Source: Prasinococcaceae sp. CCMP 1430 | Taxonomy: Eukaryota; Prasinodermophyta; Palmophyllophyceae; Prasinococcales; Prasinococcaceae | Length of the DNA: 45,531 nucleotides | NCBI GenBank assembly: GCA_013416795.1 | Contig: RQSC01001202.1 | Coordinates: 77,501 to 123,031 of the forward strand | Direction: 5' to 3' | In this document: piece after piece, positions 1 through 45,531 of the stretch | Numbering within the stretch: position 1 is the first letter of the stretch | Layout of the letters: every line of letters begins with the position of its first letter | The notes under the pieces: generated by a model | What the model saw: only the letters and a program-made list of their open reading frames with translations | Databases searched by the model: none | Told to the model about the DNA's origin: nothing | Made by a program: the position numbers and the translations under genes

Positions 1-555
1 GGGCGTGTGCCCCACGCCCGCGCGCGCGACAAAAAAAAAAAAAAACGCCTCTAAACCTCTTTTTTTTTTTTGTTGCGATGCCCGCGTGCTGCACTGCACT
101 GCACTGCACTGCGCTGCCCATCGTCTTTTTCTTTTTTTCTTTTTATGTGCAAAAAATAGCGGTGACTGCGCCTCGCCGCCTCCGCACTTCTCTGGGCTAT
201 GACTCTCCCGTGGGTACGTAGACCCTGACTGATGGTGACCCGTCCCGCCTTTTTTTGTGCGTTTGTTTTTCGGTGACTGCAGTGCGCGAGCTTCGTCCGC
301 CTTCGAGCTTTGCTTTCGCTTTCGAAAAAAAAAAAACGGTGAGGGGCACGTGAATAGAAGGGCAGGCGGGCATAGACGCGGACAGGGAGGTTGAGCGCGC
401 GGTGTCTGACCGGGTTCGATTTTTTTAATCCTGGTCGTGTACATTAAACCTCCACCTCTCCCCGGGGTACTCTGGTAGAGACGGCAAAGGGAAAAAGAAA
501 GGCTGCGGGAGAAAAACGCAGCGCGCGCGCGCAGCAGCAGCGCAGCGGCAGCGCA
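1..555. other. Low-complexity non-coding stretch
   Basis: I see no supportable gene here. The stretch holds A-runs (about 31-46 and 325-337), long T-runs (about 59-71 and 126-145), a short run of tgcac/actgc pentamers near 90-113, and T- and G-rich filler. Open frames in it are Cys/His/Ala/Leu strings produced by the simple repeats. It may be intergenic or repeat-rich sequence left of the bHLH gene. Confidence 0.6.
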
Positions 556-781
556 GTGCCCTGCAACGCCGGGCCGTGCAGTGCAGGCCGTGCAGTGCCG
601 TCGAGTGCCGTGCCGTGCAGAGCCCTGCAGTACAGTGCCGCGAAGGGAGCGCAGTGCAGTGCACAGTGCAGTGCAGTGCACAGTGCAGTGCAGTGCAGTG
701 CAGTGCAGTGCAGTCCAGTGCAGTGCAGTGCTGTGCCGCCAGTGCAGTGCAGTGCATTGCAGCGCCGCCAGTGCAGTGTAG
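556..781. repeat. CAGTG-type pentamer microsatellite
   Basis: This is a degenerate array of the pentamer GCAGT/CAGTG, densest at 655-750, with interruptions such as ccgcgaaggg and ccgcc. All frames are open because the unit lacks stops, giving artificial Cys/Ser/Ala/Val/Gln strings. The same pentamer appears on the opposite strand near 90-113. The unit matches no telomere repeat known to me. Confidence 0.9.
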
Positions 782-900
782 GTGCAGGGATCACATCTTG
801 CAGACAAGAAAAAGACAAAGGAACCCTCCGCGCCGATCAAATCTGCGTCATTGAAATTCATTTCTTCCGTGAATGCAATTCCGCGTCGGTGAAGTATTTC

Positions 901-1186
901 TGGGATGCACGCCGGCGTCGAGCTAAAAAAAAAATGGATGACCCGGGAAAGAGCCCTGTATGTCGTGGGGCTGATGAGGACAGAATCCCGAACCCTGGGA
1001 TGTACGCCGGCGTCGAGCCAAAAAAAAATGGATGACCCGGGAAAGAACCCGGCATGTCGTGGGGCTGATGAGGACAGAATCCCGAACCCTGGGATGTACG
1101 CCGGCGTCGAGCTAAAAAAAAATGGATGACCTGGGAAAGAACCCGGCATGTCGCGGGGCTGATGAGGACGGAACGACCCGAACCCC
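901..1186. repeat. Three tandem copies of a 94-bp minisatellite
   Basis: The copies start at 901, 996 and 1090, with periods of 95 and 94 bp. Each begins tgggatg(c/t)acgccggcgtc, carries an A-run of 9-10 before atggatgacc, then a gggctgatgagga segment and cccgaaccc. Copies 1 and 2 are nearly identical and copy 3 diverges at its end. The small open frames through it come from the repeat and are not convincing genes. The segment atccc-gaaccct-gggat could form a short hairpin across each copy boundary. Confidence 0.92.
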
Positions 1187-2204
1187 CCCAACCGAACCAA
1201 AAAAAAAAAAAAAACGCGGTTTCGGCGCGCGCCGCGGCGCNGGCGTTCGTCAACTCGGAGCCTTTCAGGCCGTCCTCGACACTCAAGTCAGCCGCGGTGA
1301 GCTCAATCGTGCGCATGAATGTCTAGACACCGGGCACATCCTGTGCGCACGGGAGCCTCTCCCTCTCTCGCGCACGGGTGCAGCGGCTCCCGCGACGGGC
1401 GTACTTTTTGTGCTTGGGCCGCCGCGCGACTGTGCCGCGGCAGCGCAACCCATGGGCGGCCCCATCCCTGTACAGTAATCTACTTCGTCAGCACAGGCAG
1501 TGGGCGGCGCTGCGCGCCCGTCGCCTCGCGCGTGAAGATTGTACACATGATTACAGCGAGGTAACCCACGACCCTCAACGAGGCGCACTAGGCGCCGGAG
1601 CGCACGCCACGTGAATGTGTCCAGCTGTGGCGGGCACTCCGCCCACTCCCGGGCGTGCGATGCGCATGTCAAGCGCCGCTCTCGTCGCAGAGGTCGCCTC
1701 GTCCATTGCACGCTCGCCCAAGCACATGCGATCGGGGGCCACGAAGGGCAGGCCCGATAGCGTGAGCACGACAGTGTCTGCGCGCGCAGCGAGTGTCAGC
1801 TTGCTTCGGCCAGGCCAACTCGGGGGGCGGTGGGCGACACACCAAGGAGCAGGCTGCGTGGTGCATGGCCAAGGTATGCAGCTCGTTCTGCGCCCGCGGC
1901 GTTCGCCACACCTTTGGGGGGCTCGTGCTGTGATAGCAGCGTTCGCATGAGCCTATCTACGAGCGTGAGCGGGCGAACACTTGCCGGCCTCTGTGCTGGC
2001 TCGCCCGCGGGTCTGCTCGCGTCTGCGTCGATCGCCACATGGGCCTTGTTCTCGTGTTGAATGCTGTCCGGGCCAGCGCGCCCGCACGGTGAGCACGCGC
2101 GACGCGCGAGGCGTGCCGGCGTGCTCCTGCCGGCAGAGTGCTGACGCCCCGTCGCGCCCGCCGCGAACATCCGCGGCTCGCGTCGCGCGCGCCGTCTGTT
2201 GCAG
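1187..2204. other. Unassigned stretch upstream of the bHLH exon
   Basis: It starts with an A-run (about 1199-1214) and has a single N at 1241. No frame shows a recognisable domain. One minus-strand segment, 1316 down to about 1243, reads like protein sequence (it begins MRTIELTAADLSVEDG) but runs into the N and the T-run, so I do not call a gene. The end of this stretch, ending ttgcag at 2199-2204, is probably the intron in front of the bHLH exon. I could not find the preceding exon with the basic region and helix 1. Confidence 0.4.
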
Positions 2205-2606
2205 GGCACCGACGCTGCCCCGGCCACCGACAAGGGCACGATTGTCTCGTCCGCCAGCAATGTGATACTCGCGCTGCGCCGCGAGCTGTCGGAGGCGCGC
2301 GCCGGGGCCGAGGGCGCGCGCGCGCTCATTGCGGAGCTCAAGGCGGAGAAGAACGAGCTGCGCGAGGAGAAGGCGCTGCTCCGGCAGCAGCTCGCCGAGG
2401 TGCAGCGTTCCCTGGCGGCGAAAAAGGGTGTGGAGCTGTCCTCGCGCCAAGCAGCACGCGCCGGCGACGGCACGGGCGACGGCTGCAGCGACGGCGGCGT
2501 AGGAGTGACGCCGGGCGCGTACGCGACAGGCCAGGTCCCGGCGCTTCCGCCTGTTTTCGGCAGCAGCCCCGCGGACAAGGCGCCGCTCCGGCCTCCGCTG
2601 GCGTGA
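2205..2606 (+). CDS. bHLH transcription factor, last exon (ILR3/bHLH105-like)
   Basis: The exon encodes 133 residues and a stop. It follows a clean acceptor (ctgttgcag) at 2204. Residues of the form ATDKGTIVSSASNVILALRREL match helix 2 of plant and algal bHLH factors, whose loop typically precedes TDKA-IL. Next comes a leucine-zipper-like coiled coil containing IAELKAEKNELREEKALL, close to the ELKAEKNELRDEK signature of the plant IVc group (ILR3, bHLH115), which regulates iron homeostasis. The tail is Gly/Ala/Pro-rich and disordered. The basic DNA-binding region and helix 1 are missing and should lie in an upstream exon, but I found none between 1 and 2204. It may sit left of the window across a long intron, or the gene may be broken. 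The stop TGA is at 2604-2606. The group assignment is inferred from the coiled coil only. Confidence 0.72.
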   Translation, partial: GTDAAPATDKGTIVSSASNVILALRRELSEARAGAEGARALIAELKAEKNELREEKALLRQQLAEVQRSLAAKKGVELSSRQAARAGDGTGDGCSDGGVGVTPGAYATGQVPALPPVFGSSPADKAPLRPPLA

Positions 2607-3102
2607 CTCGTGGGCCGCGCGTTCCCGTGCGCGCCGGCGCATCATCATACACATGTAGGTCGCCGCGACGTTCGCGACGCACACGTAGGCGTGCATGCGT
2701 GACCATCAAACCATCAATGCCTATTGATATTGTAGCACAGCAGTTGCGACACACGGCCGCGGCCACATCGCCGCGCCGCCGCCGCCGAGCGCGTTCGCCG
2801 AGCGCCCGATGGTCGAGAGTGCGCGCCTTGCGCTCCTTGGCACCCCAGTCGGCGGGCACCTCGCGTATAGCGGCGGCGCGCGCCACCCGCGGCAGCCCCT
2901 CCCCATCTCCCCCCCCCACACACACACACACACGCACACATCTTCCCGCTCAGCGCTCGCTCTCTGACGCTGCGGCGCCAGGATTGAAGCGGACGCACGG
3001 TACTGTACACTGCACTGTATATGTGGTTACTGTACTGTGGGTCTGTGTTTGGAATACATGAGCGTCCACACATAGCGCTGGTCGTGCTCGCGCGCGAGCC
3101 GC
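2607..3102. other. Intergenic, convergent 3' ends
   Basis: This stretch lies between the stop of the bHLH exon (+) and the stop of the CCHC-knuckle gene (-). It holds a C-run followed by a (CA)n tract at 2917-2940 and an AT-richer patch around 3000-3060 (tgtatatgtggttactgtactg) that may contain 3'-end processing signals. I see no gene. Confidence 0.6.
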
Positions 3103-4516
3103 TCAGCGCCTGCGTTTGTTGGCCCCCCAGCCATGATGCCCGGCTCCGTCCTGGTCGTCTCTGCCTCGCTTGACACCAGCGAACCTGTTGCCCTGAGGGG
3201 CGTAGCGCTGGGGCGGGGCGTATCCCCCGTAGTTGTTGCCGTACGCGCCGCGGCCCATGTACTGCTGCACCCCACCTGGCCTCGCAGGGACGGGCGCAGC
3301 GCCCGCGGCGGCGTAGTTGCCGAAGCGGTTGGCCGCCGCACGTGCCGCGTCGGCCAGGCTGTTGCTTCCGTCACAATCCCTGGCCATGTGGCCCATCCGC
3401 CCGCTACGCACGTGGGTGGGTGTTGGAAAATGAGTGAGTGGGCGGTGTGGTGCGTGTGTGGGCGTGTGCGGGTTGGGCGGCGGGGAGCGCGTGCGTTAGC
3501 GAACGCGCCAGTGCGCCAGCGCGCAGCGACGAGATGCGCCCGCACACCCGCACGCTCACGCACCAGCGGTAGCAAACGATCCCACCCCCGCCCCCGTCCC
3601 AGCCCGCCGCTGGGGAGCCGAACGTCGCGCCCCGCGCCCCTCTGTTCGGGCGGCCGCCCCGCCTGCCCGCGAGCACCATGCACTCCATGCCCTGGTGTCC
3701 GACCATCCCGCAGCGATAGCAAGTGGCCTGCGGTAAGCGCGTCAGGCTCGTCTGACACACGAGATGGCCAGTCTCGCCGCATACGTAGCACGTCATCGCC
3801 GCGAGGTCAGACGCATCGTAGTCACGCCATCCGCACTTCTCCACGACGTGGCCCCGCCGCCCGCACCGCGCGCACGGCGCAGCACGGTGCCGCGCGGCCG
3901 CGCTGCCGCGCTCCGGGCAGTCCCTCGCGAGGTGGCCCGGCTTCATGCAGCTGAAGCACAGGCCGTTGGGACACGAGCTGCGCTCGTGGCCGTACTCGCC
4001 GCACAGGAAGCACGGCTTCTGCTTGCGTGGGTACGGGCAATCGGCGGCGCGGTGGCCCGGTCTGCCGCAGTTGAAGCACTTCTGTCGCGACTCGTCGAGG
4101 CCATCGGCGCCGTCCCAGTACCGCCAATCGCCTCCCGCACCGGGCGAGAGCACGGTCTCGAATGCTTGCTCGGGCTCGTCGGCCGGCGCGCACGCCGCGG
4201 GAGCGGGCGGGCGCTCGGCCCCGCCCGCATCACCCCCCCGACGCGCGCGGCCGAGCTCCCCGTCCGAGTCCGACGACGCAGACGGCCCGCTCCTTCTCCG
4301 TCCTGCCGCGGCAGCGACCAGCCTCTGCTCATGGTCGGTGGCGCCCGTATCGCACGACGAGTCGCCGGCGGACGAGTCGCCGGCGGACGAGTCGCCGGCG
4401 GCCTCGCCGCTCTCCCTCTCGCCGCTCGCGCTGTCGTATTCGCCGTCGCTGCTGTCACTGCCGGCGGCGGCGGCGGCCGCCGCCGCCGAGTCGTCGCTGC
4501 GATCTGGGAGCGCCAT
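3103..4516 (-). CDS. Seven-knuckle CCHC zinc-finger protein (AIR/ZCCHC7-like)
   Basis: Two exons, complement of 3564-4516 and 3103-3403, encode 417 residues; the 160-bp intron is 3404-3563. Residues 1 to about 110 are acidic and Ser-rich, with a 15-bp repeat (4365-4409) giving three AGDSS units. Then come CCHC knuckles CFNCGRPGHRAADC, CFLCGEYGHERSSC, CFSCMKPGHLARDC, CARCGRRGHVVEKC, a shortened CYVCGETGHLVC and CYRCGMVGHQGMEC. The seventh, CYRCGRMGHMARDC, is restored only when the intron is removed (TG|C), which fixes both splice sites. Order and spacing resemble plant zinc-knuckle proteins such as At3g43590 and the yeast AIR1/AIR2 and animal ZCCHC7 RNA-binding subunits of TRAMP, which feed RNA to the nuclear exosome. 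The C-terminus is Gly/Tyr/Arg-rich and ends KRGRDD...NKRRR, suiting RNA binding and nuclear import. The gene is head-to-head with the SERCA gene. Family is clear; a TRAMP role is inference. Confidence 0.9.
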
Positions 4517-4629
4517 GCTATTGCACCATAGACACGCGGCGCGGCCTTCGCAGCCCCTCGCACTTGCGGACGCCCGTGCCAAGGGGTGGCCGCCACGGCA
4601 GCCGCCGCCACCGCCGCCGCCGCGCGCGC

Positions 4630-7600
4630 GGCGTGTGTGACGAAGCGGCCGCCGCCGCGCGCCGCTACGGCCCGAACGCGCTGCCCGCCGACGAGAGCAC
4701 GCCGCTCTGGCGGCTCGTGCTCAAGCAGTTCGATGACCTGCTCGTCAAGATCCTGCTGGCTGCGGCGGCGGTGAGCTTCGTGATCGCCGTGTCCGACGCC
4801 TACGGGGACGCCGGCGCGAGCGCGGACAGCACGGCCTTCGTCGAGCCCTTCGTCATCCTGCTCATCCTCGTGGCGAATGCCGTCGTGGGCGTGCTCACGG
4901 AATCCGGCGCGGAGCGCGCCATCGAGGAGCTGCGGCGGTACAGCGCGGAGAGGGCGACGGTGCTGCGCGACGGCATGCTGTCGGTGCTGCCCGCCGAAGA
5001 GCTCGTGCCGGGCGACGTCATCGAGGTGGCGGTCGGCGACAAGGTGCCCGCCGACGCGCGCATGCTGCAGACGCTCTCGGGCACGGTCAGCGTCGACCAA
5101 GCGATCCTCACCGGCGAGTCGGCGACCGTGGCCAAGGACAGCGAGGCCGTGGTGGGCGCCGCATCCGCCGCGTGCGTCGCGCAGGACAAGACCTGCATGC
5201 TCTTCTCCGGCACGGTGGTCGTGGCGGGGCGCGCGCGCGCCGTGGTCGTGGGCACCGGCCAGGCGACCGCCATCGGGCAGATACGCGACAGCATCGCCAG
5301 ATCCGCGTCCGAGTCGAAGGAGGAGCTCACGCCGCTCAAGCGCAAGCTGGACGAGTTCGGCGAGTTCCTCTCCAAGGCCATCGGCGTGATCTGCCTGCTG
5401 GTGTGGGTGGTGAACGTCGGCCACTTCGCCGACCCGTCGCACGGCGGATGGATGCGCGGATGCGTGTACTACTTCAAGATCGCCGTCGCTCTGGCGGTCG
5501 CGGCCATCCCCGAGGGCCTCCCCGCCGTGGTGACCACGTGCCTCGCGCTGGGCGCGAAGAAGATGGCCAAGCTCAACGCCATCGTGCGCACGCTGCCGTC
5601 CGTCGAGACGCTCGGCTGCACGTCGGTCATCTGCTCCGACAAGACCGGCACGCTCACCTCCAATCGGATGTCGGCGTGCGCGGTGGCGCTCGTGCAGGAC
5701 GCCGCGTCGCCCGAGCCGCTCGTGCAGCTCGAGGTCGAAGGCACCACGTACGAGCCTCGCGGACGGGTCCGCGACGCGAGCGGCGCGGTCGTCGATCACC
5801 CCGGAGACCTCCCGGCGCTCGCGCGTCTGGGAGCGTGCGCGGCGCTGTGCAACGAGGCCAAGCTCGTGGCGGCGCAGGCGGGCGCCGCGCCCACCGTCAT
5901 CGGCGAGCCCACCGACGCCGCGCTCAAGGTGCTTGCCGAGAAGATCGGGCTGCCGGGCTTCGACGCCATGCCCGGCGCGCTGGACGCGCTCGGCGCCCAG
6001 GCGCGCCTCACGTACGTGTCCTCCCGCTGGGAGGAGCGATACCGCAGGCGCTCCGTGTGCGAGTTCAGCCGCACCAGGAAGATGATGTCCGTCCTGTGCG
6101 AGGACGCCGCCGCCGTCGGCGGAGCCGCCGGCGGAGCCGGACGCACCGAGCTCTTCGTCAAGGGGGCGCCGGAGAGCGTGCTCGCTCGCTGCACCCGCGT
6201 GGCGTCCAACAGGAACGGGCAGGCCGGCGTGCCGCTGACGGACTCGCTGCGGCACGGCATCATGCGCAGAGTCGAGGTCCTGGGCGAACGCCGCGCCCTG
6301 CGCACGCTGGCGCTCGCGGCGCGCACCTTCGACGCCGGCCCCTCGAACCCCGCGCACGCAACGCCCGAGCTCGAGTCTGACCTGACCTTCCTCGGGGTGG
6401 TGGGCATCCACGACGCGCCGCGGCCCGAGGCGCGCGCCGCGATCGACAGGTGCCGCGCGGCGGGCATCAAGGTGGTGGTCATCACCGGCGACAACAGGCA
6501 CACCGCGCTGGCAGTGTGTGAGCGCATAGGGGCCATCGAGCCTCCCGCCTCGTACGGAGGGTACGACGCGGAAGGCGGGGTCGCGCGCGCCGACGGGCTC
6601 GCGCCGCTGCTCGCTGCGGGAGAGTGCATGACGGGCGCGGAGTTCGACGCGCTCGGGCCTGAGCGTCAGGCCGAGGCCGCGCGCAGCTTGCGCCTGCTGT
6701 GCCGCGTCGAGCCAAGGCACAAGGCGCGCGTGGTCGCGCTGCTGCAGGCGCAGGGCGAGGTGGTCGCCATGACCGGAGATGGCGTGAACGACGCGCCCGC
6801 GCTCGCGCGCGCAAACATCGGCATTGCGATGGGATCTGGCACCGCGGTCGCGAAGGGCGCCGCCGACATGGTCCTCGCGGACGACAACTTCGCCACCATC
6901 GTGGCCGCCGTGGCCGAGGGGCGTGCCATCTACAACAACACCAAGCAATTCATTCGCTACATGGTGTCGTCGAACATTGGCGAGGTCGTCTGCATTTTCA
7001 TCGGCGCCGCGCTGGGCATGCCCGAGAGCCTCATCCCCGTGCAGCTGCTGTGGGTGAACTTGGTGACGGACGGTCTACCGGCCACCGCGCTCGGCTTCAA
7101 CAGGCCCGAGGCGGACATCATGGCGAGGCCGCCGCGCAAGGAGTCCGAGGGCATCGTCACGCGCTGGCTGGCCGTCAGGTACTTCGTGGTGGGCGCATAC
7201 GTCGGGCTGGCCACCGTGGGCGGCTTCGCGTGGTGGTTCCTGAGCTATGTGGACGGGCCGCGCATGTCGTACGCCCAGCTCGTTGGCTTCCACACGTGCG
7301 CCGCCGGCGTCACGAGCTTTGGCAACGGCTACGGCTGCGAGGTGTTCGCGCACCGCGGCGCATCGACGGTCGCCATGACGGTGCTCGTCATGGTGGAGAT
7401 GTTCAACGCGTTGAACGCCCTCAGCGAAAACCAGAGCCTCCTGACGCTCACGCCGCGGAGCAACAAGTGGCTCGTCGGGGCCATCGCGCTGTCCGTGGCG
7501 CTCCACTGCCTCGTGCTGTACGTGCCGTGGCTCGCCGCGTGCTTCTCGGTCACGCCGCTGGGCTACAGGGAGTGGCGCGCGGCGCTGTGCCTCAGCTTCG

Positions 7601-7737
7601 GAGTCGTCCCGCTGGACGAGGCGCTCAAGGCGCTCACGCGCTTCCAGACGCGCAGCGGCGGGCGGCGAGTCTCCCGCGCGCGCGGCGCGGGCCGGCGGCG
7701 CGGGCCGCGCGGCTCCAAGGCCTCGCTGGCGGTGTGA
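4630..7737 (+). CDS. SERCA-type P-IIA calcium-transporting ATPase (5' end unresolved)
   Basis: The open frame encodes about 1035 residues of a Ca2+ pump that uses ATP to move Ca2+ into the ER or a similar store. In order (numbered from 4630): [12 protein letters not shown] and [13 protein letters not shown] typical of the SERCA N-terminus, actuator motif TGES (about 161), M4 PEGLPAVV with the Ca-binding Glu (295), phosphorylation motif DKTGTLTS (337), nucleotide-binding KGAPE, hinge [12 protein letters not shown]6 [15 protein letters not shown] with the N-T-D Ca ligands, then further membrane helices and a very basic Arg/Gly/Ser tail. There is no in-frame ATG before RRYGPN. About 15-25 expected residues are missing and presumably sit in a short upstream exon or behind a mis-assembled GC run (4590-4630). 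The divergent CCHC gene starts only about 113 bp away, so the first exon would have to be very short or antisense to that gene. Stop TGA at 7735-7737. Confidence 0.93.
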
Positions 7738-7914
7738 GCCCTCGCGGGCGAGGCGACGCGCGCGCGTCCCCGTTGGGGCGCGTCGGTGTAACATACATAC
7801 TACACTGTGTATCGACGGCGCGGCGCGCGGGCGCCGTCGCGTTGGGCGCGCATGAGCCGGCTCCGTACAAACGCAGCGAGGACTTACGCACGAGACGAGC
7901 GCGCGCTGACGCAT

Positions 7915-8730
7915 TCACTCCTCCTGCACGGAGCCCACCACGATGGACACACCGAGGATGAGAAGGCTGAGCGCGCTGAAGACGAGCGCGACGGGCGTCT
8001 TCACGCCGTCCGGCAGCAGCAGGAAGCTCGGCGGGATGCACAGGAAGGTGAGTGCGGCAAGCGCGGAGATGTTCTCCTTGGGCGTGGTGAGCACCGACTC
8101 GGCGAGCTCCAGCAGCCCCAGGTCCTCCGCCGTGGACAGCAGGCCCATCGACTCGATCTTCGACAGCGTCAGGCCGCTCTTCTCCAGCGAGGACAGCACC
8201 TTGGCGTCCTCGAGGCCCTGCGGGAACGCGCGTTTGGTCGGGCGCGTGGGAGCGATGTGTGACGCGCTGACGCGTCAGCGCGGGCCGGCGCGCCGCAGGG
8301 CGCCGCGCCTCTCGGGCCGGCGTGCTGAGGCAAACGACCGCCCGCCGGCTCGACCGTCGGCCGGCTACGCACAGCAGCGGCGCCCGGCACTGCGGAGCGC
8401 GCGCGCAGGGCGGAGAGCGCGCGCAGGGCTACGCACCGACAGCACGCCCTTCTTCTCCAGGCCGGTGAACAGCCCGAAGGACTTGACCTCCGAGGTCTCG
8501 TTGAGGAAGGAGACGGTGCCCATCCCCTTGTTCCAGGTGTCCGTGTCGACCTTGAGCACCTTCTTCTTGGCAGCGTACACCGCCAGCGGCGCGCGAGCGG
8601 CGGGGGCGCTCGCGCGGCGGGCGAGAGCCAGTGCTGGGGGGCGGGTGGGCTTAGGTCTGCGCCGAGGGGCGGGTGGCGTGGGGCTGGGCGGGGCGTAGCG
8701 GCGACGATGGCGAACGCGCGTCCACGGCAT
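7915..8730 (-). CDS. RIQ-type plastid protein (DUF1118 family)
   Basis: Two exons, complement of 8437-8730 and 7915-8217, with a 219-bp intron (donor GTGCGT, acceptor cccgcag, phase 0). With the tentative start at 8730 it gives 198 residues. The first part is an Arg/Pro/Ala-rich presequence ending near APLAVYAAKKK, then VDTDTWNKGMGTVSFLNETSEVK. The second exon has the family's sliding pattern (KVLSSLEKSGLTLSKIESMG, LLSTAEDLGLLELAE) and two membrane helices (SALAALTFLCIPPSFLLL and TPVALVFSALSLLILGVSIVV). This matches DUF1118, which includes Arabidopsis RIQ1/RIQ2, grana proteins that affect antenna organisation and non-photochemical quenching. The start is uncertain: an acceptor-like ctcggcgcag inside the presequence suggests another upstream exon with the true targeting signal. 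The family is fairly sure; function is by analogy. Confidence 0.78.
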
Positions 8731-8904
8731 ACGCACATCCAGACCGCTGGGCGTCTCGGCGAGTGCGCGGCGTGCACGTAGGCGCCGTGAGCGTGCGTGC
8801 GTGCGTGTGCGTGAGGTAGGTGGTGGTGTGTCAGTGCGCGCATGCACTTGCTCGGGTGGCCGGCAGGGGTGAGTCTGCGCTTGTCCGCAGCACTGTCCTA
8901 AGCT

Positions 8905-11900
8905 ATGGGACAGGCGACCGAGCTGATTGCCGGTGCGCGCGCAGGGGCGGGCGAGGGAGATGGCGACAAGAGCGGCGGTGCCGTGGCGACGAGCTTGAGG
9001 CGCGCGCTCACGGCGCTCTTCGCGCTCGAGCGGCTGCCAGCAAACCCATGCCACTGGCTGTGCGTGCGGCTGCGTGCGCACGAGGACCAATCGGCGCTCT
9101 GGGCCTTGGGTGAGAGGGGCGCAGCGCGCGAGGTGTGCGACAGCGTGCGCGCCATGAGCGGTGCCGGCGCTGCCGAACACCTTGCGCGCACCGACGGCCC
9201 AAATCGCGACGCGATGCCGAGCAACACCGCCTATGGGCTCCCACACCTCGCACAGGCGACCCAAGCAGAAGGCTTCCGGCGCGTGACTGCCGCGCTCCAC
9301 AGCCTGCCCGATTCGCTTATGCCGCGCTCGACCAAGGAGCTCGGCGACTTTGGTGTGCACTCCCTTGTGTCGGTGTGCGCGCCCTCGGCATTTTTCCGTG
9401 CGAGTGTCTCGAGCGTCGCGCAGGCTGGTGCTGACCTACCGGGGCAGCTCGAGCTCCAGGTCGATATGGTTGTCGGCGGACCCAACATCGGCGGCGCGCT
9501 CGAAACATACGCAGCGGTGATCGGGAGCGACGTGCGCGACGTTCACCTGAGCGACGTGCACCTCGTGCGCGGCGTCAGTCTGCCCGCGGAGCTTCAGGGC
9601 ATCGAGGAGCTCCGCCCGCCGCTGGGTGAGATGAGCGGAACGTCATCATCGATGTGGAGAGCCGAGGACGTCTTGTCGCAGCCGCGAGAGTTCATTGCTG
9701 CAGTGAAGCGGTGCGCGTCGACGAAGTGTAGGGCGTCCCTGCACTGCGTCGTCGCAGTCGATGCCGAGGCCGAGGATGCCGCAGCAGCTGAGGCACACGA
9801 CGCTATAGACGGTGCTGGCGCGGGTGCACCCGGGCGCACTATGCGCTATGTGCTCCTCACCAAGCACTACGTCTTCCACTTCCGTCACTCGCCGCAGCAG
9901 CGTGCGGCGTCGCGGGAGGAGACGTCCGCGTATGTGCGCCACTTCGCCAATGAGCCCTACGAGGCCCTGTTCAACGGCGTCTTTCTGGACTCGGGCGCGG
10001 CGACGAGCTACTCGCGGCTTTTCTTCCGCGCGCACGGCATGCCATTCGACATGGAGCATACCAGTCGCGTGCTGAACGGGCTGCTGGACAGGCTGTTGCA
10101 TGAGCACAGCGTTGGTGCGCACCTTCAAGCGATGCAGACACTCCATCTTCTTACGCTGCTCATGCGACCGGTGCTCGACTTTGAGATCGACTTCGCGGAC
10201 GAGCGCGGGTACACTCCGCCGGAAATTCTCGAATTGGAGCAGCTCGCGGAGAAAGTGCTCGGCGGAATTGTCTGTGGGCTGAGTGGCGCAACGTCGGCGT
10301 TCGAGGCATTGGCGTACGAGTGCGTCGCGCTGCAAGAGGTACTAGCCGCCGAGCCCACGCAGTACGCCTCCGCTCGTCTGGGCATCGCTTCGGCGCAGCT
10401 GGCGTCCATCGCCGCGCGCGCGAGGAGAATATTTTGCAACGCACCTGTGGCGGACTTCTCAGGCGTGGCGGGACTCATCGATCGCACGATGGCGGCGCTC
10501 GAGGCACCTGAGACTCTGTCCACAGCGCCGCTGTCGCGCACCGCGCGGCAGCTCGGCGTAGTCGGAGACATCTGCGAGGCGGCTGCCCTCACGTTGGCCG
10601 AGGCGCTACCGCGGCGGTGCCCGGCCGTTGCCCGTACGGTGCAGCTTGCGCGCGAGTTGCGCCCCAAGCCACCGCCACCGCCCGTCGCTGTCGTCGAACT
10701 CCTTGGCGCGCTGGTTGCCGCCTCCGCGCACGAGCAGGCCAGCCGCCCCACCCATTCGCGTGACCTGATCGTAGATCATGCTGTGATGGAGAGCCTGCGG
10801 CTCCGTGCGAGCCCTCCAGCAGTCGCGCGACCCGCAGTGTGCCTGCAGTACTCGATCGACCATCGGCTGGACGACACACTGGCTGAGGTACACCGCGCAA
10901 TCAACACGCCGCCAGTACCGCTCAATCCGTTTCCGAGCGCGCTGCGAGTGCTGCGCGCGCGCGCCACAGAGCAGGAGGTGCCGTTGATCCAACCACCGAG
11001 CGCTGCGGTTGAAAAGTTCTCCAACGTCCTCTTTCAGACGAGCTCGGGGCCGGTGTATGGAACGCGCTGGCGGCGATGGGACCACCCAAGCGTGGCCGCA
11101 GTGGCGGCGGGTGTCGCCGAGCGGGCGGGTGTGGAGAGTCCTGCGGTCTTCGGCACGTATGCTGCCGTGCACGCGGTGCATGCCGAGGCGACTCTGCGAG
11201 CGGCGGCGCTGCTGGGCGGCGCACTCACGCAGCGGCGTGAGTGGCAGGCTGGCGCGTATTCTTTCGAGGTGGCCGTCGGGCTCAGCGGCGATCTCAGCGT
11301 AGGAAACTGCATCGAAACCGGCGCCTATCCGCCCGCGCCTGGCGTGGCTGGTACCGACAGCACAATGCCAATGCTTCAGGTGCACTTGGAGGAGTTGCAC
11401 GTGTGCTCGGGAATCAACATGACGCAGGCGGCGCGCCTCTTCGCCGAGGCCCTCATGCAGCGCGCAGAGGAGCTGCAAGCAAACACGCGCCACGTTGTCG
11501 AATGTGTGAGCACGGGTGCATTCAGCCGCGGGGAGGAGGAGCGAGAGCGCGGCGAGGGCAGCGGCAGTGGCGGGAGGCGGCGAGACTGGGCGATGTCGGA
11601 CATGTTGGCTTCGCAGCGCCTGCGCGAGCGCTGCGTTGAAGCCTTGGCCGCAGAGGGGGCTGCGGGTGCCGACGTGACTCTGCGCATAGTCGCGCGCGCG
11701 GGCGATGGCTACGCGCCCCTGCGTGTACGTTGCCGGCTACACCTGATCGGCGCCGACCCGTACTACGATCTGAGTGCGTACTCAACCGTCTTTCTGTCCC
11801 CAGAGGACGCGCTCCTGTTCCTGACGATGGGGCGCGCGAGCGGCGACCCGGGGGCTCCGGTCCACCGCAACGCAGCGGCGGTGGCGCTCTCGCGCCAGAT

Positions 11901-12384
11901 GAATGCCTGCGAGCGGCGCGGTGACATGCTGGGCGTGCACCGCGCGATGCTGCGGCACATCTGCGTGACGCAGGACTTCGCGCGTGTCGGCTACGCCAGC
12001 CGCGTGCTGCGGTCGCACGCGCTGGAGATTCGCCTGATGCGGGCGACGGGACGCGCGCTCGCACGCCTCGCTGAGGTGCGGGACGCCGTGGTTCAGGAGA
12101 AGCTCGAGCCCGGCGCGGCGGTCACAACGCTGGCAGCGTACGCCGAGGGCTGCGCTTTGCTGCTCGAGTCGCCGCAGTGCTCGGTGAGCTTCACTGGTGT
12201 GCGTCCGCGTGCGCTGTGGGCCCTGGCCTCCACGCGCAAGCAAGTGGGCGGCGCGGGCATGGGCTCGCTGCGAGGCGAGGACAGCACGGCGCTCAGGCGC
12301 GTCAACGTGTGGCTGAAGGCGGTCGAGTACTCTGTGGCGAGCGCACTGCACGACGCGGTCGAGCGCACGCCGCTTCAGCTCTGA
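8905..12384 (+). CDS. Large intronless protein of unknown family (1159 residues)
   Basis: A single uninterrupted frame of 1159 codons starts at ATG 8905 and ends with TGA at 12382-12384. I do not recognise a family. The sequence looks like genuine globular protein: mixed hydrophobic and charged segments, Leu-rich helices (for example HLQAMQTLHLLTLLMRPVLD), many Cys, Tyr and Trp residues, and no simple repeats except a Glu/Gly/Ser/Arg-rich linker near residues 875-890. There is no signal peptide and no obvious membrane helix. Codons are less uniformly G/C-ending than in the neighbouring SERCA gene, and it has no intron although most neighbours do. It starts about 175 bp from the tentative start of the divergent RIQ gene and stops 62 bp from the stop of the convergent NYN gene. 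It could be a lineage-specific gene or one acquired from a large DNA virus; neither is shown. Confidence 0.8.
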   Translation: MGQATELIAGARAGAGEGDGDKSGGAVATSLRRALTALFALERLPANPCHWLCVRLRAHEDQSALWALGERGAAREVCDSVRAMSGAGAAEHLARTDGPNRDAMPSNTAYGLPHLAQATQAEGFRRVTAALHSLPDSLMPRSTKELGDFGVHSLVSVCAPSAFFRASVSSVAQAGADLPGQLELQVDMVVGGPNIGGALETYAAVIGSDVRDVHLSDVHLVRGVSLPAELQGIEELRPPLGEMSGTSSSMWRAEDVLSQPREFIAAVKRCASTKCRASLHCVVAVDAEAEDAAAAEAHDAIDGAGAGAPGRTMRYVLLTKHYVFHFRHSPQQRAASREETSAYVRHFANEPYEALFNGVFLDSGAATSYSRLFFRAHGMPFDMEHTSRVLNGLLDRLLHEHSVGAHLQAMQTLHLLTLLMRPVLDFEIDFADERGYTPPEILELEQLAEKVLGGIVCGLSGATSAFEALAYECVALQEVLAAEPTQYASARLGIASAQLASIAARARRIFCNAPVADFSGVAGLIDRTMAALEAPETLSTAPLSRTARQLGVVGDICEAAALTLAEALPRRCPAVARTVQLARELRPKPPPPPVAVVELLGALVAASAHEQASRPTHSRDLIVDHAVMESLRLRASPPAVARPAVCLQYSIDHRLDDTLAEVHRAINTPPVPLNPFPSALRVLRARATEQEVPLIQPPSAAVEKFSNVLFQTSSGPVYGTRWRRWDHPSVAAVAAGVAERAGVESPAVFGTYAAVHAVHAEATLRAAALLGGALTQRREWQAGAYSFEVAVGLSGDLSVGNCIETGAYPPAPGVAGTDSTMPMLQVHLEELHVCSGINMTQAARLFAEALMQRAEELQANTRHVVECVSTGAFSRGEEERERGEGSGSGGRRRDWAMSDMLASQRLRERCVEALAAEGAAGADVTLRIVARAGDGYAPLRVRCRLHLIGADPYYDLSAYSTVFLSPEDALLFLTMGRASGDPGAPVHRNAAAVALSRQMNACERRGDMLGVHRAMLRHICVTQDFARVGYASRVLRSHALEIRLMRATGRALARLAEVRDAVVQEKLEPGAAVTTLAAYAEGCALLLESPQCSVSFTGVRPRALWALASTRKQVGGAGMGSLRGEDSTALRRVNVWLKAVEYSVASALHDAVERTPLQL

Positions 12385-12446
12385 CGGAAGGTGCCCACGA
12401 ATGTTCGACTGAATAGTACACATTAGATTGGACCTGCAACTTGTCA

Positions 12447-14061
12447 CTAGCGCACCAGCGCGGCCAGTGACTTCCCCACCCGCGCAACGACAGCCTCGTC
12501 CGCCACCGACGCCGCAATGAATGCGCCGGGGAGTGTCCGGCCTTTCCCTCCGCCCTCGTTGCCGCGGGCCGACCTGCGTCCGCAGTGCGCGCTCCGAGGG
12601 GTCAGCCCAGCGCGGTGGGCCAGCGCGCGTCAAATTCCCCCCACCTACCCACACCCCTGGAAACGCACCTCCGGCTCCCCCCTCGTGCGACCCGCAGGGC
12701 GTCCGCTCGGTGCCTGTACACCCAGTCGACTCTGAAAGCGCTCGGGGAGACGCCGAGCTGCTTGGACGCTGCGCGCATCGCCGCGCCACTGCGGCATACG
12801 CGCTGCAGGGCGCGCGCCGCCTCTCCCCTTCCGCCTTCGACCGCCCTGCACGCGCGCTCATACGGCACGCCATGAAGGCGTTCGTACTCCTCATGCAGCG
12901 CCAGGCGCGGCAGTCCGCGCGGGTGTTCGTCCAGAATCGACGCCACGCGGCGCGCCAGGGCAGCCGCCTGCGGCGGTCGATGTGGGCGTGCGCGCGCGAG
13001 CGTAGCGGGCCGTCTGTCAGCGTCGCGAGGGCCCGCGCGCACACCCTCGCTCGGCCACACGCTCGACGCACCTCATCCTCTCGCATGCTCGTCTCCCCCT
13101 CGATCTCAACTCCGTTCCCCGCGCTCGCGATAAAGGCCTCTTCCTCGCACCTCGCCTCCCACGACCATGTGAGCGCCGCATCCGCCTCCCTCGCGAGCGC
13201 CCTGCCCGCGCGGGTTGGCGCCACCGCCACCGCGAGCGCGCCCCTCGCTCGCGCCCCTCGCAGCGCCGGTGCGAAATCTTGGTCCTGGCTGACGACGACT
13301 ACGGCACCACCGGCACCGTGCGCCTCTGCGAAGGCGCCGATGTGCGCGCGCATGAGTGTGTCGGCGGCCTGGGGGCTCGTGGGGACCTCGTGCACTTCCG
13401 CGCCCGCCGACGACAGAGCCGCGCGCAAAGCGGGGCGCCGTCCCAGCGAGCGGCCGTTGGCGTACACGGCAAAAATGGCGGGCACGCCCTCGCGCTTTTG
13501 ATCGTCCTCGCCGCGCGTGGCGCTAGGGTCGCCTGTCTCGACGTCTGCGTCCCCTCCAGAAACCGCTCTGGCGACCGCCACGAGCGCGCCGGCGAGGTGG
13601 GCGGCGAGCTCAGCGTCGGCGCGGCCGCCCCGCGCGGCAACCGGCACGTTATCGAAATCCCAGAACACGCCCACAGAGAGGCGCTGCGGCCGCCGAGAGG
13701 CCGAGGGGTCCTCATCGAGCGCGGCGACCGGGTGCGCCCGTCCGACCCCCGGCGCAGCGCGCGGCTGTCCGGCAGCGGCCACGGCTGCGCGCAGCGGCCG
13801 GACAGCCGAAGCAGCTCGGGAGCGCGCGCTCGGGCGGCGCTGCGGCGGCGGAACGCGTGCACCCCAGAGCGCGCGGCCGCTGCCATACCTTCCTGCGGCC
13901 GCTCCGCCCCGCTCCCCCTTGGGGATGGGCGGCAGCACCCTCCCCCCCCCCGCGCGCCCGCGCGCGGCTGTGCCACCGCTGGCTGGCACCCCGCGCCACA
14001 CCACGAGGCTCGGGCATGCATTGCTGCGGTTGCGCGTTTTAGGGTAGGGTTTGCATCGCAT
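12447..14061 (-). CDS. NYN-domain RNase with LOTUS-like domain (MARF1/LOST-type)
   Basis: Three exons, complement of 13072-14061, 12669-12967 and 12447-12573, give 471 residues; introns are 12968-13071 and 12574-12668, both with GTGCGT donors and matching phases. After a basic, low-complexity N-terminus, an NYN (PIN-like) nuclease domain starts near residue 129: VGVFWDFDNVPV carries the first acidic residues, AADTLMRAHIG a middle one, and VVVVSQDQDFAPALRGA the later ones. Exon 2 encodes a helical segment (RRVASILDEHPRGLPRLALHEEYERL cut here to its pattern, then ALQRVCRSGAAM) resembling the OST-HTH/LOTUS fold that accompanies NYN domains in MARF1-like RNA regulators. Exon 3 encodes the end, GRTLPGAFIAASVADEAV. 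Exon 3 lies in a different frame from the longest open frame and was placed by phase and splice sites. It is head-to-head with the PhzF gene (172 bp). NYN is fairly sure; LOTUS is tentative. Confidence 0.75.
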
Positions 14062-14233
14062 GTTCGCCGAGCTCGGGCAAACTGTGGCGCGCACTCGCGC
14101 GCAGTCAGGCACGGTGCTGGGCGTGCGCAGGTCGGCAGCCACACCTCGAGCTCCCGTCGGGCGCGGGCGGGCATTGCCCCGCGAGATAGGCCTCTTTCGC
14201 GCGACACACCGCGCGTGCACCGCCGCGAGCGCG

Positions 14234-15307
14234 ATGCTGCCGTGCAGCATTGTGGATGCGTTCGCCGCAGAGGGCGGCGAGTTCACCGGAAACCCTGCGG
14301 CGGTCGTTGTGCTTGGGGCAGCCGCGCCAGGCGCGTGGGCGCCACGCAGCCCTTGCGAGGGTGCGCACTGGCCGGAGGACGCGTATCTCCTGGCCGTGGC
14401 CAAGGAGTTCAACCTCAGCGAGACGGCCTACGTTGCGGCGCTCCCGGCGGCGGATGGCGCGGATGCCGCCGCGTTGCCGCGCTTTGGGCTGCGCTGGTTC
14501 ACGCCTGCCGCTGAGGTCGCACTTTGTGGCCACGCGACGCTTGCGGCAGCGCACGCGCTCTTCGAGCGAGGTGCCGTGCCGAGCGGGGCATGCGCAATTG
14601 CCTTCGACACGCTGCACTCGGGCGAGCTCGTCGTGGAGCGGGAGGAGGCGGCCAGCGACGGAGCAGGCGGTGCGCGCTACGCTATGGACTTTCCTGCTGA
14701 CCCGCCGGGCGGCGACATGCGCGCCGCGGCGGGGGAGGGAGCGGTGGCGGGCGAGGCGTGCCTATCGCCCGCAAATGTGGCAGCTGCGCTCGGCGTGGAA
14801 GACGCGCAGGTGCGCACTGTCGCGCGTGGACGATTCGATTACCTCGTGGAGCTAGAAACCCCTTCGGCCGTCGCGGCCGTCGAGCCAAACCTGGCAGCCG
14901 TCTGCAGAGGCATGCTCGCCAACGCCGACGCCGCCAATGCGGACCCAGCACACCCGTACCCGGCGCGCGGAGTCATCGTGGCCTCAGCAGGTGGCGGTGA
15001 CGGAGAGTATGCGGGCGTCGACTTCGTCAGCCGCGCATTCTTCCCGAATCTCAACATCGATGAGGACCCCGTCTGTGGCAGCGCGCACTGCATGCTCTCC
15101 CCCTACTTTTGGAGCGCGGCTCGGAAGCCGCTCGCGGCCGACGGCGGTGGTGGTAACGGCGGCGAGGCTCCCACGCCGCTGCGCGCGCACCAGCTGAGCG
15201 CGCGCGGCGGCGTAGTCGACTGCGTGGTCACCGCTGGCGGGCGCGTGCGGCTGTCAGGCGCGGCCGTTACGACGATGCGGGGCGAGGTCGTGGGCCCTAA
15301 AAAATAA
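14234..15307 (+). CDS. PhzF/PBLD-family epimerase-isomerase
   Basis: A single exon of 357 residues. PhzF-family proteins are diaminopimelate-epimerase-fold isomerases; bacterial PhzF acts in phenazine synthesis, but most eukaryotic members (PBLD, yeast YHI9) have unknown substrates. Visible signatures are the N-terminal VDAFAAEGGEFTGNPAAVVV, the catalytic Glu in NLSETAYV (E63), FTPAAEVALCGHATLAAAH, and the C-terminal FPNLNIDEDPVCGSAHCMLSPYF, which pairs with the first half to close the active site. Length matches the family. Short Ala/Gly insertions (near residues 25-40, 75-80 and 310-320) are loop expansions typical of this GC-rich genome. No clear targeting peptide is seen if ATG 14234 is used. 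The next gene (SET-like) starts 84 bp after its stop on the same strand. Confidence 0.9.
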   Translation: MLPCSIVDAFAAEGGEFTGNPAAVVVLGAAAPGAWAPRSPCEGAHWPEDAYLLAVAKEFNLSETAYVAALPAADGADAAALPRFGLRWFTPAAEVALCGHATLAAAHALFERGAVPSGACAIAFDTLHSGELVVEREEAASDGAGGARYAMDFPADPPGGDMRAAAGEGAVAGEACLSPANVAAALGVEDAQVRTVARGRFDYLVELETPSAVAAVEPNLAAVCRGMLANADAANADPAHPYPARGVIVASAGGGDGEYAGVDFVSRAFFPNLNIDEDPVCGSAHCMLSPYFWSAARKPLAADGGGGNGGEAPTPLRAHQLSARGGVVDCVVTAGGRVRLSGAAVTTMRGEVVGPKK

Positions 15308-15391
15308 ACCCTAACTATTTTCGACGTCTGTCGGAGCGGCGCAGTGCAGGCGCGCGAATCACCGCGTCGGGGAACCTGCGCATTCGTTTTG

Positions 15392-17137
15392 ATGGGGTAC
15401 TCCTGTACTGTCGAATGTGCGAGAACGTTGCCTGCTCCGCCTTGCGCGAGGGTGGGGCGGGCGGCGCGGGGGGCGCCACAGCCACAGCCTCAGCCGCGTC
15501 GGCGCTCGGCGCTCGGCTGGGCAGGCACGGGGCGATGGTGGCGCGCCGGGCAATGGGCGCCGCACGCGCGTGTGCGCTCGCGGCGCTCAGGCGCGGGCGG
15601 CCTCGGAGTGCCCGGCGTCCTGGGTCCCCGGCCTGTGCGCTGCGCGGCGATCGCGGCCGAGCGTGCCGAGAGGCACCGCGCGCTCGCTGCGTGGCTGCGC
15701 GCGCGCGGCGGCAACGGCACGCGCGCGCTAGCGCCCGACGAGGCTGAGGAGGCGGCTGCGTGTGGTGAGGGCCCATTGCGCGCCACGCTGGCGCTCGGCG
15801 AGGGTACAACTGTGCTCGAGGTGCCATTCTCGGCCGTGCTGAGTGCGCGCTCGCTGGCGAGCGGCAGCTCTGCACTGCGTCGTGCCGCTCAGGGGCAGCC
15901 GGAGTGGGTTGCGCTCGTGCTCGCGCTGCTCCGTGAGGTGCACCTCGGGGAAGCGAGCGAGTTCGCTCCATATGTCGACTCGCTTCCAGAGCACGCGATC
16001 GATGCTGCACCGTTCTCTTGGGAGGCTGCGGACGCGGCGGAGCTGCAGGCATCGCCAGTGCGCGCCCGCGCCGAGGCGCAACGCAGGCACCTGCTCGAGG
16101 CACATACCGCGGTTGTGCGTTCGCTCACGGCCGAGCCGACCGGCGCCAACCCGCTCACTGGTGAAATGGGGAGCGAGCTGGGTTTCGGCGCGTTCGCGTG
16201 GGCGGCCGCGATCGTGTGGAGCCGGTCGTTCGCGTGCCCGCTCGATGCAGGTGGCGACGAGCAAGGCGCTTCCGCCGCAGATGGTGCGCCTGTGCCGTGC
16301 CTCGTCCCACTCGCGGACGCGCTCTCACTCGCACCCGAAGGTGGCGAGCGGGGATGGGAAAGCACTGCAGATGAGGGCGAGCTCGAGGCTGGCGAGGCGG
16401 GCGAGGACAGCGCGACCTTCGTTTTCCGCGTGGGTCAGCGCGTGAGCTACGCTCCAGGGGACATTGTCTATGCCGATTTCGGCACTCGTGCGACCGCCGA
16501 GCTGCTGCTGGCTACCGGCGAGGTCATTTTGAATAATCCTTCAGACACTTTTTCGCTCGCGGCAGGCGACCTCGCTGTCGCGGCGGGATCAAGCCGCGAA
16601 GCGGCCATCGAGAAGAGCCTCATAGCTGAGCAAATCGCTGGCGCCTCGCTGAGCGCGCCGCTCGTGCTGCAGGCCGACGGCATTCGCCCGGAGGTGCTCA
16701 CATTGCTGCGTATCGCAACGCTCGATGACGAACTCGCCGCGAAAGGTGGCAACGCACTTGAAGAAGTCGTCACCGACATCGAGGAGCTCGGCGCGGATGT
16801 AGACCAGAGGGGGGCGGGCAGCGTGGAGGACGCCGCCGCGTACCTCGGCACTCCGCACGAGGAGCGCGCGCTCAAGCTGCTCCGCCGGTTGTGCTTGCTT
16901 GCTCTCGGGAGGTACGGTACGAGCCTGGAAGCAGACGAGATGCAGCTCGCGCTGGCGAGCGCTGGCGGCGGTGCGCACAAACGCTCGCACTCTCGTGCGG
17001 CGCCTGGCACCACCGCTGCGCGCCGTCTGGCGGCGCTCAAGATGCGCATCGCAGAGAAGCGCATTCTTGAGGCCACGCTTGAGGAGGTCGCCAGGGCGAT
17101 GGCGCGACTCAATCCCAACAGGCGCACAGAACTGTGA
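15392..17137 (+). CDS. SET-fold protein related to Rubisco/SETD6-type lysine methyltransferases, probably inactive
   Basis: Single exon, 581 residues from ATG 15392; the start is uncertain because the first 100 residues are Arg/Gly/Ala-rich and may be a targeting region. The body follows the plastid LSMT/SETD3/SETD6 layout: a substrate loop region (FAPYVDSLPEHAID...FSWEAADAAELQASPV), GFGAFAWAAAIVWSRSF in place of the usual F-WA-S-V-SR helix, the stretch VPCLVPLADALSLAP, then PGDIVYADFGTRATAELLLATGEVILNNPSDTF and an alpha-helical Rubisco-LSMT substrate-binding-like C-terminus. Two catalytic motifs are changed. The Asn-His of the usual PLADMxNH motif is replaced by Ser-Leu, and the Tyr of the usual YGF motif is Thr (ATGEV). 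AdoMet transfer is therefore doubtful and a scaffold or binding role is possible. Stop TGA at 17135-17137, 92 bp from the stop of the convergent YeiH gene. Confidence 0.8.
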   Translation: MGYSCTVECARTLPAPPCARVGRAARGAPQPQPQPRRRSALGWAGTGRWWRAGQWAPHARVRSRRSGAGGLGVPGVLGPRPVRCAAIAAERAERHRALAAWLRARGGNGTRALAPDEAEEAAACGEGPLRATLALGEGTTVLEVPFSAVLSARSLASGSSALRRAAQGQPEWVALVLALLREVHLGEASEFAPYVDSLPEHAIDAAPFSWEAADAAELQASPVRARAEAQRRHLLEAHTAVVRSLTAEPTGANPLTGEMGSELGFGAFAWAAAIVWSRSFACPLDAGGDEQGASAADGAPVPCLVPLADALSLAPEGGERGWESTADEGELEAGEAGEDSATFVFRVGQRVSYAPGDIVYADFGTRATAELLLATGEVILNNPSDTFSLAAGDLAVAAGSSREAAIEKSLIAEQIAGASLSAPLVLQADGIRPEVLTLLRIATLDDELAAKGGNALEEVVTDIEELGADVDQRGAGSVEDAAAYLGTPHEERALKLLRRLCLLALGRYGTSLEADEMQLALASAGGGAHKRSHSRAAPGTTAARRLAALKMRIAEKRILEATLEEVARAMARLNPNRRTEL

Positions 17138-17229
17138 GAACGCGCCGCCTTGGGCTCCATCGCCGAGGAGACAACTTCAAGCTACTCGACGTGCTGACAG
17201 CCAATTAATAAATAATTTACATCGTGCAT

Positions 17230-18668
17230 TCATGCTGGCTCCCCGCCCGCCTCTCTCGGCGGTGGCAACACACCCACCGCGAGCAGCGCAGTGGAGCTGG
17301 CCGCCGCCGTCGTGCTGACCGCCAGCGCTCCTGCTGCGCCCACCGCGAGCGGCGCCAACCCGACGCCATTAAACACCGACGCGGAGATGCTCAGCCCGAG
17401 GCCCGCCATGGCGACGCCCAGCAGGTTGGAGGCCAGCGTGCCTCCCACGAAGCTGGTGGCCTTTTTCCAGGCCGCGCATGCGTCAGGCGACATCGTGCCA
17501 CTGCTCGCGGTCGCGTCACCAGCAGAGCGCAACAGCGCGGCCGCCATGAAGGCGAGCACGAAGGCAGGCACGGCCTTGCGCAACGCCGAGACAGACGGCT
17601 GCGGTGATGAGGGAAGCGCGCGCGCGTCGATGCCGCCCATGCAGACGAGGCGGGCGGGCGCACGGGGCCGTTGCGATGCGCACGTAGCGCGACGACAGCG
17701 CGTCAGCGGAAATCGAGTAAATACCACATCGCGTGTAAGCACGCCTACCTGCGTCGCGTATCCCGCACCTTGCCGCCGCCGACGCTGATGGCCATCGCGG
17801 GAAGCGCCGCTGCCAGGAAGCCGTTGCGCATGAGCTTCGTGATGGCAGCGGTCTTAAAAGCCTCCTCGTCGCCGTATGTTCTCTCGTACGCGAGCCCCGC
17901 GCCCATAACCTGCGCGGTATCGTGTATCGCGAGCCCCAGGAACACGCCCGCCTGCTCAGAAGTCTCGCACAGTGCGTGCGCCATGGCTGGGTATAGCAGC
18001 ATCCCCGCTGAGCCCCAGGCGACCACGTTGGCAACGGCGAGCGCGACCTCCGCCTCGGTAGCCGCGATGACCGGTGCGAGCGCGGAGACCGCGGTCACAC
18101 CACACACTGAGGTGCCGACTGCAAGCAGCGCGCCGAGCCGCGGCGCAAGCCCAGCGTAGCGCGCGATGGCCGGGATGACCGTCAGGCCGACGCCCATGGA
18201 CGCAAGGACAGCGGGCAGGCCAGCCGCACCGGCCGCAGCGGCGTCGGCGAGCGAGAGCTTCGCCCCGACACAGACAATCCCCGCAGGCAGAGCTCGTGCC
18301 TTGAGCAGCGCGAGCCCCGGCGCAACGGCCGCAGCCCTCGCTGGCGTGCGCAGCGCCGCGTGCCTCAGTGCCGCGCCCATCGCGATGGCGACGGGCACGC
18401 CAGATAGCGGCAGCGCATCTGGAGCGGCGCCGGCGAGCGCGTCGGCGGCGAGCCAGACGCCCGCAGCGGCTGCGACCCCTGCCAGCGGCGACGTGCCTCC
18501 GGGAGGAGGCGCAACGCGCGAAGCTACGGGCGCCTGCTGTTGAACAGCCGCACGCGCGTGCTGCTGCGCAAGGCGCGCCGCGGGAGGCGTTGTCGGCGCG
18601 GGCGCACGCAGCTGCCAGCCCCGCACACGCGGGCAGACGCGCGCCGCCGCCGCTGCCGCAGCAAGCAT
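17230..18668 (-). CDS. YeiH/UPF0324-family membrane protein, likely organellar
   Basis: Two exons, complement of 17769-18668 and 17230-17598, give 422 residues; the 170-bp intron has donor GTGCGG and acceptor caccgcag, phase 0. Residues 1-65 (MLAAAAAAARVC then Arg/Gln/Ala/Pro-rich) look like an organelle presequence. The rest is about ten hydrophobic helices with family marks: LPAGIVCVGAKLSLADAAAAG, the P-loop-like GTSVCGVTAVSALAPVIAATEAE, GSAGMLLYPAMAHAL and AIHDTAQVMGAGLAY. These match the bacterial YeiH/UPF0324 family (putative sulfate/sulfite-type exporters). The exon join restores the ...KPSVSALRKAVPAFVLAFMAAALL helix. Members are mainly bacterial, so a plastid-targeted eukaryotic copy suggests gene transfer or plastid ancestry. 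The transported substrate is unknown. Head-to-head with the lipase-like gene (262 bp). Confidence 0.85.
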
Positions 18669-18930
18669 GCCACAGCCGCAGTGGTGGCACGCGCGCGCCG
18701 CTCGGGAACGCCAAGCGTGGGTTGGCGAGCGCGGAGGGGCGAGCGCGGGGCGGCCGCGCGCCACACGCTACGTGTGTGGCGCCCGGATGCGTGTGCGCGC
18801 CCCACTGCGCGGGGAACTTATCCACAGCTTATGTAACCACTTCACGCAGAATCGCGCAGTCGGCCGGCCACACTGCACCGCCACCGCCGCGACCGGGGCG
18901 GCGCGGCGGCAAGGCGAGCTTGCGACGGCG

Positions 18931-20117
18931 ATGGCGCTGCTGGCGCTGTTGTCGCCATCGCCGCCGCCGGTGGCGGCAGCGGCATGGCGCGCGCCTGCGC
19001 CGACGCGCGCATGCTCTGCGCGGTCCGCGCCAGCGGCGGCCGGCCGAGTGATCGCGCACGGCAAGCCACCTGTCGTTATCCTGCCCGGCTTCCTCAAGGG
19101 CGACGAGCTCTACAGCGAGATGGCGGACACGCTCCGCGCACGAGGCCACCCGGCGGTCGTCGTTGCACGCGTCAGCCAGTGGCAGTGGTACCCCACGCTC
19201 GCTGGCGCCGACTTCGGCTGGTATCTCGATGCCGTCGACGCAGCCGTGGCAGACGCAGAAAGCAAGGCACCGGGCTGTGGAGGCGTGGCGCTGGTTGGCC
19301 ACTCCGCCGGGGGCTGGCTCGCGCGCGCCTACCTGTGCCGCGAGCGGTATTGCGGCGTGTCGTATGGCGAGCGAGCCGCTGGCCGGGTGGCTTGCGTTCT
19401 CACTCTGGGTTCTCCGCACACAAACCTCGAGGCCTATCCGCTCGGTCGCGCCACCGAGAGGCGGCGAGGCGAGCGCGCGGACATGCCCGAGGCCGCGGCA
19501 GGCTCGAGCCTCGCGTGGACAAACACGTACGCCGCGAGCACGCGCATCCCCAGCGAATCACTTGTGCAGCGCCTGTACGTTTGCGAACGGCGGCAGCCTC
19601 CGCACGGACACCGGCTGTGAAGGCCGCTCGCCTCTGCTGCTTGCGCACCCTCCGTTTGCCCGGGCCTCTGACACTCACCACCGCGCCCGCTCGGACCAAA
19701 CTGCGACTGAAGGTACGCGCCAGGCTGCGCACTGGCGTCGGAGGGTGTGAAATACTACACCGTGGTTGGGACGGGCGTCGTTGGCGCCGCCTCGCCGCTG
19801 GAGCGCGGCGCGGACGCATTTGCGGCGTTCTCGTACGAGGCGACGTGTGGCCGGTCGAAAGGGATCGACGGCGACGGTGCGTGTCTCTCTCTCTCTCGCG
19901 CGCGCTGCACGTGCCGCGACAGTGTGAGCGCCGAGTGCTGACCCAGATGCGTCCCTCAGGCGTAACTCCCGTCGAGTCTGCCGGGCTGGAGGGCGCGCCG
20001 ATGCTGCTGCTGCCGGGCGTGCGGCACCTGCCCGCTAAGGGGGTGGAGTGGTATGGCAGCGAAGGTGGGGTGTCGCAGTGGGCGCACCTGCTCGACGGCG
20101 GAGATGCGTGCAGCTAG
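18931..20117 (+). CDS. Alpha/beta-hydrolase, lipase-like, probably plastid
   Basis: Three exons, 18931-19563, 19744-19876 and 19960-20117, give 307 residues. Intron 2 (19877-19959, donor GTGCGT, acceptor cctcag) is firm because GAC GGC GAC G|GC GTA restores DGDGVTPVES. Intron 1 (19564-19743, donor GTGCAG, acceptor cggag) fits the phase but other junctions are possible. An Ala/Pro presequence (MALLALLSPSPPPVAAAAW) precedes PPVVILPGFLKGDELYSEM, the nucleophile elbow GHSAGGWLARAYL, LTLGSPHTN, VKYYTVVGTG, then the acid and His region ending GVRHLPAKG...WYGSEGGVSQWAHLLDG. Similar plant proteins are uncharacterised alpha/beta-hydrolases predicted to be in the chloroplast and likened to PGAP1/lipases. 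Substrate unknown; a membrane-lipid or ester target is inference. Its stop is only 40 bp from the stop of the convergent phytol-kinase gene. Confidence 0.8.
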
Positions 20118-20157
20118 GGACACTATGTATTAAATGTATTAGCTCTGTCTGGAGCCG

Positions 20158-21614
20158 TCACGCGCCGTGCGAGAATAGCAGCGCGCCGAGCACGAGCGCT
20201 GTCAGCGGCACGGTGACGTTGTCGTCGAGCACCGGCAGCGCGGCCACATCCTCGCTCACAGGTAGCGCCTCCACCGCCGCGCACGCCAGCGCGATGAGCG
20301 GCACCACTGCCCAATCAGACTCAGTCATGACAAATGAGGGCGAGGCGGACGACAGCACCAGGATCTGCGAGGTGCGACGCGCGAGGCGACCGAGCATGCG
20401 TCAGCCACGGGCAAGGGGCGAAAGCGCACGCGAGGAGGTGGAGCGAAAGGCACTGCACGCGCGCGTCTGCTTGCGCAAGAGTGCGCGCGCACTCGCGCAC
20501 TCACGATGAGCGCCGACATTCCCCATCCTCCGACAAACATCGCCACGCTGCCTGCCGCGCTCTTCTGTGGGTTGAAGGGTAGCGCGTTGCCCTTTCCCAG
20601 GCGACGCCCGACGATGTCTGCGAGGCCGTCACCGCCGCACATGGTGCCCAGGGCGACCGCCCCGACAGGGCTGTCGCGCCAGCACGCGAGCGTCGCGAGC
20701 AGCAGCACGAGCACGTAGTAGAGCGGACCGCGCAGGACCTCGTCCCGCCGACCCGAGCGCGAGACCGCCTTGGCAGCATCCTCATCGCCCAGCGCGCCCG
20801 TGCCGATAGCGACCAGGCGCAGCGCATTGAGCGCAGGCACGGCGGCGGCCGCGACGCGTGCGTGCGGGCTGGCGGTGAAGAGCGGCCACGTAAGCGCGAA
20901 GAGAGGGCCCGAGCCGATGTGCACCAGCTTGCGGCTCAGCTTCTGGTCGAGCTTTTCGGTGGTCGTTAGCCAGTCGAACAGCCGAACCCATAGCAGCGCG
21001 CCCGTCCCCCCACCGATTGCGGCGAGCGTGTCCTCTGCGGCGCCTGGTGGTCCGTCAGGAGCACCGCCTGTGGTGAGGCGGAGCGCGAGGGCGCCACCCA
21101 GAAGCACTGCCGTGGCGACGGCGAGGGCGCCAAGCGTGCCGGTGCCCCCATCGCCGCTGGGGCCGGCCGCATCCGGCGCGGGCCCGCTGGCAGGTGCGTC
21201 GCCGTTCGCGCCCTCGCGCTCGTCCTCGCCCCTCCCTCCTTCCGACTTGAGCGGCCCCGATGGCTGATCGCTCGCATTCGCAGCGGACGTGCACGCCTCG
21301 GAGGTGCTCGTCTCGGCGCGCGCGATGAGGTGGGTGCCACGGGCCTGCGACGCTGGCCACAACACGCCAAACGAGCGCGACCTGCGCATTGGTTGCACAG
21401 CGATCTCTCCCGCTCGCGCCCCCAAGCCGCCGGTGGCTGCGGCCGGCGGCAGCGGGGCGCCCCGTGCGCTCGCGCTCGCCGCTCCCGTGGTCGCTGCCAT
21501 CGCCGCTTGCGCGAGCGATTGCGCGTGCATGGCCCCCGTCGACGCGCACCGGCGGTGCCCCGCCGCACTGTTTCGCACGGCGGCTGCCGCGCGCGCCGTC
21601 GTCCTCACCGCCAT
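20158..21614 (-). CDS. Phytol/farnesol kinase family protein (VTE5/FOLK-like)
   Basis: Two exons, complement of 20505-21614 and 20158-20364, give 438 residues; the 140-bp intron has a GTGAGT donor and ctcgcag acceptor, phase 0. A long Ala/Arg presequence and a Gly/Glu/Ser-rich linker (residues about 110-165) precede a polytopic membrane domain with the family hallmarks: KLDQKLSRKLVHIGSGPLFALTWPLF, CGGDGLADIVGRRLGKGNALPFNPQKSAAGSVAMF, and in exon 2 VEALPV...VLDDNVTVPLTALVLGALLF. The family phosphorylates phytol or farnesol with CTP or another nucleotide, recycling chlorophyll-derived phytol toward tocopherol and phylloquinone at the plastid envelope. Family assignment is strong; phytol versus farnesol cannot be decided here. 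Alternative downstream Met codons exist in the presequence. Confidence 0.88.
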
Positions 21615-22220
21615 CGCCCCGCACCTCACACACTCCCCCGCCCTTCACCCTCGCGGCCTCGCGGGCGCGGGCGCTCGCGCTCCCACGCGCTTGCCACGCG
21701 ACCACCCCTCTCGCCTCCGCCACGCCACCCTTCCCCGTCCGAGTCCCCGCCGCCCGCTCTCCCACCCAGGCTCGCGCCGAGGCCCGCTCCGGCGTGGCCC
21801 GCGCGGCGCGGCGGCGTACCCCTGCACCGGTGTGCCGCGCGCGCGCACCCCCTGCGCGCGCGCGCCGGCTGCGGTCGGCCGGCGGATCGCGACGAGATCA
21901 TCATTCCCGGAATCCGATCCGATCCGCTTTTTTCCGATGGCGGATTTTTGTCGCATTTGGCGGAGGAAAAAGGAGGGCGAGGAAAAAGAAAAAGGCCGTG
22001 GGGAAATTAATGGCCCCTGGGCGGATGGCCTCGGCCGGAGCGGGCGCCTCCGCACACACACAGAAACACACACACACACTCGCCCACCCACACACCCTGG
22101 GAGTGAACCATCCGGATGGTGCGCGCCGCGTACGCGCGGCTGCGGTGACAACAGTGCACATTTGACACGCCGCCCGCGCACGCCTGGGTGCGGCCGCGTC
22201 ACTACTGGCGAGAGCCTCGG
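21615..22220. other. Intergenic, upstream of the phytol-kinase gene and downstream of xylose isomerase
   Basis: About 600 bp between two minus-strand genes. It holds (CA)n tracts around 22052-22079 and nearby, an A/G-rich patch at 21960-22010 (aggaaaaaggagggcgaggaaaaag) and GC-rich filler. I see no gene. It should contain the promoter of the phytol-kinase gene and the 3' UTR of the xylose isomerase gene. Confidence 0.55.
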
Positions 22221-23726
22221 TCAGAGCGCGTACGACAGGTAGCGCTCCGCCAATTCCTGCCTGGAGCTTTGCGCCTCGATGCCGTCCGCGCCTCCCGCGA
22301 GCGCCATCTCAGCGAGGCTCTCCAGCGACTCCTCACCGCGGCGGATACGCGCGCCCAGGGAGCCCCCGTCGGCATTCCAGCCGGCGTATCGCTCGCGCAC
22401 GAGCGAATCGAGGTGGCCCTCCTCAAGCAGCGCGTCGGCGGCGAGTAGGCCGCGAGCGAGCGCGTCGAGGCCAGAAACGTGCGCGATGACGAGGTCCAGT
22501 GGCGTGGTGCTCTCGCGGCGGAGCTTGGCGTCGAAGTTGATGCCACCCGGATACAGGCCATCATTGCGCAGAATCGATAGCCCCAGCAGCGTCGCGGTGG
22601 TGACATCAGTGAGGAACTCGTCCGTGTCCCAGCCCACCTGCGGGTCCCCTTGATTCGCGTCCACGTTTCCGAGCATCCCTTCGAGGCGAGCGAGCTCGGT
22701 CTCGTGGAAGCAAGAGTGCCCGCTGAGCGTGGCGTGGTTGCACTCGACGTTGATCTTGTAGCTGCCCTCGAGCCCGTGCTTGCGCAGGAAGCCGACCGTG
22801 GTGGCTGTGTCCCAGTCGTACTGATGCTTCGTGGGCTCCTGCGGCTTGGGCTCGATCAAGAGCTGGGCGTCTCTGAAGCGCTCCGACGCGTGCCCGTCCT
22901 TGTACGCGGCGGCCATTCGCAGCAGGGCCGCTTGGTTGTCGAGCTCGAGCGCAACGTCCGTGTTGAGCAACGTCTGATATCCCTCTCGCCCACCCCAGAA
23001 CACGTAGGCGGTCCCATTGAGGGCGGCGGTCGCGTCCATTGCCTCCTTGACCTGGGCCGCCGCGCGCGCGAAAACCTCAGGCTGAGGGCTCGTGGCCGCG
23101 CCATTCATGTAGTGCGGTTCCGCGAAGAGCTGCGCCGTACCCCACAGCACGCGCACGTGATTGAAGCGCTCGCTTCGCTGCAGGGACGCGGCGTAATCGA
23201 CGACCTCGCGGAGATTGTCCACCGTCTCGGCAAAGGTGGCGCCGACGGGGGCGATGTCGCGGTCGTGGAAGCACCACAAGTCCAAGCCGAGGAGCTCCAT
23301 GAGCTCGAAGTGTGCCAGAACGCGCCGCTTGGCCGCATCCACGCCGCGCTGGTCGTCGCCCTCCCGTGGCGCGCCCCACTCCCACGAGCGGGTGTCCTGG
23401 CCAAAGGGGTCCGCGCCGGTCCCGCGCTGCGTGTGCCAGAATGCGAGCGCGGGCCTGAGCCAGTCTCGCATTCGACGTCCGCGGACAACCCTGTCCGCGT
23501 CGTAGAAGCGATAGGCGAGCGCCGAGCGCGAGGAGGGGCCCTCGAAGCGCACCCGGTCAACACCCACGCTGGGAAAGATTTCGGCCGCGCACTCCCCGCC
23601 CGTGGCGAGCCCCGCGCCCGCGGCGCCCGCTCCGAGGGCCGGTGGCAGGGACGCGCACAGCGCAACCGCGGCGAGCGAGGAGAGCGCACTCGCGCGAGGG
23701 CGGCGCGCCCGGCGCGCCGACGCCAT
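22221..23726 (-). CDS. Xylose isomerase with signal peptide
   Basis: A single exon of 501 residues that interconverts D-xylose and D-xylulose (and glucose/fructose). The N-terminus MASARRARRPR followed by ASALSSLAAVALCASLPPALG looks like a secretory signal peptide, as in plant xylose isomerases; an upstream Met at 23750 would only lengthen the basic lead. Family marks are FPSVGVDRVRFEGPSS, AFWHTQRGTGADPFG, the catalytic His in LWCFHDRDIAPVG, YVFWGGREGY, LLIEPKPQEPTKHQYD, the metal-binding KINVECNHATLSGHSC, GNVDANQGDPQVGWDTDEF and GGINFDAKLRR. Length equals that of plant and stramenopile class II enzymes. A secretory-pathway location would suit handling of wall or exopolysaccharide sugars. It is intronless, ends TGA at 22221-22223, and follows the Lys-rich gene on the same strand after about 64 bp. 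Confidence 0.95.
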   Translation of the reverse strand: MASARRARRPRASALSSLAAVALCASLPPALGAGAAGAGLATGGECAAEIFPSVGVDRVRFEGPSSRSALAYRFYDADRVVRGRRMRDWLRPALAFWHTQRGTGADPFGQDTRSWEWGAPREGDDQRGVDAAKRRVLAHFELMELLGLDLWCFHDRDIAPVGATFAETVDNLREVVDYAASLQRSERFNHVRVLWGTAQLFAEPHYMNGAATSPQPEVFARAAAQVKEAMDATAALNGTAYVFWGGREGYQTLLNTDVALELDNQAALLRMAAAYKDGHASERFRDAQLLIEPKPQEPTKHQYDWDTATTVGFLRKHGLEGSYKINVECNHATLSGHSCFHETELARLEGMLGNVDANQGDPQVGWDTDEFLTDVTTATLLGLSILRNDGLYPGGINFDAKLRRESTTPLDLVIAHVSGLDALARGLLAADALLEEGHLDSLVRERYAGWNADGGSLGARIRRGEESLESLAEMALAGGADGIEAQSSRQELAERYLSYAL

Positions 23727-23789
23727 GCGACCCGGTCCTGGCCCGCCCATGGCAGCGGCCGGCGGCACGAGCCCCAGCACCGCGCCGCC

Positions 23790-24246
23790 TCAACCGCCGC
23801 TGCTGCGTCCGGAGCAGGTGTGCGAGGGCGCGCTCGCGNTCTTCTTCTTGTTGCCCTTCCTTTTGTGCTTCTTCATGCATTTATTCTTTGACTTGGCCTT
23901 CTTGCACAGCTTCTTGATGGCCTTTTTGGCGAGCTTCTTCTTCTTGGACTTCTTCTTCTTGCCTTTCGTTGACTTGGACGCTGTCTCTGACTTCCTCACG
24001 CCGTCTTCGTTGACCTCGAGCGCCTGCGCGCAGCATTCGTTGCGGCGTGCGCGCGCCATGATGCGTGCGCGTCAGCACAGCGCGAAGGGCTGCACGTCCG
24101 TAGGTGTGGTGGAGGTCCGAAGCGGTCGCGCTCACTTACCGTCTCGGGGCACTCGTAGTCGTCCGAGTAGCACGCAGCAATAAAGTCGCCTAACGGCCCG
24201 AAGTGGCACTCGCTCCCGCGCTCGCCCCACCGCAGCCGCAGCCGCC
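23790..24246 (-). CDS. Lys- and Cys-rich small protein, 5' partial
   Basis: Two visible exons: 24140 up to at least 24246 (5' end open) and 23790-24023, joined across a 116-bp intron with a GTAAGT donor and ctgcgcgcag acceptor, phase 0. The first part reads ECHFGPLGDFIAACYSDDYECPET, an acidic, aromatic segment with three Cys. Exon 2 (78 codons with stop) begins ALEVNEDGVRKSETASKS and becomes a run of Lys interleaved with Ser, Ala and Cys (pattern KKKKSKKKK, KKLCKKAKSKNKCMKKHKRK). One codon contains the N at 23839. I know no family for it. The Lys tract could act in nucleic-acid, phosphate or mineral binding, or as a nucleolar signal. No ATG was found upstream in frame; exon 1 runs toward and probably past the start of the divergent carotenoid oxygenase. 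Reading the opposite strand gives an artificial Phe/Leu-rich frame, which I reject. Confidence 0.55.
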
Positions 24247-24258
24247 ACCAACACGGCG

Positions 24259-25851
24259 GTGGGTACGGCCCCAGCGTGGCACGCGCGCTACCGCGCGGCC
24301 CCCGGCGAGGGCCAGTACGTCCTGCCCGTCTTCAGGGGCAACTACGCGCCCCAACTCAACGAGATAGACTCGCCCGGCGCGCTCGAGGTGCTCGAAGGTC
24401 AGGTGCCCGCCGACTTCCCCGCGGGCATGTACGTCCGCAACGGCCCCAACCCAGCCAAGGTGCCCGAGCCGGTGCGCGTCAACTTTGGGCCGATTAGCGT
24501 CAACTCGGCGAGCCACTGGTTCGAGGGCGACGGTATGCTGCACGGCGTCACGTTCGCGGAGGGCGACGGGGGGGGCATGGTCGCAACGTACCGCAACCGC
24601 TTCGTGCAAACGAAGGGCCTGCAGGCGGAGAAGGCGGGCGCGCCGCCGACGGCGCCGCTGATCGACGCGGACGCAGGAGGGATGCTGCTGAGCGTCGTGC
24701 GCAACACCTTCCTCGGTGGCACCGGCGAGGTGTCGAAGAACACCGCCAACACGTCGGTGGTCGCGCACGCGGGCAGGCTGCTCGCGCTCAACGAGGGCGG
24801 CCTGCCGCACGCCGTGCGCCCCGACCTGAGCACCGTAGGCGAGGACGACCTGAACGGCTCGCTCGACTTCTCCTTCACTGCTCACCCCAAGGCCGACCCG
24901 CAGACGGGGGAGCTGGTCTTCTTCGGCACCGACATCGTGGGCGGCGGCAAGCCCTACGCGCGCGTGGGCGTGATTGGCAGCGACGGCGCGCTCAAGACGC
25001 GCATGGACGTGGTGTCGGGCCTCGACCTCCCCTCTCTCATGCACGACTGCGCGGCCACGCGCTCGCACACGGTCCTGATCGACGTGCCCATCAACTCGCG
25101 GCCCGAGCGCATGGCCAACGGCGAGAGCCCAATACAATTCGAGAAGGGCCGTGCGCTGCGCTTCGGCGTCGTGCCCAGGCATGGGCCCGCCACTGACATC
25201 AGGTGGTTCGAGGATCGCCCGGGCATGATCTTTCACGTGGCGAACGCCTGGGAAGAGGACGACGGCCAGACGGTGATGATCCGGGCGATGCGCGCCGATG
25301 AAGCGACCATCACGCCGCCGTCGGACTCCGAGGAGAACTACCTCGCGTGGGTGCGCGAGCGCTTCGCGACCGGCATCTCCAATGTGTGCAAGCTCTTCGA
25401 GTACAAAATTGACCTCGCGCGCGGCACGCTGGAGTCGCGCGAGCTGCCGAGCCCCGAGGGCGTGCTGATGGAGTTTCCCACGATCAACCCACAGGCCGCC
25501 ATGTCGGACAATGGCTTCACGTACGCCGCAGTGCTCGATGCGGACACCTCTGCGACGACGGGCGCGCCCGTGTATGGTGGCTTGGCGAAGTTCGACCACC
25601 GCGCGGGCGGATTCGCAACGCACAGGCACGGGGAAGGCCGCTTCGGCGGCGAGCCGCAGTTCGTCGCACGAGAGGGCGCCACCACCGAGGACGACGGTTT
25701 CGTGGTGACCTTCGTCCACGACGAGGCCCAGGAGCGCTCTGAAGTCGTCATCATCGACGCCCAGAGGTTCGACGAGGGGCCCGTGTGCAGACTTGCCGTC
25801 CCTCAGAGAGTACCCTACGGCTTGCACGGCCAGTTCGTGCCGGCGGGGTAG
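24259..25851 (+). CDS. Carotenoid oxygenase (RPE65/CCD family), 5' end unresolved
   Basis: The open frame gives at least 530 residues of a seven-bladed propeller, Fe(II)-dependent carotenoid cleavage enzyme. It begins inside the family's N-terminal region (GNYAPQLNEIDSPGALEVLEGQVPAD pattern, FPAGMYVRNGPNP, SHWFEGDGMLHGV). The four iron-ligand His residues are all present, numbered from 24259: H209 in FTAHPKADP, H262 in LMHDCAATR, H326 in IFHVANAWEED and H523 in YGLHGQFV, and the second-shell acidic residues near HVANAWEED look intact. It is therefore probably catalytic. Substrate and bond cannot be told; the group makes apocarotenoids such as signalling or xanthophyll-derived products. There is no in-frame ATG between the upstream TAA at 24181 and 24259; an acceptor (ccccaccgcag, about 24235) suggests a short first exon with the targeting peptide. 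Confidence 0.92.
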   Translation: MGTAPAWHARYRAAPGEGQYVLPVFRGNYAPQLNEIDSPGALEVLEGQVPADFPAGMYVRNGPNPAKVPEPVRVNFGPISVNSASHWFEGDGMLHGVTFAEGDGGGMVATYRNRFVQTKGLQAEKAGAPPTAPLIDADAGGMLLSVVRNTFLGGTGEVSKNTANTSVVAHAGRLLALNEGGLPHAVRPDLSTVGEDDLNGSLDFSFTAHPKADPQTGELVFFGTDIVGGGKPYARVGVIGSDGALKTRMDVVSGLDLPSLMHDCAATRSHTVLIDVPINSRPERMANGESPIQFEKGRALRFGVVPRHGPATDIRWFEDRPGMIFHVANAWEEDDGQTVMIRAMRADEATITPPSDSEENYLAWVRERFATGISNVCKLFEYKIDLARGTLESRELPSPEGVLMEFPTINPQAAMSDNGFTYAAVLDADTSATTGAPVYGGLAKFDHRAGGFATHRHGEGRFGGEPQFVAREGATTEDDGFVVTFVHDEAQERSEVVIIDAQRFDEGPVCRLAVPQRVPYGLHGQFVPAG

Positions 25852-26189
25852 CTGCGGCGCGCAAGCACCGTCGAGCGCGCCCGGCGCCGTCGCACGCATT
25901 CGAGCGCGGATTCCGCTGTGTTATTCATTTTTGATTGGAACGCCCCTGCCCACCCAACGCCATGCGCCCCCGCCCCCCGCCCTGTTTGTAGTTCGAACTG
26001 GGCTGTTGGCCGAAGAGCGTCGAGAGTCGGGCAAGCGGCCGACGCGACAGCTGCAGCTCCGCGGGGGCGCGGCAACGCAGCGCGCCACATTGGTGCCCGC
26101 GGACAGGAGGGGGGGGGGGGCGCAGGGGTCCCTGCTGTATTCGCGGTGGAGCCTTCGCAGGCGATCGCGGCGCAGGCGGGCGGGGTGAC
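25852..26189. other. Intergenic, upstream of the AP2-like gene
   Basis: A 338-bp gap between two plus-strand genes. It has an AT-richer patch (tgtgttattcatttttgattgg, 25917-25938) that may be the 3' end of the carotenoid oxygenase transcript, and a G-run (26108-26119) shortly before the ATG of the next gene. I see no gene. Confidence 0.55.
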
Positions 26190-28766
26190 ATGGCGGTCGC
26201 GGATGGCGCGCCGGGGGGAGCGGCGGGCGAGGCGAAGCGCGGGCCAAAGCGCCCGCAGAGCGGAGCCGCGCGAGCGCAGCAGGCGGGCGTGGGAAAGCAC
26301 AAGCACAAGCACAAGCACAAGCACAAGCACAAGCACACGGTGAGGGCGCGCCCGGAGCAGTCGGCGGAAGGGGCGCGCACGCAAACCAAGGGCAAGGAGA
26401 AGGCGCCGCCGCAGGGCGAGGCCGCCTCGAAGCCGCGCAGGCGGGCCCGCAGGGCGCCCCCAGTACCTGCTGGCCAGGAGGAGCTGCGTGACGCCATCCT
26501 GGCGGCGGCGCGCGCGCCTCCACCCCTGCGGCTGCGCTGCGGCTTGCCCGTCGGACCGAGCGTGCGCTCGCAGCTGGGCTTCATAGGCGTGTACTTCGAC
26601 CCGCGCTTGCGCGCCTCAGAGCACCCATACGAAGCGTGTCTGGTGTTCGACCGTGTCGACGCGCAAGGCCAAGCCATCGGAGGCTTTTCTCGATGGGGGA
26701 ATCACGCGTCCGAGTACCGAGCAGCCCTCGCAGTCGACCTCGGCTTGCTTTGCGAAGGTTACAGGACGGTGAACTTCCGGCTCAAGGGTGCGCCCCCGCG
26801 CATGCCGTTGTTGAGCGCGCTCTCGCGCGCCACTGACAACCCTTTGAGGCTGTGCGTGCCCGTGCGTGGCGGCCCGCTGACGAACGCGCCTTCCGTATCG
26901 CTGCCCGAACGTCTACCGTCCGCAGCCGGGCGGCTCGAGCTGAACACAGAGCGAGCGAGCACTCCAATCGTCCCGCTGTCTCTCCGCTGTGTTCCTGCCG
27001 AGCAGACGGCGCCGGCCGACCCACAGTACAGCGGGGCCGCACGCGCGGCGAAGGCGGCGGTTGCAACGCCTAGCGAGAGCGACGACGTCGACTCTAGCAC
27101 TCAGGGTGACTACGACGACCCTGCCGACGAAGACTACGACACAGGCGAGCAGCGCACCAGGCACGTCGCCCCTCCTGGCGACGCGAGGCTTCCCCACAAG
27201 GCCGCCGCCTGCGGCCCAACGCTGTCCGACTATCAGGCGGCCTCTGAGGGGCTGCGGTCAGAGAAAGATGGTTACAGCGTTGAAGGTGCACGCGCGCGCG
27301 CGCGCCGTCTCATCGAGCAAGGCCAAGGCAAGGTGCGGAGACGACCTCGGCAAACAGGACCCGACAAGTGGGGAGCCTACGTCGAACAGAATGGGAGGCC
27401 CATGTATCTCGGGTTGTTCGATCGCGAAGAGGACGCAGTGGTGGCACGTCTGCTCGCGGAGGATCGCTCGGCCTCGCAAGGCCAGGGGAAGGAGCAGCGG
27501 TGGCAGCAACTCGAGGACACGAGAAACTGGAAACAGTTGGACAGATTCGAATCGTTGCCGCCGCCAAAGCAGCCAAGCGGGGTGCATGCTCAAGAGCTGG
27601 AGACGCTGACGGTGGCGCAGGTGGCTACCCTCCTGTCGCGGCCGTCGACACTGGCGTTGCTCATGGGCAAGCACGTGACACAGCGCTCCGCCGCACTCTG
27701 CGCTTGGTTTTCGCTAGCCGAGCGCGTACTGCTGTGGGCACTCATCCCGCCGCACAAGCCCAAGTCTGGCGCAGATGAGAAGGAAGGCCCGGGCGACACC
27801 ACCCCAGCCGCGGCCACCGGCAGCGACCGCGGTGAGCACCACGGCATCTTTAGCGTCAACGAAATAGCAGCTCGTCTGTCGACCACGACGTCAGGCGGCT
27901 CCGCAGTCACGCGTGCGCTTGGGCAGAACGGCGGCATCGACCCGAAGTTGGCGTCCCTGAGCGCATCGGAGGTGCAGAAGGCGCATGCATCGCTCAAGGG
28001 GAGAGGGTACACCGTCGGCTCCGTGGAACAGGGCAACTTGGATGTCCCGTGCATCAGCCTGACCATGGAAGGGAGGAGGGTGACTCGCTGGTGCAGTCGT
28101 GGCGAAAACGCTGCGAGGGAGGAGCTCCTGCGACAGGAAGTTTCTAATCCGATTGGAGCCGCAGCGGTCAAGCTCGCCTCGGCCAGGGCACTCCTCGCCG
28201 CCAGCAGCTTTGGAGGCGAGAAGAATCGGAAACGGACACGTCAAGCGAATATGCCCGACGGTCGCGGCACCGAGGATCCAGATGATGACGCGGACATTGA
28301 CATCGCCTCGGCCAGGGCACTCCTCGCCGCCAGCAGCTTTGGAGGTGGAAAGAATCGGAAACGGACACGTCAAGCGAATGTGCCCGACGGTCGCGGCCCC
28401 AAGGATCCAGATGATGACGTGGACATTGACATCGGCACGTGCGCCGCTTTGCAATCTCCCGCCGCGAGGCCTGAGGAGGCAGGGGCGGAAGACAAGAGCA
28501 GCGGTGCTGCCGTCAGTGGCGGCGGCGGCGACGGTGACGGTAGTGGCGCTCCCACCACCGCCGCCGCTGCCCCTGATGTCGAGGCCGCTGCTGCTGTGTG
28601 CACCTCACACACTGACAGCGACATCAGCACGGGCGGCGCGCCGTCACCCGGCCCGAACACCGGCGTCGGGGACCACCACCACCACCAGAGCGGCGGCAGC
28701 CCAGGCGCGGACACAGCATCGCTCGCCGAAGAGGCCCTGGATAGCGGCGCGGACCTGTCCATCTAG
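26190..28766 (+). CDS. AP2-like DNA-binding protein with internal repeats
   Basis: An intronless frame of 858 residues from ATG 26190. Near residues 129-196 lies an AP2-like fold (GFIGVYFDPRLR...YEACLVFDR...GGFSRWGNHASEYRAALAVDLG...YRTVNFRL), and near 392-426 a second, shorter one (DKWGAYVEQNGRPMYLGLFDREEDAVVARLLAEDR cut to its core), with the strands and Tyr/Trp-Leu-Gly-x-Phe seen in plant AP2/ERF domains. Before them is a His/Lys microsatellite-coded tract (seven KH units). After residue 660 comes an exact-looking 43-residue duplication containing LLAASSFGG and KNRKRTRQAN, a likely nuclear signal, followed by Gly/Ala/Asp/His-rich disorder. A region near 600-670 (LSASEVQKAHASLKGRGYTVGSV, RRVTRWCSRG) resembles a small mixed alpha/beta module I cannot name. 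Probable nuclear transcription regulator; AP2 identity is moderate because both domains are divergent. Confidence 0.72.
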   Translation: MAVADGAPGGAAGEAKRGPKRPQSGAARAQQAGVGKHKHKHKHKHKHKHTVRARPEQSAEGARTQTKGKEKAPPQGEAASKPRRRARRAPPVPAGQEELRDAILAAARAPPPLRLRCGLPVGPSVRSQLGFIGVYFDPRLRASEHPYEACLVFDRVDAQGQAIGGFSRWGNHASEYRAALAVDLGLLCEGYRTVNFRLKGAPPRMPLLSALSRATDNPLRLCVPVRGGPLTNAPSVSLPERLPSAAGRLELNTERASTPIVPLSLRCVPAEQTAPADPQYSGAARAAKAAVATPSESDDVDSSTQGDYDDPADEDYDTGEQRTRHVAPPGDARLPHKAAACGPTLSDYQAASEGLRSEKDGYSVEGARARARRLIEQGQGKVRRRPRQTGPDKWGAYVEQNGRPMYLGLFDREEDAVVARLLAEDRSASQGQGKEQRWQQLEDTRNWKQLDRFESLPPPKQPSGVHAQELETLTVAQVATLLSRPSTLALLMGKHVTQRSAALCAWFSLAERVLLWALIPPHKPKSGADEKEGPGDTTPAAATGSDRGEHHGIFSVNEIAARLSTTTSGGSAVTRALGQNGGIDPKLASLSASEVQKAHASLKGRGYTVGSVEQGNLDVPCISLTMEGRRVTRWCSRGENAAREELLRQEVSNPIGAAAVKLASARALLAASSFGGEKNRKRTRQANMPDGRGTEDPDDDADIDIASARALLAASSFGGGKNRKRTRQANVPDGRGPKDPDDDVDIDIGTCAALQSPAARPEEAGAEDKSSGAAVSGGGGDGDGSGAPTTAAAAPDVEAAAAVCTSHTDSDISTGGAPSPGPNTGVGDHHHHQSGGSPGADTASLAEEALDSGADLSI
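26295..26337 (+). repeat. AAGCAC hexamer tract coding for Lys-His repeats
   Basis: Seven to eight tandem aagcac units inside the AP2-like gene encode alternating Lys-His. Perfect copies suggest recent slippage and likely length variation between strains. Confidence 0.9.
28176..28433 (+). repeat. 129-bp in-frame tandem duplication in the AP2-like gene
   Basis: Two copies, 28176-28304 and 28305-28433, each encode 43 residues starting ASARALLAASSFGG, including KNRKRTRQAN and ending in an Asp-rich DIDI. The copies differ at only a few bases (for example gag/gga, atg/gtg, acc/ccc), so the duplication is recent. Each copy supplies one basic cluster and one acidic cluster. Confidence 0.95.
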
Positions 28767-29887
28767 AGTGTCAGTTGGCGGGGGCGGGGGGGGGGGGAGG
28801 CACGCAGAGGCACGCCGCACGCTGCAGCACCCCGAGGCGGGCGCCGTGCCCTCCCACGCGCGCGGCCACCTGCCGATACATCGGTGGCGCCGCCTTGTAA
28901 AACGGACGGGCGCTCCCGAGCGCCCCTGCTCGCCTCGCCTCGCCTCCTCTCTCTGGCCAGCTGGCGGTGCCGCGACACTCCGGCCGGCGGCGGCGGCGTT
29001 TCGCACATTGAGATTTGAATCGCAGTTTCGAGGCGGCACCCCGCCAGCGAGTTGGCAGCGCCGCGCCGGAAGCCCTGCGCCGGAGTGCGCAGCGGCGCCA
29101 CAGCGCGCGGGACGCGCGTGGGGCGGCAAGGGGGCGCGCGCTTAGTCCTCGGGGCGCAACGTGAAGCCGTCCGCCGTCCGCCGCTGCCGCGCCGCGCCGC
29201 TCGAGGACCGCCGCGCGCGCCCGCGCGGGCGCGGCCCGCCTCGCTCGCCTTCTCCTCTTCCGCCCGCTTCGAGTCACCTGTCTGTGAGCGGGACCTCCCT
29301 GCGTGGCCTTTGATGGGTGCCGGCCGGCGCTGTTGTTGGTTCGTTGTTGGTGTTGGTGTGTGTGTTGTTGGTTGGTTCCCTCGCAGCATGCAAATGGGGC
29401 GGGAGCGGCGGCGGCGCGGGCGGCGAGCCAGCGGGCGCCGCGGGCGCATCATGACAGGCACGGACGGAGAGAGGTGCTTGCGACTCGGCATGCCTTCCGA
29501 CCTTCCATCACATCGCAGGCGCGCGAGCTCGAGCCGCGAGAGGCTCGAGCGGCTCCTTGCAGCTCGCGCTCGCGGTGCTCGCGGTGCTCGCGGCCTCGTA
29601 CCGCTCGCGCGAGCGAGCCACATTACTTTCCCGTTTGTTATGATACCTATGATCTGAGTGTACTATCCTCACGAGCCGTGGCGCACGGTCGGGGCGCATC
29701 GAGTTCGGCCTTGGCGGCGGCGGCAAGCATGCGGCGGCTGATGTGCAGGTCAAATCGCATGCGGGGGAACGCGGGGGCGTTTTCGCACGTCAAATCGCAT
29801 GGGCGGCCCTCGCGGCAACGGATTTTGACGTACGGGGGGGCGAAGCCGGCGGCCGCGCGGCGCCGCGGCGCGGCTGCGGCACGGGGC
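28767..29887. other. Unassigned stretch left of the assembly gap
   Basis: I see no supportable gene. It has a G-run at 28781-28798, a GT-rich tract (29320-29375: ttgttggttcgttgttggtgttgg...) ending in ccctcgcag, which looks like a pyrimidine-poor but acceptor-like site, and two direct copies of gtcaaatcgcatg (about 29749 and 29788). Upstream exons of the RPL12 gene, the promoter and the 5' UTR would be expected here or in the gap, but I could not find its N-terminal coding sequence. Confidence 0.5.
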
Positions 29888-30163
29888 NNNNNNNNNNNNN
29901 NNNNNNNNNNNNNNNNNNNNNNNNNNNNNNNNNNNNNNNNNNNNNNNNNNNNNNNNNNNNNNNNNNNNNNNNNNNNNNNNNNNNNNNNNNNNNNNNNNNN
30001 NNNNNNNNNNNNNNNNNNNNNNNNNNNNNNNNNNNNNNNNNNNNNNNNNNNNNNNNNNNNNNNNNNNNNNNNNNNNNNNNNNNNNNNNNNNNNNNNNNNN
30101 NNNNNNNNNNNNNNNNNNNNNNNNNNNNNNNNNNNNNNNNNNNNNNNNNNNNNNNNNNNNNNN
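29888..30163. other. Assembly gap (276 N)
   Basis: A run of unknown bases. It lies just where the first exons of the RPL12 gene are expected. Confidence 1.
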
Positions 30164-30422
30164 GATGCCCCCGCTATCTTCCGGCGCGGGGGGCGCGGGG
30201 ACCGCGCGCGCCCCGCGCAGCGCGCCCTCCGCGCAGTGCACTCCGCGCAGGGGGCGCGGCCGCCGCCGCGCTATTTTTTTTGTTCGAAGGTCATTTTGCA
30301 TTGCGCATGCAAAGTGCAGCGAAGGCAAAAAAAAAAAAAAGTCGCCCGCGCCACGACGCCGACAGCGCCGAGCGAGTTCGCGTGCTGACGCCGCCCCTCG
30401 CTGCGCACTTGCGACCCAACAG
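30164..30422. other. Probable RPL12 intron or 5' sequence
   Basis: This GC-rich sequence then turns into a T-run (30274-30281) and an A-run (30329-30343), with no coding features, and ends with the acceptor gcgacccaacag directly before the RPL12 exon. Confidence 0.5.
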
Positions 30423-30662
30423 GAGCCCGTGGTCGACCGCAAGAAGGTGAAGCACATCCAGCACGACGGCAACATCACCATGAACGACGTGTACGAGACC
30501 GCGCGCATTATGCGCCCCCGCAGCATGGCCCGCCACTTCTCTGGCACCGTCAAGGAGATCCTCGGCACTTGCGTGTCCGTGGGCTGCACGGTGGACGGCG
30601 AGGACCCCAAGGACCTGCAGGCGCAGATCGACGATGGGGAGCTCGTCTGCCCGGACGAGTAA
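30423..30662 (+). CDS. Ribosomal protein L12 (uL11), last exon
   Basis: The exon encodes the C-terminal 79 residues: [19 protein letters not shown], then [39 protein letters not shown] (shown here as two family blocks, MRPRSMAR and GTVKEILGT) and an acidic end LVCPDE. These match eukaryotic cytosolic RPL12, whose C-terminal domain binds 28S rRNA in the GTPase-associated centre of the large subunit. The exon begins after ccaacag at 30422 in phase 0. The first 85-90 residues of the protein are not visible and most likely lie in or left of the N gap. Stop TAA at 30660-30662. The gene is almost certainly intact in the organism, only truncated in the assembly. Confidence 0.93.
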
Positions 30663-31143
30663 ATAATTACGGCTTGCGCGGCGGGAGCGCTCGGCGGCCT
30701 CAGGTGGCGAGGCCGCTTGCACGCAAGTAGTAGGCGGCACGGGGGGCCAGCGCGTGTTCGGTACACGTGCAAACAAGCGGCGATGGCTCGTTGGAGCACG
30801 CGCTTGACACACACTTCGCGAGGTGCGCAGCGGGGAGGCACAGGCCCAGCCATACCTTAGCACCGAACGGAATTAATGCCTTTTCAGGAAAACAACACTC
30901 AGAAGCACGCAGCGTCCGACCCGCGCTCGCAGGGCCACCACCCCTAGCGCGCTCAGTGGCCGGGCCTCGGGCGCCCGTCCGCCGTGCGTGCTCAACCCGC
31001 TTCGCCGTGCCGCCGCGCGTGGGCCGCGAGTGGTACCTGGGTACTGTGGCACGTATTAACAAAAAAAGCGCGCACACCGCGCGCGCGCTCTCCTCCTCGT
31101 CACTTATTGCGCCTGCCGCGCCGGTGAGGCGAAAGAGGGCCCC
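30663..31143. other. Intergenic between convergent RPL12 and V-ATPase genes
   Basis: No gene seen. It contains the 3' UTR of both genes, including aaataattac just after the RPL12 stop and an A-run near 31059-31067. Frames through it have no domain features. Confidence 0.55.
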
Positions 31144-31713
31144 CTAGGGCGTGATCGACGTCTCGCACGGCTGGAAGTCGACCTGCCCGCTCATGATGAT
31201 GGCCACGATGACGCCGAACAGGCCGAGCGCGGAGCCGAAGATCTCAATCACCAGGATCTTGACGAAGAGCGTGGAGTTCTGCGCGTCGGAGAGCGCGCAC
31301 GAGCTGCCAATTACGCCCACGCACACGCCGCACACTAGGTTCGCCATCCCGCAGGTGAGGCCCGCGCCGAAGAGCGAATAGCCGCTGAACATGGACTTTC
31401 CTGACCACGAGCCGTCGGGGCAGTCCGCGACGTTCGTCATCTTGATTTGCAGGATGATGGCGACGATCACACCGTAGATGGCCACTGCCTCGCAGAAGAT
31501 CACACTGATCAGATTCTTGGACGTGATGCGCGGGGCGGCGATGCTTGCGCCAAGCAGCGACGCGCCGGTGATATAGATGCCCCACGCGGCGCCCAGCACG
31601 CTCAACCCCATGGAGAGGGCAATGCCAAGCGCCGAAAACATGTACGGCGACATGTGCGTGAACACATCGTTCGCGCTGACCTCGAACGTCACGTCATCGA
31701 CGGTGACGTCCAT
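31144..31713 (-). CDS. V-type ATPase proteolipid subunit c'' (VMA16/ATP6V0B)
   Basis: A single exon of 189 residues, a rotor-ring subunit of the V-ATPase membrane sector that moves protons into vacuoles and endomembranes. The sequence shows the duplicated proteolipid hairpins: [49 protein letters not shown] with buried Glu75, then [29 protein letters not shown] and [27 protein letters not shown] with Glu157. The extended N-terminus and the [10 protein letters not shown] pattern separate c'' from subunit c. Length is typical for VMA16. ATG at 31713, stop TAG at 31144-31146. The start lies 184 bp from the start of the divergent ABCG gene, so the two probably share a promoter. Confidence 0.96.
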
Positions 31714-31897
31714 AGTGCCCTTCCTTCCCCACTACCACTGCCTCTCCTTTGACCGTCCCGCGCGCCTTGCCCTCAACCTTTGCGCTCGCGAGCGCGCGCG
31801 CCGCGTGGGAGAGAAGTCCCAGCGGGTGTTCGCCCCGCAGCGCCGCCGCCGCGGGCGGTGGGCCAGCGAGCACCACGCGGCTCAGCCAGGGGAGACA
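31714..31897. promoter_or_regulatory. Candidate bidirectional promoter, V-ATPase c'' and ABCG
   Basis: This 184-bp interval separates the two start codons. The part near the V-ATPase start is pyrimidine-rich on the plus strand (cttccttccccactaccactgcctctcctttg), the rest is GC-rich. I see no TATA box. The call rests on geometry only. Confidence 0.4.
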
Positions 31898-34279
31898 ATG
31901 GCGGAGACGGTACCGCCTCCTGATGCGGACGCGGCCCAGTGCGTGGACTTGCAGATGGTCAGGGCGTCGATGGGGCACGTGCAGAGCCGGCTGGCGTCGC
32001 TGGGCAACCTTGAGCAGCCGCAGCCTGTGGGTATATCGTGGAGCGACCTTAGCTTCAGCGTGCCGCTGGCAGACAAGTCCACGAAGGTCATCATCGATCG
32101 TGCGAGCGGCTACTGTGTGCCCGGGTCGCTGCTCGCGATCATGGGATCGTCGGGGGCAGGCAAGACCACCTTATTGAACTGCCTGGCGCGGCGGGTGCCG
32201 CGCAAGGGCACCACGAGCGGCAAGGTGCTCTACAACGGCCAGGAATGGGGGGCGTGCGAGCGCGCGATGCGCACGCTGGCGGCATACATCACGCAGGACG
32301 ACCTCGTCATGCAGACGCAGACAGTGCGCGAAATACTGATGTTCAGCGCGCGCATGCGCCTTGGCAAGGGGACTTCGTCGAGTGACAAGAAGAAGGTCGT
32401 CGACGAGGTGCTGCGGCAATTGCGCCTGGAGAAAGCTTCCGATACCATAGTTGGGGACCCCGAGCGCGGCGGCATCAGCGGGGGGGAGAGGAAACGCGTC
32501 AACATAGGAGTGGAGCTCGTGACCAACCCGTCGCTCCTCTTTGTTGATGAGCCAACTTCGGGGCTGGACTCGTCGACCGCGCGCACCGTCATCGAAACGA
32601 CCAAGGAGCTCGCAGCTGACGGGCGCTCAGTGCTCGTCACGATCCACCAGCCCTCCAGTGAGGTGTTCTTTATGTTCAAGCGCCTCCTGCTGCTGCACAA
32701 GGGCCGAACGGTGTTTTTCGACGAGACAAACAACGTCGTGCCTTACTTCACGAGCCTCGACTACGTCTGCCCGCCGCACCACAACCCCGCCGAGTTCATC
32801 ATGGCGGTGCTCCTTGACTCCTCGACGGGGAACGACAGCGCGGGCACGGACTTCATTGTGAAGTGGGACGAGCATGTGACGGAGGACAATATCTCCCTTG
32901 AGATGCCGCCAGAGGAGCTGGCGGTGCTCGAACCGCCGCGCGCGAAGGCGGGCGGCAGGCTGGGCTTCCTGGGCGAGGTGTTTGTCGTATTTTTGCGCGC
33001 ATGCTCGAACTTCGTGCGGGAGAAGATGCTGTTCCAAGCCCGCATCGCGCAGACGATCTTCTTCGCGATCCTGTGCGGGCTACTGTTCTTTAACCTCACC
33101 TCGAACCAGCAAGGCGTCCAGGACCGCCTGGGCTTGCTTTTCTTTGTCTCCATCAATCAGTTGATGTTGCCCATGCTTGGCTCCGTCCTTACCTTCCCGA
33201 TGGAGAAGGACATATTCAAGCGGGAGCATCGCTCGGGCTTCTACAGCGTCTGGTCCTACTTCACTGCAAAGTCAATTGCGGAGATACCCTTCCAGATCGT
33301 GTTTCCGTTCGTCTTCACGTGCATCTTTTACTACATGGCGGGATTGCGCAGCGCGGCGCAGTACTTCTTCTTGTGTGCACTCACGCTGATGTACGTACCG
33401 TCAGTCAGGGGCTCCTTTTGGCTGGATGCGTCTTTGCTTGCGTGTCCCTCCCCTAGCTAGCGCGTGTGCTTTGACGTCGAGTCGTATTTGTCTCGCAAAA
33501 CCACATGCATGCACAGCGCTGACACGCAGCTTGGCCGTGGCGCGCGAGCTGGAATAGCATGGACGCCGTGGCCGCGCAGTCGCTGGGCCTCGCACTGGGG
33601 GCCGCCGCGCCCAATCCACAGATTGCTATACTGGTGCGTTGATGATGATGCGCTGGCACGCTCCCGTTGCACCTGCTGTGCCGGCACCACGATGCTCGTT
33701 TGCGGACCAACATCAGGCTCTCGAGTCTCATCCTGACTGACATGCGGAACTCCAACAAAACCACGCGTGCACGCGCACACATGTCGCTAGCTCGTCGGCG
33801 TGACTCTGATCCCCATGATCCTGGCCGGAGGTTTCTTTGCCAGCCGCAATGTACGTTGCGCTCGCCCGCCCGCTCTGTGATCCAGCTCGCGCCGCGTAGC
33901 GGCGGCTGTGTGCTCCACTTTCGCCATCTGACCGCCTACCCCACGCCATGCGACTGCGCAGCGGCTCGACCCGTACTGGCTGTGGCTCGAGTACATCTCG
34001 CCCCTTTCCTGGACCTTCGCGAGCCTCTCCGTTAATGAGTTCCGAGGCAACGTGTTGTGCTCCTGTGCGTCGAACGACACTCCAGCGATACAGATCGTCG
34101 CGAATTGCACAGCGGTGTGCGGGTGCTCGGCTACCTCCTGCATTGACGGCGACGACGTGTTGGCCTCGCAGTTCATGGACGACAGCTCCGTTGGCATGTC
34201 GATGCTTGCTCTCAGCGTGTTTACCATCGTGCTGCGGGCAGTACTTGCGCTCGCCCTGTTTTTGCAGACGAGGCTTTGA
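31898..34279 (+). CDS. ABCG-family half transporter
   Basis: Four exons, 31898-33390, 33558-33633, 33791-33850 and 33962-34279, give 648 residues; the three introns have GTACGT, GTGCGT and GTACGT donors and matching phases. Order is nucleotide-binding domain then membrane domain, as in ABCG. Visible are Walker A GSSGAGKTTLL (near residue 82), the Q-loop AYITQDDLV, signature ISGGERKRVNIG, Walker B LLFVDEPTSGLDS and the H-loop TIHQPSSE. Six membrane helices follow, including QTIFFAILCGLLFFNLT, FTAKSIAEIPFQIVFPFVF, VAAQSLGLALGAAAPN and the ABCG-typical GGFFASRN then YWLWLEYISPLSW. The last extracellular loop is Cys-rich (CSCAS...CTAVCGCSATSC), suggesting disulfides. As a half transporter it must dimerise. 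Substrate (sterol, lipid or xenobiotic) cannot be told. Confidence 0.95.
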
Positions 34280-34626
34280 GTGCGCAAGGACTGAGTGAGT
34301 GAGTGTATACCAGAGCGATCGCGCCCGCACTGCGGCGAAGGTCGTTGTTGCACCATGTTATTTTCCTTTTCTTTTGTACACACCGCACTGTACGGCCCGG
34401 TCAGGTCAGAGCGGAAGCGGCACAATGGCGTCAATGACTGCGAGCACCGTCCTCAGAGGTGCCCACTCAAGCATATTTGGAGAGAGCCTTCCGTTAGAGA
34501 CGACGACTCCTCCCAAGCTGCGCACGACCTCTGTTGCGTCCGGCCCGCGCCGAGGTGAGCAGCCGGCGCAGCGAGCCCTCGTGTCAGCGTCCCGCATGCA
34601 CGTTTGATTGTTGCCGGAGATAGCTG
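34280..34626. other. Interval between ABCG and the glycosyltransferase
   Basis: This interval between convergent genes contains an AT-richer patch (ttattttccttttcttttgtacac, 34359-34382) that may hold ABCG 3'-end signals, and a short open frame described separately at 34425. Otherwise nothing is seen. Confidence 0.5.
34425..34607 (+). CDS. Short orphan frame resembling a plastid transit-peptide exon
   Basis: From ATG 34425 the frame reads MASMTASTVLRGAHSSIF and continues Ser/Thr/Pro-rich to SVASGPRR, then meets a donor-like GTGAGC at 34555. If unspliced it is 60 residues. The composition (Ser, Thr, Ala, Arg, few acids) is that of a chloroplast transit peptide. No downstream exon was found: the next 70 bp are non-coding and the opposite strand carries the glycosyltransferase. 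It could be the first exon of a gene that spans across the opposite-strand gene, a stranded relic, or chance. Confidence 0.3.
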   Translation: MASMTASTVLRGAHSSIFGESLPLETTTPPKLRTTSVASGPRRGEQPAQRALVSASRMHV

Positions 34627-36458
34627 CTATAATAGGGAGCCGTGATTGCTGCTATCTAGCGCATTGCGCTCGCCTCGCGCCGCACCTGCCAGAAGTCGAC
34701 CGTAGCCCCCGCCCGTGCTGGCGAAGTGCACCTGATAGCCGCGCGAGGACGCTTGGAGCTGCGAGCGGGCAAGCAGTAGCAAGTTCTCGTCGGGGCTCAT
34801 GCCAAGATGCATGGACACATTTTGTGCCCCGGCAGCAGTGTTTAGCCACTGGCCGGATGTGTGCCAACAACAACGAATTGTTCAGTGCACGCTTTGAGTC
34901 AGCCGCTATCCTGCCGGATCGACAAAGCGGCACCGTGTGCATGCCTGACGACGCGGCTGGGATGCACAAACAGTCGCTATCACTGGCACATTCGCACCTG
35001 CTCCCTGTTGATCACGTATCTCGCAGACCGCCTGAGGCACGCGTCGTGATGCGTTCCAGCCAGCAGGACGGCGCTCGTCAGATTGTGAGCGCGTGCATGG
35101 CGTGCCACCCCTTCGAAGAATTCACGGTTGCCAAGCTTGGCGTATGTCCTCTCTTTCCTTCGACGCTCCTCCTCGAGAGCCGCGCCAGACCGCCCAAACA
35201 CGTCTTCAGCATGGACGCGGGAAGGGCTGTCGCCCGCGTCGGTGCCCAGCTGAAAGCTGGACCCCACGGGCATCGGGGCAGCGCGCCCACTCGTTGCGGC
35301 AGCATGGCTGTGCTGTTTGGGCATGGTATTGATGGCACCACCTGCTAGAAACGCGCGTGCGCGAAGCAAGACTGCCCGCAGCCCATCGATAGTCCCATCG
35401 ATGACGTCGTTGACAACCTGCATCAAGGCGCCGACCCTGCCAGATACCTGATGATCGGCCGCATCGTCGTGTCCGACACGCTCATCGCGTGCAGCTGACC
35501 GCGAGGCTGGCAAATCCGTGCCTGCCGCTGCCACCCCCGCCGCCCTAGGCCGCTGCTGTTGCTCCACATCGAGCAGCGGCATGTCGACTCCAAGAGCAGC
35601 CGACGCGGAGGAGGAGCTCCGACCCAACCCCCACCGCTGCTGCGATTGCAGCGGTGATTTGGGCTCTTCTCGTAGCCTGATCATCGGATCCCCGGCAATG
35701 TCAGTGCAGAGCACGTCTCCCACGCGCAAATGCAACACCAGCAAGCCCCCTTGGTGGTCACCGGCGCGGAGCAGGGGCTCCAACGGGTCGTTCTGGCCGG
35801 TTCCTCGCAGCCTGCGCTCAACTATGCGGCGTAGCATTGCGTACGCGTACGGCGTATAGTAGCCATTGACGGCATGGAGGTCGAGTTGCTCCTGCGCGTA
35901 CTCAGCCCCGATGGAACCTGGGAAGCCGTCGAGTACATCGCGCAGGACGGTAGCGTCCTCAAGCTTCAGCAGGTCGCCGAGACGGTACCAGTTCCATTGC
36001 GTGCCGCTGAAGAGCTGCGCGGCGACCGCGCTGATGGAACCTGCCGCGGCAGAGTAGGCGCCTGCGCTCGGCGGTGCCCCCGTGGAGACGACACCGTGAT
36101 TTCCCGGCCCCCGAGCCGCGCCGGCGGCGGGATCAGGAGCCAACCATTGCGTATCCTCCGCAGCGCGCGAGAGCCTGTGCGGCCGCACGAAGAGGGGGTC
36201 GTGCGCCGTGCGCACGTCGACCAGTCCCCAAAGCGCGACCGCCGCCAGCGCGAGCGCGTACACCGTCGCTGCGAAACACAAGCCGCGCGGCACTCGCTCC
36301 CCTCTCGTCCGCAGAATCCGAGCCTGGTACCGCCGGCAGGGCTGCGGCGTGCCCCCCCCTCCTCCGTGCTGCGCGCGCGCGCAGCTGCCGCACCTCGCGC
36401 CCCCGCCCCCGGCCAATGCAGCCCCCCCGGCGTCCGCCGCTGGCCGGCGCCTCGGCAT
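34627..36458 (-). CDS. Type II membrane glycosyltransferase, fucosyltransferase-like
   Basis: Two exons, complement of 34998-36458 and 34627-34848, give 560 residues; the 149-bp intron has a GTGCGA donor and atccggccag acceptor, phase 0. A basic Gly-rich tail precedes one membrane anchor at about residues 59-81 (LCFAATVYALALAAVALWGLV), the layout of Golgi glycosyltransferases. The lumenal part includes WNWYRLGDLLKLEDATVLRDVL, a central GGLLVLHLRVGDVLCTDI block reminiscent of the HxRxGD motif of the alpha-1,6- and O-fucosyltransferase superfamily, a long low-complexity insert (about residues 240-400) and a C-terminus where the splice joins VINREQ to WLNTAAGAQNVSMHLG, then SPDENLLLLARSQ and STGGGYGRLLAG, resembling the acceptor/donor site end of such enzymes. 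Family placement is by motif only. The start is the Met nearest the anchor; longer forms are possible. Confidence 0.65.
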
Positions 36459-37786
36459 CCGCCACCGGCGCCTCCTCGGCGTGAGCAGCAGCCCTTTCGC
36501 TGCCGTTGCGGCGGTGCCGCGCCTCGCAGGGGATGCGGACGCCCCCCCCCCCCCACGCCCGCACGCGCACTCGCGCGCGGGTGCGCGGCGCCGCACACCG
36601 CCGCGGCCCCGCCGGTGCACTTCGTCACGAGCATTCGCGACGTACCGTCCGCCGCCCGCGGTGGTGGGGTCATCGCAACCATACAGCACATCTTCCGAGC
36701 GAGTGGCTCCCGCGCCATTGCCTCCGACCCCCTTTGCTTTGACCTGGCTCGGAGGGAGTGGTGCACCGGTGCGAGACGCAATGCAGCGAGCGCGCGTCAG
36801 TCTCACGACGCACGCACGCCGTCTGGCTGGCGGCAGTCACCACTCTGACGAGTCTCAGACGCGTCAAATGCTCCTTGCGCTCCATTCCCGCCTGCGCGTC
36901 GGGTGACCGCAGCGAGCCCCTTCGCAACGTAAGACCAACCCCGCCGAGGCCGTACCATCTGATGGTACTGTTCAGGTTGCAACCGCGAGCGGTCTCCCCT
37001 CCGAGGGCGGGTCCACGCCGGCGATGCTGGCGGTACCGTACCAGGTTGGTACCTGGGCTCGCGGCCCGGCACAGCTTTCCTCCCTTCTGCGCATGGACGT
37101 TCGACGCGCGCATTGGGAAATAAGACCCGCTGATCCTTCGCGCCAACGAGTCCTCGAAGGCCAGGACTCAAAAATGGGAGAAAAAATTGCTCAGGTTGTC
37201 ATTCGGTTGACGGCAGTCGCACGATGCGATGGGGGCCTGCGAGGTGCCGCGGCCACGCCGCGCATGCGCGTCCGATGGTCCCACCGACGGCACGAAAGAG
37301 GCCCAACCCCCCAAAATCATCCATCCCATTCGATCCATCCGGCAGCCCTCCCCCAACCACCACCACACACGCACACGCACACCTCCGCCCTCGGTCGGCG
37401 CGCGCGCGCGCGCGCCCGTGGCGGTTATTTTTGGCGGGTCAGGGAGCACACCCGACCCACTCGGAAGGGTTGAAAGTCTGCGTCACAAAAACCAACGCGA
37501 CAGATTGATAAAGGGGAGTCGGCGGCGAGGGTCCGCGCGCGGCGCGTTCGCACCCGGGTGCACCCGCAGCCCGGCCGCAACGGAACGGGGATGGGAGTGT
37601 GCGCCGCGGGCCTGCCAGCGGGGGGCGCGGCGACGGCGCAGCGACCGCGCCGCCGCTGCCGCCGCGCCCGGCCGGTTGACTGCACCTTGACTCGCTGGCC
37701 TCGGCTCGGCGCAACAGGACGGCGCTTGCGTCACACGCGCGACTGGCCAGGCGGCGCGGGCGCAGTGGCACACGCGCGCGGCGACG
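36459..37786. other. Long intergenic stretch between divergent glycan genes
   Basis: About 1.3 kb between the starts of the glycosyltransferase (-) and the glycoside hydrolase (+), far longer than the other divergent spacers here. I see no convincing gene. It holds a C-run (36541-36554), GTACCA-type inverted repeats near 36952 and 37032, a CA-rich tract (37360-37382) and a (CG)n tract (37400-37414). It may contain an unrecognised small gene, or longer control regions. Confidence 0.45.
36952..37053. repeat. Cluster of GTACCA inverted repeats
   Basis: At 36952-36968 there is a perfect palindrome with 8-base arms, gtaccatc-t-gatggtac. At 37032-37053 is ggtaccgtaccaggttggtacc, holding gtacca and tggtac around a 3-base spacer and flanked by two ggtacc sites. 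No gene covers them. Confidence 0.6.
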
Positions 37787-40729
37787 ATGGCCGCGTCCAG
37801 TCGTTGGCCGCGCATCATGCCCCGCCGCCGCCGCCGCGCGTGGTTCTCGTTGACGAGCGTCGCCATTGCCAGCGCCGCTGCCAGCGCGTCGCTCGTGCTC
37901 GCGGCCCCCGACGACGTAGGCAATAGACACGCCCCCGCGTCGTCGGCCTACAACACCGAGTGGTCGTCGCTGGAGCTTGGCCCCGACGCTGCGCTGGCGA
38001 AGGCGCTCCTCGACGCGCGCGCGGCGCTCGAGCATTGCATGCGAGCGCGGGAGACTCCGCATTGCCGGCGGGGCTCGGGGCCGGACGTCGGTGCGTCGCT
38101 CGAGCGTGCAACGCTCGCGACTGCCACGTTCGGCCTGCGGGCAGCGCACGCAGATGCACGGCATGTCGACGCCGTCGCACAGTCGCACGCGGCCTTCCGT
38201 GGCCTCTCGAACGCCGACGCGCTCGCTCGCCAGTACGCGCGCGACCTGCCCGAGCAGGAGAGGCGGGACGTGCTGGAGGCTTTGCGGAACGCCGTCGAGG
38301 AGTGCACGCTGGCCATCGCGACCTCTGCCGAAGGCGCAGGCGATGCAGCAGCGACAGAGCACGGCTGCGAAGGTGCCGCGCGACGCCACGAGCGCAACGT
38401 TGACGATGCTGCACCCCCGATGCTGTCACTTCCCAAAGGCTCGTCGCACTGGGTAGATGCGAGGGGGGTGCCCACGCTGGTGTACGGATGGAGCACAGCG
38501 CCAGTGAATTACGCAGACACGACGATCACCACGGGCGCTGGCAGCAGCGCGTCGAGCAGCGGTGTCGTCGATGGAGATGGCGACCAAGGCGTCGGCTCCG
38601 CCAACGCTTCTGCCAGCGTGCTCGCGAGCTTCGGCGCTCAGACCGAGTACAACGGGCGCATGGTGGACGTGGTCGTCCTGCCGGCAGCCCTGTACAGCCA
38701 CACGCGCAAGAAGAACGGCAAATACCCAGTGCGTTGTGCCTTTGCGAGCGCGCACCATCCCCTCGCAGCTGGACGTTTTCACGCACGCGCCTGAGCTGAC
38801 GCGGGCGCGCTCGCACGCTCGCAGGAGTGGCTCCTGCGCGGCAAAGTTTCCCTGCTCGTTGACGTCGTCGAGCGCGTGGTCCGCTCCGGCAAGGTGGCGC
38901 AGGTGTACCTCTCCCACGGACGGCCCTCAAGTGGGAGCTCTGCGGCAGGTCACGACTCCCAAGCCATGCCACGGTGGGCCACGGAGGTGGCTCCCGAGCT
39001 CGTCGAACGCACGGGCCACTTTTGCTCGTACGATATCACGCACCCCATCGCCCATCGAGTGTGGTCCGAGGTGCTCGCCGAGCTCGTCCCCCAGCTGGGA
39101 TCGCGGGGCCTGCTCGAGTCGCGCGGGGCGGTGGTCTTCCAGCTGATGAACGAACCTGCGCTCTTCAACGCGCAGGACTTGCTTGCCTTCATGCGCGATC
39201 TGCGGTCCAGCGTTCACACACTGGCGGGCGAGATGGGCGCGCCACCGCCTCCGTGCTGGGCGAAGGCCATGAACAATGGATGGACGTCCCCTCTATCGCT
39301 CGGCGGCGCGATGGCCGGCTCGGCACCATCGCAGGACGGCCTGCCGCGCGTGGAACTTGCACGCGCACTGGACGGTCACTCGCAGGACAGCAGGCTCACG
39401 CCCAAGCGCGCGGGCTTCGGCTCGAGCCAGCTTCCCGAGGTGTCGCGGCTGCTGCCCTCGAACGTGTACTCCCTCGACTGGGTCGACACGCTGTTGACTT
39501 ATGACCTCACGCGCGCTGTGAACCCTGCCCAGCCCGTGGTCGAATCCGAGCTGCATTCGCTGTCAACCGCGAGCTGGCGGCAGGCCGCGCTGCCGCCAAC
39601 GCTCGTTCACGCCACTGCGCAGCTGCTGGCAGTCTCGGGCGTGGCATCGGTCCAACTCTGGTACTGGGGCAGAAAGACGGCGGCGCTCCCGACGCAGACC
39701 TCCACAAATACCTCTACGACTGACGCCGTGATCACGCACTACGCCCCCGACGTCGATGCCACACAGGAGTTCGGTGGCGGCAATTTTGCGATGTCCGCCA
39801 CCACCCAGCCGCTGCTGGTGGACGCGTACGTGCGCGCAGGCGTGCTGCTAAACGCACTCGTGGACGACGTCGTCGCCCTGTCGCGTGCCGAACCCGCGCT
39901 CTACATGCTCTACCCTTACGAAGCAGGTGCGCAACCCCCCGCGGAAGGCGACGACGCGCCAGACGATCCGCACGACGGCGCAGAATCGCCTGGCTCGTCC
40001 CAGGCCGCTGCCCGCACGCCAAACAGCAGCAGCGTCCACTTCAGCGACGACGAAGGCCTCGCCAGCGATGGCACACCCCTCGCGCGCGAGCTCGGCGAGC
40101 TTGGTGCCGTCTACAGCATCGCAGCTCAGCTCGGCGGCCGTGTTGGCTTCGTTGTCAGCGCCGACGCCGTTGACGCGCTGCAAGCGGGTAGCGTGCTGTT
40201 GCTCGCGCCGCTGCAGGCGCGGCGATACTGTGGAGGCGCCAAAGTCGAGTTTGAGTCAGGCAGCTCTGAGGAAGACCGCATTCAGCACGCGCTCGCGGGT
40301 GCGCACGCTCGCGGCGTGCACGTGGTGTGTGACTACGACTTCCCCTACGACGTTGCCGACACCCGTGCGCTGCAGACGCTGCACAGGCGTGTAGGCGCGC
40401 TCCTGCACGATCCCCGGCGGCCCCTGCTATGCGTCGACGCGCTACACGAGGGCGCACTGGCGTTTGGAGTTCACTGCCGCGCGGTCGAGGTGCCATGCGC
40501 CGCCTCCGACACAGCTCGCGGCACGCCCACGTGCTACGCGCTTTCCGTAGTGAGCATGGCGACGCGCGCGATTCGCGTGCGCGTGGAGCACGCCGCAGAT
40601 GCCGGCGCGCGCGTGCGCGTGGCGGACAGCTTCACCGGCGCCGGGTCCGGCCCGGACTCGCACAACTCCACCACCCTGCATCTGGAGCCCATGGGCAGCA
40701 GGATGCTGAATGTAAGGATTGACCTGTGA
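37787..40729 (+). CDS. Secreted glycoside hydrolase of the GH-A type (beta-galactosidase-like)
   Basis: Two exons, 37787-38728 and 38825-40729, give 948 residues; the 96-bp intron has a GTGCGT donor and cgctcgcag acceptor, phase 0. After a basic start comes a signal peptide (RRAWFSLTSVAIASAAASASLVLAAP, shown as its core), so the protein is probably secreted or vacuolar. The catalytic barrel shows DVVERVVRSGKVAQVYLSHGRP, an acid/base candidate E424 in FQLMNEPALFN and a nucleophile candidate E556 in QPVVESELHSLS, followed by VASVQLWYWGRK. That NEP...E arrangement is typical of clan GH-A (GH5/GH42-like). A glutamine-amidotransferase-like domain (residues about 690-890, YPYEAG... then LLAPLQARRY) and a beta-sandwich end (RVADSFTGAG...LHLEPMGSRMLNVRIDL) resemble GH42-type enzymes. 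Substrate is unknown; a polysaccharide of the algal coat is a guess. Confidence 0.72.
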
Positions 40730-41178
40730 TTCCATTATCTCCTTCTTTCAAACAAAGCAAAAAAAAAGCCCTTCGCGGCGGCGGCGCCTGTCGTCGCGAT
40801 GCGGGCAATTTTTCGCGCGGTGTCACATTTTGCGCACACGTCCGTGCGTGCGTGCGCCCCCCCCCCCCCTTTCTCCCCCTCGCGGGCAGAGTGTGTGTGC
40901 CGGCACTGACCATCGACGCGGGCGTGCTGTGTGCTCTGCGCGCCTGGAGCGTGGCGCCGCCGCCACGCCTGCTGCTTCCGCGCCTGCCGCCCGCGGACGT
41001 CCCGGCGGCCGCGGTGCACAGGCGCGTGCGCGCGCACGCGGAGCGCGTGCGCTGCGGCGTGAAGCGCGCCTGCGGTGGCCGCGGTGCCACTCTTCGCCTC
41101 CGTACCGCACGAGGGAGGAAGGCAGGGGCATAGGGCGCGCTGTGCACCTGCAGTCTGCGCCACACACAGAGTGAGACG
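40730..41178. other. Intergenic, upstream of the WW-domain gene
   Basis: No gene seen. It has an A-run (40760-40768), a C-run (40857-40869) and GC-rich filler between two plus-strand genes. It should hold the 3' UTR of the glycoside hydrolase and the promoter of the WW gene. Confidence 0.55.
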
Positions 41179-41913
41179 ATGGTCGCCCCATTGCCCGAAG
41201 GCTGGAAGGCGTACCGCGACCCAGCAACGAACGCCATTTATTACGCAGCGCCGGACGGAAGGACGCAATGGCAGGCGCCGCCGCCTCCCGCGCCCACTCA
41301 GGAAATGCCCTCTCTGGGGCAGCTTGCGCAGCAATTAGACGCACTAGGCAGGCAGGTACAAGCACTCTGCAGCCAGGTAGAAGGACTGCTGCAAAGGGTG
41401 CGATTACAGTACGAGAAGACGCAAGCGACTACGCAAGAAGGACTAAGCAAGCAGGTCGCAAGGATTCGCGCACCAGACCACGCTGAAGGGGGGCGCAGCG
41501 ATGCTGGACCCTCTAAGCCCGTCAAGCGTGAGCGCTCGGAGGATGAGCCTCGCTCACCGGACCACGCCGAAGGGGGGCGCAGCGATGCTGGACCCTCCGA
41601 GCCCGTCAAGCGTGAGCGCCGTGAGGATGAGCCTCGCTCACCGGACAACGCCGAAGGGGGGCGCAGCGATGCTGGACCCTCCAAGCCCGTCAAGCGTGAG
41701 CGCTCTCAGGATGAGCCTCGCGCACCAGAACACCAGCATCGCGCACAAGGGGGTGCCCAGTGTGAGCGCCGCGATGGAGAGCCCTCTGAGCCCATCGGCG
41801 AGTCAGTCGAGGCCAGCGACATGAGGCTGGCGCGCGTGATGCATGATAAGGATATCCACGCGGATCTCCGTCAAGAGAGGAAGCGCCCGCGTCGATACGG
41901 TTACGACGAGTAA
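41179..41913 (+). CDS. WW-domain protein with 28-residue repeats
   Basis: A single exon of 244 residues. Residues 3-35 form a WW domain: LPEGWKAYRDPATNAIYY and then GRTQWQAPPPP, with both signature Trp and the closing Pro, a module that binds Pro-rich or phospho-Ser/Thr-Pro ligands. Residues about 45-95 are heptad-like (QLAQQLDALGRQVQALCSQVEGLLQRV), a likely coiled coil. Then come three copies of a 28-residue acidic-basic repeat (pattern AEGGRSDAGPS-PVKRER) and a conserved-looking end RLARVMHDKDIH...RQERKRPRRYGYDE with a bipartite nuclear signal. This layout suggests a nuclear splicing or transcription adaptor, as with PQBP1 and similar WW proteins, but no orthology can be claimed. Stop TAA at 41911-41913, 250 bp from the convergent Argonaute stop. 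Confidence 0.82.
   Translation: MVAPLPEGWKAYRDPATNAIYYAAPDGRTQWQAPPPPAPTQEMPSLGQLAQQLDALGRQVQALCSQVEGLLQRVRLQYEKTQATTQEGLSKQVARIRAPDHAEGGRSDAGPSKPVKRERSEDEPRSPDHAEGGRSDAGPSEPVKRERREDEPRSPDNAEGGRSDAGPSKPVKRERSQDEPRAPEHQHRAQGGAQCERRDGEPSEPIGESVEASDMRLARVMHDKDIHADLRQERKRPRRYGYDE
41476..41727 (+). repeat. Three 84-bp in-frame tandem repeats in the WW gene
   Basis: Copies start at 41476, 41560 and 41644. Each encodes 28 residues with gcagcgatgctggacc and gtcaagcgtgagcgc in common. Near-identity of copies points to recent expansion; a fourth, decayed unit may follow (cgcacaagggggtgcccag). Confidence 0.95.
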
Positions 41914-42163
41914 AAGAGTCAAGTTTTGGTACGCTTAATCTCACAGGCTTGGAACACCACTCTATTTGTGGCAGCGCACTAGGTCTATGTGCGCAGCTTG
42001 CGTGGCGTGACCGGCGCTTACATACTACGCGCGCGCGGACTCTCACAACTCAAACGTGCCAAGGCTGGCGCCGATGGGCATCTTGTCGCTCATAACGAAG
42101 AGGTAGACGATATGACTTGTGTAGACGATGACTTGCGCTTATAGCTCGCGCTTTGAAAGTCGT

Positions 42164-45100
42164 TCACCAGTACATGGTGTTGATGATGCGTTCGTTGGGG
42201 CTCGGAAGCTGTCCGGTAGTCCCGACGCCACCCTCTCGATAGCTCGAGGTCCGCTCTGCGACCTGTGCGCAGTAGTACAGCGGTACCGGCGAGCCGACCA
42301 CCTTCCCACAGAACGCGTAGCCCGTGTGGAGCGCGAGCATGAGGCGCTGCAATGCTTCATCCTCCGCTCGATCGATGTCGGAGTGCAGCGGGATGACCTG
42401 CTCCAGGCGAGGCACGCCGAGGACCCCCTTGTGTGCGGCGAGGTAGAACGCGGACATGCGATCGCAGAGGTCATTGATCTCGCCGCTTGAGATGTCGGTG
42501 ATGACCGTGCCGGGGAGCGGGTTCCCGGTCCTTGAGTCCTTCGCGTCGTGGCTCTCCGGCCACGCGTGCATGCCCGTTTTCTGCACGACGTTGTACGAAA
42601 GCTTCGGCTTGCCTCCAAGCATCTGCTTGACATGTCCTTTCTCGAGCACGCGCTGGAGGCCTTCTTCGAGCTCGCGCGTCTTTGCTGCCTCGAGGGATCC
42701 TGCAGCGACGCCGTTCCTTAGGACGACGATCAGGTCAAGCTTCGCGCCATTGTTGCGGACGCTCCACGCCTCGAGACTGTCCTCGAAGAGCCGGCACGCG
42801 AGCTCAGGCTCAAGAAGCATCCCATTACTCGCGGCGTCTTCGTCGCCGCTCCTAAACTCGGCGCAACGGGCGACGTACTGCTGCGCGCCCTCGACGAGCG
42901 TGCACACCGTCGCAATGGCGGGCGAAGCGACCTCCGCGATGGGACGGTACACGTCAACTCCCATGACAGCGACCGTGTTCATGCCATGTGGAAGCGGCAT
43001 GCTGGCGGCGTAGTTGAGCCCGCCCATCTTGGCGTTGATCTTCTGGGCCATGTTTGCCTGCTCCGAGTTGCGAAACTTCTGGAGCGTGGCCTGGCGGATC
43101 TTGACCAGCCTGAGCCCGCGCTGATCAGCGCAGAAGTTCATGTTGAACGTCCAGCCATCGTGCGAAGACATGCCTGCCATGTTGCCGGTCCCAGACGTTG
43201 GCTTTTCGCCGGGAATCACGCAGATCGCCAGGTCCAGCGGCCTGCCGAGAGCTCTCTCTGCTTGGTCGCAGAAGGCATCGACCCAGCTCCCTCCGTCCAG
43301 CGGGCTCTGCACCACGTGGACGTGGAGGGCCCTCGCGCCACACCTGTACTGCAGGCGCGAGTCCATGCGGATCCCTTTGGATACGCAGGTGCTCACGAGC
43401 TGGGTCAGGCAGCTCTCTGCCTGCCCTTCCAAATCACGACGCGGCTGGTCCGTGACCATGCACAACGCGAACGTGAAGTCGTCCGCGCCGCGCACAAAGC
43501 CCTGGCGAAGGTTGCTCATGAAGTCAAAGCCGCCCTGGGCGACCAGTCCGCGTGGCCCGTCGCGCTGGATCTCTGCACGTGCTCCGCCCTGGTTGAGCTC
43601 CAGCCTAGGGAGCTCCAGGCGCTTCGCCGTCGCCCCGTGCATGGCTGACGAGCACTCAATGCCGAAAGCTTTCATGAGCGGGTTGTTGTTGACGATCTCG
43701 CTCACGAGCCTTTCCAGGGTGCTCTTCCGGCCGGTGGGGTTGCTGTAGGTGCCGCGCCTATCGAGCATCTTGCTGAGTGCCGTCTGTGGGGGCTGGCCCT
43801 TGGCCCGCTGCCCGGCGACGATCCTGACGTGCTCGAGCGGAAAGGCCGTTGTCGACCCCGGCCTTGCGCGGATGAGCGGAAGACCAGGATACTCCAGCGA
43901 CGCCCCCTTCGATTCGAAGTGGCTCGCCACGGAGATGCTGGTGTCGCCCTTCTTGAACATGTACTCACGCGCCGACTCCTCCGTCAGGACGGAGCCGGGG
44001 CCTGCGGTTGGCCGCTCCGTACCCCCATCGCGCTCGTCAGGCCGTGTGGAGGCCTCGTCGCGCTCGATGCGGGCCTTGATGAGCATTGGCTTTCCAGGAC
44101 CGCCGAGACCAGGGATGCCTTCAACCCACATCCCGTCGAGGCCGCCCCACGATGAACCTCGACCTGACTTGTCCCCGAAGAGGAAGATCTCGCGGGTCCT
44201 CGCGTCGAAGGTCGCATGACCATCCGAGCGAAAGCCACGCGTTGCGTACCCTCCGAGGAGGGACGCACCGAAGACGATTTCCGGCAGCTCTTTGTCCTTT
44301 GCGACCTGTGTCACGCCGATTGCGGCGGACACGAACAGATCCTTGCCGCAACTGCGTGTTGCCGCCTTGACGCCGACGAGCACGACACGATTGTCGTCCT
44401 GGTCGAATGGCTCGCCCTTAAGCTTGCTCATTGGGCAGAGGACGCCCTTCTTCTCGTCAGCCAGCTGGCCGGACTTGAACGCCAGGTCCACCACCGCCTC
44501 GACGGCGCGATCGTCGCGCGCAGAGGTCTTGGTAGGGATGACAGTGGGCTTCCAAACCGTGATCTGGAAGCGCCACGCCCTGTCGCGCGGGTGTTCCAGC
44601 AGCCTGGGTTTCCAGGGGCGCTTCGGGTCCGTGACGGCCAGTGGGCCATCCTGGAAGAAGCTGCTCGGCAGCTCCGTGGGCCTTTCCAAAATGGAGCGCA
44701 GCGTGGGGTTGTGGTGTGGCGACGGGTGCGCGCGCCGTCGAGTGTCAGCCTTCGGCGCCTGCGCGGGAGCTACGACGGGGGTGCTACGCAACGCGCACGC
44801 ACGTGTAGAGCGTCCCAGAAGGAGCTCCATCGTAGATGAAGGGCGTGTCCAGCATGCCCTTCTGCTCGAACATGCGAGCGATGAGCTTGCGGGTCAGCTC
44901 GCCCCCCTTCATCAGAGGGACGGCTTCGCCGCCGCTAAGCTTCGCCAATCGCACGTGGCATGCGTGCCACTCTTCCTTGGTGATGGTCACCCCAAACACG
45001 TTCACCTTGGCGGTGAACGGAGTGCCTGGGGTGACCATCGTGCCCGCCCCTGACGACGGCCTCCCCGGTCCTGGGCCGCCACCGCCCCCCGCTCCAACAG

Positions 45101-45531
45101 GGCGCGGCGTGCCGCACCTGAAGCAGAACTGCTTGGAGGCGAACACGTTGGCCCCGCACCCTGGGCAGGTCCAGTCGCCAGGCCGGCCTGTGCGCGCGAG
45201 CACGCGCCGCAGGGGCGCGCGGGCGCAGGCGAGGGCGGCCGCGCACGCGCGCGGGCGCGCGCGCAAGCGACGCATTTGTTGAAAGTTAGTGCCATGTTCT
45301 AAACCCTATGTAACATCTATTGAGACCTAAAAACTGGACTCCATCGCTCTCACCTCCACCTGCCGTGGGACGCGCGTAGCCGCCGTAGCCGTACCCCTCG
45401 CCGCGACCGTCGCGGTCGCGGCGGGGGGCATACCCGTCGCGGTCGCCGTAGCTGCCGCCGCGGTCGCTGTAGCCGCTGCCGCTGCGGTCGCCGTAGCCGC
45501 TGCCGCCGCGGTCGCCGTAGCCGCCGCCGCG
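42164..45531 (-). CDS. Argonaute with RGG-rich and RanBP2-type zinc-finger N-terminus (5' partial)
   Basis: Three visible exons: complement of 45354 to the window edge, 44803-45187 and 42164-44660; introns 45188-45353 (GTGAGA donor) and 44661-44802 (GTGCGT donor) both restore phase. The first exon is a Gly/Tyr/Asp/Arg repeat (GGSGYGDR units). Exon 2 opens with a RanBP2 zinc finger, W-T-C-x2-C-x10-C-x2-C (GDWTCPGCG...CFRCGTPRP). Then come the Argonaute N domain (TAKVNVFGVTITKEEW; SGTLYT joined to FFQDGPLAVTD), PAZ (LEYPGLPLIRARPG, FPLEHVRIVAGQRAKG), MID (LAICVIPGEKP; KINAKMGGLNYA) and PIWI (AVMGVDVYRP; VLRNGVAAG; GTVITDISSG; FYLAAHKGVLGVPR; PVPLYYCAQVAE), ending INTMYW like the usual TMYFA. 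It binds small guide RNAs for silencing. Of the slicer residues the first Asp (GVDV) is kept, RDGV is RNGV (codon 42713-42715), and the YYAH His is Ala; slicing is doubtful. Link of exon 1 is by phase and composition. Confidence 0.9.

What the first reader, a model, noticed from the sequence alone, without database searches (positions are those of the whole stretch)
42164..45531. Argonaute fused to an RGG/GYG region and a RanBP2 zinc finger, with a degraded slicer site
The PAZ-MID-PIWI part is unmistakable, and the zinc finger is in the same exon and frame as the Argonaute N domain (GTPRP... to TAKVNVFGV), so that fusion does not depend on splicing. RanBP2 fingers usually bind single-stranded RNA or ubiquitin, and I know of no standard Argonaute carrying one. 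The PIWI core has Asn for the second catalytic Asp and Ala for the catalytic His. That suggests a guide-directed binder that adds its own RNA contact rather than a slicer.
Basis: partly seen in the sequence, partly recalled or inferred. Interest (0 to 1): 0.85.

Follow-up and report, generated by a model that had tools for sequence, protein, structure and literature searches.

The report
Zinc-finger Argonaute lacking slicer residues
What looks like a small green alga carries an Argonaute whose cutting site is mutated and which has gained an RNA-binding-type front end (Gly/Arg-rich stretch plus RanBP2 zinc finger), apparently copied from another gene of the same genome.

Summary
On the minus strand at 42164-45531 lies an Argonaute (PIWI well over Pfam's cut-off, PAZ just below it) with a RanBP2 finger, over cut-off, in the same open frame as its N domain. 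The RGG/GYG stretch joins the finger only through a predicted intron, and its 5' side runs into N. The slicer site is degenerate (D, D/E, N, A for D, E, D, H), likewise in a 98%-identical metagenomic relative. It is the only PIWI match found in a 24.5 Mb genome that has chlorophyll a/b-type light-harvesting proteins. New here: the finger is a paralogue of those of an endogenous glycine-rich two-finger protein (28 of 34 residues; 75-79% DNA identity), so the front end was probably captured within the genome. One RdRP locus was found, in a helicase-PHD-RdRP open frame, and no RNase III domain was detected. RGG tails and a slicer-dead single Argonaute (Toxoplasma) are known; two paper searches listed no RanBP2-finger Argonaute. 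Most likely: a guide-directed binder tethered to RNA, not a slicer. Guide loading, RNA binding by the finger, splicing and absence of Dicer are inferred, not shown.

The parts
45354..45531 (-). RGG/GYG/GYSDR-rich exon (59 codons plus 1 base), incomplete at its 5' end, where the contig reads N
   Evidence: open frame 45286-45531; N beyond
45188..45353 (-). predicted intron 1, GTGAGA...GCACAG, 166 nt; first 85 nt 41% GC, the rest 88% GC, in a 68% GC window
   Evidence: 10 of 50 GT-AG pairs join the frames without a stop, so frame alone is weak evidence
45099..45185 (-). RanBP2-type C4 zinc finger RPGDWTCPGCGANVFASKQFCFRCGTPRP
   Evidence: (31.6 bits, cut-off 27)
44803..45098 (-). glycine-rich linker and first part of the Argonaute N domain, same open frame as the finger
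44682..44802 (-). predicted intron 2 (acceptor 44682; 44661 also keeps the frame)
   Evidence: the metagenomic relative differs at 4 of 39 intron-read residues against 18 of 838 exon residues
42164..44681 (-). exon 3: rest of N, L1, PAZ, L2, MID, PIWI and stop codon
43796..43987 (-). PAZ match (partial, below the curated cut-off)
42248..43102 (-). PIWI domain
42953..42955 (-). codon of D576 (hAGO2 D597), kept
42836..42841 (-). codons of E614-D615 at the glutamate-finger position (hAGO2 E637), ambiguous
42713..42715 (-). codon of N656 in place of catalytic Asp (hAGO2 D669)
42266..42268 (-). codon of A805 in place of catalytic His (hAGO2 H807)

Best explanation
This is the only Argonaute gene detected in a compact, probably green-algal genome. 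Its product is a guide-binding, non-slicing Argonaute with an N-terminal tether: a disordered RGG/GYG segment followed by one RanBP2 zinc finger, probably acquired by duplication of part of an endogenous glycine-rich two-finger RNA-binding-protein gene. Proposed working, in steps: (1) small RNAs loaded in MID/PIWI/PAZ direct it to complementary transcripts [inferred]; (2) it cannot cut them [strongly indicated by N656 and A805]; (3) the RGG segment and finger add sequence-poor contacts, perhaps to G-rich single-stranded RNA, or contacts to methyl-arginine readers, lengthening its stay on the transcript [inferred from families]; (4) silencing follows by recruitment, either translational or on nascent transcripts at chromatin, with the helicase-PHD-RdRP protein as a possible partner [speculative].
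For: Finger and N domain in one open frame with domain scores over cut-off. Only 1 PIWI match in the genome search. N and A at catalytic positions in the HMMER alignments to human AGO2/AGO4 and in two MAFFT alignments, the same in the 98%-identical relative P0001. Exon 3 differs from P0001 at 18 of 838 residues against 4 of 39 in intron 2 read in that frame (Fisher p 0.014), which suggests that the exon is under constraint. The paralogous fingers on C21 and C78 match at 28/34, 26/34 and 28/34 residues and at 75-79% in DNA, and in those frames too a glycine-rich stretch directly precedes RPGDW, which independently favours the spliced RGG-finger joint. Toxoplasma Tg-AGO: single, slicer residues missing, RGG tail needed for polysome association (PMC2877743 passages).
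Against: No transcript or small-RNA data. The start codon lies in unread sequence. The 5'-phosphate pocket is only partly kept: K566 and K570 kept, hAGO2 R792->F, and the Y529/K533 region reads F and N in a weak part of the alignment (pocket residues recalled except Y529, seen). PAZ scores below cut-off, and no MID, L1 or N-domain Pfam model matched exon 3 up to E 1. The finger lacks several RNA contacts: against RBM5 N194->V and R198->K (sequence, contacts); against ZRANB2 finger 2 N76->A, R81->S, R82->K, N86->F (contacts named; the ZRANB2 finger-2 sequence used for this mapping is recalled). RBM5's Phe195, Phe202 and Arg203 are kept. A window of 838 residues that stays open is less telling at 68% GC.
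Confidence: 0.6

Rival explanations
1. Dicer-independent pathway: the RdRP makes short antisense RNAs directly and this slicer-dead Argonaute carries them, as nematode WAGOs carry 22G RNAs with 5' triphosphates.
For: One RdRP locus with an intact DFDGD motif (motif recalled), in one long open frame with helicase and PHD domains. No RNase III match with two Pfam models, each of which rang in 8 of 14 control genomes. None of six one-mismatch hits to an RNase III signature pattern looked like RNase III when I read the frames (by eye, no profile run). WAGOs lack the tetrad and many lack Y529 (PMC4245922 passages); here the Y529 position reads F and hAGO2 R792 reads F.
Against: The RNase III searches are six-frame and would miss a domain split by introns; the controls that rang are all bacteria; the assembly has N gaps. 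PAZ and Dicer_dimer searches rang nowhere and say nothing. No small-RNA data.
Confidence: 0.18
2. The RGG stretch belongs to another gene and the Argonaute starts at an ATG just upstream of the finger (45275-45273, in the finger's frame) or between finger and N domain; only the finger, or neither, is part of the protein.
For: The RGG frame has its own stop at 45286-45288. ATG codons exist upstream of the finger and between finger and N domain (TMVTPG). 10 of 50 possible GT-AG pairs join the frames.
Against: The chosen pair GTGAGA/GCACAG looks best of those ten by splice-site consensus (recalled); the 85 nt after the donor are 41% GC, unlike coding sequence here; the C21 paralogue has glycine-rich sequence directly before the same finger. 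No stop between finger and N domain.
Confidence: 0.2
3. The finger is a protein-binding (for example ubiquitin or Ran type) module that recruits partners and does not touch RNA.
For: RanBP2 fingers can bind ubiquitin; the RNA-binding consensus Asn is Val here, and the R19/R20 positions read Ser/Lys (consensus and R19/R20 from PMC6384913 passages; a non-RNA-binding finger there has Lys/Ser).
Against: Ubiquitin-type fingers carry Thr-Phe after the second Cys (recalled); here it is Gly-Ala. The best solved matches are RBM10, RBM5 and ZNF265/ZRANB2. The genomic paralogue is an RGG/GYG protein, a usual RNA-binder layout.
Confidence: 0.2

Closest known systems
Toxoplasma gondii Tg-AGO (PMC2877743, passages)
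   Same: Only Argonaute of its organism, slicer residues missing, RGG-rich N terminus
   Different: No zinc finger mentioned in the passages seen; has a Dicer partner; keeps 5'-phosphate pocket residues Y, K, Q, K
Chlamydomonas Cr-AGO2/AGO3 and other GR-N Argonautes (PMC6668577, passages)
   Different: Catalytic tetrad DEDD kept in Cr-AGO2/3; three Argonautes; no zinc finger mentioned in the passages seen
Nematode WAGO Argonautes (PMC4245922, passages)
   Same: Catalytic tetrad absent, RdRP present, Y529 position altered
   Different: Nematode-specific clade; no RGG-finger front end known to me
FUS/EWS/TAF15 and plant RanBP2-finger RNA-binding proteins (recalled)
   Same: RGG/GY-rich low-complexity segment next to a RanBP2 finger
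   Different: No PIWI/PAZ; FET proteins also have an RRM
Endogenous two-finger glycine-rich protein on C21 of the same genome
   Same: Finger 28 of 34 residues identical, 75-78% DNA identity, glycine-rich sequence around it
   Different: 200-residue frame with two fingers and no Argonaute domains

Membership tests
Eukaryotic Argonaute | PIWI domain over the Pfam cut-off | tested here: met
   72.6 bits, cut-off 28.9; solved relatives by sequence are AGO1-4, plant AGO10 and QDE-2
Eukaryotic Argonaute | PAZ domain | tested here: inconclusive
   24.2 bits, cut-off 28.8; aligned to AGO4 298-417 and AGO2 305-418
Eukaryotic Argonaute | 5'-phosphate pocket residues | tested here: inconclusive
   K566 and K570 kept; R792->F; Y529/K533 positions F/N in a weakly aligned stretch
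Slicing Argonaute | DEDH/DEDD tetrad | tested here: not met
   D, D/E, N, A
RanBP2-type zinc finger | Pfam Zn_ribbon_RanBP over cut-off, four Cys and WxC | tested here: met
   31.6 bits, cut-off 27
RNA-binding RanBP2 fingers | Aromatic residue at position 17 | tested here: met
   Phe at the RBM5 F195 position (criterion from PMC6384913)
RNA-binding RanBP2 fingers | W-x-C-x2-4-C-x3-N-x6-C | tested here: not met
   C-G-A-N-V: Val where Asn is expected, Asn one place earlier (consensus)
WAGO-like RdRP/Argonaute pathway | Tetrad absent together with an RdRP | tested here: met
WAGO-like RdRP/Argonaute pathway | 5'-triphosphate, Dicer-independent guides | not testable with these tools
   needs small-RNA sequencing; RNase III absence only suggestive

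The most novel reading that the evidence does not exclude
A Dicer-less, RdRP-driven silencing system in a green picoalga: a helicase-PHD-RdRP fusion makes guides directly, possibly with 5' triphosphate, and a slicer-dead Argonaute with a captured RGG-RanBP2 module holds them on nascent or G-rich transcripts to silence at chromatin.
Probability: 0.13. Interest if true: 0.85.

Novelty: new variant of a known kind. Interest (0 to 1): 0.6.

Why it matters
Several compact algal genomes appear to have lost RNAi genes (Medakamo hakoo, Ostreococcus tauri, Cyanidioschyzon merolae; PMC9871001 passage). An alga that keeps one Argonaute but gives up slicing, and adds an RNA-binding-type front end of traceable origin, would show another path: RNAi reduced to guided binding. 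It also makes a natural test of whether an Argonaute can be re-aimed by a captured RNA-binding module.

Tried and rejected
Structure prediction of exon 3 with three sequences gave mean pLDDT 30.4 and was not used. A second prediction, of finger plus N part without an alignment, gave mean pLDDT 50.6: the finger is confident (first three blocks of ten residues 80, 90, 87), the N part is not; no fold search was run on either. Three protein searches found only P0001 (98%), a fungal Argonaute P0002 and a metagenomic Argonaute P0004. Searches scored only the 7996 and 7993 candidates sharing most words, so they cannot show that finger-Argonaute fusions are absent elsewhere. PAZ and Dicer_dimer genome searches rang nowhere, not even on this gene's own PAZ, and are uninformative.

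Pattern search for the RNase III signature, one mismatch allowed, six hits, all six read by eye, no profile run: L035 lies antisense to an aspartokinase-like frame, L039 antisense to what I read as plastid rpoC1, L034, L036 and L037 (identical to each other) and L038 show no RNase III context. Searches had read the wrong strand or frame. Organism: 22 chlorophyll a/b-binding matches, and the one tested (L014) has chlorophyll a/b proteins as its best solved relatives; that points to the green lineage. Prasinoderma coloniale (25.3 Mb, 69.8% GC; PMC7455551 passages) is similar in size and GC, but identity was not established and its assembly is described as 22 chromosomes, not 145 contigs. That paper tentatively places the gain of Dicer after the split of its lineage.

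Full report
What is there. The window is G000:C31:77501-123031 of a 24.5 Mb assembly in 145 contigs. The minus-strand gene reads, 5' to 3': an RGG/GYG-rich exon that enters from sequence reading N; a predicted 166-nt intron; an exon with a RanBP2 finger, a glycine-rich linker and the first part of the Argonaute N domain in one open frame; a predicted intron of about 121 nt; and a long exon ending at 42164. Joined in a script these give 1026 residues without an internal stop. PIWI and RanBP2 finger pass Pfam's cut-offs; PAZ does not quite.

Splicing. Frame compatibility alone is weak: 10 of 50 GT-AG pairs join RGG to finger and 13 of 25 join the N-domain exon to exon 3 without a stop. Better support: for intron 1, a GTGAGA donor, a CAG acceptor and a 41% GC stretch of 85 nt after the donor, although the rest of the intron is 88% GC, plus the fact that the paralogous frames have glycine-rich sequence directly before the same finger. 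For intron 2, the metagenomic relative P0001, whose predicted protein reads through it, differs at 4 of 39 intron-read residues but at only 18 of 838 exon-3 residues (Fisher p 0.014). The acceptor of intron 2 may be 44682 or 44661.

Slicer site. HMMER alignments to solved human Argonautes and a MAFFT alignment with two other Argonautes put Asp at the first position, Asn at the third and Ala at the fourth; the second is unsettled (Asp with a neighbouring Glu, a Leu in the HMMER alignment to AGO2). The relative P0001 agrees at all four. Loss of the third and fourth residues should abolish metal-dependent cutting (established knowledge of the RNase H fold). The guide pocket is mixed: two lysines kept, Arg792 replaced by Phe, and the Tyr529 region poorly aligned (residue roles recalled, Tyr529 also).

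The finger. It is one of 16 RanBP2 matches found in the genome. I compared it by residue with 8 of the other 15: the two fingers of a glycine-rich 200-residue frame on C21 and the one on C78 match at 28, 26 and 28 of 34; the RBM5-like protein on C31 at 13 of 33; four fingers of the C123 protein at 14 of 32, 18 of 33, 20 of 33 and 16 of 31. A DNA search of the genome with the finger stretch found, besides itself, only those C21 and C78 places, at 75-79% identity. So the front end is most simply explained as a partial copy of an endogenous gene placed before an Argonaute. RBM5's Phe195, Phe202 and Arg203 are kept, but Asn194 and Arg198 are replaced by Val and Lys, and a published consensus Asn is missing. 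RNA binding is plausible, not shown.

Surroundings in the genome. The PIWI search found one match. The RdRP search found one locus, in a 2183-residue open frame whose pieces match DEAD and Helicase_C and PHD and RdRP. Two RNase III models found nothing while ringing in 8 of 14 control genomes each, all bacterial, and six one-mismatch hits to an RNase III signature pattern did not read as RNase III by eye. This is compatible with, but does not prove, a Dicer-less system: gaps, introns and divergence could hide one.

Known or new. GR-rich tails are widespread outside animals (PMC6668577, abstract and passages). A single slicer-dead RGG Argonaute is known (PMC2877743, abstract and passages). Paper searches for Argonaute with RanBP2 finger gave 4 papers (all listed) and 7 papers (6 listed), none of which by title or start of abstract describes such a fusion; I did not open them. 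I therefore rate it a new variant of a known kind. Subscription papers are largely outside the library, and two of the three protein searches were capped, so rarity is not measured.

Verdict. The addition made here is the probable origin of that front end and the genomic setting that makes a minimal, possibly RdRP-driven, silencing system worth testing.

Noticed in passing
L028:1931-7000 and L033:2-1582 (G000 C79, 308430-314981): The one RdRP locus found lies in a single 2183-residue open frame with DEAD/Helicase_C domains and a PHD finger upstream; an RdRP in frame with a helicase and a chromatin-reader domain.
   Followed up: partly
L022:594-1196 (G000 C21) and L021:563-1354 (C78): Glycine-rich protein with two nearly identical RanBP2 fingers, and a single-finger piece on another contig whose 34-residue finger stretch is the same as the first of them.
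   Followed up: partly
L024:465-2297 (G000 C31:160 kb) and C71:304 kb: An RBM5/10-like protein (RanBP2 finger, RRM, OCRE); a finger with the same score and frame length is found on two contigs, which suggests duplicated or haplotypic contigs in the assembly.
   Followed up: no
L023:1398-3800 (G000 C123): A protein with seven RanBP2 matches and arginine/serine/glycine-rich linkers.
   Followed up: no
window 41134-41913 (+): Gene convergent with the Argonaute: weak WW-domain match (20.8 bits, cut-off 26.9) followed by repeated KRERSEDEPRSPDHAEGGRSDAGPSEPV-like units.
   Followed up: no
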